A stretch of 64,000 nt of DNA, taken from contig NZ_MVDD01000002.1 of NCBI RefSeq assembly GCF_002843315.1, positions 310,001-374,000 of the forward strand, written 5' to 3'. A program made the position numbers and the translations under genes. Below the pieces are notes generated by a model, which did no database searches, was not told where the DNA came from, and saw only the letters and a list, made by a program, of their open reading frames with translations. Each line of letters starts with the position of its first letter. Position 1 is the stretch's first letter. Shown here piece by piece: positions 1 to 64,000 of this stretch. The stretch comes from Labilibaculum filiforme. Its GTDB lineage: Bacteria > Bacteroidota > Bacteroidia > Bacteroidales > Marinifilaceae.

Positions 1-1971
<1,971 letters not shown>

Positions 1972-1991
1972 TTTCTGTCGAATTTACTTCG

Positions 1992-1999
1992 CAAATTTA
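1992..1999 (-). promoter_or_regulatory. -7 promoter element for the ATPase gene
   Basis: The minus strand reads TAAATTTG, a perfect match to the Bacteroidota -7 consensus TAnnTTTG, 20 nt upstream of the ATPase start codon. No clear -33 TTTG was found. Confidence 0.55.
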
Positions 2000-2198
2000 T
2001 AGAATAAAAGGGATTTTTTGCTATCTAGAGATTACAAAAAGCTTTTCTTTTTGCTATTTATACTTATTTAAAATAAGATACAGTAATTATATAAATCACT
2101 AATTATAAATAGACTAGACCTAAAAACACTTCTATTCTCAATCTTTAAGAAAGAGTTAATTCGAATACAAATTAGCACTTTCCGTTTAACACAAAAAG

Positions 2199-2228
2199 AA
2201 AGGGTAGTGACCGTAATCACTACCCTTT
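2199..2228 (-). terminator. Rho-gene intrinsic terminator
   Basis: A perfect 12-bp inverted repeat has arms 2199-2210 and 2217-2228 (core GGGTAGTGA / TCACTACCC) and a 6-nt loop. It lies 28 bp after the rho stop codon. On the minus strand it is followed by a T-rich run (complement of acaaaaagaa). Confidence 0.8.
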
Positions 2229-2255
2229 TATATCTTAAAAAAAACAAAAAGTAAT

Positions 2256-4064
2256 TTACTTATCGTTCATTGAGATTAAGAATTCTTCGTTCGATTTTGT
2301 TTTGCGTAAACGATCCTGCAAAAATTGCATTGCCTCAATAGAATTCATATCTGTTAGATAATTTCTAAGAATCCAGATTCGATTCAATTGGTTCTCATCT
2401 AAAAGAAGATCTTCACGACGAGTACTTGAAGCTGTAATATCAACAGCAGGATAGATACGTTTATTAGATAACTTACGATCTAATTGAAGCTCCATATTAC
2501 CAGTTCCTTTAAATTCCTCAAAGATAACCTCATCCATTTTAGAACCAGTCTCGGTTAATGCTGTTGCTAAAATTGTAAGCGATCCACCATTTTCGATATT
2601 TCTTGCTGCACCAAAGAAACGTTTAGGTTTGTGCAATGCATTTGCATCAACACCACCCGATAAAACTTTTCCAGAAGCAGGAGAAACGGTATTGTAAGCA
2701 CGAGCTAATCGAGTTATTGAATCCAATAGAATCACAACATCATGACCACACTCCACCATTCGTTTTGCTTTCTCTAAAACGATATTCGCAACACGAACGT
2801 GACGCTCTGCTGGCTCATCGAAAGTAGAAGAAATAACTTCGGCATTTACGCTTCTTGCCATATCGGTAACCTCCTCTGGACGCTCATCGATAAGCAAAAT
2901 AATCATATATGCTTCAGGATTATTCGCAGCAATTGCATTTGCAATTTCTTTCAACAAAACAGTTTTACCTGTTTTTGGTTGTGCTACAATTAATCCCCTT
3001 TGTCCTTTACCAATTGGAGCAAACATATCAACAACACGAGTTGCCATAGAGTTCATTCCCTTTCCTGTTAAATTAAATTTCTCATCAGGAAACAAAGGAG
3101 TTAAATGATCGAAAGGTACACGGTCACGAATTACCTCTGGTAATCTGCCGTTTATTTTAGCGACTTTAATTAATGGAAAATACTTCTCCCCTTCTTTTGG
3201 CGGACGAATTGTTCCATTTACCGTATCTCCGGTTTTTAAACCAAATAATTTGATTTGCGACTGCGACACATATATATCATCAGGAGAATTTAAGTAGTTA
3301 TAATCCGACGAGCGAAGAAAACCGTAACCATCAGGCATAATTTCCAAAACTCCTGAATTATCAATAATCCCATCAAATTCAAATAATTTCTCTTTTTCTC
3401 GTTTTTCAAAACGTTTTCTACCTGAATTCTCTTGTCTTTCCGATTTCTCAGGTTTATCACTCGCCTCTTGTCCTTCTGCCTTTACTTGCTCCTCAGAAAC
3501 ATCCTGAACATCCTGTCCTTCTTGTCTTTCCTGACGTTCTGGTCTTGGTGTTCTTGCAGGCCTTGGGGCTCTAGCTGGCCTTGGGGCTCTAGCAGATCTA
3601 TCGTTTCGCTGTACATTTTCAGTTGCAACAGAAGTATTTGAATCTGCAGATTTTGAATGCTCTTCCGTTTTCTCCTCCACAGCAACATCTACCGCTTTTT
3701 CGGCAGGTCTTCTAGTTTCTCGGATAGGATTTCTTGGGGCATCTTTTGGTGCTGTATTTTTTTCCTGAGCAGCCTCAGTACTTACAGCATCTTTAACTGG
3801 TTGTTCTGGCTTTTTTCTTTTATGCAGAAGCGATCTAGATCGCCCTTCATCAGCCTTATTATCCCCTACTGGACTCTTAGGTCTTTTTAGGATAGTCTTT
3901 TTTTCTGGTGTTTTTCTTTCAGAAGCTACAATTGCCTGTTGATCAAGGATTCGATAAATTAAATCCTGTTTCTTAAAAGACTCAATTTTTTTAACGTTGA
4001 GTTCTTTAGCGATTTCTCGTAATTCAGGCACAAGTTTCTTGTTTAATTCAAGAATATCGTACAT
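2256..4064 (-). CDS. rho: Transcription termination factor Rho, Bacteroidota long form
   Basis: Rho is the hexameric RNA helicase that terminates untranslated transcripts. This one is 602 residues; E. coli Rho is 419. The order is: an N-terminal helical Rho_N domain (about 1-45), a low-complexity Lys/Arg/Pro/Glu-rich insertion (about 46-228), the cold-shock-like RNA-binding domain (about 232-300, with MPDGYGFLR), and the RecA-type ATPase. The ATPase has Walker A AQPKTGKT (361-368), the Walker B region [16 protein letters not shown] and the Q/R-loop region [20 protein letters not shown]. The insertion contains a short repeated unit (RAPRPA, about 158-176). Such insertions are known in Bacteroidota Rho and are thought to bind RNA or promote condensation. 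The gene is divergent from rpoD and ends at a clear terminator. Confidence 0.97.
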
Positions 4065-4376
4065 AAATGATATATTAATATTTTCGGGTGATTTTTTTAG
4101 ATAGAAATTGTTTTGAACAATTGGGAACCTGATCTTTCGACCTCTAAATGAGAAGAATTAATCTGAATTCAATTGCAATATTACGGAATTAGTTATAATT
4201 CACAAAAAATAAATGATTTTATTATTCAAATAGATATCCAAAGTTCGTCAATAAATATATTAATCTCAAAATAAACCTCTTGAAAGTGCCACAAATTTCT
4301 TTTTCAAAATGATTTTGTTATATTTAAATATAAACGAGGATAGCCCACTCGTATATAAATACCATTAAAATCCACT
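4065..4376. other. Divergent rho/rpoD intergenic region
   Basis: This 312-bp AT-rich stretch must hold the promoters of both genes. No perfect TAnnTTTG element was found on either strand. The closest on the plus strand is TATATTTA just after 4316. No ORF, hairpin or repeat stands out. Confidence 0.4.
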
Positions 4377-5243
4377 ATGAGACAACTAAAGATCACTAAA
4401 CAGGTAACCAACAGGGAGACTCCGTCACTTGACAAGTATCTTCATGAAATTGGGAAGGTCGATCTTATTTCAGCTGAAGAAGAAGTTAAGCTTGCCAGGG
4501 AAATAAAAAAGGGTAGTAAAAAAGCTCTTGATCGACTAATTAAAAGCAATTTACGTTTTGTCGTTTCCGTTTCAAAGCAATATCAAAACCAAGGTCTTAG
4601 CCTACCTGATTTGATTAACGAAGGAAACTTAGGACTAATTAAAGCGGCTCAAAGATTTGATGAAACAAGAGGTTTTAAATTCATTTCTTATGCTGTTTGG
4701 TGGATTCGACAGTCCATTCTGCAAGCATTAGCCGAACAAGCACGAATTGTTCGACTGCCGTTAAACAAGATTGGTTCTATTAATAAAATCAACAAAACAT
4801 TCGCTCAATTGGAGCAAGAATATCAGCGGGAACCTTCCCCTGAAGAAATTGCTGTCATACTTGAAATGAGTCCTAAGGATGTAAAAGAAGCTCTTAAGGC
4901 TTCGGGAAGACACATTTCTATGGATGCACCTATAAATCCAGACGAAGAGAATACGCTTTACGACATATTGCTTAGTAATGATGAAATTAGCCCGGATAAA
5001 AAGTTAATTCGAGATTCGCTCCGTAAAGAAATTGACCGCTCTTTATCAACACTTTCGAAACGGGAGGCGGCAATTATTCGATTGTATTTTGGTTTAAATG
5101 GAAAACCACCATACTCTTTAGAAGAAATTGGAAAAGAATTTGGATTAACTCGAGAACGGGTTCGCCAGATTAAAGAAAAAGCAATTAAACGAATGAAAAC
5201 AACATTTAGAAGCAAAATATTAAAAACTTATTTAGGAGAATAA
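4377..5243 (+). CDS. rpoD: RNA polymerase housekeeping sigma factor (sigma-70/RpoD)
   Basis: This 288-residue protein is the primary sigma factor, short as is normal for Bacteroidota because region 1.1 and the non-conserved insertion are absent. Region 1.2 is at about 15-45 ([16 protein letters not shown]). Region 2 is at about 45-120 and includes the -10 recognition helix segment [20 protein letters not shown]. Region 3 is at about 130-200. Region 4 is at about 220-280, with the helix-turn-helix [20 protein letters not shown]. It is divergent from rho. It would recognise the TAnnTTTG promoters seen elsewhere in this window. Confidence 0.97.
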
Positions 5244-5267
5244 ATTTTTATTTTAGGGTGAAGAAAG

Positions 5268-5316
5268 GGATAAGAATAACTGGTGAATTTTCATTTGCCT
5301 CCTCTTATCCTTTTTT
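5268..5316 (+). terminator. Probable rpoD terminator
   Basis: GGATAAGA (5268-5275) pairs with TCTTATCC (5303-5310), followed by six T. The 27-nt loop makes it weaker than the other terminators in the window. Confidence 0.5.
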
Positions 5317-5321
5317 AATTA

Positions 5322-5329
5322 TATCTTTG
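5322..5329 (+). promoter_or_regulatory. -7 promoter element for rpe
   Basis: TATCTTTG is a perfect TAnnTTTG match, 31 nt before the rpe start codon and directly after the rpoD terminator. A TTTG at 5294-5297 is farther away than the usual -33 spacing. Confidence 0.6.
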
Positions 5330-5360
5330 CGCTTTCTTTAAACAAAATATAAACAACCAA

Positions 5361-6011
5361 ATGCAAACATTAATTTCCCCCTCCTTATTAGCGGCAGATT
5401 TCACCAACTTAAAAGCCGATATCGAAATGGTAAACAACAGTGATGCCGATTGGTTTCACTTAGACATTATGGATGGAGTATTCGTTCCCAACATATCCTA
5501 CGGTCTGCCTGTTGTTGAGCAAATAAAGAAAATTGCTAAGAAACCATTAGATGTTCATCTGATGATTATCGATCCAGATCGCTATGTGGAAGCTTTTAAA
5601 AAGGCAGGTGCAGACATACTAACCGTTCATTATGAGGCATGTACACATCTTCATCGAACCATTCAAAACATTCACAATTATGGTATGAAGGCCGGCGTAT
5701 CACTTAATCCTCATACTCCAGTTTCTGTTTTAGAAGAAATTATTTCTGATATTGATTTAGTTCTTTTAATGAGCGTAAATCCTGGCTTTGGCGGACAAAG
5801 TTTTATTGAGAATACCTATTCAAAAGTTGAAAAGTTAGCTCAATTAATTAAAGAGAAAAATGCCTCGGTAATTATTGAAATAGATGGAGGAGTAAATTTA
5901 GAAACAGGTAAAAAATTAATGGAAGCAGGAGCGAATGCTTTGGTTGCCGGAAGCTTTGTTTTTGGAGCTACTAATCCACATCAAACCATTAGTGAATTAA
6001 AAAAATTATAA
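5361..6011 (+). CDS. rpe: Ribulose-phosphate 3-epimerase
   Basis: This 216-residue enzyme interconverts ribulose-5-phosphate and xylulose-5-phosphate in the pentose phosphate pathway. Key residues of the TIM-barrel family are in place: Ser7 (SPSLLAADF), metal ligands His33, Asp35 (HLDIMDG), His66 (DVHLM) and Asp175 (EIDGGV). The phosphate-binding PGFGGQ (141-146) is also present. It is a single gene with its own promoter and a shared terminator downstream. Length and motifs are typical. Confidence 0.97.
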   Translation: MQTLISPSLLAADFTNLKADIEMVNNSDADWFHLDIMDGVFVPNISYGLPVVEQIKKIAKKPLDVHLMIIDPDRYVEAFKKAGADILTVHYEACTHLHRTIQNIHNYGMKAGVSLNPHTPVSVLEEIISDIDLVLLMSVNPGFGGQSFIENTYSKVEKLAQLIKEKNASVIIEIDGGVNLETGKKLMEAGANALVAGSFVFGATNPHQTISELKKL

Positions 6012-6017
6012 CATACA

Positions 6018-6048
6018 AAAGACCAAATGCAAAAAACATTTGGTCTTT
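6018..6048. terminator. Bidirectional terminator between rpe and the dehydrogenase gene
   Basis: A perfect 12-bp stem, AAAGACCAAATG (6018-6029) with CATTTGGTCTTT (6037-6048), has an A-rich 7-nt loop. T-runs follow on the plus side, and the A-run on the left serves the minus strand. The two genes converge here. Confidence 0.85.
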
Positions 6049-6052
6049 CTTT

Positions 6053-7285
6053 TTATATTCTAAGGACATCTTCCCCTTCTAAATACGCCTGAAGATAAGC
6101 AAAATGAGCGGTTAATTGGCCACCTTTTGCAATCGTAGCCCGCTCTACCACCCCATCAGGATCCTCCCCAAAAAGATAATCGTACACATTCTGGTACAAA
6201 GCTTCGCCAAAATCAATTGAAGAATCTCGTGGCAATTCGCCCGGTAAATTATCTACGGCCATAACTGTAACGTTTCTTTTATCGATAAAAGGAATGGTTT
6301 CTTCTTCGGTAAAACGCTCGTATCCATAAAATGAAGAAGCAATTGTGGAAGCTCGAAGCGTAGAAGCTATGGGACCATTTAGGTCACAACTGACATCTGC
6401 TATTACCGATATCTTAAAATCCTCTTCCTTATAATCTTCTGGCTTTAAGAATTTTGGTGATTTGGGATCCCAATAATGGCAGGCAATAAATAAATCGGTT
6501 ACTTTCGTAAAAGGTTTAAAAGTTGAACGATATAATGTCGGATTCTCATAAAAATCTTGCACGCTGAATACCGCTCCATCTATTCGCTCTACATAATGTT
6601 CCGGATCGATACGACAAACAACTGGTTCGTTAAAATTTTCATGTAAAAACTGTGTCGGTGTCACCTCTTTTAAGTTTAGCACCCGAAGTGTCTGCATTGC
6701 TCCCATTGCAACTCGACCACCTCCCGTAAGTAATATCTTTATTGGTTTTAAACTAATCTTTTTCAGATGCATATACATCTCCTCCATATCCTTACACGCA
6801 CTAGCCGGTGGCAAATCGAAAAAATCGGTACGCACCCCTCTTGCTCTTAAAGCTTTATATGCGCCAACTACCCCGGCCCAATGTCCAAAAGCTACCAAAC
6901 GCTTATTTTTACTATTCTTTAAATACTCATAATCAATCAATGTTATATTTCTATTGATTATTTGTTGTAGTAATTCGCGGTTATAAAGTTGTTCTTTGGC
7001 AGTATGTGAAAAAAATAAATAGGTTTTATTTGGAATTAAGGTTGGGATAGCAACTTCTTTCACCCCAATTAAAATATCACAATCGCGTAAATCATCCGTT
7101 AAAAAATATCCTTGCTCACGGTATTCGGAATCCGTAAAACAGCGAATATCACTAGGCTGAATATAGATACTTACATGAGGATATTTATTCAAAATTTGCA
7201 AGCCTGTTACTGGTGGTATTGCAACTCTTCTATCCGGTGGATTCTTGGTCTCCCGTAGTACTCCAATTCTAATTTTTTTATTCAT
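6053..7285 (-). CDS. Saccharopine/alanine dehydrogenase-like NAD(P)-dependent oxidoreductase
   Basis: This 410-residue protein has an AlaDH/PNT-type N-terminal domain starting with the family signature RETKNPPDRRVAIPP (about 11-25). Lys76 (GVKE) and His94 (SHTAK) match the catalytic Lys/His pair of L-lysine-forming saccharopine dehydrogenase and alanine dehydrogenase. A Rossmann dinucleotide motif, GGGRVAMGA, is at 188-196. Family knowledge suggests a reversible NAD-linked amino-acid dehydrogenation. The length and lack of a full PNT domain fit the saccharopine dehydrogenase side better than pyridine nucleotide transhydrogenase. The substrate cannot be told from sequence. It is a single gene, convergent with rpe. 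Confidence 0.75.
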   Translation of the reverse strand: MNKKIRIGVLRETKNPPDRRVAIPPVTGLQILNKYPHVSIYIQPSDIRCFTDSEYREQGYFLTDDLRDCDILIGVKEVAIPTLIPNKTYLFFSHTAKEQLYNRELLQQIINRNITLIDYEYLKNSKNKRLVAFGHWAGVVGAYKALRARGVRTDFFDLPPASACKDMEEMYMHLKKISLKPIKILLTGGGRVAMGAMQTLRVLNLKEVTPTQFLHENFNEPVVCRIDPEHYVERIDGAVFSVQDFYENPTLYRSTFKPFTKVTDLFIACHYWDPKSPKFLKPEDYKEEDFKISVIADVSCDLNGPIASTLRASTIASSFYGYERFTEEETIPFIDKRNVTVMAVDNLPGELPRDSSIDFGEALYQNVYDYLFGEDPDGVVERATIAKGGQLTAHFAYLQAYLEGEDVLRI

Positions 7286-7575
7286 AGGATTCCTTATTAA
7301 TATGCAATTGAGCGATTTTATTACGAAAAATAAACTTTAAGATAAGCATAAAAGCGACTGTTATTTGTACTCCTCAAATAGATTCCTCCCCTTTTTGAAG
7401 TAATTCCCTAATTTACTTCATCAGCAAAGCGTTATTTCTTAACAAATACAAACTAAGCAAGCTAAAAACTTATTCTTTGTAATTGATAATTAAACATCTA
7501 TCCTTACAAACTTAAATTTAATACTAATTCTGTAAGGTTTCCATGAAAAAATCATACAAACTGTGTGAATTTTAT
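7286..7575. other. Intergenic region upstream of ssrA
   Basis: About 290 bp separate the divergent dehydrogenase gene from ssrA. A minus-strand TAnnTTTG match (complement of CAAACTTA, 7507-7514) could drive the dehydrogenase with a ~215-nt leader. No ORF or hairpin was seen. Confidence 0.3.
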
Positions 7576-7583
7576 TAATTTTG
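7576..7583 (+). promoter_or_regulatory. -7 promoter element for ssrA
   Basis: TAATTTTG is a perfect TAnnTTTG match whose last base lies 11 nt before the tmRNA 5' end. The spacing fits direct transcription of tmRNA from here. Confidence 0.75.
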
Positions 7584-7593
7584 TATCGATTCT

Positions 7594-7995
7594 GGGGCTG
7601 ACGTGGATTTTGACAGCATGATGAATTAGTATGTAAGCATGTCGAGCGTTGTTATTCCAGCTCGTAAATATCGGATATCAAACTTTTTAATTGGCGAAAA
7701 TAACTACGCTCTTGCTGCTTAATCGAATAAAGTAGATTAATGCTTCATCACCGCTCTAGGAGCGGAGACGAGACGTCCAGCTCATGGTCCCACCTTGTTC
7801 CGGTGAGTAATTGGATGCTATCAATTCAGGGTTAGTCTACTTCACGCTTTGGGGAGTGGGCGAAATTAAGAAGATAAGATAAAGACTCGGGTGTGCTTTC
7901 CCTAACTTTGTACGAAAACCAATAAATCACTACACATGTAGAAAGCTTATTGATCGCGTGTTTGGACCAGGGTTCGATTCCCTGCAGCTCCACCA
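7594..7995 (+). ncRNA. ssrA: Transfer-messenger RNA (tmRNA)
   Basis: This RNA rescues stalled ribosomes and tags incomplete proteins for degradation. The 5' end GGGGCUGA pairs with the 3' acceptor-stem half, which ends CAGCUCCACCA (CCA encoded, 7993-7995). A T-arm with GGUUCGAUUCC is at 7971-7981. The tag frame runs 7693-7722 and reads GENNYALAA then TAA, the tag known from Bacteroides, with the resume codon GGC. The length is 402 nt. The 3' terminal 17 nt lie inside the left att copy of the adjacent island, so that part is probably element-derived but functional. Confidence 0.97.
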
Positions 7996-7999
7996 AACA
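7979..7999 (+). repeat. attL-type direct repeat at the tmRNA 3' end
   Basis: This 21-nt segment (starts TCCCTGCAGC, ends CCAAACA) covers the last 17 nt of tmRNA plus four bases. It is repeated exactly at 10178-10198. The pair is the expected footprint of site-specific integration into ssrA. Confidence 0.8.
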
Positions 8000-8000
8000 T

Positions 8001-8037
8001 AAAAACACCCTTAAGTTATTGACTTAAGGGTGTTTTT
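8001..8037 (+). terminator. tmRNA terminator (element side)
   Basis: A perfect 16-bp stem has arms 8001-8016 and 8022-8037 (AAAAACACCCTTAAGT and its complement), a 5-nt loop and five T at the end. It starts 6 nt after the tmRNA CCA. Because it lies just inside the left att copy, it was probably brought by the element. Confidence 0.9.
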
Positions 8038-8070
8038 GCGTTATAAATACTCTATTTTATTTCAAATATA

Positions 8071-8100
8071 GATACTTATTCGGATACCAAAAAATCACAT
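8071..8100 (+). repeat. Internal direct repeat of the island, left copy
   Basis: This begins GATACTTATTCGGATACCAA and matches 10111-10140 at 25 of 30 positions. Both copies lie inside the att boundaries in the same orientation, about 72 and 37 nt from them. They could be recombinase arm-type sites or remnants of duplication. Confidence 0.5.
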
Positions 8101-8209
8101 TTCCACTAAAGACAAAGGAATATATTCGATAGAATATTTACTAAAGTTCTTAACTAAAGAGAACGTTTTTCGAATTCATTAACTATGCAATATCATTTCT
8201 CGAAACCAC

Positions 8210-8237
8210 CATTACCGTAACCTGTGTTACGGTAATG
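8210..8237. promoter_or_regulatory. Perfect 12-bp inverted repeat upstream of hipB
   Basis: CATTACCGTAAC (8210-8221) and GTTACGGTAATG (8226-8237) are exact complements around CTGT. No T-run follows, so it looks like a protein-binding palindrome rather than a terminator. It is about 190 bp before hipB. Confidence 0.5.
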
Positions 8238-8325
8238 CAAAATCAATCCATTTTACAGACTAAATATAGCGTACAGGTGCATTTTTTGAATCATTACTGC
8301 CTAAATAAACATTCGAACCAAAATA

Positions 8326-8380
8326 GCTACCCAGATAGCAATATTCCCGTTAATAGATCATAAAATGCTACCACAATAGC
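8326..8380. promoter_or_regulatory. Twin candidate HipB operators, GCTA-N6-TAGC
   Basis: Two sites have the same design: GCTA-CCCAGA-TAGC (8326-8339) and GCTA-CCACAA-TAGC (8367-8380). Their centres are 41 bp apart, about four helical turns. They precede a near-consensus -7 element TACCTTTA (8400-8407; last base A for G) and the hipB start at 8429. This layout fits cooperative autorepression by a dimeric Xre antitoxin. The binding is inferred. Confidence 0.55.
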
Positions 8381-8428
8381 ATTTTTAATATAAATTCCGT
8401 ACCTTTACATTCTAAATTTACAGTAGAT

Positions 8429-8704
8429 ATGGGAGAGTATGGAGATCAAAATTCACCTAAAGAAGTAATGATTCTTTTATCAAAAAAGATAATAATTTTA
8501 AGAAAACAGGAGAAGATGTCTCAGAGGAAATTATCAGAAAGATCCGGAGTAGCTTACGCTAGTATTCGAAAATTCGAGTCGACAGGTATTATTTCTCTTG
8601 AATCACTTCTAAAGATCTGTGAGGTTCTTAATCGTCTGACAGACTTTGAATCAATATTGCTACCAAACGATATGAAACAAAAAAAAGACCTATTTGATTA
8701 TTGA
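8429..8704 (+). CDS. hipB: Xre/HipB-type antitoxin and repressor
   Basis: This 91-residue protein has a helix-turn-helix of the HTH_3/Xre class at about 20-70 (LRKQEKMSQRKLSERSGVAY, then IRKFESTG and LLKICEVL). The flanking tails are short. HipB antitoxins bind operator DNA as dimers and neutralise the HipA kinase. The gene directly precedes hipA, which starts 2 nt after the stop. Candidate operators and a -7-like element are immediately upstream. It sits in the ssrA island. The HipB assignment rests on the pairing with HipA. Confidence 0.85.
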   Translation: MGEYGDQNSPKEVMILLSKKIIILRKQEKMSQRKLSERSGVAYASIRKFESTGIISLESLLKICEVLNRLTDFESILLPNDMKQKKDLFDY

Positions 8705-8706
8705 TT

Positions 8707-9936
8707 ATGGAGACAACTAAACTTAACGTATACATACAATTTTCTGAACAAGAAGAACTAGTAGGTCAGCTTATTATAGATGGTCGGAGAATATTATTTA
8801 AATATAGTGATGCTTATTTAAAATCAGGAACGAATCTATCACCCAATCAACTAATGTTTGACGATAATCCTCAAACTGCTGAAGAAAAACCATTCAATGG
8901 CCTCTTTGGTGTATTCGCTGACTCTTTACCAGATGCTTGGGGATACTTGCTAATAAAGAAGCGGCTCAGTGCTGATCGAATTGCCATTGAATCTTTAAAT
9001 GCGTTAGATCACTTAACATTTGCCGGAAAAAATAGCATGGGAGCACTACAGTACAAACCAAGTGTTGAGTCGAACCAACAAGCTATAGAAATTAACCTAG
9101 ATAAACTAAATAACAATATTTCTCGTGTACTCAAAGGCGAAAGTAGTGTTGTAATTGATGAAATCTTTGGAAGAGGAGGTAGTCCTGGTGGAGCACGACC
9201 AAAAATTTATGCAGGGTATAATCCAAAGACAGATTCTATCATCAGTGGTATCGCAAATCTTCCAGAAGAATATGAACACTGGATTATCAAATTTGCAGCA
9301 AATGAAGATTCGAAGGATATTGCCAATACAGAATTAGCCTATTATAAAATGGCTTTAGATTCAGGAATTAAAATGTCTGAATGTAAAGTATTTCATAGCA
9401 AGGCCGGCAACAGCTATTTTGGAACCAAACGATTTGATAGAATTGGGAATGATAAACTTCATATGCTCTCAGTTGCAGGACTTCTTCATGATGACTATGA
9501 ACACAGCACTCTTGACTATGGGAATTTAATCTTCCAAGCAAAAAAACTAACAAATAACGCGCAAGCTGCAGAACAAATGTTCCGTAGGACTGTTTTTAAT
9601 GTGCTGGCACATAATCGTGATGATCATTCTAAAAACTTTGCGTTCCTAATGGATGCTAAAGGAATGTGGTCACTTGCACCAGCATATGACTTGACATTCT
9701 CGTCATCTTCTCAGGGATTCCATAGTACAGCTTGCGCTAAAAACTATGTAGATCCAGGAAAGAAAGAATTACTGGAATTGGCAGATATATTCTCGATCAA
9801 CAAAGCAAAGGTAATTATCGATGAGATAAAGGATATCATCGATGCTTGGAGAATGTATGCTGAATTATGTGGAGTTTCCAATGCCTCAATAAAAACTATA
9901 GAAACAAGTTTGAAAGGCATTAGATCCAGATTTTAA
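8707..9936 (+). CDS. hipA: HipA-family serine/threonine kinase toxin
   Basis: This 409-residue protein has the HipA N-terminal domain followed by the kinase domain. Visible motifs are the glycine-rich GRGGSPGGARPK (about 155-166), the catalytic segment HNRDDHSKNF (302-311) and the metal-binding APAYDLT (324-330, Asp328). HipA phosphorylates a tRNA synthetase (GltX in E. coli) and induces dormancy. I chose the ATG at 8707; an in-frame TTG at 8701 would overlap hipB by 4 nt. All catalytic positions look intact, so the toxin is probably active and held by the neighbouring Xre protein. The target in this organism cannot be told. Confidence 0.92.
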   Translation: METTKLNVYIQFSEQEELVGQLIIDGRRILFKYSDAYLKSGTNLSPNQLMFDDNPQTAEEKPFNGLFGVFADSLPDAWGYLLIKKRLSADRIAIESLNALDHLTFAGKNSMGALQYKPSVESNQQAIEINLDKLNNNISRVLKGESSVVIDEIFGRGGSPGGARPKIYAGYNPKTDSIISGIANLPEEYEHWIIKFAANEDSKDIANTELAYYKMALDSGIKMSECKVFHSKAGNSYFGTKRFDRIGNDKLHMLSVAGLLHDDYEHSTLDYGNLIFQAKKLTNNAQAAEQMFRRTVFNVLAHNRDDHSKNFAFLMDAKGMWSLAPAYDLTFSSSSQGFHSTACAKNYVDPGKKELLELADIFSINKAKVIIDEIKDIIDAWRMYAELCGVSNASIKTIETSLKGIRSRF

Positions 9937-10177
9937 AAATAAGAAAGTGATAATTCAATAATAAGATGACTTCAAATACAACAAGATAAAAAAAACTGAA
10001 ACTAATAATTCTGAGAATCAACTTCCTCTCAATTAAATAACGATGTTTCAAAAGACTTTCGCATCCTTAAAATGATTCTAAATACAAAATTAATTTCGAT
10101 TACGAAACAAGATACCTATTAGGATACCAACGAATTACATGAAGCACATTACCAACACATTAGAGACCTGCAACAAC
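9937..10177. other. Non-coding right arm of the island
   Basis: This AT-rich stretch has no credible ORF. It holds the right internal repeat (10111-10140) and ends at the right att copy. No integrase fragment was recognised. Confidence 0.5.
10111..10140 (+). repeat. Internal direct repeat of the island, right copy
   Basis: This is the partner of 8071-8100 (25 of 30 identical; core GGATACCAA). It is 37 nt before the right att copy. Confidence 0.5.
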
Positions 10178-10198
10178 TCCCTGCAGCTCCACCAAACA
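10178..10198 (+). repeat. attR-type direct repeat (copy of tmRNA 3' end)
   Basis: This is the exact 21-nt duplicate of 7979-7999, including the CCACCA acceptor end. The flanking T-arm sequence of tmRNA is not present upstream, so it is not a second tmRNA. Confidence 0.8.
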
Positions 10199-10204
10199 AT
10201 TATA

Positions 10205-10242
10205 AAAAAACCATTTAAACAATACAGCTTAAACGGTTTTTT
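10205..10242 (+). terminator. Displaced original tmRNA terminator
   Basis: A 14-bp stem with one A-C mismatch, AAAAAACCATTTAA (10205-10218) with TTAAACGGTTTTTT (10229-10242), starts 7 nt after the right att copy. The terminator at 8001 has the same spacing from its own att copy. This was probably the chromosomal ssrA terminator before integration. Confidence 0.65.
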
Positions 10243-10439
10243 CATATCCCCTATTAATTAATTTCCAAAACTTTCAAATCAACTTCAATTAATATCTATT
10301 GTAATTGATAAGTACTATGAGTAATGTATTGTCGTATTTTATTATTTATAATTAACGGATATACAGCTTGTTCTATAATTATTAATTGTTCATTATTAAT
10401 TTCTAATTACTTAAGATACCTATTTAATGCTATTTCTAC

Positions 10440-13016
10440 TTATTTTTTTGATTGGTTAATAATTTTTGAAACCTCAAAAGATTCCTTATCTCCTGGAGGA
10501 ATAATTTTAATGGATTGATGCTTAACCTCACCATGCAAAGTTTTAATTTTTAGGCGAACAGGTTTTCCATATTCTGGTGGAATTGGAATTCTGATAGGAA
10601 GTTTCAATTGCTTGGTCATAATTGTATATGAACCAATTGTAGCTCCTGCCATAGATGTTTCAATTATTGCCTCCTTGGTAGCTGATTCAAAATGCAATTC
10701 AGCATCCCATGCATTTACATAAAATCCAGGATCGACAAATGTAATTTCATATTCAATCCATTCATTTCCGTCATCTTTACTTTTAAGCGAAGAGCTCATT
10801 GCTGCTTTATCTGCATACAAACAATCCCAACTTTTGGTTCTATTTTTATTCTTAGCATCGAAATAGCCACTTTTTTGTCCCACTTTAATGGGTGGAATAG
10901 CTCCACCTTTAACCATCACCGTTACTACTTCGTTAATATTCTCGCTTGAGTTACCGATCATGATTTCAAAAGCACCTGCCTCTACCATAAATTTATTTTG
11001 AATGGTATCGTAATGTGCAAAAGCCTCGTAAGGAAGTGTAATTTTAACCAATTTTGTTTTTCCTGTTGGCACATTCACACGCTTGAATCCTTTTAGTGCT
11101 TTAATAGGTGTTCGTTGTGAAGATTTTACATCGTGAATGTACACTTGAACCACTTCATCACCATCCATCGTACCTACATTTGAGATGTTAGCTGTAATTT
11201 CAACATTTTCTTGTGCCTTTATTTCTTTACTACTTAGTTTTAGCTTGTCAATTTTAAAATCGGTGTAGCTCAAACCATAACCGAAAGGATACAGTGACTT
11301 GCCTTTAAAATACATATAGGTACGTCCAGTTTGGATACTATAATCTTCAAAATCGGGCAAGTCATTATCCGACTGAAACCATGTTGAGTTTAATTTTCCG
11401 CCAGGGTTCACATCTCCAAATAATACATTGGCAAGTGCGGTTCCTTGTTCCTGACCATTTGGCCACATACAAACAATTCCAGGAATATTTTTTTGTTCCC
11501 ATGCAACAGCAGTTGGGCCACTAGGAACAAGCACCAATATAATATTTTTGTTTACGGCCTGAACAGCTTTGATTAGTTTGTGCTGGTTGCCGGGTAATTT
11601 TAACGATTTACGATCCACATTTTCGGTTGAAGTAGTTTCATCGTTTCCAACCACAACTATTACTTGTTCCGATTTTTTAGCCAAGGCTACTGCTTCTGTA
11701 ATTTTTTTGTCATCATCGGCTTTGGCCGTTACAGCACAACCTTCGGCGTAGCTTACTTTGCCAGTACTAGCTTTCTTTAATCCATCAAGCGGACTAATTT
11801 TACTTTTTGGGAAACCAGAATAAATTCCCATCCAACATCTATTCGCGAAAGGTCCAATCACAGCAAGACTTTTCGTATTTTTCTTTAGGGGAAGTACATT
11901 ATCATTCTTCAAAAGAACAATAGCTTGTTCAGCAGCTTTAAGCGCTAATTTTTTGTGTGCATCACATTCCATAACGCTTGCCGGAATTTTTGAGTAAGGA
12001 TTCAGTGATGGATCGTCGAAATCTCCAGTCATAAAACGTAAACGAAGCAATCTGCGCACCGATACATTCAATTCTTCTTCCGTAATCAAGCCTTTGTCGA
12101 TAGCTGGTTTCAATGCGTTTACCATAGGTGCCTGTCTCTTGTCATTTCGAAAGCACTCTTGGTCAACACCTGCTTTTATGGCCATTGCGGCAGCTTCTGG
12201 CTGACTTTTAGCATAATGCATTCGTGTTTCAAGTCCCTGGACGGCTGCCCAATCTGCAATAACATAACCTTTAAAGCCCCATTCATTACGCAAAACACCA
12301 TTCACAGCCCAATTGTGTGCAGAGCAGGGAATCCCGTTCAATCCATTTAAGCCTGTCATAATTCCTGTTGCTTCTTCGTCTACCAGACAAGTTTTGTAAG
12401 CAGGGAAATAATATTCGTACAGGTCCTTTTTGTTGATCATGGAGTGATGCTTTTCACGGCCTTTGTCAACATTATTTGCTACATAGTGTTTTACTGTTGT
12501 GACGGCTTTTGTGTATTTAGGATCGTTTCCCTGCATTCCTCGCACATACATTCTCGCCATTTCCGACATTAAAAACGGATCTTCGCTGTAACATTCTCCA
12601 TTTCGCCCCCAGCGAGGATCTCGAGCCATATTTACAGTAGGTGAAAACATCATCACTTCTTTTTCACCCTTATTCTTCAAAGCTCTTGCTTCATTAGAAG
12701 TAGCAGTTGCTACCTCAAACATCAAATCGGGATTCCAAGTACTTCCCATAGCAATATTCTGAGGAAACTGTGTGCAATTCCATCCAATTATTCCGTGAAG
12801 TGCCTCGCCATACCATTCAAAATAGGGAATTCCCAATCGTTTCACTTCTGGGATTCTTGACCCGCAATAACTGATTTTTTCTTCTAGTGTCAATTTCGAC
12901 AACAAGTCATCAACACGTACGTCGATGTTTGCGCTGGAATCTTTCCAGATTTGGGCACTAACAGAATTTCCTATTATAAGGAATAAGGATATTAGGAGAG
13001 TTATAAAACTTTTCAT
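10440..13016 (-). CDS. GH3 beta-glucosidase/beta-xylosidase-like, secreted
   Basis: This 858-residue enzyme has a signal peptide (about 1-21). The GH3 TIM barrel carries EALHGI (71-76), DPRWGR (133-138) and KHYV (176-179). The nucleophile is probably Asp255 in GYVIADWAA, where SDW is usual. The alpha/beta sandwich and fibronectin-III-like domains follow (LYPFGYGLSYT and onward). A C-terminal ~130-residue CBM6-like module (NEWIEYEITF) is appended. It releases terminal beta-linked sugars in the periplasm. The EALHG segment is typical of the xylosidase/glucosidase branch. It is the last gene of operon 1 (GH2-GH30-nucleoside-hydrolase-like-GH3). The substrate is unresolved; beta-glucan is plausible given GH30. 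Confidence 0.9.
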   Translation of the reverse strand: MKSFITLLISLFLIIGNSVSAQIWKDSSANIDVRVDDLLSKLTLEEKISYCGSRIPEVKRLGIPYFEWYGEALHGIIGWNCTQFPQNIAMGSTWNPDLMFEVATATSNEARALKNKGEKEVMMFSPTVNMARDPRWGRNGECYSEDPFLMSEMARMYVRGMQGNDPKYTKAVTTVKHYVANNVDKGREKHHSMINKKDLYEYYFPAYKTCLVDEEATGIMTGLNGLNGIPCSAHNWAVNGVLRNEWGFKGYVIADWAAVQGLETRMHYAKSQPEAAAMAIKAGVDQECFRNDKRQAPMVNALKPAIDKGLITEEELNVSVRRLLRLRFMTGDFDDPSLNPYSKIPASVMECDAHKKLALKAAEQAIVLLKNDNVLPLKKNTKSLAVIGPFANRCWMGIYSGFPKSKISPLDGLKKASTGKVSYAEGCAVTAKADDDKKITEAVALAKKSEQVIVVVGNDETTSTENVDRKSLKLPGNQHKLIKAVQAVNKNIILVLVPSGPTAVAWEQKNIPGIVCMWPNGQEQGTALANVLFGDVNPGGKLNSTWFQSDNDLPDFEDYSIQTGRTYMYFKGKSLYPFGYGLSYTDFKIDKLKLSSKEIKAQENVEITANISNVGTMDGDEVVQVYIHDVKSSQRTPIKALKGFKRVNVPTGKTKLVKITLPYEAFAHYDTIQNKFMVEAGAFEIMIGNSSENINEVVTVMVKGGAIPPIKVGQKSGYFDAKNKNRTKSWDCLYADKAAMSSSLKSKDDGNEWIEYEITFVDPGFYVNAWDAELHFESATKEAIIETSMAGATIGSYTIMTKQLKLPIRIPIPPEYGKPVRLKIKTLHGEVKHQSIKIIPPGDKESFEVSKIINQSKK

Positions 13017-13111
13017 TTTCTATAATTACTTTAAAAATATTATAAACACATTATCTTATGATGATTACTATTCACCTATTGGGTTATAATTCTTGCTAAT
13101 ACAAACTATTT

Positions 13112-14530
13112 TTATTGATTAGCCATCTTTTTTGCATCCTCAAAACTCATGTCTTTATACAGAATAAATTTATCAATTTGCAAAAATTCAGAACAAGCAG
13201 AAACTTGCAAAGTGTAAAAACCTGCTTTCTCAAATTTCACCGTCATCCATGATTGATCACCATGTAAATCTAACTGACCATTCATTGTAAAATCATTTTT
13301 ACCTCGACCAGCAAACTTGTGAAAACCTTTTACTGGCTCGTGTCCAATCTGAATTGCATCAGGGAAATTAATCCATACACTACCCACTCTATCTCCCTCA
13401 ATTTCTTTAGTTTGGCGCATCAACCACTTCACAGTGTAAGTACCTGCTTCCTTAATCTCAAAGTTTGATTCACAAATGTTTTCCTTTGTTATTTCCTGAT
13501 CGTTATTGGCTCCAATGTATTCAATAAATCTGCCTCCACTAGCCAAATCATCATTCTTAAAAGCCCATTGTCCATGTAAATCAAAGTGCTCAGCTTCCAT
13601 TGAAATGAAATTATCTTTCCCCTTATCTTCAATTAATTTTTTAACTGCTATCCCTTGTACCGAATTGGCTATGCCATCACCAATAAAATTTTTAAATTTC
13701 TCAGGATTTCCGCTTTCATCACCAGTCAAAAGCCAGTATAACAATCCGCAATCTGATATATCTGCTTTACCTGTATTGTGTGCTTGAACTCTGGTGTAAA
13801 GCCAATGAATACTTTCATCTTTGTGATCGCGCATCCAATACCAAGGTGAAAAATCTTTCCCCGAACACCATAAAACATCAGGTTGGTTACAAGCATTCTG
13901 ATCCTTTATTTTGTGGTATTGCATTCTATTTCCGCAAAGTTTTTGAATATCATCCCAAGTATGATGCCATTCTCTGCGTTTGTGGTTTTCATTAAAACCA
14001 CTATGCGAAACCAATTTTACATATCTCAAATTTTCCAATCCTCCCAATTCAATTGCTTTTTCAACTGCCAGATAAACAAATTCAGAAAGGCCAGCATGTA
14101 AAAAATACAGTGGATCGTCAGCCGTAGATTTAGTCATCTCTTTTGCCAAGCTATTTGTTGCTTGTTCTAATTGCGTAGTTACATCATAAAACTTTTCAGC
14201 ATCAAAATGCCAACGAATAATACCACCGTCACAGCTTATTTTATTCTGATTTCTACTGTCTGGACCTGCTGGTGCATCAATAAAGTTGTTGTAAGAATAA
14301 TGAACCAACTTATCTTGCATTTCCAGCTTCGCAAGAATGGCAAGCATAGCGGCATTTGCTCCCCAATCATCAGGATCTCCAATTGGCCATTTGTGCAAAT
14401 TGTCCGGAGCACTGTTTCCATCAGCGCTTATAGCAATACGATTATTGTTGTAATTCCATGCTTGAGCAAAACTATTTATACAAGATAATAGCATACAAAA
14501 GACAATTAGTAATCCGATTTTTGGTTTCAT
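13112..14530 (-). CDS. Secreted nucleoside-hydrolase-like (Sde182/DUF1593-like) protein with C-terminal CBM
   Basis: This 472-residue protein has a signal peptide (about 1-23). After it, RIAISADGNSAPDN and DPDDWGANAAMLAILAKL resemble the Asp-rich N-terminal motif of nucleoside-hydrolase-fold proteins found in polysaccharide loci (the Sde182 group). Residues from about 300 on (ISMEAEHFDLHGQW, SGGRFIEYIGAN, AGTYTVKWLMR) look like a beta-sandwich carbohydrate-binding module. It lies between GH30 and GH3 in the same operon, which suggests a glycan hydrolase or binding role rather than nucleoside catabolism. The activity of this group is not established in general, so no reaction is assigned. Confidence 0.6.
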   Translation of the reverse strand: MKPKIGLLIVFCMLLSCINSFAQAWNYNNNRIAISADGNSAPDNLHKWPIGDPDDWGANAAMLAILAKLEMQDKLVHYSYNNFIDAPAGPDSRNQNKISCDGGIIRWHFDAEKFYDVTTQLEQATNSLAKEMTKSTADDPLYFLHAGLSEFVYLAVEKAIELGGLENLRYVKLVSHSGFNENHKRREWHHTWDDIQKLCGNRMQYHKIKDQNACNQPDVLWCSGKDFSPWYWMRDHKDESIHWLYTRVQAHNTGKADISDCGLLYWLLTGDESGNPEKFKNFIGDGIANSVQGIAVKKLIEDKGKDNFISMEAEHFDLHGQWAFKNDDLASGGRFIEYIGANNDQEITKENICESNFEIKEAGTYTVKWLMRQTKEIEGDRVGSVWINFPDAIQIGHEPVKGFHKFAGRGKNDFTMNGQLDLHGDQSWMTVKFEKAGFYTLQVSACSEFLQIDKFILYKDMSFEDAKKMANQ

Positions 14531-14612
14531 TTTTTCTAGTGCTTCTAATTATTAGACCAAGAATTATTCCGTTGTAATAATGTGAAATTGTACTCAAGCA
14601 ATTTTGACACTC

Positions 14613-16010
14613 TTATTTTCTTAGCTCTATTGCTGTAATCGCCTGAGCAATAACATTTACTTTAATTGTTTTTTCACCAATAACTAGTTCAAACACTCCA
14701 TCTTTTTCATTGGTGTTTTGCACCAAAACTTTTATGGTTCCATCAGGCGATTTTACAGTAATTATTGGGTGACTATTACTTCTGTTTACAGATGCAATAC
14801 GCACATCGCCAGGCTGAATAAACTTACTGATGATGTACATTGCATTGTAATCAGGATTGTATTGCACGTTGCCATTTTTTCGATCGATGTTGATGAGTGA
14901 GTTTTGTGGCCAATCCCAACCGCTTTTGGTCGTTTCATTCAAAATCATGTTCCAGTAGGTGAAGTTGGTGCTTCCGCTATTAATGTAACTGGCTACTTCT
15001 TTCAATCGGTTTCCTGCTTCTTCCACCGAATTTTTCCCGTTATAACAATCACCTTCGGTATGTATAATTTTCATGTTGGGAACTAAAGTTCGTGCATCGT
15101 TAATAATTTTTGTTTCGGTGTATTGAATGCCGATACCATCTATACCCTCCATGTTTTTGCACTGAACAAAATCCATCAAATCCATTTGGTTGCTAGCTCT
15201 GAACGTTCCGGCATAAATTTTCGTTTTGATTTTATTTTTCTTGAATGCAGGAGCCATATATTGATTTGCAAAAGCAACCATTTCTTTGGCTGGAAAAACA
15301 CAACTAGGGTATTTCGTATCCGCATCGTTTTCATTCTGAATACAAATGCGGTCAATCTTCACACCTGCTTTTGCATACTCTTGCACATATTTTACAAAAT
15401 ACTTGGCATAAGCTTTCTTCACTTTTGCATCACTTTTCATGCGGTTGCCTTCTTTTTGCAAACCGACCATTTTGCCACTTTCTTTCATCCATGCGGGCGG
15501 ACTCCAAGGCGAAGCAAATAGAGTAAAGTTGGGATTGATAGCAAATGCACTTTTAATATAAGGCAACACATATTTTTTATCTCGATCTAAAGAGAAATGC
15601 TCCATTTCAAAATCATCAGCTGTCATCGAATAACTATAAGCATCTATTCCAAAATCGCTTGCTCCAATAGCCGTACGGCAAAACGTAAACCCAGCTTTGT
15701 CTTTCGCAAACATGTTGTTCATGACTGCCTCTTGTTCTTTTTTAGAAAGAGAAAGTAAGGCCTCGCCACCAATTTCGTTAAATGCACCACCAATACCTTC
15801 TATTGTCTGAAAAGTGACATTCGGTTGCATGTAAATGCGGTTTTTCCAGGCAATTTTACCGTCCACATTATCTTGCTTAACCTCGATTAAAGGATTGGCT
15901 TGACCTTTATCTAATTTTACTGCATATACTTTTACGCTTGGTTGTTGCGCAGATACTGTAACACAGAACAATATGCTGATTAGCGTCAATAAATTCTTTA
16001 TTTTTCTCAT
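14613..16010 (-). CDS. GH30 glycosidase, secreted
   Basis: This 465-residue protein has a signal peptide (about 1-21). The GH30 opening TIEGIGGAFNEIGGEAL (69-85) is followed by FASPWSPPAWMK (165-176). The acid/base is Glu227 in IQNENDAD, and the nucleophile is Glu319 in HTEGDC. The C-terminal beta-sandwich typical of the family follows. Family activities include glucosylceramidase, beta-1,6-glucanase and xylosidase; the GGAFNE and SPPAWMK segments fit the GH30_1/GH30_3 side. It is part of operon 1, 21 bp after the GH2 gene. A beta-1,6-glucanase acting with the GH3 enzyme is an inference. Confidence 0.9.
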   Translation of the reverse strand: MRKIKNLLTLISILFCVTVSAQQPSVKVYAVKLDKGQANPLIEVKQDNVDGKIAWKNRIYMQPNVTFQTIEGIGGAFNEIGGEALLSLSKKEQEAVMNNMFAKDKAGFTFCRTAIGASDFGIDAYSYSMTADDFEMEHFSLDRDKKYVLPYIKSAFAINPNFTLFASPWSPPAWMKESGKMVGLQKEGNRMKSDAKVKKAYAKYFVKYVQEYAKAGVKIDRICIQNENDADTKYPSCVFPAKEMVAFANQYMAPAFKKNKIKTKIYAGTFRASNQMDLMDFVQCKNMEGIDGIGIQYTETKIINDARTLVPNMKIIHTEGDCYNGKNSVEEAGNRLKEVASYINSGSTNFTYWNMILNETTKSGWDWPQNSLINIDRKNGNVQYNPDYNAMYIISKFIQPGDVRIASVNRSNSHPIITVKSPDGTIKVLVQNTNEKDGVFELVIGEKTIKVNVIAQAITAIELRK

Positions 16011-16031
16011 GCTATCCTATAGTTAATGACT

Positions 16032-18890
16032 TTATTTTATTTGCTTGAATTCCAGACCATTCAGCCAAGTTTGAGCATCCTTTTTATTGGTTTCAAACTT
16101 GATAACAACTGGACTAATGCCATCACTTTTAATGTAATTAGTAACAGATATTGGTGAACGCTCTCCGATGTCCTTACCATCCATAATTTGAACAGATGCA
16201 TCATCCGATACGTACTCGAAAACTCCATTCCCGTCATTCAATTCTACTTTCATAGTATATGGAAATAGCTTCTGTACATCCTGAAAAGAGTGATGATAGC
16301 TTTTTAACTGGTACTCGCCTTTCGGCAGATTATTTATTGTTAGAGTCAATTGGCCTTTTTCAACAAAAACACCATCACATGCCATGAAAGCTAAATCACC
16401 CAAGATAGTATAAGTCCCTTTTCTCCAATTCAAGTCCGACTCAGCCTTTATCACGAAAGTGCAATTCCCAGCTTTAAACTCACATTTCGTACTGTCTCCT
16501 CCATTTACAATGTTCCATCCAAATTGTTCCAACTGATCTTCCGTTTGAATATCTGTTTTATAAGTTGGATAATCAAAAATTGGTTTCGCGCTTGCCAACA
16601 ATTCATCCGCTTGGTAAGCTTCTGTTTTTAGAGTCAGAGTTTCCGACTTCAGCTTACCTGAGATCGCATTTATTTTAATTTCTCCAGCCTCTTTAGTACC
16701 TTTTAGATATACTGTAGCAACCCCATGATAGGTTTGCATATTTTGCACAAAGTGTTTTTGCTTGTATAAAATAGAACCAGCACCTTTGGTTTCAAAATGA
16801 ATTTTTAAATCAGCATCAACAAGCGTTTCTCCATTTTTATCCACCACATAAGCACGAATCATCTTTAAATCTGAACCTCCAGCTTTTAAAAGTCTATTCG
16901 GATTATCGACTGCTAATTTTAGTGCATAGGCTTCTGTAATTTTAGTTCGTGAATGTGTGGCAATCACCTTACCAAAGCTTAAAGCTTTTGCGGTAAGCTT
17001 TTCATTCTTCCAATTGTAGTTGAAGGTAAATGATGGATGAGCGTTCCATAATCTTAGTGGGTCATTATCAGCTTTCTGAATAGCAACTAGCTTATCATCA
17101 GCATAAAGAGCCACTTCTGTAGCATTACTGTAAATATGAATTTTCCGGTTCTTATAAACAGACTCATCTGCAATATGAATGTATGGAGTCGCTGTCAACT
17201 CTGATTTGTACCAATAGTAAGCAGGACGAGGAATTCTATAAGCTGTTTGCAAGCCATATTCAGTAATAAAATCGTAGGTTTCGGGTTTGGGCTGTAAGCG
17301 GTTGTAATCTGCTCCTACCCAAAGCAATGCTCCAATATTATTTTTACGCTTTTTATACCTCGATATGTGATGTTGCTGAGCGAGACCATTGTGAGAATAT
17401 CCATGCTCCATTACCATACAAAAATCGCCTTCCGGAAAATCCGTTCTGCGGTAATCCATCGTTGCATAAATATCCGTTACTCCTGCATTCTTTATGCCAT
17501 TCCATGGTGCTGAAGCACTTGCAGTTAAACGAAAAGGATCTTCTTCCTTAGCTGCATTATTTAATTGCGGAACAGGTCCACGGTGATTAATACCAGCTCC
17601 CCAAATTATTATAGAAGGATGATTTCTATGATTGCGCACCATAATGCGAAGCGATTGCTCCAACTTGTCCATCCACTCTCCTTCTTTCCACCTAATCCAA
17701 GTAGAAGGCTCTTCGTAAAGTAAGATCCCTAACTCATCGCAAGCTTCGATAAAAGAATTATCCTGAGGATAATGAGACAAACGAATCGCATTTATTCCGG
17801 CTTGCTTATAGCGAAGTGCGGCTTCGTAATGCATGGAATTAGGCACAGCATCGCCAATATGAGGATAAGACTGATGACGATTTACCCCAGTCATAAAAAA
17901 TGGCTTTCCATTCAAGAGCAAACCCTCACCATCAACCAATTCTACAGATCGGAATCCAAATTTATTTTCCACAAAATCAACCGCTTTATTATCCATATAA
18001 ATGACTGATACCACTCGATATAAATAGGGATCATCAGTCGACCACAGACGGTAATTGTCTACAATCTCGGATGTTTGACGGAATGTTTTACTCTGTCCTG
18101 CTTTAAGCTTAGAGTTTGAGTTAAGCTTTTTAACTAAATATCCATCAGCATCTAATAGCATGGTTTCAATTCTACAATCTACCTGCTTATCGTATTCATT
18201 AACAACTGTTGTTTTTACAGATACGGTTCCGTTATTTTTTTTAACGCCAGGCGTTGTGATATGCACACCAGCATCAAATGCTTCCCAATTATAATTTACA
18301 TGAAGCTTGTTGGTCTTCACCAAATAAACATCCCGGTAAATTCCTCCCCACTTTAAATAGTCTGTTTCGTATGGATCAGGAGAAATAGTAGGATTAAAAC
18401 TGTGGTCAGCCAAAATGGCAATGGTATTTTCTTTTCCTGAATTTACAAAATCTGTAATATCAAAATGGTGAGGCACATATCCATTTACCTCAAATCGTCC
18501 AACAAATTTTCCGTTTACATATAAGTCTGTTGCACTATGAACTCCTTCAAACTCGATAAAAGCTTTTTCATCTTTTTGAATAGTGATCATTAACTTTTTT
18601 CGATACCAGTTAAAATCACGCAAGTAATTTTTCTGCTCCCAACGATCACTAACACTATCCAACCAAATAGATACTGGATCGGGGTTGTGAGGTAAACAAA
18701 CCTCTTCCCATTTACTATCATCAAAATCTGTAGCAGTAGGTTTTTCTAATTTGGACATTTTGGAGAACTTCCAATCGAGGTTGATGTTTTGTTTTGTTCG
18801 GTTCTTTTTTGGATAAGCCTCAAGAGAGTTAGCCATGGATAATGTTCCAAAGGCCAATAATAAACCTATAAGTAAAACTTTAATTTTCAT
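16032..18890 (-). CDS. GH2-family protein with non-canonical acid/base site and C-terminal malectin-like domain
   Basis: This 952-residue protein has a signal peptide (about 1-20). GH2 sugar-binding domain (about 35-195), Ig-like domain (about 200-315) and TIM barrel (about 320-590) are in order, followed by Ig-like modules and a C-terminal malectin-like module (about 775-952). The barrel has the conserved FFMTGVNRHQ and AIRLSHYPQ. The segment HPSIIIWGAGINHRG (424-438) has Asn435 where GH2 enzymes carry the acid/base Glu of the NE pair. A nucleophile candidate, Glu495 (VMEHGYS), is kept. It may use another acid or be binding-only. It is the first gene of operon 1, and its start codon is the end of the leader repeat at 18888. 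Confidence 0.85.
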   Translation of the reverse strand: MKIKVLLIGLLLAFGTLSMANSLEAYPKKNRTKQNINLDWKFSKMSKLEKPTATDFDDSKWEEVCLPHNPDPVSIWLDSVSDRWEQKNYLRDFNWYRKKLMITIQKDEKAFIEFEGVHSATDLYVNGKFVGRFEVNGYVPHHFDITDFVNSGKENTIAILADHSFNPTISPDPYETDYLKWGGIYRDVYLVKTNKLHVNYNWEAFDAGVHITTPGVKKNNGTVSVKTTVVNEYDKQVDCRIETMLLDADGYLVKKLNSNSKLKAGQSKTFRQTSEIVDNYRLWSTDDPYLYRVVSVIYMDNKAVDFVENKFGFRSVELVDGEGLLLNGKPFFMTGVNRHQSYPHIGDAVPNSMHYEAALRYKQAGINAIRLSHYPQDNSFIEACDELGILLYEEPSTWIRWKEGEWMDKLEQSLRIMVRNHRNHPSIIIWGAGINHRGPVPQLNNAAKEEDPFRLTASASAPWNGIKNAGVTDIYATMDYRRTDFPEGDFCMVMEHGYSHNGLAQQHHISRYKKRKNNIGALLWVGADYNRLQPKPETYDFITEYGLQTAYRIPRPAYYWYKSELTATPYIHIADESVYKNRKIHIYSNATEVALYADDKLVAIQKADNDPLRLWNAHPSFTFNYNWKNEKLTAKALSFGKVIATHSRTKITEAYALKLAVDNPNRLLKAGGSDLKMIRAYVVDKNGETLVDADLKIHFETKGAGSILYKQKHFVQNMQTYHGVATVYLKGTKEAGEIKINAISGKLKSETLTLKTEAYQADELLASAKPIFDYPTYKTDIQTEDQLEQFGWNIVNGGDSTKCEFKAGNCTFVIKAESDLNWRKGTYTILGDLAFMACDGVFVEKGQLTLTINNLPKGEYQLKSYHHSFQDVQKLFPYTMKVELNDGNGVFEYVSDDASVQIMDGKDIGERSPISVTNYIKSDGISPVVIKFETNKKDAQTWLNGLEFKQIK

Positions 18891-19072
18891 ATGATTATTA
18901 TTTTATATTTTTGCCATATGGAACTTACCATATAATCATCTCCCTGTGTGTATAAAGCTTTATACATGGACTTTTCATATGATTATTATTTGTTTTCTAG
19001 TTGCCATATGGAACTTACCATGTTGGGATAATAATTTCCCTTTATGTCAAAATTGCTTTGTCATGGACGTTT
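18888..19072 (-). repeat. Two copies of the ~95-bp leader repeat before operon 1
   Basis: Copies span 18888-18975 (88 bp) and 18976-19072 (97 bp). They share with the 31027-31406 array the core CCATATGGAACTTACCAT (plus strand), TCCCT, CATGGAC and TTTCATATGATTAT. The left edge of the first copy (CAT, 18888-18890) is the GH2 start codon. The copies lie entirely in the transcript leader of operon 1 if the promoter is upstream of them. Confidence 0.85.
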
Positions 19073-19167
19073 CATGATGAGATTTTTACTGGGTTGCTAT
19101 TGCTTACTACAAGAATACAGAGAATGTATCATCAAAAGGGAAACATATTCCTATTATTTTGTTCCGA

Positions 19168-19195
19168 AACGGCAACTGCAACGGTCACTTAACGG
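19168..19195. promoter_or_regulatory. Three phased AACGG direct repeats
   Basis: AACGG occurs at 19168-19172, 19180-19184 and 19191-19195, with start-to-start spacings of 12 and 11 bp, about one helical turn. Such direct repeats are typical targets of OmpR/CadC-type winged-helix regulators, and one is encoded just downstream at 19293. The site lies between the regulator and operon 1. Confidence 0.5.
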
Positions 19196-19213
19196 TTAAT
19201 TTTAATACTTTAA

Positions 19214-19235
19214 TATACTGATATCCATCAGTATA
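19214..19235. promoter_or_regulatory. Inverted repeat in the regulator promoter
   Basis: TATACTGA (19214-19221) and TCAGTATA (19228-19235) are perfect 8-bp arms around TATCCA. It lies 44 bp upstream of the -7 element and is a candidate operator. Confidence 0.4.
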
Positions 19236-19278
19236 AGCAATTTTAAAATGAAATGTGCAGATTAAAGAAAAATCGTGC

Positions 19279-19286
19279 TATTTTTG
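19279..19286 (+). promoter_or_regulatory. -7 promoter element of the membrane regulator
   Basis: TATTTTTG is a perfect TAnnTTTG match ending only 6 nt before the ATG at 19293. Transcription would start at or next to the start codon, so the mRNA may be leaderless. Confidence 0.55.
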
Positions 19287-19292
19287 TAAAGT

Positions 19293-20468
19293 ATGATCAA
19301 TAAAAACGAAGAGAAATCCATTAAAGAAGCTTTAGATCGCATCTGTTCGCACAAGTTGTTTGTAAACTCATCTACAAATATCAACCTCCTAAAATACCTT
19401 GTTGAAAAGGCTATTGCGCAGGAAGAAATCAATGAGATAACAATTGGCAGTGAACTTTATGGAATTGATTATTCGGAAAATAAAAATAACAGCACCGTAC
19501 GCTCCTATCTGTACAAACTTCGTAACAAGCTGGCTGATTACTATAAAGAAGCAGGAACAAATGAATCTTTACTATTCAATATTAGCAAGGGACAATGCAA
19601 CCTCAATTTTTTATCGCCTACAGAATATTATAAATCACAAGGAGAAAAGAGTGAATCGCTTAGCATACCGATAAAGTATCTTAAAATTTCAGCTGGAGTG
19701 TTATTGCTATCAATGCTGAGCTTTTTGCTGGTGAAAACAATTGTCGATAAACCCAATTTTATTTGGGAAGCTTATTTTGATACCAATTCTGAAAACTTAT
19801 TAATTGTTTCGGATCAATTTGTAGTCGGAGAAAAATTCCCAGATGGTAAGGAACGTGCCGTTTTGTATAGCGAAGTTAAAAACAACAGCGATTTTATTAA
19901 CTACAGCCAAAAACATCCCGAAAAAAGCTTACATCTTACAGATTATACCGTGATGTCGAAAATGGCTCCCTACACGGTTAATGTATTGAGCAATTGGTTT
20001 GCAACAAATAAGAGTCGTTTTCATCTTAAATTGGAAAGCAAACTAAACTACGATGATGCAAGAACTCATAACACCCTATTTGTAGGACAGTATAAAACCA
20101 TGAACTTATCGCAATCCTTATTTTTAAAGGACAGCAAAGTATTTTCAACTTTTGGTGATGGTTTTAAATACCATAATGGCGATACCGAAAAAGTTTACAA
20201 CACCCGCTTTGGCGGAATTCAGAAAGTAGAATATGCTATGGTTTCCTACTATCCGCTTGGCGATGGCAAAAATGCATTGTATTTCGTCTCGAACAATGAT
20301 ATTGGAGTAATGGCTACAGTACGTAATTTTACCGATAAGAAATGGTTGAATGAGTTTTCATCGCAACTACCAAAAGAAGCTAAATATTTTAATGCTTTGT
20401 TTGAGGTAAGCGGTTTGCAACGAACTGATATCAGTTGTAAATTGGTGGAACTGGAGGTATTAAAATAA
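19293..20468 (+). CDS. Membrane-anchored one-component transcriptional regulator (CadC/ToxR-like layout)
   Basis: This 391-residue protein has a cytosolic winged-helix-like domain (about 25-108). LLKYLVEKAI, ITIGSELYGIDY, NSTVRSYLYKLRNKLADYY and FNISKGQCNLNF fit the helix/wing pattern of OmpR-like DNA-binding domains seen at the N-termini of such regulators. One transmembrane helix follows (about 129-151), then a ~240-residue periplasmic domain that I do not recognise. The layout suggests it senses a periplasmic sugar or enzyme and acts directly on DNA. It is the only plus-strand gene between two minus-strand glycosidase operons, and phased AACGG repeats lie in its divergent promoter region. 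Target and ligand are unknown. Confidence 0.7.
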   Translation: MINKNEEKSIKEALDRICSHKLFVNSSTNINLLKYLVEKAIAQEEINEITIGSELYGIDYSENKNNSTVRSYLYKLRNKLADYYKEAGTNESLLFNISKGQCNLNFLSPTEYYKSQGEKSESLSIPIKYLKISAGVLLLSMLSFLLVKTIVDKPNFIWEAYFDTNSENLLIVSDQFVVGEKFPDGKERAVLYSEVKNNSDFINYSQKHPEKSLHLTDYTVMSKMAPYTVNVLSNWFATNKSRFHLKLESKLNYDDARTHNTLFVGQYKTMNLSQSLFLKDSKVFSTFGDGFKYHNGDTEKVYNTRFGGIQKVEYAMVSYYPLGDGKNALYFVSNNDIGVMATVRNFTDKKWLNEFSSQLPKEAKYFNALFEVSGLQRTDISCKLVELEVLK

Positions 20469-20709
20469 ATGGTTCTTTGGTGAATACAGATGTATTCAAT
20501 AGACTGTTTTTCAAAATTATTGATCAAGGCAGATGCCTTTGTTGCAATACACTACGTTTAATTTTATCGCTATTCTCTTTTACTTCAGCAAAAACGAAAC
20601 GTTTTCGTTAACTGCAACAATAATGTTAGTACTAAGTTTCAACTCGCAACAACTCCATGCCTATATTCAACACCGAAAAGAATTCTCTTGAGATATAATT
20701 ATATTAGGT

Positions 20710-20753
20710 GTTGATTTCCCCGAACAGGAATTTATTCCTATTCGGGGATCAAC
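20710..20753. other. Large imperfect hairpin
   Basis: Left arm 20710-20730 and right arm 20735-20753 pair over GTTGAT, CCCCGAA and AGGAA, with a two-base bulge and one mismatch, around a TTTA loop. There is no T-run on either side. It could stabilise or insulate converging transcripts. Confidence 0.5.
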
Positions 20754-20777
20754 ATACCGCTTCAAGCTAATCATCTA

Positions 20778-20817
20778 CTTCAACAGATGAATATATCCGT
20801 TGAAGCAAGTTTTTTTT
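20778..20817 (+). terminator. Probable terminator of the regulator transcript
   Basis: CTTCAAC-A-GAT (20778-20788) pairs with ATC-C-GTTGAAG (20795-20805), followed by CAAG and eight T. It lies ~310 nt after the regulator stop codon. Confidence 0.6.
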
Positions 20818-20831
20818 ATTCTGATAATTGA

Positions 20832-23009
20832 TTATAAAACCACCTTTTCGCCATAAAACTTAGTAACAATCAACTTTTCGCCTTCATAAACCGAAAAGGT
20901 TTTTTGATTTAATTTCACTCCGAACATTCTGCCTTTATAAGGGATATCTTTAAGGATTGCCTCACCAATATCTTCGTGATTAAATGGCTTAATAGTTAAT
21001 TTATCTTCATCCATTTTCACACCGAAAGTTCCAAAAACAATTGCTTCCAGACCTGCTCCGGCCGCAATTTGTAATGGCATGGAAGAGCGATCTTGTTCCG
21101 GCGCATCAATACGTGGATTTTGTGGCAGATAAGGAAAGTGATCAACATATCGTATGTTTCGTTTCAATACATCCCAACCTTTACCAGCAAAACCTTTTTG
21201 ATATAGATTACGGGCAATACGACCTGGCATTCCTGCATATTGTCCGCCACCTCCCCAATCGGAGTCAATTAAATCCCAATGAACCGTGTCGCGACGTGCT
21301 ATTGAATACACTCCGTATTTTCCTAAGAATTCTCCTTCCTGCAAATGACTCACCAAGCGAAATGCTTGATAATCGGGAAGATAATCCGTCCCCAGCAGGT
21401 CAAATAAATGGTAGGTCCAAATAGTCCCTTTTGTTCCATCAGGATAATAGTTATCGAACCATCCTAACTCCTCATTCCACATGTATTTATCAACCAATCC
21501 TTCTAGCTTTTCAGCATCCTTGAAATATGTTTTCTGCAATTTGCTTTCGTCTTTCTTTTTTGCCCAATCAGCCATGGTGTATAACAAATCGATTGTCAAA
21601 GTATTGGTAATTGGTACCGCATGGTTATATCCATCGGTGCGAATCTCAATAATTTTCTCTGTATTGTATCCTACATCAATTAAACCAAGTTTATCGGTAT
21701 AATTGGTTTGCAATTCGGTTACCCAACGTTGCATCCATTCCCAAACAGAAACACCCGCTGCTTTTTCATCAAAAATCGAATAATCACCTGTATGACGGAT
21801 ATATGCTTCGATCATTATTTGAAGTGCAAAAGGTTCTTGAATGTATAGAATATCCCAATGTGCACCATTCCAACCAACGTAAGTTCTTTTTAACTGTACT
21901 TGTTCAAAATCAGTTAAAATTGCTCCTTTTAAACTTTCTGGATCCAACATGGCAAGAACATCTGAGGTATAAGAATTATCCCAACTAATGGTATAAGGCC
22001 AAGTTCCAACTGCCCAAAATACATCGGTGATATAATTTGGATTTTCGTATCGGCTCATTAAAACCGACAACATGCAACGGTAGTAATACTCTTCGAGTTG
22101 TTTATTAGTACTGGTAAATTTAGGTAGCTTATTGTATGCCCAGGCCAACATATCACGTGTCTTCGTAGCCGCCTTATCCATACGCTCCTTAATATCTGAC
22201 TGCGAAATGGCAGGAGCTCCAATCTGAGGTTCGTAAAATTTTACCACAAAATAATAAGTTTCCGATTTTCCGGGAGCAATATCAATCTCAAAACCTTTGT
22301 CACTTGTTTCTTTTATTGAAGAAGATACTCGAGCATGTACCATTTCACTTCCAAAAGTAAAAGCATCTATATTTTTAGCTTTCGTATCACCAACTTTAAA
22401 GTGACATTCCATAATTTCAGCCACCTGATTTGGAATAATCGTCATCTCTAAATCCTCTTTATTTCGATTGGTCAATCTAAGCTTAATAAAAACCTCATCG
22501 TCATCATAAGATACATTGGTCCAGCTTTTTGCCGAAAAACTTGCTAACTTATTATTGTATTCTTTATGGAAGGTTGCAGTTCTAACATATTGATTAGGTT
22601 GCCAGTTTTCATCCTGTGTCACCATTATTGATGGAGAGTTAGGGCGAAAATTCGAACCTAAAGGATCATAACTTTTTCCATCATCAATCCACGATTTCCA
22701 CTTTGTTGGAACATCATCTTCGATTAATCGTTGCGTACCTTTATCGAAGAAATTTAAATTAAATTCGTAACGAGGTGCACCAATAGGCAAAAACCAAACA
22801 TTGGTAAATTGCGTTAAACTGTACTGCCTTGGCGATACAAATCCACGATGATTAAACAAAATAACTTGTTCATCATCGAAGGTCATATCCTCCCTGTTCA
22901 TTGCATAATACTCCGGATCTGCAGGCGTAAACTCTCTCTGTGCAGACAGTTGCTGACTAAAGCATAATATAGCTAACAGAAACAATAAATGTAAATTTCT
23001 CTTCCTCAT
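20832..23009 (-). CDS. GH63-like (alpha/alpha)6-barrel glycosidase, secreted
   Basis: This 725-residue protein has a signal peptide (about 1-23). The N-terminal ~270 residues are beta-rich. The rest is an (alpha/alpha)6-barrel with TWPYTISWDNSYTSDVLAML, which matches the general-acid segment (WD) of GH63/GH37 enzymes, and with GTIWTYHLFDLL and DSDWGGGGQYAGMPGR. Family activities are exo-acting alpha-glycosidases such as glucosidase or mannosylglycerate hydrolase. It is the last gene of operon 2, 96 bp after the second GH38 gene, so alpha-mannose-containing glycans are the likely context. The exact family placement is uncertain (GH63, GH37 or a related clan GH-G group). Confidence 0.75.
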   Translation of the reverse strand: MRKRNLHLLFLLAILCFSQQLSAQREFTPADPEYYAMNREDMTFDDEQVILFNHRGFVSPRQYSLTQFTNVWFLPIGAPRYEFNLNFFDKGTQRLIEDDVPTKWKSWIDDGKSYDPLGSNFRPNSPSIMVTQDENWQPNQYVRTATFHKEYNNKLASFSAKSWTNVSYDDDEVFIKLRLTNRNKEDLEMTIIPNQVAEIMECHFKVGDTKAKNIDAFTFGSEMVHARVSSSIKETSDKGFEIDIAPGKSETYYFVVKFYEPQIGAPAISQSDIKERMDKAATKTRDMLAWAYNKLPKFTSTNKQLEEYYYRCMLSVLMSRYENPNYITDVFWAVGTWPYTISWDNSYTSDVLAMLDPESLKGAILTDFEQVQLKRTYVGWNGAHWDILYIQEPFALQIMIEAYIRHTGDYSIFDEKAAGVSVWEWMQRWVTELQTNYTDKLGLIDVGYNTEKIIEIRTDGYNHAVPITNTLTIDLLYTMADWAKKKDESKLQKTYFKDAEKLEGLVDKYMWNEELGWFDNYYPDGTKGTIWTYHLFDLLGTDYLPDYQAFRLVSHLQEGEFLGKYGVYSIARRDTVHWDLIDSDWGGGGQYAGMPGRIARNLYQKGFAGKGWDVLKRNIRYVDHFPYLPQNPRIDAPEQDRSSMPLQIAAGAGLEAIVFGTFGVKMDEDKLTIKPFNHEDIGEAILKDIPYKGRMFGVKLNQKTFSVYEGEKLIVTKFYGEKVVL

Positions 23010-23105
23010 TCTATTTAAATTATTTCAATTAATAAAGATTTCAAATATTTTCAACCTAATTATTTCGTTTAAAGTATAAGTTTGAAAACAAGCTTTTATT
23101 ATTTT

Positions 23106-26100
23106 CTACTTGATTAAAATTTCATCGACAAATAGCCATGCTTCGGCTCCAGAGAAGTTATGCCACACTGGGTTGTAACCAATGTTTTTGGCAAACACTT
23201 TTATATACCGGCATTTTGTTTTTGGAAAAGCAAGCATCAAATCATCTTTTTTCGAAATCAGGCGTTGCCACTCTTTAATTGTTTCCAAACGCCCAACTCT
23301 TTGAAAATTTTTCCCATCTTCTGAAGTAGCAACTTCAATATAATTAGGAAAGAAAACCCAGTTTCCAACGTTTTGCAAACAACCAACAGCAACCGATTCT
23401 ATCTCTTTCAGTTCTTTCATGTCGATGATAATATCCATATCATTAACCTTAAATCCCTGCCAGCGGTGTCCTAAACTTTCCTCTCCACGGTAGTAATCGA
23501 TTAATGTAAGGTCGCCAGCTCCTTGCCATTTATCATTATATTTCGAGTTGTAAACAACTTTATAATCTTTCACCTTCTGAAATTCCTGTGCAATAACTCC
23601 CACACCTTTGTCATTCTGCGGCAAAAACAAGGAAGCTGTTAGTAGCAAATCATCACTTATTATTATAGGTTTAGTATATAATACCGAACTTTTTATAGGC
23701 AGCGTACCGTCGGTAGTATACCTGATTTCCCAATCGTTATTGTTTGGATTATGAATTGCGGCTTCGGTATTTTCCCGGAACGATGTTGTGCCCGAAATTC
23801 GCAAATAACCAATCCCTGCGGTTGTGCTTGTTTCATTTGAGAATTCACCTATTTGACCAGCATCATCCTTTGCTGCAACTTTGTAATAATACGTTTCAAA
23901 TGGCTGTAAGTCTTCATCGACATAAAGTTGGCGGTTATAAGCCTTTAATGGGCGGGTAACCTCGGCAAAACCATGAGGTGTTACATGTTTTATCTCCTGT
24001 GTAACATCCATTTCGGCAATTATATCCGACGGCTTTGGAGTAAATTCCTTTTCTGTGCTTCGGTAAATTACATATTTAGAAACATCTTCCTCAATATTGG
24101 TATAAAAATATAGACCAACATAGTTGTGGTTGGTGATAGAACTTACCAAGGTAGAAACCAAACCTTGCACTGCATTGGGTTTTAGGTTTTGCTCTCCCGA
24201 TATTTTCGTTTTCACCGCAATTTCATCCGAAACTGTTCCATTTCTATTGCCAACTCCAATGGCTTGAATTTTATAATAATATTTTGTTTCGGGTTGAATA
24301 TTATTGCTTTGCCAACCTTTTACATTTAGTACCGGAACATCGATAAATTCCAACAAATCGGTATTGCCAATATATGTTTTTGTTGATGGTTCAAAATCAG
24401 ATTTTGTACTCCTGTAAATCTTATAATAAGCAATTAAACTTCTTTCTCCTGCTGTTAAATCCCAATTCAACTTCACCATTCTGTCGGCAACGGCATTGGC
24501 TTTTAGCTGTTTAATTACAGGAAGTTGCTGTTTTGCAGGCACAACTCGTATCGTACGCAAGCCAAAAGCCGGGATTATAAACTTAAAGCTGTTTTCTCCC
24601 AAAATATCCAAGGGATAATCACGATCAACTTCAACCAGATTTGTAAGGTTAGCTCTCTGAATTTTCTCAATAAAATTAGCTTTTACCGTTACGATTTGTT
24701 CTTTGCCGCTTTGCTCAACAAAACGCATAATATAACCTTCGCCGTTGGCTTCGGCAGGCTTTATGGTCGAACAAAGAATGTCCTCCGAATCCAACTCAAT
24801 AAAAGCCATTGAGTTTGCTGGTAAAGTTCCATTCTTCTTCTCATTAACAATTATTGCTGTTAACGGATTGGCAAAATCGCGCCCAAACTGATAAGCCTTT
24901 CCGCCTTCCCAATTTCTAGCATGACTCCTTACCGACCATCGAAATTTCTTTGGCCCGGGTTGAGATTGCCTAACGTTGGTGAAAAACATATTATTCAAAA
25001 GATACAAGTAAAAATGGCTATCATCAGCCTTTTTCATGATATGCTCATAATCGTCGCCTGTACTCCAATAGGCAGGGCGGGGTTTTCCATATTCAATCAA
25101 ATTTGGTTCTATAGTTGCCAAGGTAATTCCCCATTCATCATTCGAAATATCGGAGAAATTCTGAATGCCATAATAATCGGTTGACGAACCTTCAAACTGG
25201 TCTTCAACAGGCTCCATAACTCCACCAGCCAGCTCATGCTGAATAGTAAAATTCGGAATATCGAAAGGCAAACAATAAAACAAACCTTCTTTCCCAATTG
25301 CTGAATAATTTCTGTAATCCTGTAAAGTTCTGCCCGAATCATCTTTATCAAAAGTTACTTCAAAATCAATTCGATTGCAGTTTTTGTAAATCGTTACTTT
25401 CTGCACAATATTTTGAGCTCCTGTGGCTTTCACTTCAGAAATTACCACGGTTGCCAACGGTCCCTCCTGCAATTTAAAAGAAGCACTTTCTGGCTGGTAT
25501 TTTTTAATGCTGTCGTTATACGAATTTGTCTCGAAACGCTCGTAGTAATATTCATTCAGTTTAAATCGTGCCTCTTGGTCAACCAACTCTCGATTCAATT
25601 TCTTATCGAATAAACTTTTAATCCCACCTGATTTTGAATCGAATTCCAACACATAATAGTCGTTCTCTATTTTTGGGTTCTGAACAGTTTTAAAATCGGA
25701 AAAAGCTTTATTTTTTGAAAATTCCAAAGCATAGGTTTTGTATCCCATCGACGGAACCTCTGTTGAATAAAACACAACTTTCTGTTCGCTTACATACTGA
25801 AACGAAATTTTATTACCTGTTGAATTATCAAGAATTGTTTTTAAACCTTTGCCCTTTGGAATTTCAACATAAACCACATCAGAACGCTTGCGAACCAAAG
25901 AGTTTCTAAGTACCAATGTATTTTTAGTATGAGTAGTAATCTGGCTTTCGAGTTGCTTATTTGCGATAGCTTCAACCTTATTTGTAAATTGTTCACTTTC
26001 GCGTACCAAATCACGGTGCATTTCCTGTTCTAATTCATAATAAGTGGCATTTGCAGCTGTCGGGTCATCTAACGACGGTGGCACATAAATTGGCCCTTCA

Positions 26101-27509
26101 GCATAGGCGCCGTTGGTATGTTCACCCCACATTAATAGACTAAAATATGCCTGATAAATATCGAGCCATGGATATGTTTTTGCTGTTACTGCTGAAGCTA
26201 TGGTTGCCCACTTTTCTGTAGCAGGTAATTTCGACTGCAATCTTCGAGCTTTGTTGGCATATTCCACATCAGTTAAATCTTCATCAGCCCATGCATTGGG
26301 AGCATCTTCGGTATAAATTTTAAACGATTCTTTATCTTGTTGACTGCTTAAATCATCGAAATACATGTCGAATGTTCCCGACACCAAAACAGGATTGGAA
26401 TATTCTTCATTCCACTTTTTAATGCCCTCTACGTTTTCAAATAAAGGCATTCCAAAATCTGTACTGGCCTCAGCCAACAGGCATGAATAAGGATAGTTTG
26501 TATGCGCTTCGTAACGCCCACAAAGTGCAGCAACTTCAGGAACATTGTATTTCACCAAACGATCTGGCGAATAATAATGCCATACTTTGTAAAGCGTCAT
26601 TTTCGAATCTTTATCGGGCGATTGCCAATAAAAAGCCATATCATCCTCAGCCTTATCAAATGCTTTTACTGTAGAATTACGACCAAACATGGAGTAAGGA
26701 ATATCAGACTCTTTGCTGTATAGTGCTAAAGCCCTTGTGAATCCTACAACATCATCATTAAGAGCAGTTTTGGATGGCTCGGTATTAAACCAATCGCAGA
26801 CATAGCGGTTAGGCGTGTAAAACTGGCGCGCCATGGCTTCGTAGCCCAAATGTTCGGTAGTAACCGAATTATGCACACCTCCTAAAGATATTTGACCTTT
26901 TTCAATTCGTTCAAATAACTCTGTTAAAACATCTTCCGGTTGTTTCGATAGGTACTGAATCATGGGTTCACTTGTCTCCACGGTCCAGTGAAACTGACTT
27001 TCCTTTGGCCAACTGTCTGTTTTTCGGGCAAATTCCATAGCCATTTCAATTCCCATTTCGCGTACATCGCGACGCATCATGTGGTAATAATCGGCATAAC
27101 CCAAATCGTGATGTGAAACCTGCACATCGTATATTTTCCAGATTTTTGGTGGCGAGAATTGCACCATTTTTTCGAACAATACTGCTTCTTTTTCTACTAT
27201 CCGAACCTGAACATTTGTCCGCTCTTTAAGTACAGGAAACTCAAAAGTAACCGTATGATGCTTCTCTTCCAGATTTGTAAAATGATGATTTACCGTTCCT
27301 TCGGGAAATTGCAATTCAACCTCTATCGAATTAATCGATCGATCGGCTATTTCAATTATCCCCATTTGAAGGGGATTTCCATTGTTTCGCTTTACAACAG
27401 AACTTGAAAAAACTTTTACGGTTTCTTCTTTGGGCTCACTTGCTTGCCCTTTACTTGAAAGAAAAAAACAAAAAGCTATTATAAAAACTTGAACTGTCCT
27501 AGTATTCAT
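23106..27509 (-). CDS. Large multidomain GH38 alpha-mannosidase-like protein
   Basis: This 1,467-residue protein has a signal peptide (about 1-23). The GH38 catalytic domain has the zinc motif VSHHDLGYADYY (131-142; His133, Asp135) and the nucleophile Asp253 in ALNDDVVG. The GH38 beta-domains follow to about 1000. Two fibronectin type III domains (about 1015-1240) carry VKLNWDLTAGER, YYKIYRSTKSDF and a second YVIYRSTEKEFTP. A chitobiase/hexosaminidase C-terminal-like module (about 1240-1310; WEIRYTTDGTLP) and a C-terminal F5/8 type C (discoidin) domain (about 1320-1467; FFPNYIEVATSEDGKNF) complete it. GH38 enzymes remove alpha-mannosyl residues. The four added modules suggest anchoring to a complex glycan. 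It is the middle gene of operon 2. Confidence 0.88.
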   Translation of the reverse strand: MNTRTVQVFIIAFCFFLSSKGQASEPKEETVKVFSSSVVKRNNGNPLQMGIIEIADRSINSIEVELQFPEGTVNHHFTNLEEKHHTVTFEFPVLKERTNVQVRIVEKEAVLFEKMVQFSPPKIWKIYDVQVSHHDLGYADYYHMMRRDVREMGIEMAMEFARKTDSWPKESQFHWTVETSEPMIQYLSKQPEDVLTELFERIEKGQISLGGVHNSVTTEHLGYEAMARQFYTPNRYVCDWFNTEPSKTALNDDVVGFTRALALYSKESDIPYSMFGRNSTVKAFDKAEDDMAFYWQSPDKDSKMTLYKVWHYYSPDRLVKYNVPEVAALCGRYEAHTNYPYSCLLAEASTDFGMPLFENVEGIKKWNEEYSNPVLVSGTFDMYFDDLSSQQDKESFKIYTEDAPNAWADEDLTDVEYANKARRLQSKLPATEKWATIASAVTAKTYPWLDIYQAYFSLLMWGEHTNGAYAEGPIYVPPSLDDPTAANATYYELEQEMHRDLVRESEQFTNKVEAIANKQLESQITTHTKNTLVLRNSLVRKRSDVVYVEIPKGKGLKTILDNSTGNKISFQYVSEQKVVFYSTEVPSMGYKTYALEFSKNKAFSDFKTVQNPKIENDYYVLEFDSKSGGIKSLFDKKLNRELVDQEARFKLNEYYYERFETNSYNDSIKKYQPESASFKLQEGPLATVVISEVKATGAQNIVQKVTIYKNCNRIDFEVTFDKDDSGRTLQDYRNYSAIGKEGLFYCLPFDIPNFTIQHELAGGVMEPVEDQFEGSSTDYYGIQNFSDISNDEWGITLATIEPNLIEYGKPRPAYWSTGDDYEHIMKKADDSHFYLYLLNNMFFTNVRQSQPGPKKFRWSVRSHARNWEGGKAYQFGRDFANPLTAIIVNEKKNGTLPANSMAFIELDSEDILCSTIKPAEANGEGYIMRFVEQSGKEQIVTVKANFIEKIQRANLTNLVEVDRDYPLDILGENSFKFIIPAFGLRTIRVVPAKQQLPVIKQLKANAVADRMVKLNWDLTAGERSLIAYYKIYRSTKSDFEPSTKTYIGNTDLLEFIDVPVLNVKGWQSNNIQPETKYYYKIQAIGVGNRNGTVSDEIAVKTKISGEQNLKPNAVQGLVSTLVSSITNHNYVGLYFYTNIEEDVSKYVIYRSTEKEFTPKPSDIIAEMDVTQEIKHVTPHGFAEVTRPLKAYNRQLYVDEDLQPFETYYYKVAAKDDAGQIGEFSNETSTTAGIGYLRISGTTSFRENTEAAIHNPNNNDWEIRYTTDGTLPIKSSVLYTKPIIISDDLLLTASLFLPQNDKGVGVIAQEFQKVKDYKVVYNSKYNDKWQGAGDLTLIDYYRGEESLGHRWQGFKVNDMDIIIDMKELKEIESVAVGCLQNVGNWVFFPNYIEVATSEDGKNFQRVGRLETIKEWQRLISKKDDLMLAFPKTKCRYIKVFAKNIGYNPVWHNFSGAEAWLFVDEILIK

Positions 27510-27621
27510 AATTAGTAATTATTAAGTACCCTTTCTAAACATACAAACTAACACTATATTAAGTAACTCATTATATATCCGATCATTGCGACATGCATTA
27601 ACAATCAAAAATATTTATATT

Positions 27622-30600
27622 TTATTTTGTTTTTAAAAGAATAAATTTTGCTTCCCAATGCTCAATTAATAAAGGAGAAGTTAATTGTTGCAATTCTTCA
27701 CCGATTGAATTTACTTCAAACACCGATTTTACATTCGAATTTTGTAGTAGTTTGGTAATGTCTAAAATAGCATGATCTCCCTCTGTCTCACGCAAGTGCA
27801 ATAATATTCCATCACCATCAGGAGTTGGTCGGGAACTAACCAATAAGAGGTTGTTAACCGTATTTAAATCAAGAAATGATTTTGCTTCTTGCTCAGCTAC
27901 GGAGTTAAATTTCCCTGCATTTGTTCGCGTAATCAGTGGTACTCTATTCCCCCAACCAAACTTTGTTGCGAAAGAATTTGAATTATCGGAAGACGAAGTG
28001 ATTTGGTATTTCCAATTTAATTCTCCAGACTGACTGGCTTTAAAGTTGGTCGTCCAATAATTGTTTAGTACCCAAGAATAAATATGTCCGTTGCCAGGTT
28101 GCTTTTTATAATAATAACGACCTGTGTTAATATCGCCAAACTGAACCAGTGGAATATCATTACTGCTAAATACAATTTGAGAATTATTTGATTTTACTGT
28201 TGCAAAGTTTTGTATGGTATTCCAATCTGAAGCGGATCCACCCAATTGATTTTTCCCTGGCTGAACAACTCCACCCTGAACTTCAAATGCTAATTGGCCA
28301 TCATTATCATTCGTAAATGGAAAAGCTATATACAAACCTTCAGGATCTGTAATAGACAGCTTTCTCATATTATACAACAACTCTATCTCTTTCTTATAGT
28401 TATACAATCGAATTTCAATATTTACACCTGAAGCATCTGCACAGTCTGGAATTTGTGCCTTGCATTTGATACTGTTCCAAATTTCACCATTCTTCCTCTC
28501 AACTATTTTAAAATCAGAAAACTGTATCGTTTCCTTTTTTATAGGTTTATAGACTGTATCTCGAAGCGCATTGGTTAGCCTTTCCAAATCCTCTCTATTT
28601 TCAAGCAATTCATAAATAAAACTTCCTAATTTATAAGTGCTTGCATCATCTATTAACTCTCTGTTTAGTTCTTTATCGAAAATGCTGGCTAAACCATTAT
28701 TATTTTCATCAATTTCTATTTTATAGTAATCATTTTCAATAGTGTTAGAAATTGGCATATCAGTAGATTTACGTATATTGGGTTTGTCAGAAACATCAAT
28801 TTTATAGGTAGCATATCCCATTGCAGGAACGTCTTTCACCCATAATGCCCAATAACTTCCTTCCCCTCGGCTCTTAATAATTTGAGCGGGAATTCTATTA
28901 CCGCTCTCATCTACAATACGATACGATTTGTCAAGTGGTAAAATATCATGATCGATAAATGCTTCTGCTACACCAGATCGATTCCAATTTAAAGTATTAA
29001 AAACAGTAACAGATGGCTCTTTAGGTATTTTAACGTATGGTTGAACTAAACCGATCGCTTTTTCTCTAAGTAAATTTGCCTGTTGATTAGCCATCCATAC
29101 ATAGGAAGATTTTTGACTCCACTGATCTTTAGAATTTTTACAATCAGGATCAGATATACTTTCCGATGCACCAAAAGTATGTTCACTGTATAACAAAAGA
29201 TTGTCATAACAGTTTCTAATTTCATCATGAATCTGTTTGGGTATAGCACCTCCAGAAGCTTGAGTCATAGAAAACAGTCCCATTGTTGCTAACATTTGCG
29301 AGTAGGTTATTCTCGATACTTTAGTTTCCTTCATTGCAGAACCAAAACCATCTGTCCACCAATCAGGCCAAGCTTCTCGCTTCGTTTCAATTTCACCAGA
29401 ATGATTCTCATCAACATACGCCATAAGTTCACTTGCCAACGACAATTTAAGTTTTGGCCATTCATATTTTTCGTTCCATTCTTTTACAATATCACAAGCT
29501 TTAGTGGATGGTGGCGAATTATCGGTAGTATATCCTGAAAATTGAAAAGCTACTCGATCCATAGGATATTCTTTGGATTCTAATTTAGCAAGGTATTTTG
29601 ATAAGTTATTTCTAAATACATCTATTCTACCTGCAGTAAGACTAAGTGCATTACCATGCATATAATGCTCGCTTCTGTATGCTAAAAGACGCTTACCTGA
29701 AGGTGATTCCCACCAAAATGAGGTCGGTTTATCAAAAGGCAATCGGGCTCGATGCGCATGCACACCCATTGAAACATATTTTACTCCTGTATTTTGATAC
29801 ATATCGGCCATACACCAACCAATACCATTCACATCATTTTGCATAGCTGTGGTTACATCTATGCCCAACTCTTTAAATTTTTTCAAACTTGCCAATTGAA
29901 TTGCTAAGGCTGTTTCATCTACAATTTCAGCAAAATTTAAAAACATTCCTGCTACCTCAATTCGCCCCTCTTTAATCCTTTTTATCAAACGATCAACCTG
30001 CTGTTTTGGGCGACTATTTATGTATTCTCGAACTGTCCAGGTTACTTCGCATGTCCAACGAAACTGAGATTCTTTTGGGAAATGATCTGTCTGGTCACAA
30101 AAATCCAAAGCGTCATCGATATACCTTAAATGCTCTGCTAATATTTCAGATTGTTGTCTGGTATAACCAATATCGGTATGAGAGTGTTGAACCAGATAAA
30201 CCGTCCATTCTTTAACCGGCTTCAACTCTATCACCTTCTCCTGCACGATTTTCCCTGTTTCAATTTTTGTATTAACTGTTGTGGCTTTATTTACTTTTGG
30301 AACCAGAAAATCAATCTCATTTAAGCCTGTTTTTAGCATAACTTGTTTCGAATCGTTATCAACAGAAATTGTTACATTTTCAGGTTGAGCCAGATGAACA
30401 CAATTAAAGCGTACCATATTGTAAAGCTTTCCATTTTCCTTTTTCACGGTATTTAGTTGCTCGGTTGAAAAATCACTTGCAAGAGAACGTTTAAAGGTCA
30501 TGTACCAAGCGGTGCTATTGTTATTCACACCGTCTACTTTTATTTTAATAGGCTTACCGGGAATTACCATTTTAGTTGGCAAAGTAAGCACGGCATATCC

Positions 30601-31029
30601 CATTTGATCTTGATTGCTATCAATCATCGACTGATAAAAATTTAATTCTACACCCTTTTCGCCTATTACCTTCCAATTCTTATGAATATTAGAGATTGGA
30701 TTCGAAAATGTAAGTAAAACCTGATCATTAACAAAAAGCTCAAAATTCTGTGGTTGAGTGCTTACATCTATTCCATACAACCAAATAAAAGATATCGTTT
30801 TCTCCTTGTAAGATTCAGGAATTACAGCCGTTTCCCACTCCATAAAACCAACCTCCTTATTCGCTCTTGTTAAGTAGCATTGGTCGTTGTATAAATAAGG
30901 TGAAGGATAAGCAAAATCTACTCCTGCTACCTCTTTATCGTATCCAGGTAGGTATTCATTTTGCGAAAATGAATAATTACTGAAACTCACTAATAATATC
31001 GTTAAAGCCCAATACATCAAGTATTTCAT
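27622..31029 (-). CDS. GH38 alpha-mannosidase-like protein
   Basis: This 1,135-residue protein has a signal peptide (about 1-22). An N-terminal beta-rich region (about 25-270) precedes the GH38 domain, with zinc motif QHSHTDIGYT (281-290; His284, Asp286) and nucleophile Asp399 in AMQNDVNG. Long C-terminal beta-domains follow, without the extra modules of its neighbour. It is the first gene of operon 2. Its start codon (CAT, 31027-31029) is the last three bases of the 95-bp leader repeat. It is a distant paralogue of the 23106 gene, judging by shared segments such as SQFxWT and the GH38 core. Confidence 0.88.
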   Translation of the reverse strand: MKYLMYWALTILLVSFSNYSFSQNEYLPGYDKEVAGVDFAYPSPYLYNDQCYLTRANKEVGFMEWETAVIPESYKEKTISFIWLYGIDVSTQPQNFELFVNDQVLLTFSNPISNIHKNWKVIGEKGVELNFYQSMIDSNQDQMGYAVLTLPTKMVIPGKPIKIKVDGVNNNSTAWYMTFKRSLASDFSTEQLNTVKKENGKLYNMVRFNCVHLAQPENVTISVDNDSKQVMLKTGLNEIDFLVPKVNKATTVNTKIETGKIVQEKVIELKPVKEWTVYLVQHSHTDIGYTRQQSEILAEHLRYIDDALDFCDQTDHFPKESQFRWTCEVTWTVREYINSRPKQQVDRLIKRIKEGRIEVAGMFLNFAEIVDETALAIQLASLKKFKELGIDVTTAMQNDVNGIGWCMADMYQNTGVKYVSMGVHAHRARLPFDKPTSFWWESPSGKRLLAYRSEHYMHGNALSLTAGRIDVFRNNLSKYLAKLESKEYPMDRVAFQFSGYTTDNSPPSTKACDIVKEWNEKYEWPKLKLSLASELMAYVDENHSGEIETKREAWPDWWTDGFGSAMKETKVSRITYSQMLATMGLFSMTQASGGAIPKQIHDEIRNCYDNLLLYSEHTFGASESISDPDCKNSKDQWSQKSSYVWMANQQANLLREKAIGLVQPYVKIPKEPSVTVFNTLNWNRSGVAEAFIDHDILPLDKSYRIVDESGNRIPAQIIKSRGEGSYWALWVKDVPAMGYATYKIDVSDKPNIRKSTDMPISNTIENDYYKIEIDENNNGLASIFDKELNRELIDDASTYKLGSFIYELLENREDLERLTNALRDTVYKPIKKETIQFSDFKIVERKNGEIWNSIKCKAQIPDCADASGVNIEIRLYNYKKEIELLYNMRKLSITDPEGLYIAFPFTNDNDGQLAFEVQGGVVQPGKNQLGGSASDWNTIQNFATVKSNNSQIVFSSNDIPLVQFGDINTGRYYYKKQPGNGHIYSWVLNNYWTTNFKASQSGELNWKYQITSSSDNSNSFATKFGWGNRVPLITRTNAGKFNSVAEQEAKSFLDLNTVNNLLLVSSRPTPDGDGILLHLRETEGDHAILDITKLLQNSNVKSVFEVNSIGEELQQLTSPLLIEHWEAKFILLKTK

Positions 31030-31406
31030 ATGATTATAATTTTAAGTTTTTGCCATATGGAACTTACCATGTTGGGATAATCATTTCCCTGTGTGTCAAA
31101 ACACCCTTGTCATGGACGTTTCATATGATTATAATTTTAAGTTTTTGCCATATGGAACTTACCATGCTGGGATAATCATCTCCCTGTGTGTAAAAACACC
31201 CTTGTCATGGACGTTTCATATGATTATAATTTTAAGTTTTTGCCATATGGAACTTACCATGCTGGGATAATCATCTCCCTGTGTGTAAAAACACCCTTGT
31301 CATGGACGTTTCATATGATTATAATTTTAAGTTTTTGCCATATGGAACTTACCATGCTGGGATAATCATCTCCCTGTGTGTCAAAATCGCTTTGGCATGG
31401 ACGTTT
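31027..31406 (-). repeat. Four tandem 95-bp leader repeats before operon 2
   Basis: The unit start CAT recurs at 31027, 31122, 31217, 31312 and, as a truncated fifth start, 31407, an exact 95-bp period. Copies differ by a few bases (GTTGGG or GCTGGG; TCATTTCCC or TCATCTCCC; the outermost ends TCGCTTTGGCATGG instead of CACCCTTGTCATGG). Read in the transcript direction each unit begins AAACGTCCATGACAAGG and ends ATAATCATATG. The same unit occurs before operon 1. The unit is not a multiple of three, so it is not a coding tandem repeat. Confidence 0.95.
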
Positions 31407-31536
31407 CATATTCCTATTTTTATTAAATTACCGTTTAAAACAACACAAACCATCCAATTAAATTCCTCTTATAAACGCACTCTTTATAGCTACTCTCCAA
31501 TTAAATATAAATTGAATTCTATTTCCTCATTAAATT

Positions 31537-31552
31537 GCTAAATCGGTTTAGT
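31537..31552. promoter_or_regulatory. Candidate LacI operator upstream of operon 2
   Basis: GCTAAATCGGTTTAGT matches the two perfect palindromes near lacI (GCTAAAACGTTTTAGC) at 13 of 16 positions. It lies 15 bp after the lacI stop codon and upstream of the leader repeats, where an operon 2 promoter is expected. Confidence 0.6.
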
Positions 31553-31567
31553 AAAATATAAAAAAAA

Positions 31568-32587
31568 TTATTTTGCACCACATGATTTTCTTACTACTAA
31601 TTCAGTCTTTAAACGAAGCTGTTCATAGCTAAAATTTGTTTCTTTCATATTCCTTAATAATATATCCACCGCCTTATCTCCCATTTCGTTAATAGGCAGG
31701 TTTACTGCAGTTATAGCTGGTTCGAAAAGATCAAAATCCTTTTGTTCCCCATAACTCACAATAGCCACATCATCGGGCACCCGAATATTTAATTCTTTTA
31801 ATTGTCTCAATCCCTCGGAAGCTAAAAAATGCGTTGCAAATACGATAGCTTCAATATTACAGGGCTTTTTAAGCATTTCCCGAATAACATTTTGCATATC
31901 CGCCTCATCGTTATTATAATCCATTTCATGAACAAAACCATTTTCAACAGGAAGAGCATGTTCTTTCATTGTTTGCAAATAACTATCTAAACGCTCCCGG
32001 ATTGTTCCTAAATTCATCGATAAGGTAACAAAACCTATCCGTTTACGGCCCGCTTGTATTAACTGATTTACTGCTGATGAAACTCCTCCCACATTATCAA
32101 ACCCCACGTAATTGGTTTCAATTTCAGGATATAACCTATCTATAAGCACAAAGGGGAAATTATTTTGTTTCAACTTTAGAATGTCCGAAGTATTTTTCTG
32201 GCAGGAAGCTATTATTAAACCATCCACCTGTCGATCGAGCATGGATTGTATTTTTTTCGATTCTTTTTCTATATTTTCGCCTGTACTACTAAAAATAACA
32301 TCGTAGCCCGCTTGTTCGGCTTGTTTTTCAATTCTTCTCGCAATTCTCGAAAAAAATACATCTGAAATATTAGGAACAACCAATCCAATAATTTCACTTT
32401 TCCCTTTTTGTAATCCTTTCGCAAAAGAGTTCGGTCTGTAATTTTGCTCCTGAGCATATTCAACAATTCTTTTCTGAGTGGTCTTACTAATTCGTTTTTC
32501 GTCCCCTTTTCCGTTTAAGGTAAGCGACACTGCAGAAACAGAAACGTTTAAGTGCTGGGCAATATCTTTTATGGATACTTTCTTCAT
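31568..32587 (-). CDS. LacI-family transcriptional repressor
   Basis: This 339-residue protein has an N-terminal LacI helix-turn-helix (VSIKDIAQHLNVSVSAVSLTLNG, about 3-25), the hinge helix region (RPNSFAKGLQKG) and a periplasmic-binding-protein-like sugar domain (IIGLVVPNISDVFF onward). I start at the ATG at 32587, which has AAAGGA 14 nt upstream; the in-frame TTG at 32599 would be too close to it. Two perfect operators lie upstream and one imperfect operator lies downstream before operon 2. This suggests autorepression and control of the GH38 operon. The inducer is probably a sugar released by those enzymes. Confidence 0.93.
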   Translation of the reverse strand: MKKVSIKDIAQHLNVSVSAVSLTLNGKGDEKRISKTTQKRIVEYAQEQNYRPNSFAKGLQKGKSEIIGLVVPNISDVFFSRIARRIEKQAEQAGYDVIFSSTGENIEKESKKIQSMLDRQVDGLIIASCQKNTSDILKLKQNNFPFVLIDRLYPEIETNYVGFDNVGGVSSAVNQLIQAGRKRIGFVTLSMNLGTIRERLDSYLQTMKEHALPVENGFVHEMDYNNDEADMQNVIREMLKKPCNIEAIVFATHFLASEGLRQLKELNIRVPDDVAIVSYGEQKDFDLFEPAITAVNLPINEMGDKAVDILLRNMKETNFSYEQLRLKTELVVRKSCGAK

Positions 32588-32642
32588 AGTTGTAAACAAT
32601 TTCCTTTATTTGTTTTGCTTTCTATTCCTGCTTTTGAATCCT

Positions 32643-32710
32643 GCTAAAACGTTTTAGCATAAAAGCTATAAAAAAAACTAAAACTCACCCATAGGCTAAA
32701 ACGTTTTAGC
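32643..32710. promoter_or_regulatory. Twin perfect LacI operators upstream of lacI
   Basis: GCTAAAACGTTTTAGC occurs exactly at 32643-32658 and 32695-32710, start-to-start 52 bp (about five helical turns). The central CG and 16-bp symmetry are typical of LacI-family sites. Their position 55-125 bp before the lacI start fits autorepression with looping. Confidence 0.85.
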
Positions 32711-33051
32711 TAACTCGTGCAATGTATTAATTTTTAATAAAACTGACAAATTTCTTAGTGTTTTTTCCTTTTCAAACCAATATGCCAAGTTGATTTATCA
32801 AAAAAAAGGAATAACATTTCAATCCAAAAAAAACTAGTTGTACAGTAAATCATCTAAAAAACTGACTGCATAAAAGCAACTATCTAAATAGCCAAGTAAT
32901 CATGATCAATCAGTTGATCCAATAGGTGGTCAAGTTTGTTTAATTGATGTACTAACTGAAAAAATAGCGATAAAATTTACCGAAGAAAAACTGAAAGCAC
33001 ATCATTAGTTCTGTTATTCGGAAAATGATACCTATCGAATAAAAAATACAA
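32711..33051. other. Intergenic region between lacI and the V-ATPase operon end
   Basis: This AT-rich stretch of about 340 bp lies upstream of lacI. No ORF, perfect promoter element or repeat was recognised. Confidence 0.3.
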
Positions 33052-33086
33052 AAAAAGCAGCCCTTACGAATAAGGAGCTGCTTTTT
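33052..33086 (-). terminator. V-ATPase operon terminator
   Basis: A 15-bp stem, AAAAAGCAGC-CCTTA with TAAGG-A-GCTGCTTTTT (one bulged A), has a CGAA tetraloop. It lies 34 bp after the subunit K stop codon. On the minus strand it ends in a T-run. Confidence 0.9.
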
Positions 33087-33120
33087 AAAATATAAACCAA
33101 CATTATGAAAAAAAAACTCT

Positions 33121-33579
33121 TTATGCTGAAGGAATTCCTCCCATGCCAAATACCATTGCAAGCAATGCTACGGTTTCAATAATACCCATAGCGGCAATAT
33201 ACATTCCTGATCCTTGCTTATCGTCAACTGCAAGATTTGCGCAAGCGGCTGCACCAACTTTACCCTGCATAACTGCAGATGTTGCGATGGCAATACCTAC
33301 AAAAAATGCCCAAATCATTTGATTCATATAACTATCGGGGTTTAAGTTTGCTCCAATCATCGAATTCATAAAAATCATTCCATAAATTACCTGACTTAAA
33401 GGCATACCTACCATAGCCAATGCTAATGCCGGCAGTTTTTTCTTATCTTTTATGGACTGTTTCCACAAACCTAATGCGCCCATTCCGGCAATTCCTGTTC
33501 CTATTGCAGATCCTACACCAGCTATTCCTAATGCAATAGCATGTCCTCCAAAACCTGTTACAACTGTTGATAACATCAT
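33121..33579 (-). CDS. ntpK: V-type ATPase subunit K (proteolipid, Na+-type)
   Basis: This 152-residue protein forms the rotor ring. Four membrane helices make two hairpins; only the second carries the ion-binding acid Glu135 (GIIETVALLA). Ser62-Gln63 (MPLSQ), Gln105 (VMQGKV) and Glu135-Thr136 align with the Na+ ligands Thr64-Gln65, Gln110 and Glu139 of Enterococcus hirae NtpK. Na+ coupling is therefore likely. It is the last gene of the operon, 22 bp after subunit I. Confidence 0.93.
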   Translation of the reverse strand: MMLSTVVTGFGGHAIALGIAGVGSAIGTGIAGMGALGLWKQSIKDKKKLPALALAMVGMPLSQVIYGMIFMNSMIGANLNPDSYMNQMIWAFFVGIAIATSAVMQGKVGAAACANLAVDDKQGSGMYIAAMGIIETVALLAMVFGMGGIPSA

Positions 33580-33601
33580 TATTTAAATTTTAAAAGTTTA
33601 C

Positions 33602-35425
33602 TTATTTTTTCAATTTGAAAGGGGTATACTCGTTACCCGAAAACTCTACTGATGCATGACCTGCATACTCGAGCATATTTAAACGAACACCGTGAACAAG
33701 CACAGCCATTGCTGCAAGAATCATGTTCAAACCATGTCCGAGAATTAATATAATTGCGGCTCCAATACCTGATGCAAGTGTAGTTACACCATCGCCAAGT
33801 GCCATTTGATTAAAACTTGCAGCCATTAACACTGTTGATAAACCAACTGCGTAAAGGCGGATGTACGATATAATATCAGAAAAACCATTGATAATACTTA
33901 GCGGTAAACTGGCTAAGGAAGAAAGCATTCCTTTTGCAAAATTGGTTCCCGGATTGGAAAATAAAGCAATCAATAATGCCCCGCCAACAAAAAGCCAAAT
34001 CATTATTCCTGGAGCAGTAATGCCCAATACCATTTGAGAAACAATGAGGTACAAACCCCAAATTATTGCTACCCAACCGATCTGAGCTATGGCTTTTACG
34101 CTGTTAATATATCTCCAAGCTATTTGCAAATGCCCTATGGTAAGATGAATCGCACCAATCAGAAACATTAATTTCTGAATAAAAAGGCTATCGCCTCCAA
34201 AACTAGCAAGTTGTTCTATTCTTAAACTTCGCAATATTGGTAATTCAGCAATTAATTCCGAACCAAAATACGTTCCAGTAAGCACACCCCATATCATAAT
34301 GGAAAATGAAAGCGTGTAGAACAAACTATATTCAACTTTCTTTGCAAACTTTTGATGTCGATGTACCAGAAAAGTTATCAGCAAAAATACCAAACCATAA
34401 CCTGCATCGCCCACAAGAACACCACTAAAAAAAGTGAAGAACAGCATAAATACCTTCGAAACATCCAACTCTTTATAACCAGGCACAAGTCCCATAAAAT
34501 CCATAACAGGTTGAATGTTTTTTGCCCATCGAGATGTGCGAACAAGAGTAGGAACTTCGTCTATTTCTTCGGATGATGGCTCCTCAATAAGATAACCCCA
34601 CCCATTTATTTCTGCCTCCTCAATAAATTTATCTTCGACATCTTCGGGAATAAATCCTCTCCAACAACCCACCTGATTATCGATACTTATACCTTCATAT
34701 TGAATGTTGCGTACATCTAATCTCCTATTCCTTTCATCAAGAGCTTCTTTAAGTATGTTTTTTTGAAAGCTAAACAGCTTCAATAAATTCTGATTTTCTT
34801 TCTGTTTATTTTCAGTATCTCTCAATAGATCTTTTGCATCTTCAAGTTGTATCTGTGGCCATTCAACCTCCTGAAAATCCAATTTTTCATCCTCATCATC
34901 AGCAATTAAAAGCACTTGACGAAAATCATTTCTTTCTCCAATAACATAAATATCTTCACGCTCTGTAATGCTTTTTATTTCTTTATCATTAAGAAGATAC
35001 AATCTCAAAAAGACATCTTTCTCTCTTAACTTTTCAATATCAGTAAGTGAAATATTCCCCCACTTGCTAAACCAGGCTAGGTCTATATTTACTCTTTGCG
35101 CAGTAGCTTCCAATTGTTTTTGATCATTATCAACACTCAAAACCCTCTCCAACAACTCAATTTCACCTCTTTCTACATTTGAATAATCCGGAATTGAAAT
35201 CGATCCTGATTCTAAATCCTGCCCATTCTCATACAAATCAAGAATGGAAATTGCTTTCTGCAATTGCTTAATCCTTGCATCAACCCGCTCTATCGACTTA
35301 TCTTTCGCGGGTTGAAAAGGGCTAACATGTAGCACCCCAAGTTGACCCAAAAGAGTCAAATTGGCATCCACATCAATTGCTGTATCTGACATGAATAAGG
35401 TCAATTTTTTCATTTTAGTAATCAT
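33602..35425 (-). CDS. ntpI: V-type ATPase subunit I (stator a-subunit)
   Basis: This 607-residue protein has a cytosolic N-terminal half (about 1-310) with coiled-coil segments, and a membrane half with about seven helices. The latter includes GVLVGDAGYGLVFLL and SYIRLYAVGLSTVLM, whose Arg is the conserved half-channel arginine. It carries ions past the K ring and holds the peripheral stalk. The start ATG overlaps the subunit D stop (ATGA), indicating translational coupling. Confidence 0.93.
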   Translation of the reverse strand: MITKMKKLTLFMSDTAIDVDANLTLLGQLGVLHVSPFQPAKDKSIERVDARIKQLQKAISILDLYENGQDLESGSISIPDYSNVERGEIELLERVLSVDNDQKQLEATAQRVNIDLAWFSKWGNISLTDIEKLREKDVFLRLYLLNDKEIKSITEREDIYVIGERNDFRQVLLIADDEDEKLDFQEVEWPQIQLEDAKDLLRDTENKQKENQNLLKLFSFQKNILKEALDERNRRLDVRNIQYEGISIDNQVGCWRGFIPEDVEDKFIEEAEINGWGYLIEEPSSEEIDEVPTLVRTSRWAKNIQPVMDFMGLVPGYKELDVSKVFMLFFTFFSGVLVGDAGYGLVFLLITFLVHRHQKFAKKVEYSLFYTLSFSIMIWGVLTGTYFGSELIAELPILRSLRIEQLASFGGDSLFIQKLMFLIGAIHLTIGHLQIAWRYINSVKAIAQIGWVAIIWGLYLIVSQMVLGITAPGIMIWLFVGGALLIALFSNPGTNFAKGMLSSLASLPLSIINGFSDIISYIRLYAVGLSTVLMAASFNQMALGDGVTTLASGIGAAIILILGHGLNMILAAMAVLVHGVRLNMLEYAGHASVEFSGNEYTPFKLKK

Positions 35426-36030
35426 ACACTAACCTCCTGTAGTTTACTGGTTTTCACAACTTTTGCAGTAGCAATTGTTAAGCGTTCATCGTCCTGTAAT
35501 TTTTGTCCAATTTTACGAATTGCTATTTTCGCATTAGGAATCAATCTGTTCTCAAAAAGCTTTATTCGAGCCCGAACATCCAACAGCTCCTCTTCCAGCA
35601 AATAAATCTGCTCTTTAAGGCATTCTATCTCGGCTAATAATTGCAATTGCTCCTGCATCAAAGAAATAGCATCATCAAGCCATAGAGGCGCATCATCACG
35701 AATTGGTATCAGCTTAAAATCAACACTTTCGAATTGTTTCACCCGAACACCAGCTACATCAACCGGCCTAGTAATTATCTCGTTCACCGAAATAAATTCA
35801 TTCATATCCACCCACGAATCGCTCATTACTGCCACCCATGGTGTTGCTATTTTTCGATTCCTTTCAATCTGTTCCCGAATTTTTTCAATTCGTTCAGAAA
35901 TGGTATTAACCGTTGCCATCAACGATTTTTCCATTGCCTCGAACAAGGGAAGCATTCGTTCCGAAACCTTCAGTACTTTTTTCTGACGAGCTCGTTCGGT
36001 TTTTGTGTATTTTATTTTTATACCTGCCAT
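35422..36030 (-). CDS. ntpD: V-type ATPase subunit D (central stalk)
   Basis: This 202-residue protein is mostly helical, with long N- and C-terminal coiled coils (KIKYTKTERARQKKVLKVSE; LFENRLIPNAKIAIRKIGQKLQDDERLTIATAKVVK). That is the antiparallel shaft that turns inside A3B3. The length is usual. It starts 2 bp after the upstream DUF2764-like gene and overlaps subunit I by 4 nt. Confidence 0.92.
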   Translation of the reverse strand: MAGIKIKYTKTERARQKKVLKVSERMLPLFEAMEKSLMATVNTISERIEKIREQIERNRKIATPWVAVMSDSWVDMNEFISVNEIITRPVDVAGVRVKQFESVDFKLIPIRDDAPLWLDDAISLMQEQLQLLAEIECLKEQIYLLEEELLDVRARIKLFENRLIPNAKIAIRKIGQKLQDDERLTIATAKVVKTSKLQEVSV

Positions 36031-36032
36031 TC

Positions 36033-36536
36033 TTAGTCCTCCTCTTTTTTTGATGGATTAACAACAGAAGCCAATACCTGGGCACCTTTTTCCGTATTGA
36101 ATGAATACAGTCGACTTAAAATTTGCAACTTCAATTTGTACACCATCACTTCAATTAATGTGAAGGTTTTACCCACTTCGATAGACTCCAATTCCTCCCA
36201 CTGATACTGCATTATTTTCCGCTCGCGTTCTAAAGGGGTTCCTTGAATTTCTTTAGCTGATAATCGTTCCAATTTTGGCATACGATCTTGAGTCCTTGCT
36301 TTTCTGATTTCACAAATATCATCCTGAACTCCTTTCAACATTGCAACTATACTTTTCACTCCCACTTTCGAAGTCTCACCGCTTACTCCTTGAATATCAA
36401 TCAATTCAAGATTATTAAATTGACTCGTAGAAAGTTGATTTTTAGCATCTTGATTGAACTCAAGAATTGAAATGGGTGGCACTTCACCAAAAGTTAAGGA
36501 TGGCAAACTACTCATGAGGTATACCAGATTCGACAT
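36033..36536 (-). CDS. DUF2764-like V-ATPase operon protein (possible subunit C equivalent)
   Basis: This 167-residue protein begins MSNLVYLMSSLPSLTFGEVP, which resembles the opening of DUF2764 proteins encoded in bacterial V-ATPase operons of this type. The rest is largely helical, with no membrane segment. It is short for that family, so only part of the fold may be present. Position between E and D suggests a connector between rotor shaft and ring, as subunit C does elsewhere. The assignment rests on position and the N-terminal motif. Confidence 0.6.
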   Translation of the reverse strand: MSNLVYLMSSLPSLTFGEVPPISILEFNQDAKNQLSTSQFNNLELIDIQGVSGETSKVGVKSIVAMLKGVQDDICEIRKARTQDRMPKLERLSAKEIQGTPLERERKIMQYQWEELESIEVGKTFTLIEVMVYKLKLQILSRLYSFNTEKGAQVLASVVNPSKKEED

Positions 36537-36538
36537 AG

Positions 36539-37144
36539 CTAGCTCTCCTTATTTTTAGTAATATTTTCAACCAAATCTTTATTCAATAAAGAAAAAAGAG
36601 CATCTTCCACATCCTTAGCACTCAATACAAAACTCACCCCTTGTTTTTCTGATGAATTAATCTCTATTTTTGTATCGCTAGTTGAAAGAGGCTTTAATTG
36701 AATCTGCTCCGAAAGAGATTGTTTCAGTAAAAAACCTTCCATATCGCTTAGCATTTCTGGAGAAACCTTTAGAGTTTTAGATCCTAAAATTGATTCACTT
36801 GTTACCCGAATAAGCTCTTGCAGATATTCTTTTTGAGTAAATAGATTTTCGCATTGCTTACCAAAAACTGATTTTAATGAATCAAGCATAGCAATTTTCG
36901 TTGCCTCAATAAGATCTCTGGAAGATTGACGAATGGCTATTTGAGCATTCTTCTCCATTTGAGTCGCATTTATCTTTGCCTCTTGAATAATTTGATTACT
37001 TTCCAATTTAGCCTTAATCAATAATTCTTCGACTTGTTTTTTACCAGCCTCAACTAATTTATATTTTTCCTCTTGTCCCGCTTTAATGCCATGCTCTTTA
37101 AGCTTTAAAACAATTCCCTCCAGATTTTCTTTAGTTTCTTTCAT
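36539..37144 (-). CDS. ntpE: V-type ATPase subunit E (peripheral stalk)
   Basis: This 201-residue protein has a long N-terminal coiled coil rich in Lys, Glu and Gln (about 1-95; KKQVEELLIKAKLESNQIIQEAK) and a C-terminal alpha/beta head (VLSAKDVEDALFSLLNKDLVENI). It anchors the A3B3 head to subunit I. It lies 42 bp after subunit B and 2 bp before the next gene. Confidence 0.88.
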   Translation of the reverse strand: MKETKENLEGIVLKLKEHGIKAGQEEKYKLVEAGKKQVEELLIKAKLESNQIIQEAKINATQMEKNAQIAIRQSSRDLIEATKIAMLDSLKSVFGKQCENLFTQKEYLQELIRVTSESILGSKTLKVSPEMLSDMEGFLLKQSLSEQIQLKPLSTSDTKIEINSSEKQGVSFVLSAKDVEDALFSLLNKDLVENITKNKES

Positions 37145-37186
37145 TTTCTTTATTTTTAATAGGCAACACTCCTCTTATTCTGCACC

Positions 37187-38494
37187 TTATAAATCCCAAT
37201 ACTTTTCAATCAATTTCTTACTCAAGCCAGTTTCTGTTGGCTCAAAATGTCTTTTTAAAATGTCCCAGCATCTATCCAAAGCAAGTTCTAACTCTATAGG
37301 TTCACCAAAAGGCTCTTCCATATTTGTGATAAAATCTTCCCGATAACTAAGAAGTTTCTGAGAAAAAGCATCGTTAGCAGCTCCTACTTCAGCAGCTTCG
37401 TAAGCTTTTTCTGCTTCAGCCAAAAGAGAGGCCATTGCAGTCATTATAGGACGATGATCGTCACGAGTTTTTCCATTCACTGCCTGTTTTAATCGTGAAA
37501 GCGAACGAGCCAATTTCAACTTACCATTTTCAAGAAACAACTGACCTTCCGTAATATATCCCGTATTATCAGGAACTGGATCTTCCAAAGATTCTAGAGT
37601 TGTTGCTCCAATAATTGTAATAGAACCAGCACCATCAATATCGGCCGCTACTTCGTAACGTTTAGCTAATTCGGAATACAAAGAACCTGGATAACCTTGC
37701 AGAGATGGAATCTGATCTTGATAGTTGGCAACATTTCGTAAAATATTCGACCAATTGGTCATATCAGTCAATAAAACCAGCACGTCTTTCCCCTGATCGG
37801 CAAATTCACGAGCAACACCCAATGCTACATCTGGCAACATTAATCCTTTAATCTGCGAATCACCAGCTAGGTGAGAAAACATTATGGTTTTATCGATATT
37901 TCCAGATTGCGAAAGCTGTTTTTTAAAATACTGGTACTCGTCGAATTTCAGACCTATTCCTGCAAAAATGATAATATCAGCCTGTGCACCTTGTGCAATC
38001 TGCGAAAGCAAACGATTATACGGTTCTGTTGGTCCTGCAAAAATTGGAATCTTCTGCGATTTTACGAGCGTATTAAATACATCAATCATTGGAATACCTG
38101 TCCACAAAGCTTGTTTAGGAACCAAACGAACAGTAGGATTTAAAGTATCCAAACGCGTTGAAACCTGCTTATCGAAAATTACTTCAGGACCTCCATCGGC
38201 TACTTTTCCAACTCCATCAAAACTTCGGCCCAACATATTGTAAGAAAATCCGGCTGTTAAAGGAACTTCATGCATACGAATTTTTGTTTGAGTACTTAAA
38301 CCCTGAGTTCCATTAAACACCTGGAAACGAGTAGATTTTTCGGTAATATTAATGGCTTTTGCAAAAGAAAGGCTTTGCTTTGTATCTGCTTCGAGCAACT
38401 CTACTACATGATTTAAAGCCACTCCAGGATTTCCTTCTACTGAGATTAATGCTTTTCCAACTTCGCTTATTCTATTGATTTCTTTTCGGATCAT
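37187..38494 (-). CDS. ntpB: V-type ATPase subunit B (non-catalytic)
   Basis: This 435-residue protein has the F1/V1 nucleotide-binding fold without a Walker A; the equivalent loop is IFAGPTEPYNRLLSQIA. It also has VLVLLTDMTNWSNILR and the domain-end SRLKQAVNGKTRDDH. It alternates with A in the catalytic hexamer. Its ATG overlaps the stop of subunit A (ATGA). Confidence 0.95.
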   Translation of the reverse strand: MIRKEINRISEVGKALISVEGNPGVALNHVVELLEADTKQSLSFAKAINITEKSTRFQVFNGTQGLSTQTKIRMHEVPLTAGFSYNMLGRSFDGVGKVADGGPEVIFDKQVSTRLDTLNPTVRLVPKQALWTGIPMIDVFNTLVKSQKIPIFAGPTEPYNRLLSQIAQGAQADIIIFAGIGLKFDEYQYFKKQLSQSGNIDKTIMFSHLAGDSQIKGLMLPDVALGVAREFADQGKDVLVLLTDMTNWSNILRNVANYQDQIPSLQGYPGSLYSELAKRYEVAADIDGAGSITIIGATTLESLEDPVPDNTGYITEGQLFLENGKLKLARSLSRLKQAVNGKTRDDHRPIMTAMASLLAEAEKAYEAAEVGAANDAFSQKLLSYREDFITNMEEPFGEPIELELALDRCWDILKRHFEPTETGLSKKLIEKYWDL

Positions 38495-40263
38495 AATACA
38501 ACCTCCTCTTGCTTAATAAATTGTTCAATTTTATTTGAAAGACCATCTAGTTGCTCCTCATTTTGAGCACTACTGTTCCAATCTTTCCACCATTGGCGCA
38601 ATTCATCAAATTTTGTTTTAACCACCGCTTTCAACTCCTCATCTTCCATCTCATTTTGAGAGAATTCAATCGGATTGTCAATCAATTTCTGAACTGCTAT
38701 ATTAATAAGTCCCAAACGCTCTGGCCGAGTACAAGCATCTATCTCGTGAAAAGCATCTTGTTGCATCACACAAAAATCGATGGTTTGTCCTTTTTGATAC
38801 TGCACATATTTGTCAAGAGGCACTTTTTTCAAACCAATGGTACTAATGGTTTGATCTATCCCATTTGCTTCGTGAAGTGTTTGTAGAATTTTGTTTCGAT
38901 CTGTATCAGAAATAAAACTATCGTAAACCGAATTGGTATAAACCAGTGGATCGATAGCCGGATATTTTTTTGCATCGGCACGATCTTGAGACAAGCCCCA
39001 AAAACCACCTGTAGCATCCATTGTAGACTGCGTAACAGGCTCTTGAAAATTACCTCCTGCTGGCGATACTGTTCCAATAAAAGTTAAAGATCCACCTGTT
39101 CCAGCATCAGCGCCAGCTCGTTGATACATTCCTTTAATTTGGTCGGGAATATCCATTGGAAAAGCCTCTGGTCCGGGAATATCTCCCTGACGACCACTAC
39201 GCTCACGAAGTGCTTGAGCCCAACGCGAAGTAGAATCAGCCAAAAGAATTACATTGTATCCTTGATAACGATAGTATTCACCAACAGTTAATGCAATAAA
39301 CACACTAGCTTCACGAGCCGCTACGGGCATAGAACTGGTGTTTCCGAAAATACACATTCGATTCATTAAAGATTCACCCGTTGAAGGATCTTCTAATTCA
39401 GCAAAATCTTTAAAAACCTCTACCGCTTCTCCGGCACGCTCACCACATGCGGCCATTATAATAATGTCGGCTAATGCATATTTACAAAGCGAATGTTGAA
39501 GTACAGTTTTACCTGCTCCAAATGGTCCTGGATTTCCTACTGTTCCGCCATACCCTACTGGTGCGAGCAAATCAATTACCCGAACACCAGTTGAAATGGT
39601 ATCGCTTGGAATTGCTCTCTCTTTAAATGGAATTGGAGATTTTACTGGCTGATGAAACACCAATTTTAGTATGTGACTATTGTTCTGCTCATCGATTATC
39701 ATTGCAACTTGCTGTGTAATATTCAATTCACACTTAGCCTCAATACTTTCAATCTTGCATTTACCAAAACTAAAAGGCACTAAAATTTTATGTTCTAATC
39801 TACCTTCTGGTACTGATCCGATTGCATCTCCACCCTTCACAATATCCCCAACTTTAAGCATTGGAGTAAAATTCCACAATTTCTCCTCATCTAGAGCTGG
39901 AGCCTTCATTCCAGGAACCAAGTAAGCATTTTGCTCACTTAATTTATAGAGAGGATTCTGCAACCCATCCCAAATACTTGTTAAAAGTCCAGGGCCAAGA
40001 AGTACAGAAAGTGGCTTTCCTTTAAACTCAACCAAATCGCCGATTTGCGCCCCAGTTAGATCTTCAAATACCTGCATTTCTACAATGCCTGTATTCTCTC
40101 CTGTTGATTCTGCTTCTATTTGAAGGACTTCAGCTTGTAACTGCTTACCCTCCACTGTGATTTCAGCAGTTTCACCCATAATCACATCCTGATAAAAACG
40201 TGCTTTTACCAATGAATCTTGGATGGAAATAAGTGTTCCTGTTCGCTTTTTACTACTACCCAT
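38491..40263 (-). CDS. ntpA: V-type ATPase subunit A (catalytic)
   Basis: This 590-residue protein has Walker A GPFGAGKT (about 246-253), the catalytic GERAGE segment and VILLADSTSRWAQALRE. The V-type-specific non-homologous insertion lies at about 100-175. I start at the ATG at 40263, which has GAGGAAAA (complement of 40271-40278) at good spacing, and which begins MGSSKKRTGTLISIQD as family members do. An earlier in-frame start at 40305 would fall inside a leader hairpin. It is the first gene of a seven-gene operon A-B-E-DUF2764-like-D-I-K. No subunit F or G gene is seen, as in other bacterial operons of this class. Confidence 0.95.
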   Translation of the reverse strand: MGSSKKRTGTLISIQDSLVKARFYQDVIMGETAEITVEGKQLQAEVLQIEAESTGENTGIVEMQVFEDLTGAQIGDLVEFKGKPLSVLLGPGLLTSIWDGLQNPLYKLSEQNAYLVPGMKAPALDEEKLWNFTPMLKVGDIVKGGDAIGSVPEGRLEHKILVPFSFGKCKIESIEAKCELNITQQVAMIIDEQNNSHILKLVFHQPVKSPIPFKERAIPSDTISTGVRVIDLLAPVGYGGTVGNPGPFGAGKTVLQHSLCKYALADIIIMAACGERAGEAVEVFKDFAELEDPSTGESLMNRMCIFGNTSSMPVAAREASVFIALTVGEYYRYQGYNVILLADSTSRWAQALRERSGRQGDIPGPEAFPMDIPDQIKGMYQRAGADAGTGGSLTFIGTVSPAGGNFQEPVTQSTMDATGGFWGLSQDRADAKKYPAIDPLVYTNSVYDSFISDTDRNKILQTLHEANGIDQTISTIGLKKVPLDKYVQYQKGQTIDFCVMQQDAFHEIDACTRPERLGLINIAVQKLIDNPIEFSQNEMEDEELKAVVKTKFDELRQWWKDWNSSAQNEEQLDGLSNKIEQFIKQEEVVL

Positions 40264-40284
40264 AATTGACTTTTCCTCTCGTCT

Positions 40285-40307
40285 GAATGAACCCACTTGG
40301 TTCATTC
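40285..40307 (-). promoter_or_regulatory. Leader hairpin just before the ntpA ribosome-binding site
   Basis: GAATGAACC (40285-40293) and GGTTCATTC (40299-40307) form a perfect 9-bp stem with a 5-nt loop. It ends 6 nt before the Shine-Dalgarno sequence. It could protect the mRNA or affect ntpA translation. Confidence 0.45.
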
Positions 40308-40466
40308 GGTCTATTTTTATTAAAAAATTTATTGTATTACCTAAAGACTAATACCCAATAATGCTTATCGTTTTTCTTTCTTATTCTACTCGCAGTATCA
40401 TTATCGCAGAGCCAATTAAAAAAAAGACCTTTTAACTCAGGATTACTAATTTTGTTAACGACTCTT

Positions 40467-40494
40467 GTAAACCGAAAAGTTCATTTTAGTTTAC
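40467..40494. promoter_or_regulatory. Candidate TetR operator, site 3 (upstream of V-ATPase)
   Basis: GTAAAC (40467-40472), 16 nt, GTTTAC (40489-40494) then TT. It has the same half-sites and the same 16-nt spacer as the sites at 47200 and 47872. It lies 204 bp before the ntpA start and 365 bp after the end of the efflux operon. Confidence 0.5.
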
Positions 40495-40858
40495 TTCGGC
40501 TAAAGTAGTAATAAAATCAAGCTCCTATTCATTTGTTATTTTTGTTTAAACTTAATTAGCAAATTTTAACCTTAGACAAATGAAATAAAATATGTTAGTA
40601 TCAAATATTATTTTCATTGTAAATAAAAGGACAGGCCGGAAGATTCACTAATATGCTAACATATAGAATATTTAAGACATTAAACACAACTCCATTAACA
40701 AACTTTACCCCCACATAAAATTTATTCTAGTAAACTATTTTGTTGTCAAATTCTTTACCCTTAATTGAAGTCTTAAATCCTATAATTCAAAAATACAACC
40801 AACCTGTCCTAAGCGAACTAAATCAGGAAACTGATACTATGAAATCCTTAGTCAGGAT
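40495..40858. other. Intergenic region between V-ATPase and efflux operons
   Basis: About 360 bp of AT-rich sequence with no credible ORF, terminator or perfect promoter element. Confidence 0.3.
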
Positions 40859-42211
40859 TTACATTCTTAAGTCTCCAATTGCCTTATAATATTTAGCTTC
40901 GTTTGTTTTCACTGCTGTTTTGGCACTGATATAATCAGCATGAGATACTTGCCATTGCAATTGAGCATTTAACAATTCACGGGTAGTTGTCACCCCTTCC
41001 AACAAACGATTTGTTTCCAGTTTCAAATTTTCATCGGCTTGTTCCAGCGATGTTGTTGTGAAATTTAATTTCACCAACGACTCTTTCAAACGAAAAATAG
41101 CCTGTCTTATTTCCAAGGTGATTAATTCAGAACTTTCATCTAAATCGAGTTCGGCTTTTTGAATTGCCATTTTGTTTTGAACTTTTTTCAATTTTTTCTC
41201 ACCCCAATGAAAAACAGGCATACTTAATGCCACACCTGCATTAAAAGTAAATTCATTTTCTTGTTTCGCGTAATGATTTGGATTCTGAGATGTATAGTTC
41301 GCAAAAGACACAATTTGTGGCTTATAATCTGCATTGACTAACTTTTTCTCAATTTTCGACATCTCTACCTGATTGTTCAAGAGTTTAATTTCAGGTCGAT
41401 TACTCAAATGACTTTCGTTAAATGAAATGGAAGACAATTGTTCAGGAATATAAATTATTGAATCTTGAATTTGAATGGAAGACAAAATACCATTGCCAAC
41501 ACTCTGATTCAAACTCATTTTTGCTAACTCCAAATTGTTTGAAATTTCAATCAAGGATAATTTAGAATTGTTTAACTCTACCTGAGTTTTTAAAACTTCA
41601 TTTTTTGTTACAATACCCGTTTCATATCTATCACGAACCTCTTTTAGAACATCTGTTAAAAGCTCAATTGATTTTTCAACAACTCCCTTTTGCTCTTGTA
41701 AGGATACCACAACCCAATATTCCGTCTCTACATTCAACAACAAATCTGCTTGCGATAAATCTACATTATCTTCGGCCATTTCCAAAGCTAGCTCTGAAAG
41801 TGTATTGGCATTTCTTAGTTTACCACCTAAATAAATTGGCAAACTCATTCCAATACTTGCAGAATATGAATTTTCATAAGCAAGATCGCTTGTACTTCCT
41901 GGTGAATATACACCACTTGGCTGACCATCGGTTGTTGGCAACTCAAATCCTGGAACAATCATTTGATTTGGGTCGCTTAAATAAGTATATGAAGAGGATA
42001 AATCAAATTTTGGTAACATCGATCTTTTGCTCAACTTTAAAGAAGCCTCACTAAATTCCCTATCTGACAAAGCAGACTTGACGCTTTGATTGTGGTCCAT
42101 CGCTTTTTGTTTGCAATTCCGAAGCGATAAAACTTCTTGTGCATCTATTTTGGAGATGTTCAGTAGCCCACAAAAAAGGACTACTAATACCTTTATTATA
42201 ATATTTCTCAT
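40859..42211 (-). CDS. TolC-family outer-membrane efflux protein
   Basis: This 450-residue protein has a signal peptide (about 1-24). Two OEP repeats of long helices follow (SLRNCKQKAMDHNQSVKSAL; ELNNSKLSLIEISNNLELAK; LLNAQLQWQVSHADYISAKTA), which form the trimeric alpha-barrel duct. It is the last gene of the tetR-linked operon and gives the RND pump its exit channel. Confidence 0.93.
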   Translation of the reverse strand: MRNIIIKVLVVLFCGLLNISKIDAQEVLSLRNCKQKAMDHNQSVKSALSDREFSEASLKLSKRSMLPKFDLSSSYTYLSDPNQMIVPGFELPTTDGQPSGVYSPGSTSDLAYENSYSASIGMSLPIYLGGKLRNANTLSELALEMAEDNVDLSQADLLLNVETEYWVVVSLQEQKGVVEKSIELLTDVLKEVRDRYETGIVTKNEVLKTQVELNNSKLSLIEISNNLELAKMSLNQSVGNGILSSIQIQDSIIYIPEQLSSISFNESHLSNRPEIKLLNNQVEMSKIEKKLVNADYKPQIVSFANYTSQNPNHYAKQENEFTFNAGVALSMPVFHWGEKKLKKVQNKMAIQKAELDLDESSELITLEIRQAIFRLKESLVKLNFTTTSLEQADENLKLETNRLLEGVTTTRELLNAQLQWQVSHADYISAKTAVKTNEAKYYKAIGDLRM

Positions 42212-42223
42212 TGAATTTTACTA

Positions 42224-43009
42224 TTACTTGATCCGAATTAAATTGCGATCATGAGGATTACTTAAATTTTTCTTTTTTCGAATACAGGTCAATAAATAAT
42301 CATTTTCTTTTTGTAGAATCAGTTCCAATTTATTCGACCTGCTTTGTTCAATCATTTTTACTGATTCTAACTCTATGTAATCAAATTTACTATATCGCGT
42401 AGCTATGGTAAGTATCCTTTCCATCAGCTCCTCCTGATTAAATATCTCATCTACAATATGCTTTTCGTATAAATCCTGAGAAAACACCTTATCGGATAGG
42501 AAAAGCATTTTTACCGGATTCACGTACATCAAACTCGATTCAATAAAGATTGCTCCCCCTTTGGGAATGTTCACAAAGTTGTGGTTATCATTATCGATAT
42601 AAAAATCGCGTGAAACAAACCGTAAATCAGCTGCCATACTCAAACAAAACAACATGGTATTCGCAAGCTTAGAGTTAACCGAAAAAACAATTTTTTGTAT
42701 CGATTTGATTTTCAAAAGCAGCTGATTGTAAGTTCTAAAGACTCGCAAAATATTGCCCTCGTAATTCTTACTCTCGTATAGTGCATTCCATTTTTCTTTG
42801 TAATTCTCCAAATTAAAATCAGAATGATCATTACTAATAACCAACACCTTAACTGAATCACTTTTATTGACTTCATCCAAAAAATCCAATAATTGATCTC
42901 TATACTTAAAAGTTTCCTGTTCCAGAAATACGCAGTAGTTCATATATAGAACCAATGTTTTATCATTTAATTCCGAGTGAAAATATTTATTATCTATTTC
43001 AATATTCAT
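42224..43009 (-). CDS. Crotonase-fold (enoyl-CoA hydratase/isomerase-like) protein in an efflux operon
   Basis: This 261-residue protein shows the crotonase outline: an N-terminal beta-segment ending DSVKVLVISNDHSDF, a central LANTMLFCLSMAADLRFVSRDFYID (the usual GGG-x-LA-x-x-CD-x-R-x-A region), and a region PKGGAIFIESSLMYVNPVKMLFLSDKVFS with the ALxL-like pattern. The oxyanion-hole and catalytic Glu positions are not clear. It may be a divergent enzyme or a structural homologue. I start at the ATG at 43009; an in-frame TTG at 43033 would overlap the RND gene. It is locked between the RND and TolC genes (16 and 12 bp), so it is co-expressed with the pump. Its role there is unknown. Confidence 0.6.
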   Translation of the reverse strand: MNIEIDNKYFHSELNDKTLVLYMNYCVFLEQETFKYRDQLLDFLDEVNKSDSVKVLVISNDHSDFNLENYKEKWNALYESKNYEGNILRVFRTYNQLLLKIKSIQKIVFSVNSKLANTMLFCLSMAADLRFVSRDFYIDNDNHNFVNIPKGGAIFIESSLMYVNPVKMLFLSDKVFSQDLYEKHIVDEIFNQEELMERILTIATRYSKFDYIELESVKMIEQSRSNKLELILQKENDYLLTCIRKKKNLSNPHDRNLIRIK

Positions 43010-43025
43010 TTTCTTTGTTTTAAGC

Positions 43026-46000
43026 TTATTCAATCACTTTAATACCATAAAATATCACGTAAAGTAGAGGTACAACCACTAAAGTAAGAACCGTTGCAAA
43101 CAGTAATCCAAAAATTATAGTTATAGCCATAGAACCATACATAGCATCTGTAATAATTGGTGTCATACCCAATATGGTGGTTACTGCTGCCAAGGCTACA
43201 GGACGTAAACGGCTAATTGCTGCATTAATAACAGCAGGAAAAGGTTTCATTCCTTCTTCATTAAGATTCAAATTAATCTGATCCATTAAAACAATTGCAT
43301 TTTTAAGTACCATCCCAATTAATCCTAAAAATCCTACAATAGCCATAAAACCAAAAGCATTATCGGTAACATACAATCCAATTCCAACACCAATAATCGA
43401 CAAAGGAATAATAGCAATTACTACCAACGATTGACGTACACTATTAAACAACATCACGATTATGCATACCATTAGTAACATGGCCATTGGGAAGAAAGTT
43501 CCGGTACCTTCTTTAGATTCGGTAGAGGGTTTTAACTCACCATCCCACATAAAACTATAACCAGCTGGTAAGGGAATCGCTTCAATTTGGTCTTTCACAG
43601 CTGCTAATAAAGTTGATCCTGTCATATCTGGATCGGCAGGATCACATTGTACCGTAATAGCACGCTGACGATTATAACGCTTAATTACAATATTTTCCCA
43701 ACTTACAGTAATGCTGTCAACAACCTCTTTTAAAGGAACCGAAAAGGCTCCAGTTTGTGACCAGACTCCTGTATTTTCAATTGTTTCAATGCTATTTTTT
43801 GCATTTTGATCCACTTTAAGCATTACCGGCAACTTTTCTTCATTCTCGCGATAAAGACCGATGCCCAAACCTGTACTTGTCAGTTGTTGTATTGTATTTC
43901 CTAAATCACTTCTAGATATGCCACAACGAGAAGCCTTCTGTTGCGAATAATGTGGAGCCCAGGTCAACACTTTATTTCGCCAATCATCACATATATCGCC
44001 ACATTCAGAAGTGTTATGCATAATTGTTTTAGCCTGCTCCGATAAATCTCTTAGTACAGCAGGATCGGGTCCCATAAAACGGCCTTCAACTTTGTAAGAA
44101 ATTGGCGGTCCTGCAACGTATTTTTGCACCCTTGCACGTGCTTGTGGATAGTTATCATTAAAGTATTTTGTAAGCTTTGGAACCAACTCATCCGTTTCTT
44201 CCGGACTGTGTGTTTCTATCATTAACTGACCAAAACTGGTATTGTAATTTTCTGCATGTGCCATTAGTATATAACGTGGCGGGGTTTGGCTAATACTGGT
44301 AATAATATTCACAATTTCCGGATTGTTCTCGAAAAGTTGTTTTTCGGCAATTGCCAGATCATTTTCAACTTTATTAACAGAACTGCCTTCGGGCAACCAA
44401 TAATCAACAACAAAATAGGATTTCTCCATGGCTGTAAAGAATGCCTGCTTTAGGTTCGCAAATGCAATCATAGAAATTATAAGGAATGCAATTACACCTG
44501 CTAATGAAGCCCATCTATATTTTAAAGTTTTAATAAGAACACCTTTAAACCACAGATACATTTTGCTTTCGTAAGGATCTTTAATTTCTTTAGGAGCTTT
44601 TAGAAATCTCTCATTAGTAATCGCAGTTTGCGTCATTGCAAATAGCCAACTTAATGATAATGAAATAGCCAATACCAAAAATAAATCGTGACAGATTTCA
44701 CCAGCGGCATTAGGAGCAAGAAATACAGGTAAGAATGCAAATATCGCGATAAGTGTGGCACCTAGTAAGGGTAGAGAAGTTGAGCTTGAAATATCTACAA
44801 CAGCCTTTCTTCTGTTCATCCCTTTTTGCAAGGAAACTAATGCACCATCGGTTACTACAATAGCATTATCTACCAACATTCCCATGGCAATAATAATTGC
44901 TGCCAGCGAAGTACGATGAAGGCTGATATCCATCATATTCATGATAATTAATGTTCCCAGAATAGAAAAAATTAGACTACTACCAATCAAAATTCCCGAT
45001 TGTAAACCCATGAACAGTAACAATACAATAACTACAATGGCTACAGATGCTATTAGGTTAAAGATAAAACCATCGTTAGCTTCCTCCACCTCTCTTGCCT
45101 CATTGTACACCGATGATATTTCAACTCCTAAAGGTAAATTAGATCTGATGATATCTAACTTGGCATTGATGTTTTCGGCTAGCGTAAGTACGTTTCCACC
45201 TTTTGTGGTAGAAATACCCAAGCCAATGGCATTTTGCGTATTTCTTTTCATTAGACCCTGAGCTGGTTCCAAAAACGACTTTTTAATCTCGGCCAAATCC
45301 TTCAAGTAAAACTGTTCGTTGCCAACTTGAACTATTGTATTCTTTATTTCCTCGAGACTTTTAAATGCATTATTACCAGAAACTCTGATGTAACGATCGT
45401 TTAACTCAATGTTCCCCGCAGCAGCAATCTCGCCTTGGGCGTTAAATACCTGAGCAATAATGCCAGGGTTAACACCCAATTCCGACTTTTTAGATTCTTT
45501 GAGAATAACATCGATACATTCGGTACGATTTCCAAATAATGTAATTTTACCGACCTGCCCAGCAGGCAATAGTTCCTGCTTTAAGTATTGTGCATAATCA
45601 TTTAATTCTTCATAAGTAAATCCATCGCCCGTAATGGCATAAAACATACCATAAACATCACCATAATCGTCTACTACAACCGGTGTATTTGCTCCGGCAG
45701 GAAGATTTACTTCACCATCTTTCAATTTTTTGCGAAGAATATCCCAAACCTGAGGCATTTCTTTCGAACGCAACTTATCCTCCAGATCAATTTCAACAAT
45801 AGAAAGACCAGCATAAGAACTTGAAAATATTTCATCAATATTGTCCATGCTCTGCGCGGCACGTTCTATTACTTCAGTTACTTCCTGTTCAACTTCATGT
45901 GGTGAAGCTCCTGGATATTGTGTAACAATCAAAGCTGTTTTAATAGTAAACACCGAGTCTTCGAGCTTACCCATACTAAAATAAGAAGAGACTCCTCCTA

Positions 46001-46067
46001 CCAGCACAATCAGTAACAAGAAATACACTACAATCTTGTTCTTCAGTGAATATTCAGTTAAATTCAT
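43026..46067 (-). CDS. RND-family efflux transporter permease
   Basis: This 1,013-residue protein is the inner-membrane drug/proton antiporter of a tripartite pump. The first helix (KIVVYFLLLIVLVGGVSSYF), large periplasmic loops and a duplicated 12-helix layout are visible. The TM4 relay segment reads GMLVDNAIVVTDG with Asp400; the second acid of AcrB (Asp-Asp pair) is Asn here, as in many members of this branch. The second half repeats with FGFMAIVGFLGLIGMVLKNAIVL. The substrate is unknown. It follows the adaptor gene by 5 bp. Confidence 0.96.
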   Translation of the reverse strand: MNLTEYSLKNKIVVYFLLLIVLVGGVSSYFSMGKLEDSVFTIKTALIVTQYPGASPHEVEQEVTEVIERAAQSMDNIDEIFSSSYAGLSIVEIDLEDKLRSKEMPQVWDILRKKLKDGEVNLPAGANTPVVVDDYGDVYGMFYAITGDGFTYEELNDYAQYLKQELLPAGQVGKITLFGNRTECIDVILKESKKSELGVNPGIIAQVFNAQGEIAAAGNIELNDRYIRVSGNNAFKSLEEIKNTIVQVGNEQFYLKDLAEIKKSFLEPAQGLMKRNTQNAIGLGISTTKGGNVLTLAENINAKLDIIRSNLPLGVEISSVYNEAREVEEANDGFIFNLIASVAIVVIVLLLFMGLQSGILIGSSLIFSILGTLIIMNMMDISLHRTSLAAIIIAMGMLVDNAIVVTDGALVSLQKGMNRRKAVVDISSSTSLPLLGATLIAIFAFLPVFLAPNAAGEICHDLFLVLAISLSLSWLFAMTQTAITNERFLKAPKEIKDPYESKMYLWFKGVLIKTLKYRWASLAGVIAFLIISMIAFANLKQAFFTAMEKSYFVVDYWLPEGSSVNKVENDLAIAEKQLFENNPEIVNIITSISQTPPRYILMAHAENYNTSFGQLMIETHSPEETDELVPKLTKYFNDNYPQARARVQKYVAGPPISYKVEGRFMGPDPAVLRDLSEQAKTIMHNTSECGDICDDWRNKVLTWAPHYSQQKASRCGISRSDLGNTIQQLTSTGLGIGLYRENEEKLPVMLKVDQNAKNSIETIENTGVWSQTGAFSVPLKEVVDSITVSWENIVIKRYNRQRAITVQCDPADPDMTGSTLLAAVKDQIEAIPLPAGYSFMWDGELKPSTESKEGTGTFFPMAMLLMVCIIVMLFNSVRQSLVVIAIIPLSIIGVGIGLYVTDNAFGFMAIVGFLGLIGMVLKNAIVLMDQINLNLNEEGMKPFPAVINAAISRLRPVALAAVTTILGMTPIITDAMYGSMAITIIFGLLFATVLTLVVVPLLYVIFYGIKVIE

Positions 46068-46072
46068 TTTGA

Positions 46073-47152
46073 TTACAATTTGTTACCTACGTTTGTTTTT
46101 GCGAATCCTTTGTACTTCTTTACTTTTTGTCCTTCAAAAAGGTAATTAACTCCAGTGCTAACAATATTTTCACCCCCTTTTAATCCCCTTTTAATTTCAA
46201 TCATGTCGTTAGCTACTACTTTACCACTAAGAACTTCTTTTGCAGAAACAGTATTTGTGCTTTCATTAAAAAGCCAAACAAAAGTTTTGTTTTCTTTATT
46301 GTACACACAGGTAATTGGAATTTGCAGAGAGCCTACAGAACTTGTTTCTTTTTTGATGATCTCCATATGTGTAGTCATTCCAGCTCGTAACTTGATGTTT
46401 TTAGGAGCATCAATCAATATTGATATAGGATAAGACTGTTTTGACATACTGGTTTTATGACCAATTTCTTTCAAAGTTCCCGGGACTCTTATTTTTTTAT
46501 TCCCCACTTCAACTAAGCATGCATATTGAGTACTATCAGTAACTTTCGCTAAATCTTTTAGCGAAATCCAGGCTTTTACTTCAAATTTTGAAAGATCGAT
46601 AAACGATATAATTGGTTGTCCAGGATTCACCTCTTCAAAATTATTTACAAACACATCACTAATATATCCAGAAAACGGAGCTTTTAAATCGGTATCTTCT
46701 AATGCATTTTTAGCCGACTCATAAGCTGTTTTTGCTGCCGTATAATTCGACTCCATAAGGTCGTATGTACTAGCAGCAACACTTTCTTTTTCCAATAATC
46801 GTTTGTAACGCTTGTATTCCGCCTCTGCTAACTTAAAGGTTGCACTCGATTTTTCTAATGCTATCTTATAATCCCGAGGGTCTATCTTAGCAATCACTTG
46901 ACCTTCTGACACATAATCCCCAATAATATCGTTTAATTTTACCAACGGACCATTCACTCGAAAAGCTAATTTGGTTTCTCGCTTCTCATGAATACTTGCG
47001 GGCACAACAATTTTATTACTATTGGTTGCCTCAATACTTGTTTGCAAAACTTTAACCGATCTTACACGAACCTCTTCTTTGGCTTTTTCTTTACAACCAA
47101 CAAAAATTAACATTCCTATCAGCAAATAGCTGACTCCATTTAAATACCTCAT
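46073..47152 (-). CDS. RND periplasmic adaptor (membrane fusion protein), lipoprotein
   Basis: This 359-residue protein has a lipoprotein signal with lipobox LIFVGC (Cys20). The lipoyl half-motifs (GDYVSEGQVIAKIDPRDYK; DTDLKAPFSGYISDVFV), a helical hairpin between them, and the beta-barrel and membrane-proximal domains are in order. It bridges the RND pump and the TolC duct. The gene is preceded by operator site 2 and probably has its own regulated promoter, although tetR is just upstream on the same strand. Confidence 0.95.
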   Translation of the reverse strand: MRYLNGVSYLLIGMLIFVGCKEKAKEEVRVRSVKVLQTSIEATNSNKIVVPASIHEKRETKLAFRVNGPLVKLNDIIGDYVSEGQVIAKIDPRDYKIALEKSSATFKLAEAEYKRYKRLLEKESVAASTYDLMESNYTAAKTAYESAKNALEDTDLKAPFSGYISDVFVNNFEEVNPGQPIISFIDLSKFEVKAWISLKDLAKVTDSTQYACLVEVGNKKIRVPGTLKEIGHKTSMSKQSYPISILIDAPKNIKLRAGMTTHMEIIKKETSSVGSLQIPITCVYNKENKTFVWLFNESTNTVSAKEVLSGKVVANDMIEIKRGLKGGENIVSTGVNYLFEGQKVKKYKGFAKTNVGNKL

Positions 47153-47199
47153 TACTTAAACATTAGTGAATTTTCACATTAACTCTTCAACAATATCAT

Positions 47200-47227
47200 G
47201 TAAACTATATTAGTATCTTTAGTTTAC
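47200..47227. promoter_or_regulatory. Candidate TetR operator, site 2
   Basis: GTAAAC (47200-47205), 16 nt, GTTTAC (47222-47227) then TTTA. It lies 48 bp before the adaptor start codon, in the tetR-adaptor gap, and matches sites 1 and 3 in half-sites and spacing. Confidence 0.65.
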
Positions 47228-47299
47228 TTTAGGACAAAAAAAAATATGGGTCACTCATATGCTTAAGTGTACCCTTAACCTTTTTATAATTAATTGTTC

Positions 47300-47866
47300 C
47301 TATTTCTTAATTACTTCAAACAAAAAATCAAGCTGTTTCTTGGTCTTATCTCTAAATTCCCTTTGATCCTTACTATTCATTACATTAAAACTCATGATTG
47401 CTGATACCATACTATTTATAAGTTGAGCATCCACATTATCTTTTAGTAATTTTTTATCTATCCCTTTTTCAAAAAAAGTGATAATCAACTTTTGATGCTC
47501 TTTAATTCTCGCCTCTATCATTTTAGATATGTGAGGATATTCTGTTTCTATGCTTTTTGATCCAACAATCACAAATTCATTCACTCCATTAACTATCAAA
47601 TTAGATAATTCATCTAATAATAAATAGTAATCACCATCTTGTTCAATGTTCTTTTTTACAAATTTCAAATTCGACTTAAAAGTCTCATCATAACATCGGT
47701 ATAACAAGTCTTCTTTATTGCCAATAATTTTATATAGAGTCCTTTTCGACATTCCACATTCTTTTGCCAAATCGTCCATATTCCAACCTTTTACCCCTTT
47801 CTTCAGCAAAATACTTTGAGTACTTTCAAAAACAATTCTTTCTATATTCTCATTTCCAAATTTCAT
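47300..47866 (-). CDS. TetR-family transcriptional repressor
   Basis: This 188-residue protein has an N-terminal TetR helix-turn-helix (GWNMDDLAKECGMSKRTLYKIIGNKEDLL, about 23-51) and an all-helical ligand domain. It is divergent in position from nothing and lies upstream of the adaptor-RND-crotonase-TolC genes on the same strand. Its own start region carries operator site 1 and a perfect -7 element, so autorepression is likely. The ligand is probably a pump substrate. Confidence 0.93.
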   Translation of the reverse strand: MKFGNENIERIVFESTQSILLKKGVKGWNMDDLAKECGMSKRTLYKIIGNKEDLLYRCYDETFKSNLKFVKKNIEQDGDYYLLLDELSNLIVNGVNEFVIVGSKSIETEYPHISKMIEARIKEHQKLIITFFEKGIDKKLLKDNVDAQLINSMVSAIMSFNVMNSKDQREFRDKTKKQLDFLFEVIKK

Positions 47867-47871
47867 ATCAG

Positions 47872-47899
47872 CTAAACTAGATGTATTATTTCAGTTTAC
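47872..47899. promoter_or_regulatory. Candidate TetR operator, site 1 (autoregulatory)
   Basis: CTAAAC (47872-47877), 16 nt, GTTTAC (47894-47899) then TTTG. It covers roughly +1 to +28 of the predicted tetR transcript and ends 5 bp before the start codon. That is the place where a bound repressor would block initiation. Confidence 0.7.
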
Positions 47900-47905
47900 T
47901 TTGTG

Positions 47906-47913
47906 CAAAAGTA
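47906..47913 (-). promoter_or_regulatory. -7 promoter element of tetR
   Basis: The minus strand reads TACTTTTG, a perfect TAnnTTTG match, 6 bp upstream of operator site 1. Confidence 0.65.
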
Positions 47914-48163
47914 GACTTGATATTTAATCCATGCAAACAATTTTAAAAAAATTAACATTATTTTTAATCCTACGGTAAAAACCTGATCTACATCTAACAG
48001 TAAGACTTATTTGGTTAGGTTTAAATGCATTTACTCTAGAGAACCATTTTATTTTCTATAAATATGAATCCAATTCGAATAGTTACATAAATACAGTAAA
48101 ATACAACTACAAATATTCGTACAAAAGACTTCAGTATTTCGTTGCATTCCTCACTAAAAAACA
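47914..48163. other. Intergenic region between mannan operon end and tetR
   Basis: About 250 bp of AT-rich sequence. No ORF, repeat or perfect promoter element was recognised. Confidence 0.3.
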
Positions 48164-48198
48164 AAAGTTCCAATCGATTTTTAATCAATCAGAACTTT
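48164..48198 (-). terminator. Probable beta-mannan operon terminator
   Basis: AAAGTTC (48164-48170) pairs with GAACTTT (48192-48198) around a 21-nt loop. On the minus strand it is followed by TTTGTTTTTT-type sequence. It is 11 bp after the GH5 stop codon. Confidence 0.55.
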
Positions 48199-48209
48199 CA
48201 TCATTACAG

Positions 48210-49487
48210 CTATCTATTGTATTCTCTTATTATTCCCAAGGTGGAAGAATCGGTATCGTAAACTCCATACCAGCCTTGTAATTCGTGAGGAGGATCGCCC
48301 AAGAAAGTATCCCCTTGCAACCAGAATTCTCCCGGACGCGGTGGTCTGCCCTCTCCAGAATAGGACCAAAAATTCAATCCTCTCACAACTCCTTTGTTCT
48401 TGATAGATTCATCGACCTTACTAAATATATATTCAAAAAATTGATCCCGAGAAGTTGTGGTAGTATCAGGAGAAAATGAAGATGCATCGCGGGCAATACC
48501 AAATTCCTCCAAAACCATTGGTTTGTTGAGCTTTTCGGCTGCTTCCACATGTACATCCCAATAAGCATTTACCTTTTTCATTGCTTCTTGATAAATTGAA
48601 TCGCTTTGTCCGGGTTTGTACCAGCCCCAATTTTGCGCCCAAATGTGCATAGTTATGTAGTCAATGTTTGGATCATCATTATCAATCAGCACATTAACAC
48701 CAGAATTTACACTGGCCGTATTTCCTTCGGTTCCCAAACAGACCAAATGATTTTCATCCAAACTTTTAATGTAGGCAGAAGTTGCGCGTGTCCATTTTTG
48801 CAACTGCTCAGGCACATCGTATCCACGTGGTTCGTTCGCCAATTGCCAAGCCATAATAGTTGCATCCTCTTTATAGACTTTTCCATTTACCGAATTAATT
48901 CTTATGATGGTAGTTTTAATATGATTCCTCATCATCTGTTGCGCCGAATCGTTGCTATAAAACTGTTTGGAGTAATCGGTAAACTCTTGCCACGAGGTAG
49001 GAGGTTCCTGAGGATAGGGAACATCGCCCATACCTGCCCATTGCAGATACTGAGGAAATCCCCCACTCCAGGTCCAGAAATTTCCAAGCACCATAATCGC
49101 TTTCATCTCTCTTTTTCCCATTTCGGCAAGTAGGAAATCCAATCCCTGCCAAATATCTTCATTGTACACTCCTGGCGCAATTTGCAAAGCCGGATGAATG
49201 CAGTAGCGCATTGCCGAATCGGCTTCGCTGGCGGCCAATATGCGTAAATTGGTTATTCCCAATGCTTGCATCTGATCCAATTCCCGAATTAATCGTTCCC
49301 GATCTCCCGATTTGGGTGCACCCAGATTCATGCCCTGCCAGTAATTAGCTCCCTTATAATTGTAATCTTTTCCGTTTATCGTAAAAGTCATGGCTTCAAC
49401 CTTCACAAAATTGGTTTTGTTTTCTTGCTGGCAAGATGAAAATATAATGCTCGCAAAAAGAATTAGTAGTCCTAAAAATTTATTCAT
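48210..49487 (-). CDS. GH5 (GH5_7-like) endo-beta-1,4-mannanase, lipoprotein
   Basis: This 425-residue protein has a lipoprotein signal (FASIIFSSC, Cys19). The GH5 TIM barrel has YKGANYWQGMNLGAP (45-59), the acid/base Glu219 in AWQLANEPRG, HIWAQNWGWY and the nucleophile Glu328 in VLEEFG. These are the hallmarks of GH5_7 mannanases. It would cut beta-mannan at the cell surface or in the periplasm. It is the last gene of the mannan operon. Confidence 0.92.
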   Translation of the reverse strand: MNKFLGLLILFASIIFSSCQQENKTNFVKVEAMTFTINGKDYNYKGANYWQGMNLGAPKSGDRERLIRELDQMQALGITNLRILAASEADSAMRYCIHPALQIAPGVYNEDIWQGLDFLLAEMGKREMKAIMVLGNFWTWSGGFPQYLQWAGMGDVPYPQEPPTSWQEFTDYSKQFYSNDSAQQMMRNHIKTTIIRINSVNGKVYKEDATIMAWQLANEPRGYDVPEQLQKWTRATSAYIKSLDENHLVCLGTEGNTASVNSGVNVLIDNDDPNIDYITMHIWAQNWGWYKPGQSDSIYQEAMKKVNAYWDVHVEAAEKLNKPMVLEEFGIARDASSFSPDTTTTSRDQFFEYIFSKVDESIKNKGVVRGLNFWSYSGEGRPPRPGEFWLQGDTFLGDPPHELQGWYGVYDTDSSTLGIIREYNR

Positions 49488-49502
49488 TGTTCGGCTATTA
49501 AA

Positions 49503-49534
49503 AGCGACGATAAAAATGAATTCTCATCGTCGCT
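49503..49534 (-). other. Intra-operon hairpin between GH2 and GH5
   Basis: AGCGACGAT (49503-49511) and ATCGTCGCT (49526-49534) form a perfect 9-bp, GC-rich stem in a 14-nt loop. There is little T-run on the minus strand, so it may tune rather than end transcription. Confidence 0.5.
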
Positions 49535-49543
49535 ATGGATTTT

Positions 49544-52144
49544 TTATTCTGTAATTTGTTGCAAATGCATTAATTGTAAGGCACTTGGTTTTGGAATGTC
49601 TGATCCAGACAATTCAAGAGTTCTTTTCTCTCCCGGCAACAAATCAAAATAGTTATCGGAACATTTAAGGTCTGAATCTTTAAAGTTCAAATATAAATCA
49701 CGCACCAATTTATCGGTAGATACTTCGACAATATATTTGCCCTCATTTTCAACAATTTGCACCTCCACATTTGCTTTAGGCAATAGCAACTCTTTGGGCT
49801 TGGCAAAATAATATTTATTGTCTGCGATTAATTTACCATCAGTCTTCAACTCCATTTGCAATACAACAGCATTTTTATCGTAATCTCCAAGAAGCGTTTC
49901 AATACTCGAATCGTACAAAACACGACTTGCATTGGCTACTAAATCGACAGCTATTTCCTTTTCAAACAACAGCTTTCCTTCAAAATTGACCAAGCGAAGA
50001 CTTAGTTTTGCATTTTTACTTTCCAGTAAATCAGAAACTCCATATATTTTTAATTGTCCTTCGTTTGCAAAAGCAGACAATAAAACTGACTGATAGGCTT
50101 TACGAACCATATAATGCATGGCTTTCCATTTGTGATAATAATCGGTACTGCTCCAACTTGCTACCGGCCAACAATCGTTTATTTGCCAATACAAAGTTCC
50201 CATACAATACGGCATTGCTCGTCGGTGAGCTTCAATGGCTGCTTTAATTCCCCGTGCTTGCAACACATGACTCATGTATAAAAATTGCTCAAAATCGGCA
50301 GGTACTTTATAATCCCAGCTCATGTATTCTTTAATGCGCAAGTTTCCAATTCCACTGCGCTGATGCGATGCCATCACTTCCGATTCGATGTTGTAATCTT
50401 CTGGCAACGTATACTTCTTCACCGTTTCAAAATCAGGAAATGACTGAAAGCCATACTCACTCATGAAACGAGCTTTGTACTTGTCGAAATCCTCAAATGG
50501 GTGCAATCCGTGCCAAACGCCCCAATAGTGCATATCGCCGCTAGAGGTTTCGTATCCGGCATGCTTTTCCACCGCAAAACCTGCTTGTGGCGACGATGGC
50601 CAATAAGCATCCCCATCGGTATATTTACTCACTGCATCGGGTAAAATTCCATGAAAAATATCCATATAGGCTTTCTGAATTTCTTCTCTCTGTTCTTCGG
50701 TATACAGCTCTTTCCAACCCCAACCATCTTTCGAGAAGTAGCTCCAAGCGGTATTCATTTCGTTATTTCCACACCATAATGCAATAGAAGGATGATTACG
50801 CAAACGAATCACATTATCTTTGGCCTCCTCTTTTATGGAGTTCAACATTTTTTCGTTTCCCGGATACATGGAACAAGCAAACATAAAATCCTGCCAAACC
50901 AGAATCCCGTTTTTATCACATAAATCATAAAAAATATCATTCTCGTAGATACCACCACCCCACACTCGAAGCATGTTCATATTGGCATCTTTTGCATCGG
51001 CAATTACTTTTTCGTAATCCGCTTGGCTTACTCGTGGTAAAAAATTATCGTTTGGAATGTAATTAGCTCCTTTGGCAAATACAGCCACACCATTCAATTC
51101 AAAATAAAACGATTCTCCGGCCTCGTCTTTTTCACGAATCAATTTCAAGCTTCGCAATCCGGTTGAGAACTCATAATTGGTAACAATTTCGTTGTCTTTT
51201 ATCACCTTAGCTTCAAACTGATACAAATTTGGTGCTCCCAAACCATTCGACCACCACAATTTTGGGTTTGTGATGGTAAAAGGAATCGAAATTAGAGTAC
51301 TTCCTTTTTCAACATCTACCTGCTTACTCAACATTACTTTTCCGGTCGATTTATCGGTCAACAGCACCTCTCCCGAAAAAGCCTCATTTGCTTCCAAACT
51401 AAAATCAGCAAGCAATTGCGCTTCCTCTTTCTTTACGGATGTTTGTTGAATAAAAACATCTTTAATGCGAAGCGCATCCCAAATTTTCAGATTGATTGGT
51501 CGCCAAACCCCCGAAGTTACAAATCGTGGCCCCCAATCCCAACCGTAATGATAACCAGCTTTACGTGTAAAAACAGATACTTTTTGATCGCCCAAGCCGC
51601 CATTTTCTGATTGATCATTATTTGCAGGATAGACATAAGGTGATGCCTTCAGCAATTCCAATCCCTTTGCAATCGGAGAATGAAAATAAATTCTAACCTG
51701 ATTCTCTCCTACTTTTGCTACATTTTTGATATCAATTTCCCACTCTCGAAACATGTTATCGGCTTGCAAAAACAAACTATCGTTCACATACACATCGGCA
51801 TAGGTATCCAAACCTTTAAAATCCAAAATTAGGTTTTGCTTTTCGATTTCCTTTTCGGATAATTGAAATACCGTGGTATATTCCCAATCTTCCTTATCAA
51901 TCCATTGCTGACTCTTTTCATTGATTCGATAAAATGGATCTTCTATTTGCTTATTGACCAATAAATCGGTGTGAATCGTTCCTGGTACCGTTGCGGTTCC
52001 CGAAACAGATCCATTCACCTGTCGGTAAGTCCAATTTGAATTCAATTCCCTCGTTTCCATATTTTGGATTTCTTTAGGTTGACATGAGGATAGAAAAGTT
52101 GTGGCAACTATCCAAAAAGTTAAATAATACAGGTAGTTTTTCAT
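49544..52144 (-). CDS. GH2 beta-mannosidase, lipoprotein
   Basis: This 866-residue protein has a lipoprotein signal (FLSSC, Cys21). Sugar-binding, Ig-like and TIM-barrel domains are in GH2 order, with HYGWDWGPRFVTSGVWRP (199-216), the beta-mannosidase-specific segment. The acid/base is Glu462 (WCGNNEMN) and the nucleophile Glu563 (FMSEYGFQS). The same acid/base number is reported for Bacteroides thetaiotaomicron BtMan2A. It releases mannose from mannooligosaccharide ends. Confidence 0.94.
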   Translation of the reverse strand: MKNYLYYLTFWIVATTFLSSCQPKEIQNMETRELNSNWTYRQVNGSVSGTATVPGTIHTDLLVNKQIEDPFYRINEKSQQWIDKEDWEYTTVFQLSEKEIEKQNLILDFKGLDTYADVYVNDSLFLQADNMFREWEIDIKNVAKVGENQVRIYFHSPIAKGLELLKASPYVYPANNDQSENGGLGDQKVSVFTRKAGYHYGWDWGPRFVTSGVWRPINLKIWDALRIKDVFIQQTSVKKEEAQLLADFSLEANEAFSGEVLLTDKSTGKVMLSKQVDVEKGSTLISIPFTITNPKLWWSNGLGAPNLYQFEAKVIKDNEIVTNYEFSTGLRSLKLIREKDEAGESFYFELNGVAVFAKGANYIPNDNFLPRVSQADYEKVIADAKDANMNMLRVWGGGIYENDIFYDLCDKNGILVWQDFMFACSMYPGNEKMLNSIKEEAKDNVIRLRNHPSIALWCGNNEMNTAWSYFSKDGWGWKELYTEEQREEIQKAYMDIFHGILPDAVSKYTDGDAYWPSSPQAGFAVEKHAGYETSSGDMHYWGVWHGLHPFEDFDKYKARFMSEYGFQSFPDFETVKKYTLPEDYNIESEVMASHQRSGIGNLRIKEYMSWDYKVPADFEQFLYMSHVLQARGIKAAIEAHRRAMPYCMGTLYWQINDCWPVASWSSTDYYHKWKAMHYMVRKAYQSVLLSAFANEGQLKIYGVSDLLESKNAKLSLRLVNFEGKLLFEKEIAVDLVANASRVLYDSSIETLLGDYDKNAVVLQMELKTDGKLIADNKYYFAKPKELLLPKANVEVQIVENEGKYIVEVSTDKLVRDLYLNFKDSDLKCSDNYFDLLPGEKRTLELSGSDIPKPSALQLMHLQQITE

Positions 52145-52336
52145 TCTAGTTCATTTAATTTCAGATACAAGTATCAAGAATTCTATAATCTGATTTTATT
52201 CTCGTTTAATATTCTTAGCATTTCAATATGATGATAAATCGATTTTCCTTTTTGCCCTTTCGCTTCAATAATTGGCATTCGTTCGGCACGTTTTAAGTTC
52301 TCGGGAACTATTTAACATCATACAAACCTATTGAGC

Positions 52337-54106
52337 TCAATTTTTAATTAAATGAATTTCTTTCAATTCAATCGTTTTTTTACCGGAAATATCTAATGCC
52401 TGAATAGTAAGATTGTATTTCCCTTCTTTTAAATTCACATTTCCCACATCTAGTTTACCCCAATCCGTTTCTGGTGCTTCCTGCTCTCTCTTCACTCTAT
52501 CGTAATCTTTTAATTCACTATGAATAAATGCTTTGTCTACTTTAAAAACAACATGCTCATCTCCAATTGTGATTTTTAATTTAGTGCCAACATCCTCATC
52601 TGCAAGAGCATAATATATCTCCAATTTATAATTCGCTTCTTCAACAACATCTATTTGCCACTGTGCATAAGCGTCGGTTTTGGTCCAGAAGTCAATCCAA
52701 TCATGCGCCCAACCATATAAACTATGATAGGCAATTCCCGTTTGTCTTCTGTCTTTTCGAAACTCAAAAGGAGGAAACAGGTTTGCTTCATGAGCTGGAA
52801 GTTTACAAATAGGATATTCCTTATAACCTACTGGAATAGCCTTACTTTCCTGCTTCCCTACCTGTAAATCATCATACCATTTTTTATAGTCAGCTTGCAA
52901 AGAGTCAAACAATTCGGCATGTTGACTCCGAATGTCTTTTAATTGCTCAGGATCTTTCTGAATATCGAAAAGCTCCTCATCAATCATTAAATAAGGATCT
53001 GAAAGAACTCGCTTTCTACCCGACCATTCTCCATATAATTTTCTTTTTTCCAGTTGTGCTTCCTCTTTTAATAAGCTCGCAAAACTTAGCCCATCCAAAG
53101 GCTTTTCAAATTCATATTGCTTGCCTATTAGGTCTAACAAAGTGGGCAATAAATCGATATGTGCCAAAGGAGTAGAAATGGTTTTCCCGACAATAGTTTT
53201 CCCTTTCCAACTGATGATGAAAGGAACTCTTACACCTCCTTCATCTTCCATTCCCTTGCGACCTTTTAAACCTTTATTAAACCGAAAATTTAAAGGCCCG
53301 TTATCCGACAAAAAGACAATAATGGTATTCTCTTTTAAATCCTGTTCCTCCAGTTGCTTTAGCAAACGGCCAACATTATCATCTAAATTCTCGCACATGC
53401 CGTAAATACAAGCATTAAAATCATCCAATCCCTTTTCTTTGTACTTATTAAAATACTTATCGGGAACTTGCAAAGGTGTGTGTGGAGTTTGGTAAGGAAG
53501 ATAACAAAAGAAGGGTTTACCTTCCTCCTTACTTTCTGATATAAAACGAATTGCCTCATCGGTTAACACATCCGGCAAATATCCTTTTGTTTGAAAATCC
53601 TTTCCATTTTTCTCGATGGTGGTATCGAAATAATTACTCCAGTGTCCTGATGTGAAACCAACAAATTCATCAAAACCTCTGCCTAATGGATGATAAGGAT
53701 AATGCGCTCCATTGTGCCATTTTCCAAATATTCCTGTGGTATAATCAAAGGACTTCAAAATAGTCGCCATGGTAGTTTCATCCAAACGCATGTCTTCTCT
53801 GCCCCGAGTTACACCGCTAACACCAGTTTTTTGATGATACCTTCCAGTTAGCAAACTCGCTCGAGTTGGTGCACAAACCGGACTCACATAAAAATGATTG
53901 GCAAATACTCCTTCCTTTGCCAAGCCATCTAAAACTGGTGTTTCCAAATAAGGATTCTCGGTTAAGGACAAATCGCCATAAGCTTGATCGTCAGCAACAA
54001 TCAGTAAAATATTAGGTAGTTTTTGTGCTTTCTTCTTTTGATTCTGACAAGACGAAAAACCTATAATCAAAACAAAAAAGCTAGTAATTACTTGATTTAT
54101 TCTCAT
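52337..54106 (-). CDS. Cys-type sulfatase with C-terminal beta-module, lipoprotein
   Basis: This 589-residue protein has a lipoprotein signal (FSSC, Cys20). The sulfatase motif C-A-P-T-R (Cys78-Arg82, within SPVCAPTRASLLTGR) is the formylglycine site, and the metal ligands Asp39-Asp40 (IVADDQAYGD) and FLSDNGP are present. It is S1-like. A C-terminal ~110-residue module (YKLEIYYALADEDVGTKLKI) resembles a carbohydrate-binding beta-sandwich. A formylglycine-generating enzyme is needed from elsewhere. In this operon it suggests a sulfated mannan or galactomannan; the substrate is inferred. Confidence 0.9.
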   Translation of the reverse strand: MRINQVITSFFVLIIGFSSCQNQKKKAQKLPNILLIVADDQAYGDLSLTENPYLETPVLDGLAKEGVFANHFYVSPVCAPTRASLLTGRYHQKTGVSGVTRGREDMRLDETTMATILKSFDYTTGIFGKWHNGAHYPYHPLGRGFDEFVGFTSGHWSNYFDTTIEKNGKDFQTKGYLPDVLTDEAIRFISESKEEGKPFFCYLPYQTPHTPLQVPDKYFNKYKEKGLDDFNACIYGMCENLDDNVGRLLKQLEEQDLKENTIIVFLSDNGPLNFRFNKGLKGRKGMEDEGGVRVPFIISWKGKTIVGKTISTPLAHIDLLPTLLDLIGKQYEFEKPLDGLSFASLLKEEAQLEKRKLYGEWSGRKRVLSDPYLMIDEELFDIQKDPEQLKDIRSQHAELFDSLQADYKKWYDDLQVGKQESKAIPVGYKEYPICKLPAHEANLFPPFEFRKDRRQTGIAYHSLYGWAHDWIDFWTKTDAYAQWQIDVVEEANYKLEIYYALADEDVGTKLKITIGDEHVVFKVDKAFIHSELKDYDRVKREQEAPETDWGKLDVGNVNLKEGKYNLTIQALDISGKKTIELKEIHLIKN

Positions 54107-54115
54107 GATATTCCG

Positions 54116-56083
54116 CTACAAATTTGCTTGAAAAGGACTTGCTGGTAATTCTGCTGAATTAATTAAATTACAATCTGGATTCGAGCTCCAAGCATACCGT
54201 ACAAAAACAGGTTGAATCACTTGATCTGAACTTAGAACTATATTATTTCCATCAATTTTTGCTTTTGCCCAATGGTAAACTCCATCTTTTCCTGCAATTG
54301 CAAAACCAGTTACCTCTCGTTGGTCTGAAGTCTTTAAGCCTTGATAGCAATGATCAAATTCAACGACCAAAGATGATTCTTTTAGCTGCATCGACTTGTA
54401 GCTTGGTCCGCAATACGGAATGTTCTCTGCATACACTTTATTTCGTGCCCACAAAGCCAATCTTTTTCCAACATCCTGCTTGTTGCCAGGATGAATATTA
54501 TCGGCATCGCCAATATCAACAGCTACCGCCATTCCTGTATTTTTCAATTGCAATGTATTTCGTTGTGCTTCACGCAATTCCGACCAAGAATCCTCAACCG
54601 GTTGTTCATTTCGTTTTAAATAAGTGGCTAATTGTACAAAAAGAAAAGGAAACTCATCTGCGCCCCATTGTGTTCTCCAATCGCTAATCATAGCAGGAAA
54701 CAATTCTTTGTACTGTTCTGCTCTACCCACATTACTTTCCCCCTGATACCAGATTACGCCCTTAAACGCATAGGGAATTAATGGGTTGATCATTGCATTG
54801 TACAAAACAGATGGCTGATTGGGTTCGTTGGGCTGAACGGGCCTTGTTTTCACATCACGCATATCGTAACCGACCTTCACTTTCCACTGATTTGCCAATT
54901 CAATGCGAACACCATCCTCAGAAGTCAATGCAAAATGAGAAGCTTCACCCATAAAACCACCAGCACCTCTCCAATCAGTTAATCGAACAGCTATTGTATT
55001 TTTTCCAGCTTTCACCAAGCCTTTCGGCAAGGAATAAATACGAGGTACATCCCACTCGGCACTCTCGCCTACTTTTACACCATTCAACCAAGTCTCATCC
55101 GAATCATCGGGAGCTGCAATGTGCAGGCTATTTATTTTTTGAGCATTCTCTTTGGTAACTTCAAGCGTTTTCCGAAACCAAATGGCTCCATCCACAGATC
55201 CAATTTTAGTGCTCTCAATCATACCAGGTAGATTCATCTCCATCCAATCCGAATCATCCAGATCAAGAACCGAATAAAGCGTATCCTTTCCCTCAATTCC
55301 CTTATCCAACTGTGCTGTCTCTATGAATAGTGCTTCTAAATCTTTCTGATACTTCTTCTCAAGTTCTTTCTTGTCAGTTGGCAATTTCTCAATTGCTATG
55401 GCACTTTCTTTAAAATCGGCAAGTGTTTTTAATGTTTCTCCGCTGGTCCATGCTTCGGCAACGGTTCCTCCCCAAGCTGTTTGAATCAAACCAATTGGCA
55501 TGTTTAGCGAATTGGACAAATTGCGACCAAAAAAATAAGCTACAGCAGAAAAATCGGCAACAGCTTGTGACGTACATACTTTCCAGCCTGTAGAAGTCAT
55601 TTCTTGCAAAGGATGAAAGGATGTATTTCGTTCTACCACAAAAAGGTGAATATTAGAATCATTTGCCTCTGCAACTTCTTTTTCAGCATTATTCACATGA
55701 GCCCAATTACTTAGCATTGGCATTTCCATATTCGATTGTCCAGAACAAATCCAAACCTCTCCAACATAAACATCATTGAAAACAAGCTGCATACTTTCTG
55801 TCTTGATAATCAGTTCATCAGGACCGCCATAAACTTCAGGTTTCAAGTTCACTTGCCATTTGCCTTCACTATCAGCAAGAGCTGTAGCAGTCTGAGATCG
55901 AAATGTAATGCTGATTTTTGCATTCGGGTCTGTCTTTCCGAAAACCGGAATGCTCTTGTCTCGTTGCAAAACCATTCCATCTCCAAATAAGGGTGAGATA
56001 CTTATTTCTTGAGCCTGTGAAATAATTTCTGTGCACAGAAATGCACAGAAAAGAATCCATTTTATATAATTTATTTTTCGCAT
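54116..56083 (-). CDS. Sialate-O-acetylesterase-like SGNH esterase
   Basis: This 655-residue protein has a signal peptide (about 1-24). Residues 28-100 form an Ig-like domain (PLFGDGMVLQRDK), then the SGNH core with Ser117 in CSGQSNMEMP, VIWYQGESNVGRAEQY and the Asp/His pair in DADNIHPGNKQD. A jelly-roll domain (about 270-390; WFRKTLEV, WRGAGGFMGE) is inserted, as in family members. The family name is sialate O-acetylesterase, but in polysaccharide loci such enzymes de-acetylate plant or algal glycans. Here removal of acetyl groups from mannan is most likely. It is 9 bp after the sulfatase start side in the same operon. Confidence 0.88.
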   Translation of the reverse strand: MRKINYIKWILFCAFLCTEIISQAQEISISPLFGDGMVLQRDKSIPVFGKTDPNAKISITFRSQTATALADSEGKWQVNLKPEVYGGPDELIIKTESMQLVFNDVYVGEVWICSGQSNMEMPMLSNWAHVNNAEKEVAEANDSNIHLFVVERNTSFHPLQEMTSTGWKVCTSQAVADFSAVAYFFGRNLSNSLNMPIGLIQTAWGGTVAEAWTSGETLKTLADFKESAIAIEKLPTDKKELEKKYQKDLEALFIETAQLDKGIEGKDTLYSVLDLDDSDWMEMNLPGMIESTKIGSVDGAIWFRKTLEVTKENAQKINSLHIAAPDDSDETWLNGVKVGESAEWDVPRIYSLPKGLVKAGKNTIAVRLTDWRGAGGFMGEASHFALTSEDGVRIELANQWKVKVGYDMRDVKTRPVQPNEPNQPSVLYNAMINPLIPYAFKGVIWYQGESNVGRAEQYKELFPAMISDWRTQWGADEFPFLFVQLATYLKRNEQPVEDSWSELREAQRNTLQLKNTGMAVAVDIGDADNIHPGNKQDVGKRLALWARNKVYAENIPYCGPSYKSMQLKESSLVVEFDHCYQGLKTSDQREVTGFAIAGKDGVYHWAKAKIDGNNIVLSSDQVIQPVFVRYAWSSNPDCNLINSAELPASPFQANL

Positions 56084-56131
56084 AAGAATAATTTTGTAGC
56101 TATTTACAAATCAGTTTTTTATACTCGAAAG

Positions 56132-57505
56132 TTATTTTCGCTTCTCTTTTAACTCTTTAATAATTTGTTCCATATACTTATCGTTCAGTTTATAAATCAA
56201 CAAGAATAAAGCAGACAAAGCAGCTCCAATTGCAGGATAAACACTAATCATCATTCGAATTCCTTTTAGTGATTCGAAAGATTGTTCAGCATTGGCTTCG
56301 AAACCGTAGGCAGCCAACAACCATCCTGTAACAGCTCCACCTAGTGTCCAACCCATTTTTTGTGACATGGAGGAAGATGAAAATACCAATCCTGTAGCTC
56401 GGCGTCCGGTTTTCCATTCCGAATAATCAGCAATATCGGCATACATCGACCAAATTAATGGCAATACAATACCTGCTGTAATTCCGATAAAGATATTTAG
56501 CAGAAAGATGAGACCTATTTGTTCTGCTTGTAACCAGTAAAGAGCAACACTTAAAAAAGAAGCTAAAACCATGGCTCCAATAAATGTTTTCTTCTTTCCA
56601 ATTCTTGCAGAAACAGGCTTGGCTAACAAAACACCAATCATATTGGTAGCCAGCCAAATGGTCATGTAGGCACCCGCTAACTTATCCCACTTCATTTCTC
56701 CAATTAAAGGTATGCTTTGATCCTTAATAAAATACTTAAAGTAGTACATGATACTTCCATCTCGTAAAGAATTGAAGATCAGCACAGCAATGCCAGCGCC
56801 AAGCATGATAAACCACTGTGCATTTTTCCCCAAATCTTTAACATCTTTCCAAATTGAGGTTTTCTCTGACAAAGGCTTAACTCTCTCTTTAGTCCACAAA
56901 TAAGTCATGATGAAAAAGAAAGCAGCAACAACAGCATAAATGGCTACCGAATATTGGTAACTACCAGCCTCACTAGAACCTATTTCCCTGAAATAATCCA
57001 ACAAGTACGGAATAGAGGCCGTCATGAAAATTCCACCAGAATAGGCTCCTATAAAACGAAAGGAAGCCAATGAAGTTCTTTCCTCCGAATTATCGGTCAT
57101 CACTCCCATTAAGGAAGAATAAGGAACATTAATTGCCGTGTAAACCATCATCATTAAGGTGTAAGTTACATAGGCGTAAATCAATTTCCCAGACGGACCA
57201 AATTCAGGAGTAGAGAAAGTTAAAACCCCAATAATCCCAAACGGAATGGCCACCCACAAAAGATAGGGTCTAAACTTCCCTTTTGATGTGCGGGTACGAT
57301 CCGAAATAATCCCCATAATAGGATCATTTAAACCATCCCATAATCGGGTTAATAACAACATCGTTCCTACTGAAGCAGGAGATAATTCAACCACATCAGT
57401 ATAATAAATCATAAGGAACATAGAGAATATCTTCCAAAACATGGAAGATGCAAAGTCTCCAAAACTATATCCTATTTTTTCTTTTAAACAGATTTTATGA
57501 TCCAT
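56132..57505 (-). CDS. GPH-family sugar:cation symporter (MFS)
   Basis: This 457-residue protein has about twelve membrane helices. The N-terminal segment IGYSFGDFASSMFWKIFSMF and the loop RLWDGLNDPIMGIISDRT match the glycoside-pentoside-hexuronide (MelB-like) signature, including the conserved Asp of the cation site. It would import mannobiose or other released oligosaccharides across the inner membrane, coupled to H+ or Na+. It sits between the esterase and the alpha-galactosidase, as does the transporter in known mannobiose-epimerase loci. Confidence 0.92.
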   Translation of the reverse strand: MDHKICLKEKIGYSFGDFASSMFWKIFSMFLMIYYTDVVELSPASVGTMLLLTRLWDGLNDPIMGIISDRTRTSKGKFRPYLLWVAIPFGIIGVLTFSTPEFGPSGKLIYAYVTYTLMMMVYTAINVPYSSLMGVMTDNSEERTSLASFRFIGAYSGGIFMTASIPYLLDYFREIGSSEAGSYQYSVAIYAVVAAFFFIMTYLWTKERVKPLSEKTSIWKDVKDLGKNAQWFIMLGAGIAVLIFNSLRDGSIMYYFKYFIKDQSIPLIGEMKWDKLAGAYMTIWLATNMIGVLLAKPVSARIGKKKTFIGAMVLASFLSVALYWLQAEQIGLIFLLNIFIGITAGIVLPLIWSMYADIADYSEWKTGRRATGLVFSSSSMSQKMGWTLGGAVTGWLLAAYGFEANAEQSFESLKGIRMMISVYPAIGAALSALFLLIYKLNDKYMEQIIKELKEKRK

Positions 57506-57601
57506 TCTATTTGCTTTAAATGGAGATTTGAAAATAGATACTCCAAATAGATTTATACTTGCAAAAACTGTTCAACACAGCTTCCCGTTCGCTTATTTTT
57601 A

Positions 57602-58813
57602 TTATTTCTGAGGACTTAATTTCAGCAATAAAACGTCGTGCTCTTTAATTTTTGATACAAGATTTGTATTGGTTAACCCAATATTTTTTGATGCATAAAG
57701 ATCGTATATGGAGTAACTTTTATATTTCTTTTCCAATTCTTTATGAGTTAACTGATCGTTTATTGGATGTTTCCACCAATCAAAAGAAAGTTGTAATTCC
57801 TCATTGCTCCTATTAACAAAAGCCACAGCCCATTCTTCATTGTCCAGAGGTTTTACCCAGATCTCCAGTTCAGGACTTTTCAAATGACAATAAGCTTGAA
57901 CACCCAAAACATCTTGATTGACTGCAATTACGTTCTTATTCACCAATGTTTTCAGGGTTTCTTTTGACATCGTGCGAAGGTCGTTTCCTAAAATAAGAGG
58001 TGAAGTTAATAAACTCCACATGGCAAAATGCACACGATCTTCCGAATCTGTCATACCATTTCCAACCTCCATCATATCCAAATCGTTCCAATGACCAGGA
58101 CCAGCATATTTGCGAAGATCTTTATGAAGATTGATAATTGGCCAAATACCACGCGATGACCAGTTTCCATGACTAACTTCACAATCCCAGCAATTAATAA
58201 TATCGCCGGTTACTCTCCACATGTGACCAACATCCTTTGCCCATTTCCAGGGTTCGTTGTCGCCCCACTCACAAATGCTGAAGACAATTGGCTGTTTGCA
58301 TGCATACAAGGCATCTCTCATGGTTTCATAAGCTCCTTTGGCATTTAGATTTTCGGAATTGCACCAGTCATATTTAAGGAAATCGATTCCCCATTCAGCA
58401 AAAAGTTTTGCATCCTGATATTCAAAACCACGACTCCCGGGATAACCTGCACAGGTTTGATTTCCTGCACATTCATACAAACCAAATTTCAAACCTTTTG
58501 AATGCACATAATCTACAAGTGATTTTATTCCTCCGGGAAATTTCTTTGGATCAGGAACCAGATTATTATTTTCATCCCTTTCCTTTGCCATCCAACCGTC
58601 ATCCAAAACAATGTACTTGTATCCAGCATCTTTTAGCCCTAATTCAACAAAAGCATCTGCAGTTTGCATCACCAACTGCTCATTAATATCTGTACCAAAA
58701 GTATTCCAACTATTCCAACCCATGGGAGGAGTTAAAGCTAAATTTTCTACTTTCTGAGCATTCACACAAATACTCAATGCAATTAATAAACTAAATAAAA
58801 CTAATTTTCTCAT
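57602..58813 (-). CDS. GH27 alpha-galactosidase, secreted
   Basis: This 403-residue protein has a signal peptide (about 1-20). GH27 marks are TPPMGWNSWNTFG (28-40), VLDDGWM (69-75), the nucleophile Asp149 in LKYDWCN and the acid/base Asp244 in GHWNDLDMM. A C-terminal beta-sandwich follows. It removes alpha-1,6-galactose branches from galactomannan, which lets the mannanases and mannosidase act. Confidence 0.95.
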   Translation of the reverse strand: MRKLVLFSLLIALSICVNAQKVENLALTPPMGWNSWNTFGTDINEQLVMQTADAFVELGLKDAGYKYIVLDDGWMAKERDENNNLVPDPKKFPGGIKSLVDYVHSKGLKFGLYECAGNQTCAGYPGSRGFEYQDAKLFAEWGIDFLKYDWCNSENLNAKGAYETMRDALYACKQPIVFSICEWGDNEPWKWAKDVGHMWRVTGDIINCWDCEVSHGNWSSRGIWPIINLHKDLRKYAGPGHWNDLDMMEVGNGMTDSEDRVHFAMWSLLTSPLILGNDLRTMSKETLKTLVNKNVIAVNQDVLGVQAYCHLKSPELEIWVKPLDNEEWAVAFVNRSNEELQLSFDWWKHPINDQLTHKELEKKYKSYSIYDLYASKNIGLTNTNLVSKIKEHDVLLLKLSPQK

Positions 58814-58818
58814 TCTGA

Positions 58819-60024
58819 TTATTTTTTTAGTCTGCTGTAACTTTCGATTAAGGCTCTGGTATTATGGTAAGGACACTTCCAAAATCCTACTTTACAATCA
58901 CCAACTACAGGTTTTCCTGCTTTATCAACCCGCCAAAACCATTCGCCGCCTTTACTATCTTTAATATTGGCTTTAACAAATGACCATATTTGAATGGCTC
59001 TCTCTAAATACTTTTTATTTTGTGTTATTTTATAGGTATCCACCAAGCCTATAATTGACTCGGCTTGAACCCACCAATGCTTATCTTTATCTATAACCCC
59101 GTCAATTTTCTCGTAAAAAACACTCCCATCAAGATCCATTCCGTCATGAATAACTTTATCTGTTACGTGAACAGCAGCTGTTTCCATTTTCTCAATCCAT
59201 TTCTCATCATGAATCACTCTTGCCGCATCGCTAAGCAGCCAAGCCGATTCAATATTGTGTCCAAAGGATATTTCATTGGATTTTACGGTCCAATCCATAT
59301 CAAAAAACAATTGAAACTGGAAGGTTTGTTGATTAAGAATACGATTGTAAAATATCGCCAGCAAATCTTTAATGCTATTCTTCAATTCAATATTTTCCCA
59401 TACTTTATACAAATTAGTGTAGGGTTCAATAATATGAAGGTGAGTATTCATTGACTTTGGCTCATTGGCATCTTTTGTGCTCAATCGCATATCACTTAAT
59501 GGTTTCCAATCCTTACTCAAAGCTTCCACATAACCTCCAAATTCATCATCTTTGTATTTACTTTCCAATAAATAGAAAAGATTTATTGCATGTGTAAGGC
59601 TCCTTTGATCTTTTGATGCTTTGTAATATTCGGAGAAAGCATAAATCCCAAATCCTTGTGCATAAGCTTGTTTTCTATCATCAACCACCTGTCCGGCAGT
59701 ATCAACTGCCCAAAACAAACCGCCGTTATCATGATCAAAAAAATAGGTGAGGATATAATCGAAAGCCCGCTTGGCTATTTCAAGATACCGCTCATTCTTA
59801 CAGTAATTATAAGCGGATGAAAATGTCCACAAAATTCTTGTGTTTAACACAACCCCTTTTGCAATTTTACTATTCACCACCCCGCTATTATCAATCTCTC
59901 CTAAAAAACCACCATTGTGCTTGTCAATTGTACTTTCTGCCCAATAATCAAGTATATCAAACCATTCTTTTTTAATTTCATCTAGGAATTGCTCCAATGA
60001 ATCATTTTCTTCACTCATTTTCAA
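58819..60024 (-). CDS. AGE-family cellobiose/mannobiose 2-epimerase
   Basis: This 401-residue cytosolic protein has no signal peptide. (alpha/alpha)6-barrel motifs of cellobiose 2-epimerase are present: NTHLHIIEPYTNLY, FGHNIESAWLL, KHWWVQAESI and GFWKCPYHNTRALIE, which carry the active-site His residues. In the Bacteroides fragilis mannan pathway the enzyme turns mannobiose into mannosyl-glucose for a GH130 phosphorylase. That phosphorylase is not in this window. The transporter and mannanase context support mannobiose as substrate. Confidence 0.92.
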   Translation of the reverse strand: MKMSEENDSLEQFLDEIKKEWFDILDYWAESTIDKHNGGFLGEIDNSGVVNSKIAKGVVLNTRILWTFSSAYNYCKNERYLEIAKRAFDYILTYFFDHDNGGLFWAVDTAGQVVDDRKQAYAQGFGIYAFSEYYKASKDQRSLTHAINLFYLLESKYKDDEFGGYVEALSKDWKPLSDMRLSTKDANEPKSMNTHLHIIEPYTNLYKVWENIELKNSIKDLLAIFYNRILNQQTFQFQLFFDMDWTVKSNEISFGHNIESAWLLSDAARVIHDEKWIEKMETAAVHVTDKVIHDGMDLDGSVFYEKIDGVIDKDKHWWVQAESIIGLVDTYKITQNKKYLERAIQIWSFVKANIKDSKGGEWFWRVDKAGKPVVGDCKVGFWKCPYHNTRALIESYSRLKK

Positions 60025-60200
60025 TCTATTAATTCATTTTGGAATCTGTATAAAAACATGAAACCCGCAAAATATTTATGTCTTTCAATTGATAGGTTAT
60101 TGTATTGCTCCCAGCTACGTACTTGCCAAAATTTCTCAATATCAATAACTTTTATCCGATTTTATTTGGACTTGCGCCTTAAACCAAACGCATTCCTTAT

Positions 60201-61622
60201 TTACTTTAAATCAGGAATTTGATCACGGGTAAGTACATAACTATTACTAAATGCATTTGTCCACCACGCGGCATTGGCATGTTCATGATCTGTACTGGTA
60301 AAATCCACCTCATTGATATCATTTGTCCTATCATAATCGTACCAAGGCATATAATAGACCCATTTAGCTCCGGCATCCCATTGTTCTGATACATCGGCCG
60401 TGTTGCCACACTCACTTAGGGTGATCATTTTAGTAGGATAAGTTTGCTGTATTGTATTGAATTGATCAGCAATAGAAGTAGCCTCGGTATTATTATAAAT
60501 GTCTCTTCCAACGATATCCACATACTCGTCACCAGGATAAAAGTCGCTGTCTTTTGTCTGTGTAGTCCACACCCATATCAAATTGTTCAATCCGGCATCC
60601 TGAAAATGGCTAAACATATAAATCCACAATTTTTTGTAGGCCACGGAACCATTTGCGCCCCACCAAAACCAAGCTTTCCCATCGGTATATTCGTGAATAT
60701 TACCTGCAGCCTCGTGCAAAGGACGCCATAACACCGGAATATTCTTTTGCTTAAGCAGCAGCAAATAATCGGTTATTTTTTCAAGATTAGCCTTTACAAA
60801 ATCATTTTCCCAGGTTCCTTCAATAGTTGCATTTGAAGCCTTAAAAGTTGTTTCATCCGGTTTGTAAGTATAATCTGTTGAACCTTCGTAGGTAGGAATC
60901 AACCAGTGCCATCCTGCACTTATAATTCCATTATTGTTCCACCAGTCTTCTACTGCTGAAATATCAGAATAGTCGATCCAACTTGCCGGAGAAGACATAA
61001 GATGGATATAATCAAACGTGTTTATCGCAGGATATTTCCCAGTTTGTGAATAAACCCATTCAGCCTCATTAAAATTCCAGTTTACATTGGCCATCGTTGC
61101 GGAAATTATTTTTTCTCCGTAGTTGTCTTTTAAAAAGGCATAAAGATTTGTTGCTTCAGAGGAAGGATTAGTAACAGCAAGATTATTTGTAATACCAATC
61201 GCCTGACTTGCCCCTGTTGTGAAACGAATTAAAATTTGCTCTGAATTTACCGCTCCATTTATTCTTTTAAAAGCAAAGGCATCAACAAGCAATGTGTATT
61301 CTGTTTCAGGTTGAAGAGTTGAAAAACTTACTGTCACAATATTTTCTTCGGCCGTTGCGTTGTTTACAACATCGCCATTTAAATAAATTTTTGATTTTGA
61401 AACAACAATTAGATTGCTTTCAAACACCAATTGCATAGATGTCGTTTTTGTATCTACCTCTGTAGCTCCATCTTCAGGATTTGAACTTACCAAATGAGGA
61501 GTTTCAAGTACAGGAGGTTCATCTGGGCCACTTTCAGCACCGCACGAAACAACAAAAAGCACAAACAAAGCAGGCAACATACTTTTCACTAAACGATTAT
61601 ACAGGAATCTTTTTTGTAGCAT
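60201..61622 (-). CDS. GH26 beta-mannanase with N-terminal Ig-like domain, lipoprotein
   Basis: This 473-residue protein has a lipoprotein signal (FVVSC, Cys27). A Big_5-type Ig-like domain (about 45-138; SSNPEDGATEVDTKTTSMQ, LQPETEYTLLV) precedes the GH26 barrel. The barrel has the acid/base Glu304 in WRPLHEAAGN and nucleophile Glu404 in LSECGN, with HLMSSPASW and WVWTTQ. It cuts beta-1,4-mannan, probably on the outer surface. It lies 96 bp after the IPT/TIG lipoprotein gene, separated by a large hairpin. Confidence 0.94.
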   Translation of the reverse strand: MLQKRFLYNRLVKSMLPALFVLFVVSCGAESGPDEPPVLETPHLVSSNPEDGATEVDTKTTSMQLVFESNLIVVSKSKIYLNGDVVNNATAEENIVTVSFSTLQPETEYTLLVDAFAFKRINGAVNSEQILIRFTTGASQAIGITNNLAVTNPSSEATNLYAFLKDNYGEKIISATMANVNWNFNEAEWVYSQTGKYPAINTFDYIHLMSSPASWIDYSDISAVEDWWNNNGIISAGWHWLIPTYEGSTDYTYKPDETTFKASNATIEGTWENDFVKANLEKITDYLLLLKQKNIPVLWRPLHEAAGNIHEYTDGKAWFWWGANGSVAYKKLWIYMFSHFQDAGLNNLIWVWTTQTKDSDFYPGDEYVDIVGRDIYNNTEATSIADQFNTIQQTYPTKMITLSECGNTADVSEQWDAGAKWVYYMPWYDYDRTNDINEVDFTSTDHEHANAAWWTNAFSNSYVLTRDQIPDLK

Positions 61623-61635
61623 TATTGATTATTTT

Positions 61636-61680
61636 AACCTTATTGCCTTTTTCTCGAAAGAGAAAAGTGGCAATAAGGTT
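61636..61680 (-). other. Large intra-operon hairpin before GH26
   Basis: AACCTTATTGCC (61636-61647) pairs perfectly with GGCAATAAGGTT (61669-61680). Inside, a CTC/GAG-capped A/T-rich stem continues nearly to a GAAA loop (plus strand). On the transcript strand it is followed by AAAATAATC, not a T-run, so a processing or stability role fits better than termination. Confidence 0.6.
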
Positions 61681-61718
61681 TATTGAACAAATAAATTCAA
61701 AATTGAATTAAAATTTTA

Positions 61719-63998
61719 TTAGGATCCGATAGAAACTTCTGTTGCAGTATAATCATGCCCACCAATTATCAATCCTCCCGATTGCAATGCTGTTAAAATA
61801 TCTGCTGTAATCGTCAGTTCAAAATCTCCGCTTATATCGAAGTAATCCGTTCCTGCAGCTATTTCTGTCCATGAGCCATTTTTTAACGAACCTTGTGCCC
61901 CAGTCAGAACATCTATGGTTTTTACGTAAATTACATCACCAACATTTGCAGAAGTAAAGAGATCGGCAGATAATTGAATATTTCCTGACCAATCACCAGG
62001 CATTACTTGTGAGCCTGTCCAAACCGTTTCAGAAGCTGAGGCCACGAAAGTAATAACAGACACCTTCGATATAACCAAATTTTGGCCTTGTATTATCGTA
62101 GCAGTTTCAGACCATCCGTCACTTGTATTTAATATCTGATCCAGAAATTCCTGTGTCAGCTCCATTTCATAAGATGTTTGGGCTGCATCGCTAAACTCCA
62201 GCATGGCTTGTTCTCCCCAATTTGCATCATTAATCTGCATTTTTCCCGGAGTAGCTGATACGGTAAAATAGAATTTCAAGATTGACCCTGCCTGTACTCC
62301 GTCAAAAGAAGGTTTGTAAAGACGAAAAGCTCCACCAGCATCTTCACTTGCCCATGATGCCAAATCATGAGTCTCATTCATAATTACTGTTTCTATACTA
62401 CTAACACCAATTACTGAGATTGTGTATGAAATACTTCCTGTAGCAGAAATCAAAGTTAAATCGGTATTGCCGTTAGCCTTACTTGGAATAAAAACATACA
62501 TAGTAGTTCCTTCAACAAAAGAACTAGTCGTATTACCATCCACTTTTACCTCTGTTAATGCGTCCCCATTTACTACATCAATCGAGAATATTTTACCCGA
62601 ATTAATCTCCGTCTCGGAATCAGGAAGTATTGGAATATAGCAATAATCAGGACTATTTATAGTTATTGCGGAAGTGTTAACCGTTCCTCCGTTGCTCATG
62701 GTCAATACCAACACACCTGTTGTGGCCAGCATTGGAACTTTAACGGTTATGCTTGTGCTGGATTCAGGACTTACATCAACGGTTAAATCATTCGCAAAAG
62801 TGACAGATTTCACCAAGTCCAAATCAGTACCAGTAATTGTAATGTCGTTATTTGCATCGACCGGATTTGGTGTTATATCGGTTACGACCGATTTTGCCAA
62901 TACAATAGCATCTGTGGATGCACTTTTACCGGAAGCAGTATTAAGAGCAAGCATTCCATCAATTGCATCATCAGGAATAGTAACGGTTATGCCAGTCCCA
63001 TCATAAGTGAATTCGGTTATTGCAGTTCCTCCTGCAAACTGCACCGAAGTTGTCAAATCAAGATCAGATCCTGAAATAAGCACTTCAAGTCCAGCTTTGT
63101 ACCGACTTACAGCAGCAATACTTAGTCCTGATGGAATAATGGTTGTTACAGATTCAGTGCTAACTACTTCAACACCGGAATAAGCCTTCAAAGTAATAGC
63201 ACCATCCTGAATATAAGCAGAACTTACTACCTCGATAGAGGTTGCGCTCATGCTTACAAAATCTTTAGCCACAACCGATGAATCTCCGGAAAAGATTACT
63301 TCTGAAACCAAATCTAGATTTACCCCACTAATCACTATATTATTACCCGCCTTAATTAGTGTTGGTGCGAAACTCGTTAGTACAGGCTGTGAAATGGTTA
63401 ATTCCAAATCCGAATACAATTGATTCTCATTTGCATCTTCAATGATGATCTTACCCGAAACAGCTTCTTTTGGTACTTTTAAAACTATTTCCTTACGAGA
63501 TTGAGATACAAAATTAGCCGAATCAACACTTGCACTTCCCTGAAAAACTACTTTTACAATGTTGTTTAGGTAATCGCCGCTAATTGTCACCTCTTCTCCT
63601 TCACGAACCGCGGTTTCAGTTGGAGAAATAGAGGTAATTGAGTAAGGTTCAGTATAGCCAATTTTTGATTTTGTTGTAATAGAACCTCCTTTATAGTTTA
63701 AAGTCACAAGACCTGGTCTAGCCTCCTGTGGCACTGTAATCGTAATTTCGGAGCTACTAAGCACTGTAATATTGGTAACCTCAATGTTATCCGGTAATAC
63801 AACAGATGAAACTAAGTCAAGATTTTCCCCTATAAAATGGATATCATTGCCACGTAAAACCGGACTAGGTCCAAATGAATATAGCTCAATCCTTCCACCA
63901 TTGTCATCGTCTTTGTCGCAAGAAGCCACAAATATACCAGCCAATAGTGTAATGCATATTAATGCTATACGTAATCGATTATATATTATATTTTCCAT
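61719..63998 (-). CDS. Multi-IPT/TIG surface glycan-binding-like lipoprotein
   Basis: This 759-residue protein has a lipoprotein signal (IFVASC, then DKDDDNGG, an export-like acidic tail). About five IPT/TIG Ig-like repeats follow (about 38-450), each with a pattern like ISGxxLDLVxxVxF, and a sixth weaker one. The last ~220 residues are two similar beta-modules (ETVIMNETHDLASW and ETVWTGSQVMPGDW; both with GW/SWxE), likely carbohydrate-binding. Such proteins replace SusE/SusF-type surface binders in mannan loci. It is the first gene of the operon visible here; the start codon is two bases from the window edge. Confidence 0.8.
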   Translation of the reverse strand: MENIIYNRLRIALICITLLAGIFVASCDKDDDNGGRIELYSFGPSPVLRGNDIHFIGENLDLVSSVVLPDNIEVTNITVLSSSEITITVPQEARPGLVTLNYKGGSITTKSKIGYTEPYSITSISPTETAVREGEEVTISGDYLNNIVKVVFQGSASVDSANFVSQSRKEIVLKVPKEAVSGKIIIEDANENQLYSDLELTISQPVLTSFAPTLIKAGNNIVISGVNLDLVSEVIFSGDSSVVAKDFVSMSATSIEVVSSAYIQDGAITLKAYSGVEVVSTESVTTIIPSGLSIAAVSRYKAGLEVLISGSDLDLTTSVQFAGGTAITEFTYDGTGITVTIPDDAIDGMLALNTASGKSASTDAIVLAKSVVTDITPNPVDANNDITITGTDLDLVKSVTFANDLTVDVSPESSTSITVKVPMLATTGVLVLTMSNGGTVNTSAITINSPDYCYIPILPDSETEINSGKIFSIDVVNGDALTEVKVDGNTTSSFVEGTTMYVFIPSKANGNTDLTLISATGSISYTISVIGVSSIETVIMNETHDLASWASEDAGGAFRLYKPSFDGVQAGSILKFYFTVSATPGKMQINDANWGEQAMLEFSDAAQTSYEMELTQEFLDQILNTSDGWSETATIIQGQNLVISKVSVITFVASASETVWTGSQVMPGDWSGNIQLSADLFTSANVGDVIYVKTIDVLTGAQGSLKNGSWTEIAAGTDYFDISGDFELTITADILTALQSGGLIIGGHDYTATEVSIGS

Positions 63999-64000
63999 AA

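Follow-up and report, generated by a model that had tools for sequence, protein, structure and literature searches.

The locus raises the question of why the same short repeat stands directly before the first genes of two glycan operons, and whether it marks a control element that they share. The window, meaning the whole 64-kb stretch of Labilibaculum filiforme DNA analysed here, holds two arrays of this repeat, both on the minus strand. Array 1 (31027-31406), defined by sequence, TRF, BLAST, and a covariance model, has four head-to-tail 95-bp units (31027-31121, 31122-31216, 31217-31311, and 31312-31406), of which units 2 and 3 are identical. TRF places it at 31024-31411 with a period of 95, 96% matches, and a score of 713. 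Array 2 (18888-19072), defined by sequence and the model, consists of two diverged units of 88 and 97 bp, with model matches at 18885-18972 and 18973-19075. The host genes, identified from the open reading frame list and Pfam, encode a GH38 glycoside hydrolase for array 1 (27622-31029, minus strand) and a GH2 glycoside hydrolase for array 2 (16032-18890, minus strand). Both arrays close with CAT, which on the minus strand reads as the ATG start codon of these two reading frames. The initial annotation had described the exact period of the first array, the divergence of the second, and the ending of both at start codons, and all of this is borne out. So is its statement that no other gene in the window has the unit: the model found no third array in the 64 kb, and two extra plus-strand rows (E 0.3-0.4) overlap an array already found. 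The window also contains a tmRNA gene (7594-7995, plus strand) with the tag peptide GENNYALAA.

The repeat extends far beyond these two operons. One unit used as a BLASTN query gave 80 matches in the Labilibaculum genome. A covariance model built from 36 diverse units gave at least 116 matches there and at least 66 and 89 in two complete sister genomes; these counts, taken at E up to 0.1, are lower bounds because scoring in each genome was limited to 150 of the several thousand candidates from a first look. In a phylum sample examined under strict filters, 39 of 392 Bacteroidota genomes (the Labilibaculum genome counted) had a model match, and these fall in 24 of 179 genera and in 11 families. 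A degenerate pattern recovered at least 94 loci in named records. Among the matches listed, they belong to Labilibaculum, Saccharicrinis, Natronoflexus, Pedobacter, Daejeonella, and Paludibacter, and to MAGs of Prevotellaceae, Prolixibacteraceae, Saprospiraceae, Cyclobacteriaceae, Flavobacteriales, and others. Distant members keep mainly ATGAAA, a variable hairpin, TT[CA]CATNNN, an A-rich linker, and nnnATGAAA. As read from the unit sequences, sequence types are genome-specific, with copies alike inside one genome and unlike across genomes. Plasmid and phage collections gave no match to one Labilibaculum unit, and viral contigs gave none to one pattern. A longer autonomous version would yield shortened model matches, and none was seen among the 123 model rows over the 94 listed named loci; 122 rows span the full model, and the sole exception is cut by the end of its locus. 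Two assemblies have unusual arrangements. The MAG McBI.38 (L172) has five same-orientation model matches within about 2.4 kb, possibly one per gene of an operon. In the UBA6680 MAG (L113, L116, L125, L130, L159, and L163), several contigs end inside a unit, and some of these ends have a second, overlapping unit in inverted orientation, reflecting assembly breaks or a foldback form.

We looked up 18 downstream genes in seven sister genomes and read 50 rows. The site is empty at 32 orthologous starts of 13 genes, 28 of which begin with ATGAAA, three with ATGAAG, and one with ATGCAA. Seven rows carry a unit, four recognised by script and three (L323, L331, and L349) by the model. Six rows for the L042 gene were dropped because they had been placed on a neighbouring paralogue; the true gene has a unit in two of these six loci (L325 and L328). 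Five rows were not assigned, namely L338, L320 (model E 0.92 and 0.37), and L318, L321, and L330, which are similar to L320. Two pairs of sites give exact junctions. In the first, the filled site reads ...aaaaaagaaagat ATG, 193 bp, ATGAAAGAAGG, and the empty site reads ...aaaaaagaaaaat ATGAAAGAAGG. In the second, the filled site reads ...aaattaagct ATG, 97 bp, ATGAAAAAAACC, and the empty site reads ...aataattaagct ATGAAAAAAACA. These exact junctions, found where the leader is conserved, indicate that the unit was inserted straight before ATGAAA and that the host coding sequence was kept. The L040 gene has units before it in three species, of CATATG, CACATG, and CAGATG types; the three types at one gene suggest, from sequence comparison, repeated independent insertion. 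Other insertions are common to sister species. Loci of two genomes of the genus match named Labilibaculum records exactly across both 400-base flanks (L073 with L171, L077 with L146).

The initial annotation had proposed a shared control element marking two linked operons. Such an operon-specific element is ruled out, since the same unit precedes many genes genome-wide and is missing at many orthologous starts in sister species. Together with the genome-specific sequence types, this dispersal and absence are the behaviour of a mobile repeat. The window units are members of a short, structured, and apparently mobile repeat family of Bacteroidota, which lies just before start codons. A regulatory effect on the genes behind it is possible.

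The junctions were examined in 41 arrays, drawn from the best 80 BLAST matches plus array 2 of the window and lying in 40 stretches, with weaker copies left out. In unit sense, the left flank ends with ATG in 38 of the 41 and the right flank begins with AAA in 37. The junction form is ATG/AAACG at the left and ATG/AAA at the right (...ATG/AAACGTCC......CATATG/AAA...), and the unit itself begins AAACG.. and ends ..CATATG or ..CAGATG. The view that ATG bounds the unit and ties it to start codons agrees with these counts, and only its wording needs correction: the event is better put as insertion directly 5' of ATGAAA, which is also present at the left end. The genome-wide scatter that had been named as counting against a shared control element is real; the lack of a start-codon link, named with it, is not what we found, and that link is strong. 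All arrays examined run in gene sense, and the host genes of the 41 are diverse. Arrays of one, two, three, and four units number 14, 15, 9, and 3, so that 27 of 41 are tandem.

The terminal ATG opens an ORF of at least 60 codons in 30 of the 41 arrays; in 33, an ORF of this size begins no more than 20 nt away. At the named loci (matches listed), with five arrays near contig ends set aside, an ORF lies within 20 nt for 59 of 86 arrays, and by eye about a dozen of the 27 misses precede a further unit. ATGAAA is the commonest gene start in Bacteroidota, and AAA is the second codon of 78 of 456 sampled ORFs, more than any other codon. The background was taken from 0.64 Mb of two sister genomes rather than of the Labilibaculum genome itself: 115 of 253 ATGAAA hexamers outside ORFs there have such an ORF, against 33 of 41 arrays (p=5e-6). 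An ATGAAA target combined with loss of intragenic insertions therefore explains the placement in part, not wholly.

A covariance search on the collected units, which the initial annotation had proposed, revealed two covarying helices. P1, located by fold and covariation at 31061-31120 (minus strand) in the gene-proximal unit, is a hairpin with the foot AAC/GTT, a variable stem, and a conserved inner loop containing CACACAGGG..ATGATTAT. Its stem variants are compensated (CTCCAT/ATGGAG, ACCC/GGGT, CCTGCTTT/AAAGCAGG, and others). The arms of 44 non-redundant units pair at 4.73 of their 8 inner positions, compared with 2.82 when arms were re-dealt (maximum 3.34 of 1000). P3 joins TTCCATNNN to the right end nnnATGAAA, including the host start codon. 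On the minus strand of the gene-proximal unit, the GH38 start codon forms the right end nnnATG and is paired in P3 (31027-31029; sequence, fold, and pair counts), and the guide-like internal sequence TTCCATATG lies at 31054-31062 (sequence and covariation). The sequence at 31030-31053 (minus strand) holds the guide's pairing partner (31030-31032) and an A-rich linker, now the initiation region of the host gene. TTCCATATG complements CATATGAAA at the right end with one C.A, and its TTCCAT complements the ATGAAA target. The pairing of TTCCATNNN with nnnATGAAA covers nine positions, and its one C.A is a G.T wobble on the opposite strand; by eye, the mismatch types in this pairing are about equal, favouring neither strand as the structured one.

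P3 (CATNNN with nnnATG) is perfect in 150 of 161 distinct units, which were collected with a pattern that fixed CCAT and the last G, so that conservation of those letters is partly selected. The triplets across these units are ATG/CAT (97), CTG/CAG (52), and GTG/CAC (1). In the 25 unfiltered units of the non-redundant set, P3 is perfect in 22 (shuffled mean 15.7, maximum 20 of 1000). The other 19 of the 44 come from the phylum sample, where at least 2 of 3 guide letters were required to pair, and CTT/AAG and CAG/CTG pairs also occur among them. The pairing of a guide beside a hairpin with the end and target motif, which is the mark of IS200/IS605, is thus present in both sets (150/161; 22/25). 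The whole-structure covariation score is 0.126 against 0.044 for shuffles, with none of 500 reaching it; taken alone, the pairs-with-double-change measure is unexceptional (231 of 500). Compared with shuffled sequences, three distant units are much better folded (z -4.4, -4.4, and -6.4); the window unit is not (z 0.08), yet the same helices appear. Rfam, searched for a covariance match to a known RNA or riboswitch, gave none at gathering in the window and only snoRNA noise at E<=10, which agrees with the earlier impression that the unit is not a known riboswitch. Read by eye, the units contain no inverted pair that would serve as the terminal inverted repeats of a MITE of a DDE transposon, and the 5' GT[AG]G foot of REP/RAYT repeats is absent from the unit sequences.

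Our main reading, to which we give a probability of roughly 55%, is that the unit is a non-autonomous mobile repeat of about 85-110 bp that inserts 5' of ATGAAA as single-stranded DNA directed by a guide. Its basis in sequence comparison is the dispersal, the exact junctions, the empty sites, the tandem arrays, and the two covarying helices. The element would move as single-stranded DNA, probably guided by an internal sequence as in IS200/IS605. P1 would be the recognition structure, and TTCCATNNN next to it the putative guide, which would pair with nnnATGAAA at the right end and whose TTCCAT would also let it pair with a target ATGAAA. Complementarity of the guide to ATGAAA would send copies to start codons. 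The ATGAAA at the left end of an inserted copy would present a fresh target and thereby let tandem arrays grow; local duplication through recombination would also fit the arrays, and units 2 and 3 of array 1 are identical. The host gene would keep its coding sequence intact and gain an A-rich initiation context. The mobiliser would act in trans, with a Y1 (HUH) transposase as the leading guess. The broader proposal is tentative, and we hold it at slightly less than an even chance: that across the phylum these are self-guided mobile elements whose nine-base guide targets start codons, leaving coding sequences intact, providing a new initiation region, and building arrays at the 5' end of host genes. 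In the literature searched, mostly outside subscription papers, we found no account of a start-codon-targeted repeat.

In IS200/IS605 elements, a guide adjoining a hairpin picks the cleavage sites and can be retargeted (PMC6006769, PMC8266576). Like IS608, the model element with a Y1 TnpA, the unit has a hairpin and an adjacent guide complementary to the cleavage or target site, no long terminal inverted repeats were seen in it, and it inserts precisely by a short fixed motif. By analogy, the guide pairing may be homologous to the IS608 guide. In contrast, the unit has no transposase gene, is about 95 bp long, uses one hairpin for both ends, and pairs at up to nine positions where IS608 uses tetranucleotides. 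Its orientation relative to replication also misfits the simplest strand model. The IS608-like geometry, with the guide 5' of the hairpin, is found on the strand opposite the gene; with that strand as lagging template, head-on genes are predicted. Observed instead is a co-directional bias, with 83 of 116 unit sites against 255 of 445 genes running with replication (p=0.0055) in the complete genomes G003 and G007, where 13 of 129 sites near the origin or terminus were left out, both points having been located by sampling 20 stretches in each genome. Two accounts would fit: activity of the gene-sense strand, on which the guide is 3' of the hairpin, or an effect of expression or selection.

The alternative of an RNA control element that acts in cis like a riboswitch, thermometer, or attenuator and is held before genes by selection has P3 pairing the start codon and the P1 loop binding a ligand or protein. 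It draws on the start codon lying inside a covarying helix, the conserved inner loop sequence, the enrichment at gene starts above the ATGAAA background, and the co-directional bias. We consider it unlikely, because the host genes are diverse, the unit is missing at 32 ortholog starts within the genus, 27 of 41 arrays are tandem, sequence types are genome-specific, and an Rfam match is absent. The predicted pairing of the AUG is also alike with the unit and with the native leader (0.56 against 0.52, n=38), which speaks against general sequestration of the start codon. The linker has A at -6, -12, and -13 in 41 of 41 Labilibaculum arrays, compared with 0.55, 0.61, and 0.53 of native left flanks, and never has A at -3, compared with 0.45. 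In PMC6847099, A at -6, -12, and -13, and also at -3, is reported as favourable to initiation in Flavobacterium johnsoniae. These calculations give no reason to expect a strong effect of the unit on its host gene.

We likewise doubt that the unit is a REP-like repeat spread by a RAYT, such as TnpA-Y1 subclass 2.6. PMC6006769 describes this subclass (RAYT group 5) as mostly confined to Bacteroidetes, with 'atypical secondary structures' on its flanks that are of non-GTAG type and recur elsewhere in the genome. Compared by description only, the unit resembles these structures in its Bacteroidetes hosts, its lack of GTAG, and its dispersed copies, and may be related to them; many of the 22 genomes searched that carry the unit also have RAYT-like genes with the motifs NHxH and YIxNNP. 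However, the flanks of twelve RAYT-like genes hold other repeats or none, never the unit. The six Y1 loci of the Labilibaculum genome carry no unit, and in 70 other loci fetched around Y1 matches, some of which proved to be without a Y1 gene, no unit abuts a transposase gene. The model over these 76 loci gave six rows at E<=0.01, in five places, all at a distance from the transposase. A neighbouring RAYT/Y1 gene as mobiliser was thus not found in the Labilibaculum genome or in 22 named unit-bearing genomes. Y1 genes co-occur weakly with the unit: 32 of the 39 genomes that carry the unit have them, as do 235 of the 353 that lack it (p=0.069), and G281, although rich in units, gave no Y1 match. 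One Y1 transposase gene in the Labilibaculum genome (L099, C13 near 69304; DHxH / NQxxHH type) has short GTAG-containing repeats of its own on its flanks (ccgtaggtgcgat...), and these have no relation to the unit.

Like REPs of the REPtron (REP/RAYT) type, the unit is a short, dispersed, non-autonomous hairpin repeat that occurs in tandem; unlike them, it has no GTAG foot, is not beside the RAYT genes examined, sits at start codons, and has gene-sense orientation in every array examined. Its working would be that of a hairpin element with a guide, yet it lacks the GTAG foot and the RAYT neighbour that define REPs, and no IS200/IS605 transposase could be tied to it. CGTC-tagged REPs are described in PMC3733652 as short palindromic repeats without a dedicated transposase, with Bacteroidetes among their hosts. 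The Labilibaculum unit has ACGTCC near its left end, but CGTC is lost in distant members. The same text gives mainly head-to-head dimers for these REPs, whereas the unit lies head-to-tail before genes.

A kinship with IscB/IsrB (HEARO) elements, members of the IS200/IS605 superfamily whose target-adjacent motif is NTGA, seems to us quite improbable. DtIsrB recognises NTGA including ATGA, according to PMC9581776, and ATGA follows both ends of the unit at its insertion site. Nevertheless, the unit is much smaller, has no ORF, and has no Rfam HEARO match, and RRXRR (PF14239) is found in 0 of 38 unit-bearing genomes, although likewise in 0 of 14 control genomes. Least credible of all is a translated leader, with a short ORF running from the left ATG to a stop that overlaps the right ATGA, so that ribosomes restart on the host gene. 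In its favour, a stop lies within 12 nt of the right ATG in 14 of 44 non-redundant units (shuffled mean 3.5, maximum 10 of 200), an excess partly built in because the shuffle destroys the fixed TAA of the linker. Against it, the other 30 are without such a stop and unit lengths fall in all three frame classes (11, 18, and 15), so that a leader peptide is rejected as a general reading. In some 95-bp variants, for example 31217-31311, an ORF of about 30 codons starts at the left ATG and ends on the right ATGA.

That two carbohydrate operons have a leader repeat in common does not, taken alone, show that they are regulated together. The placement at start codons could be due to the guide, to single-stranded DNA at genes, or solely to selection, and these origins can now be tested against one another. 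If the guide-directed mobile repeat is the right reading, the unit would be a natural element whose internal guide sets both its own end and its target. As a repeat homing to start codons, it would keep supplying many Bacteroidota genes with new 5' leaders.
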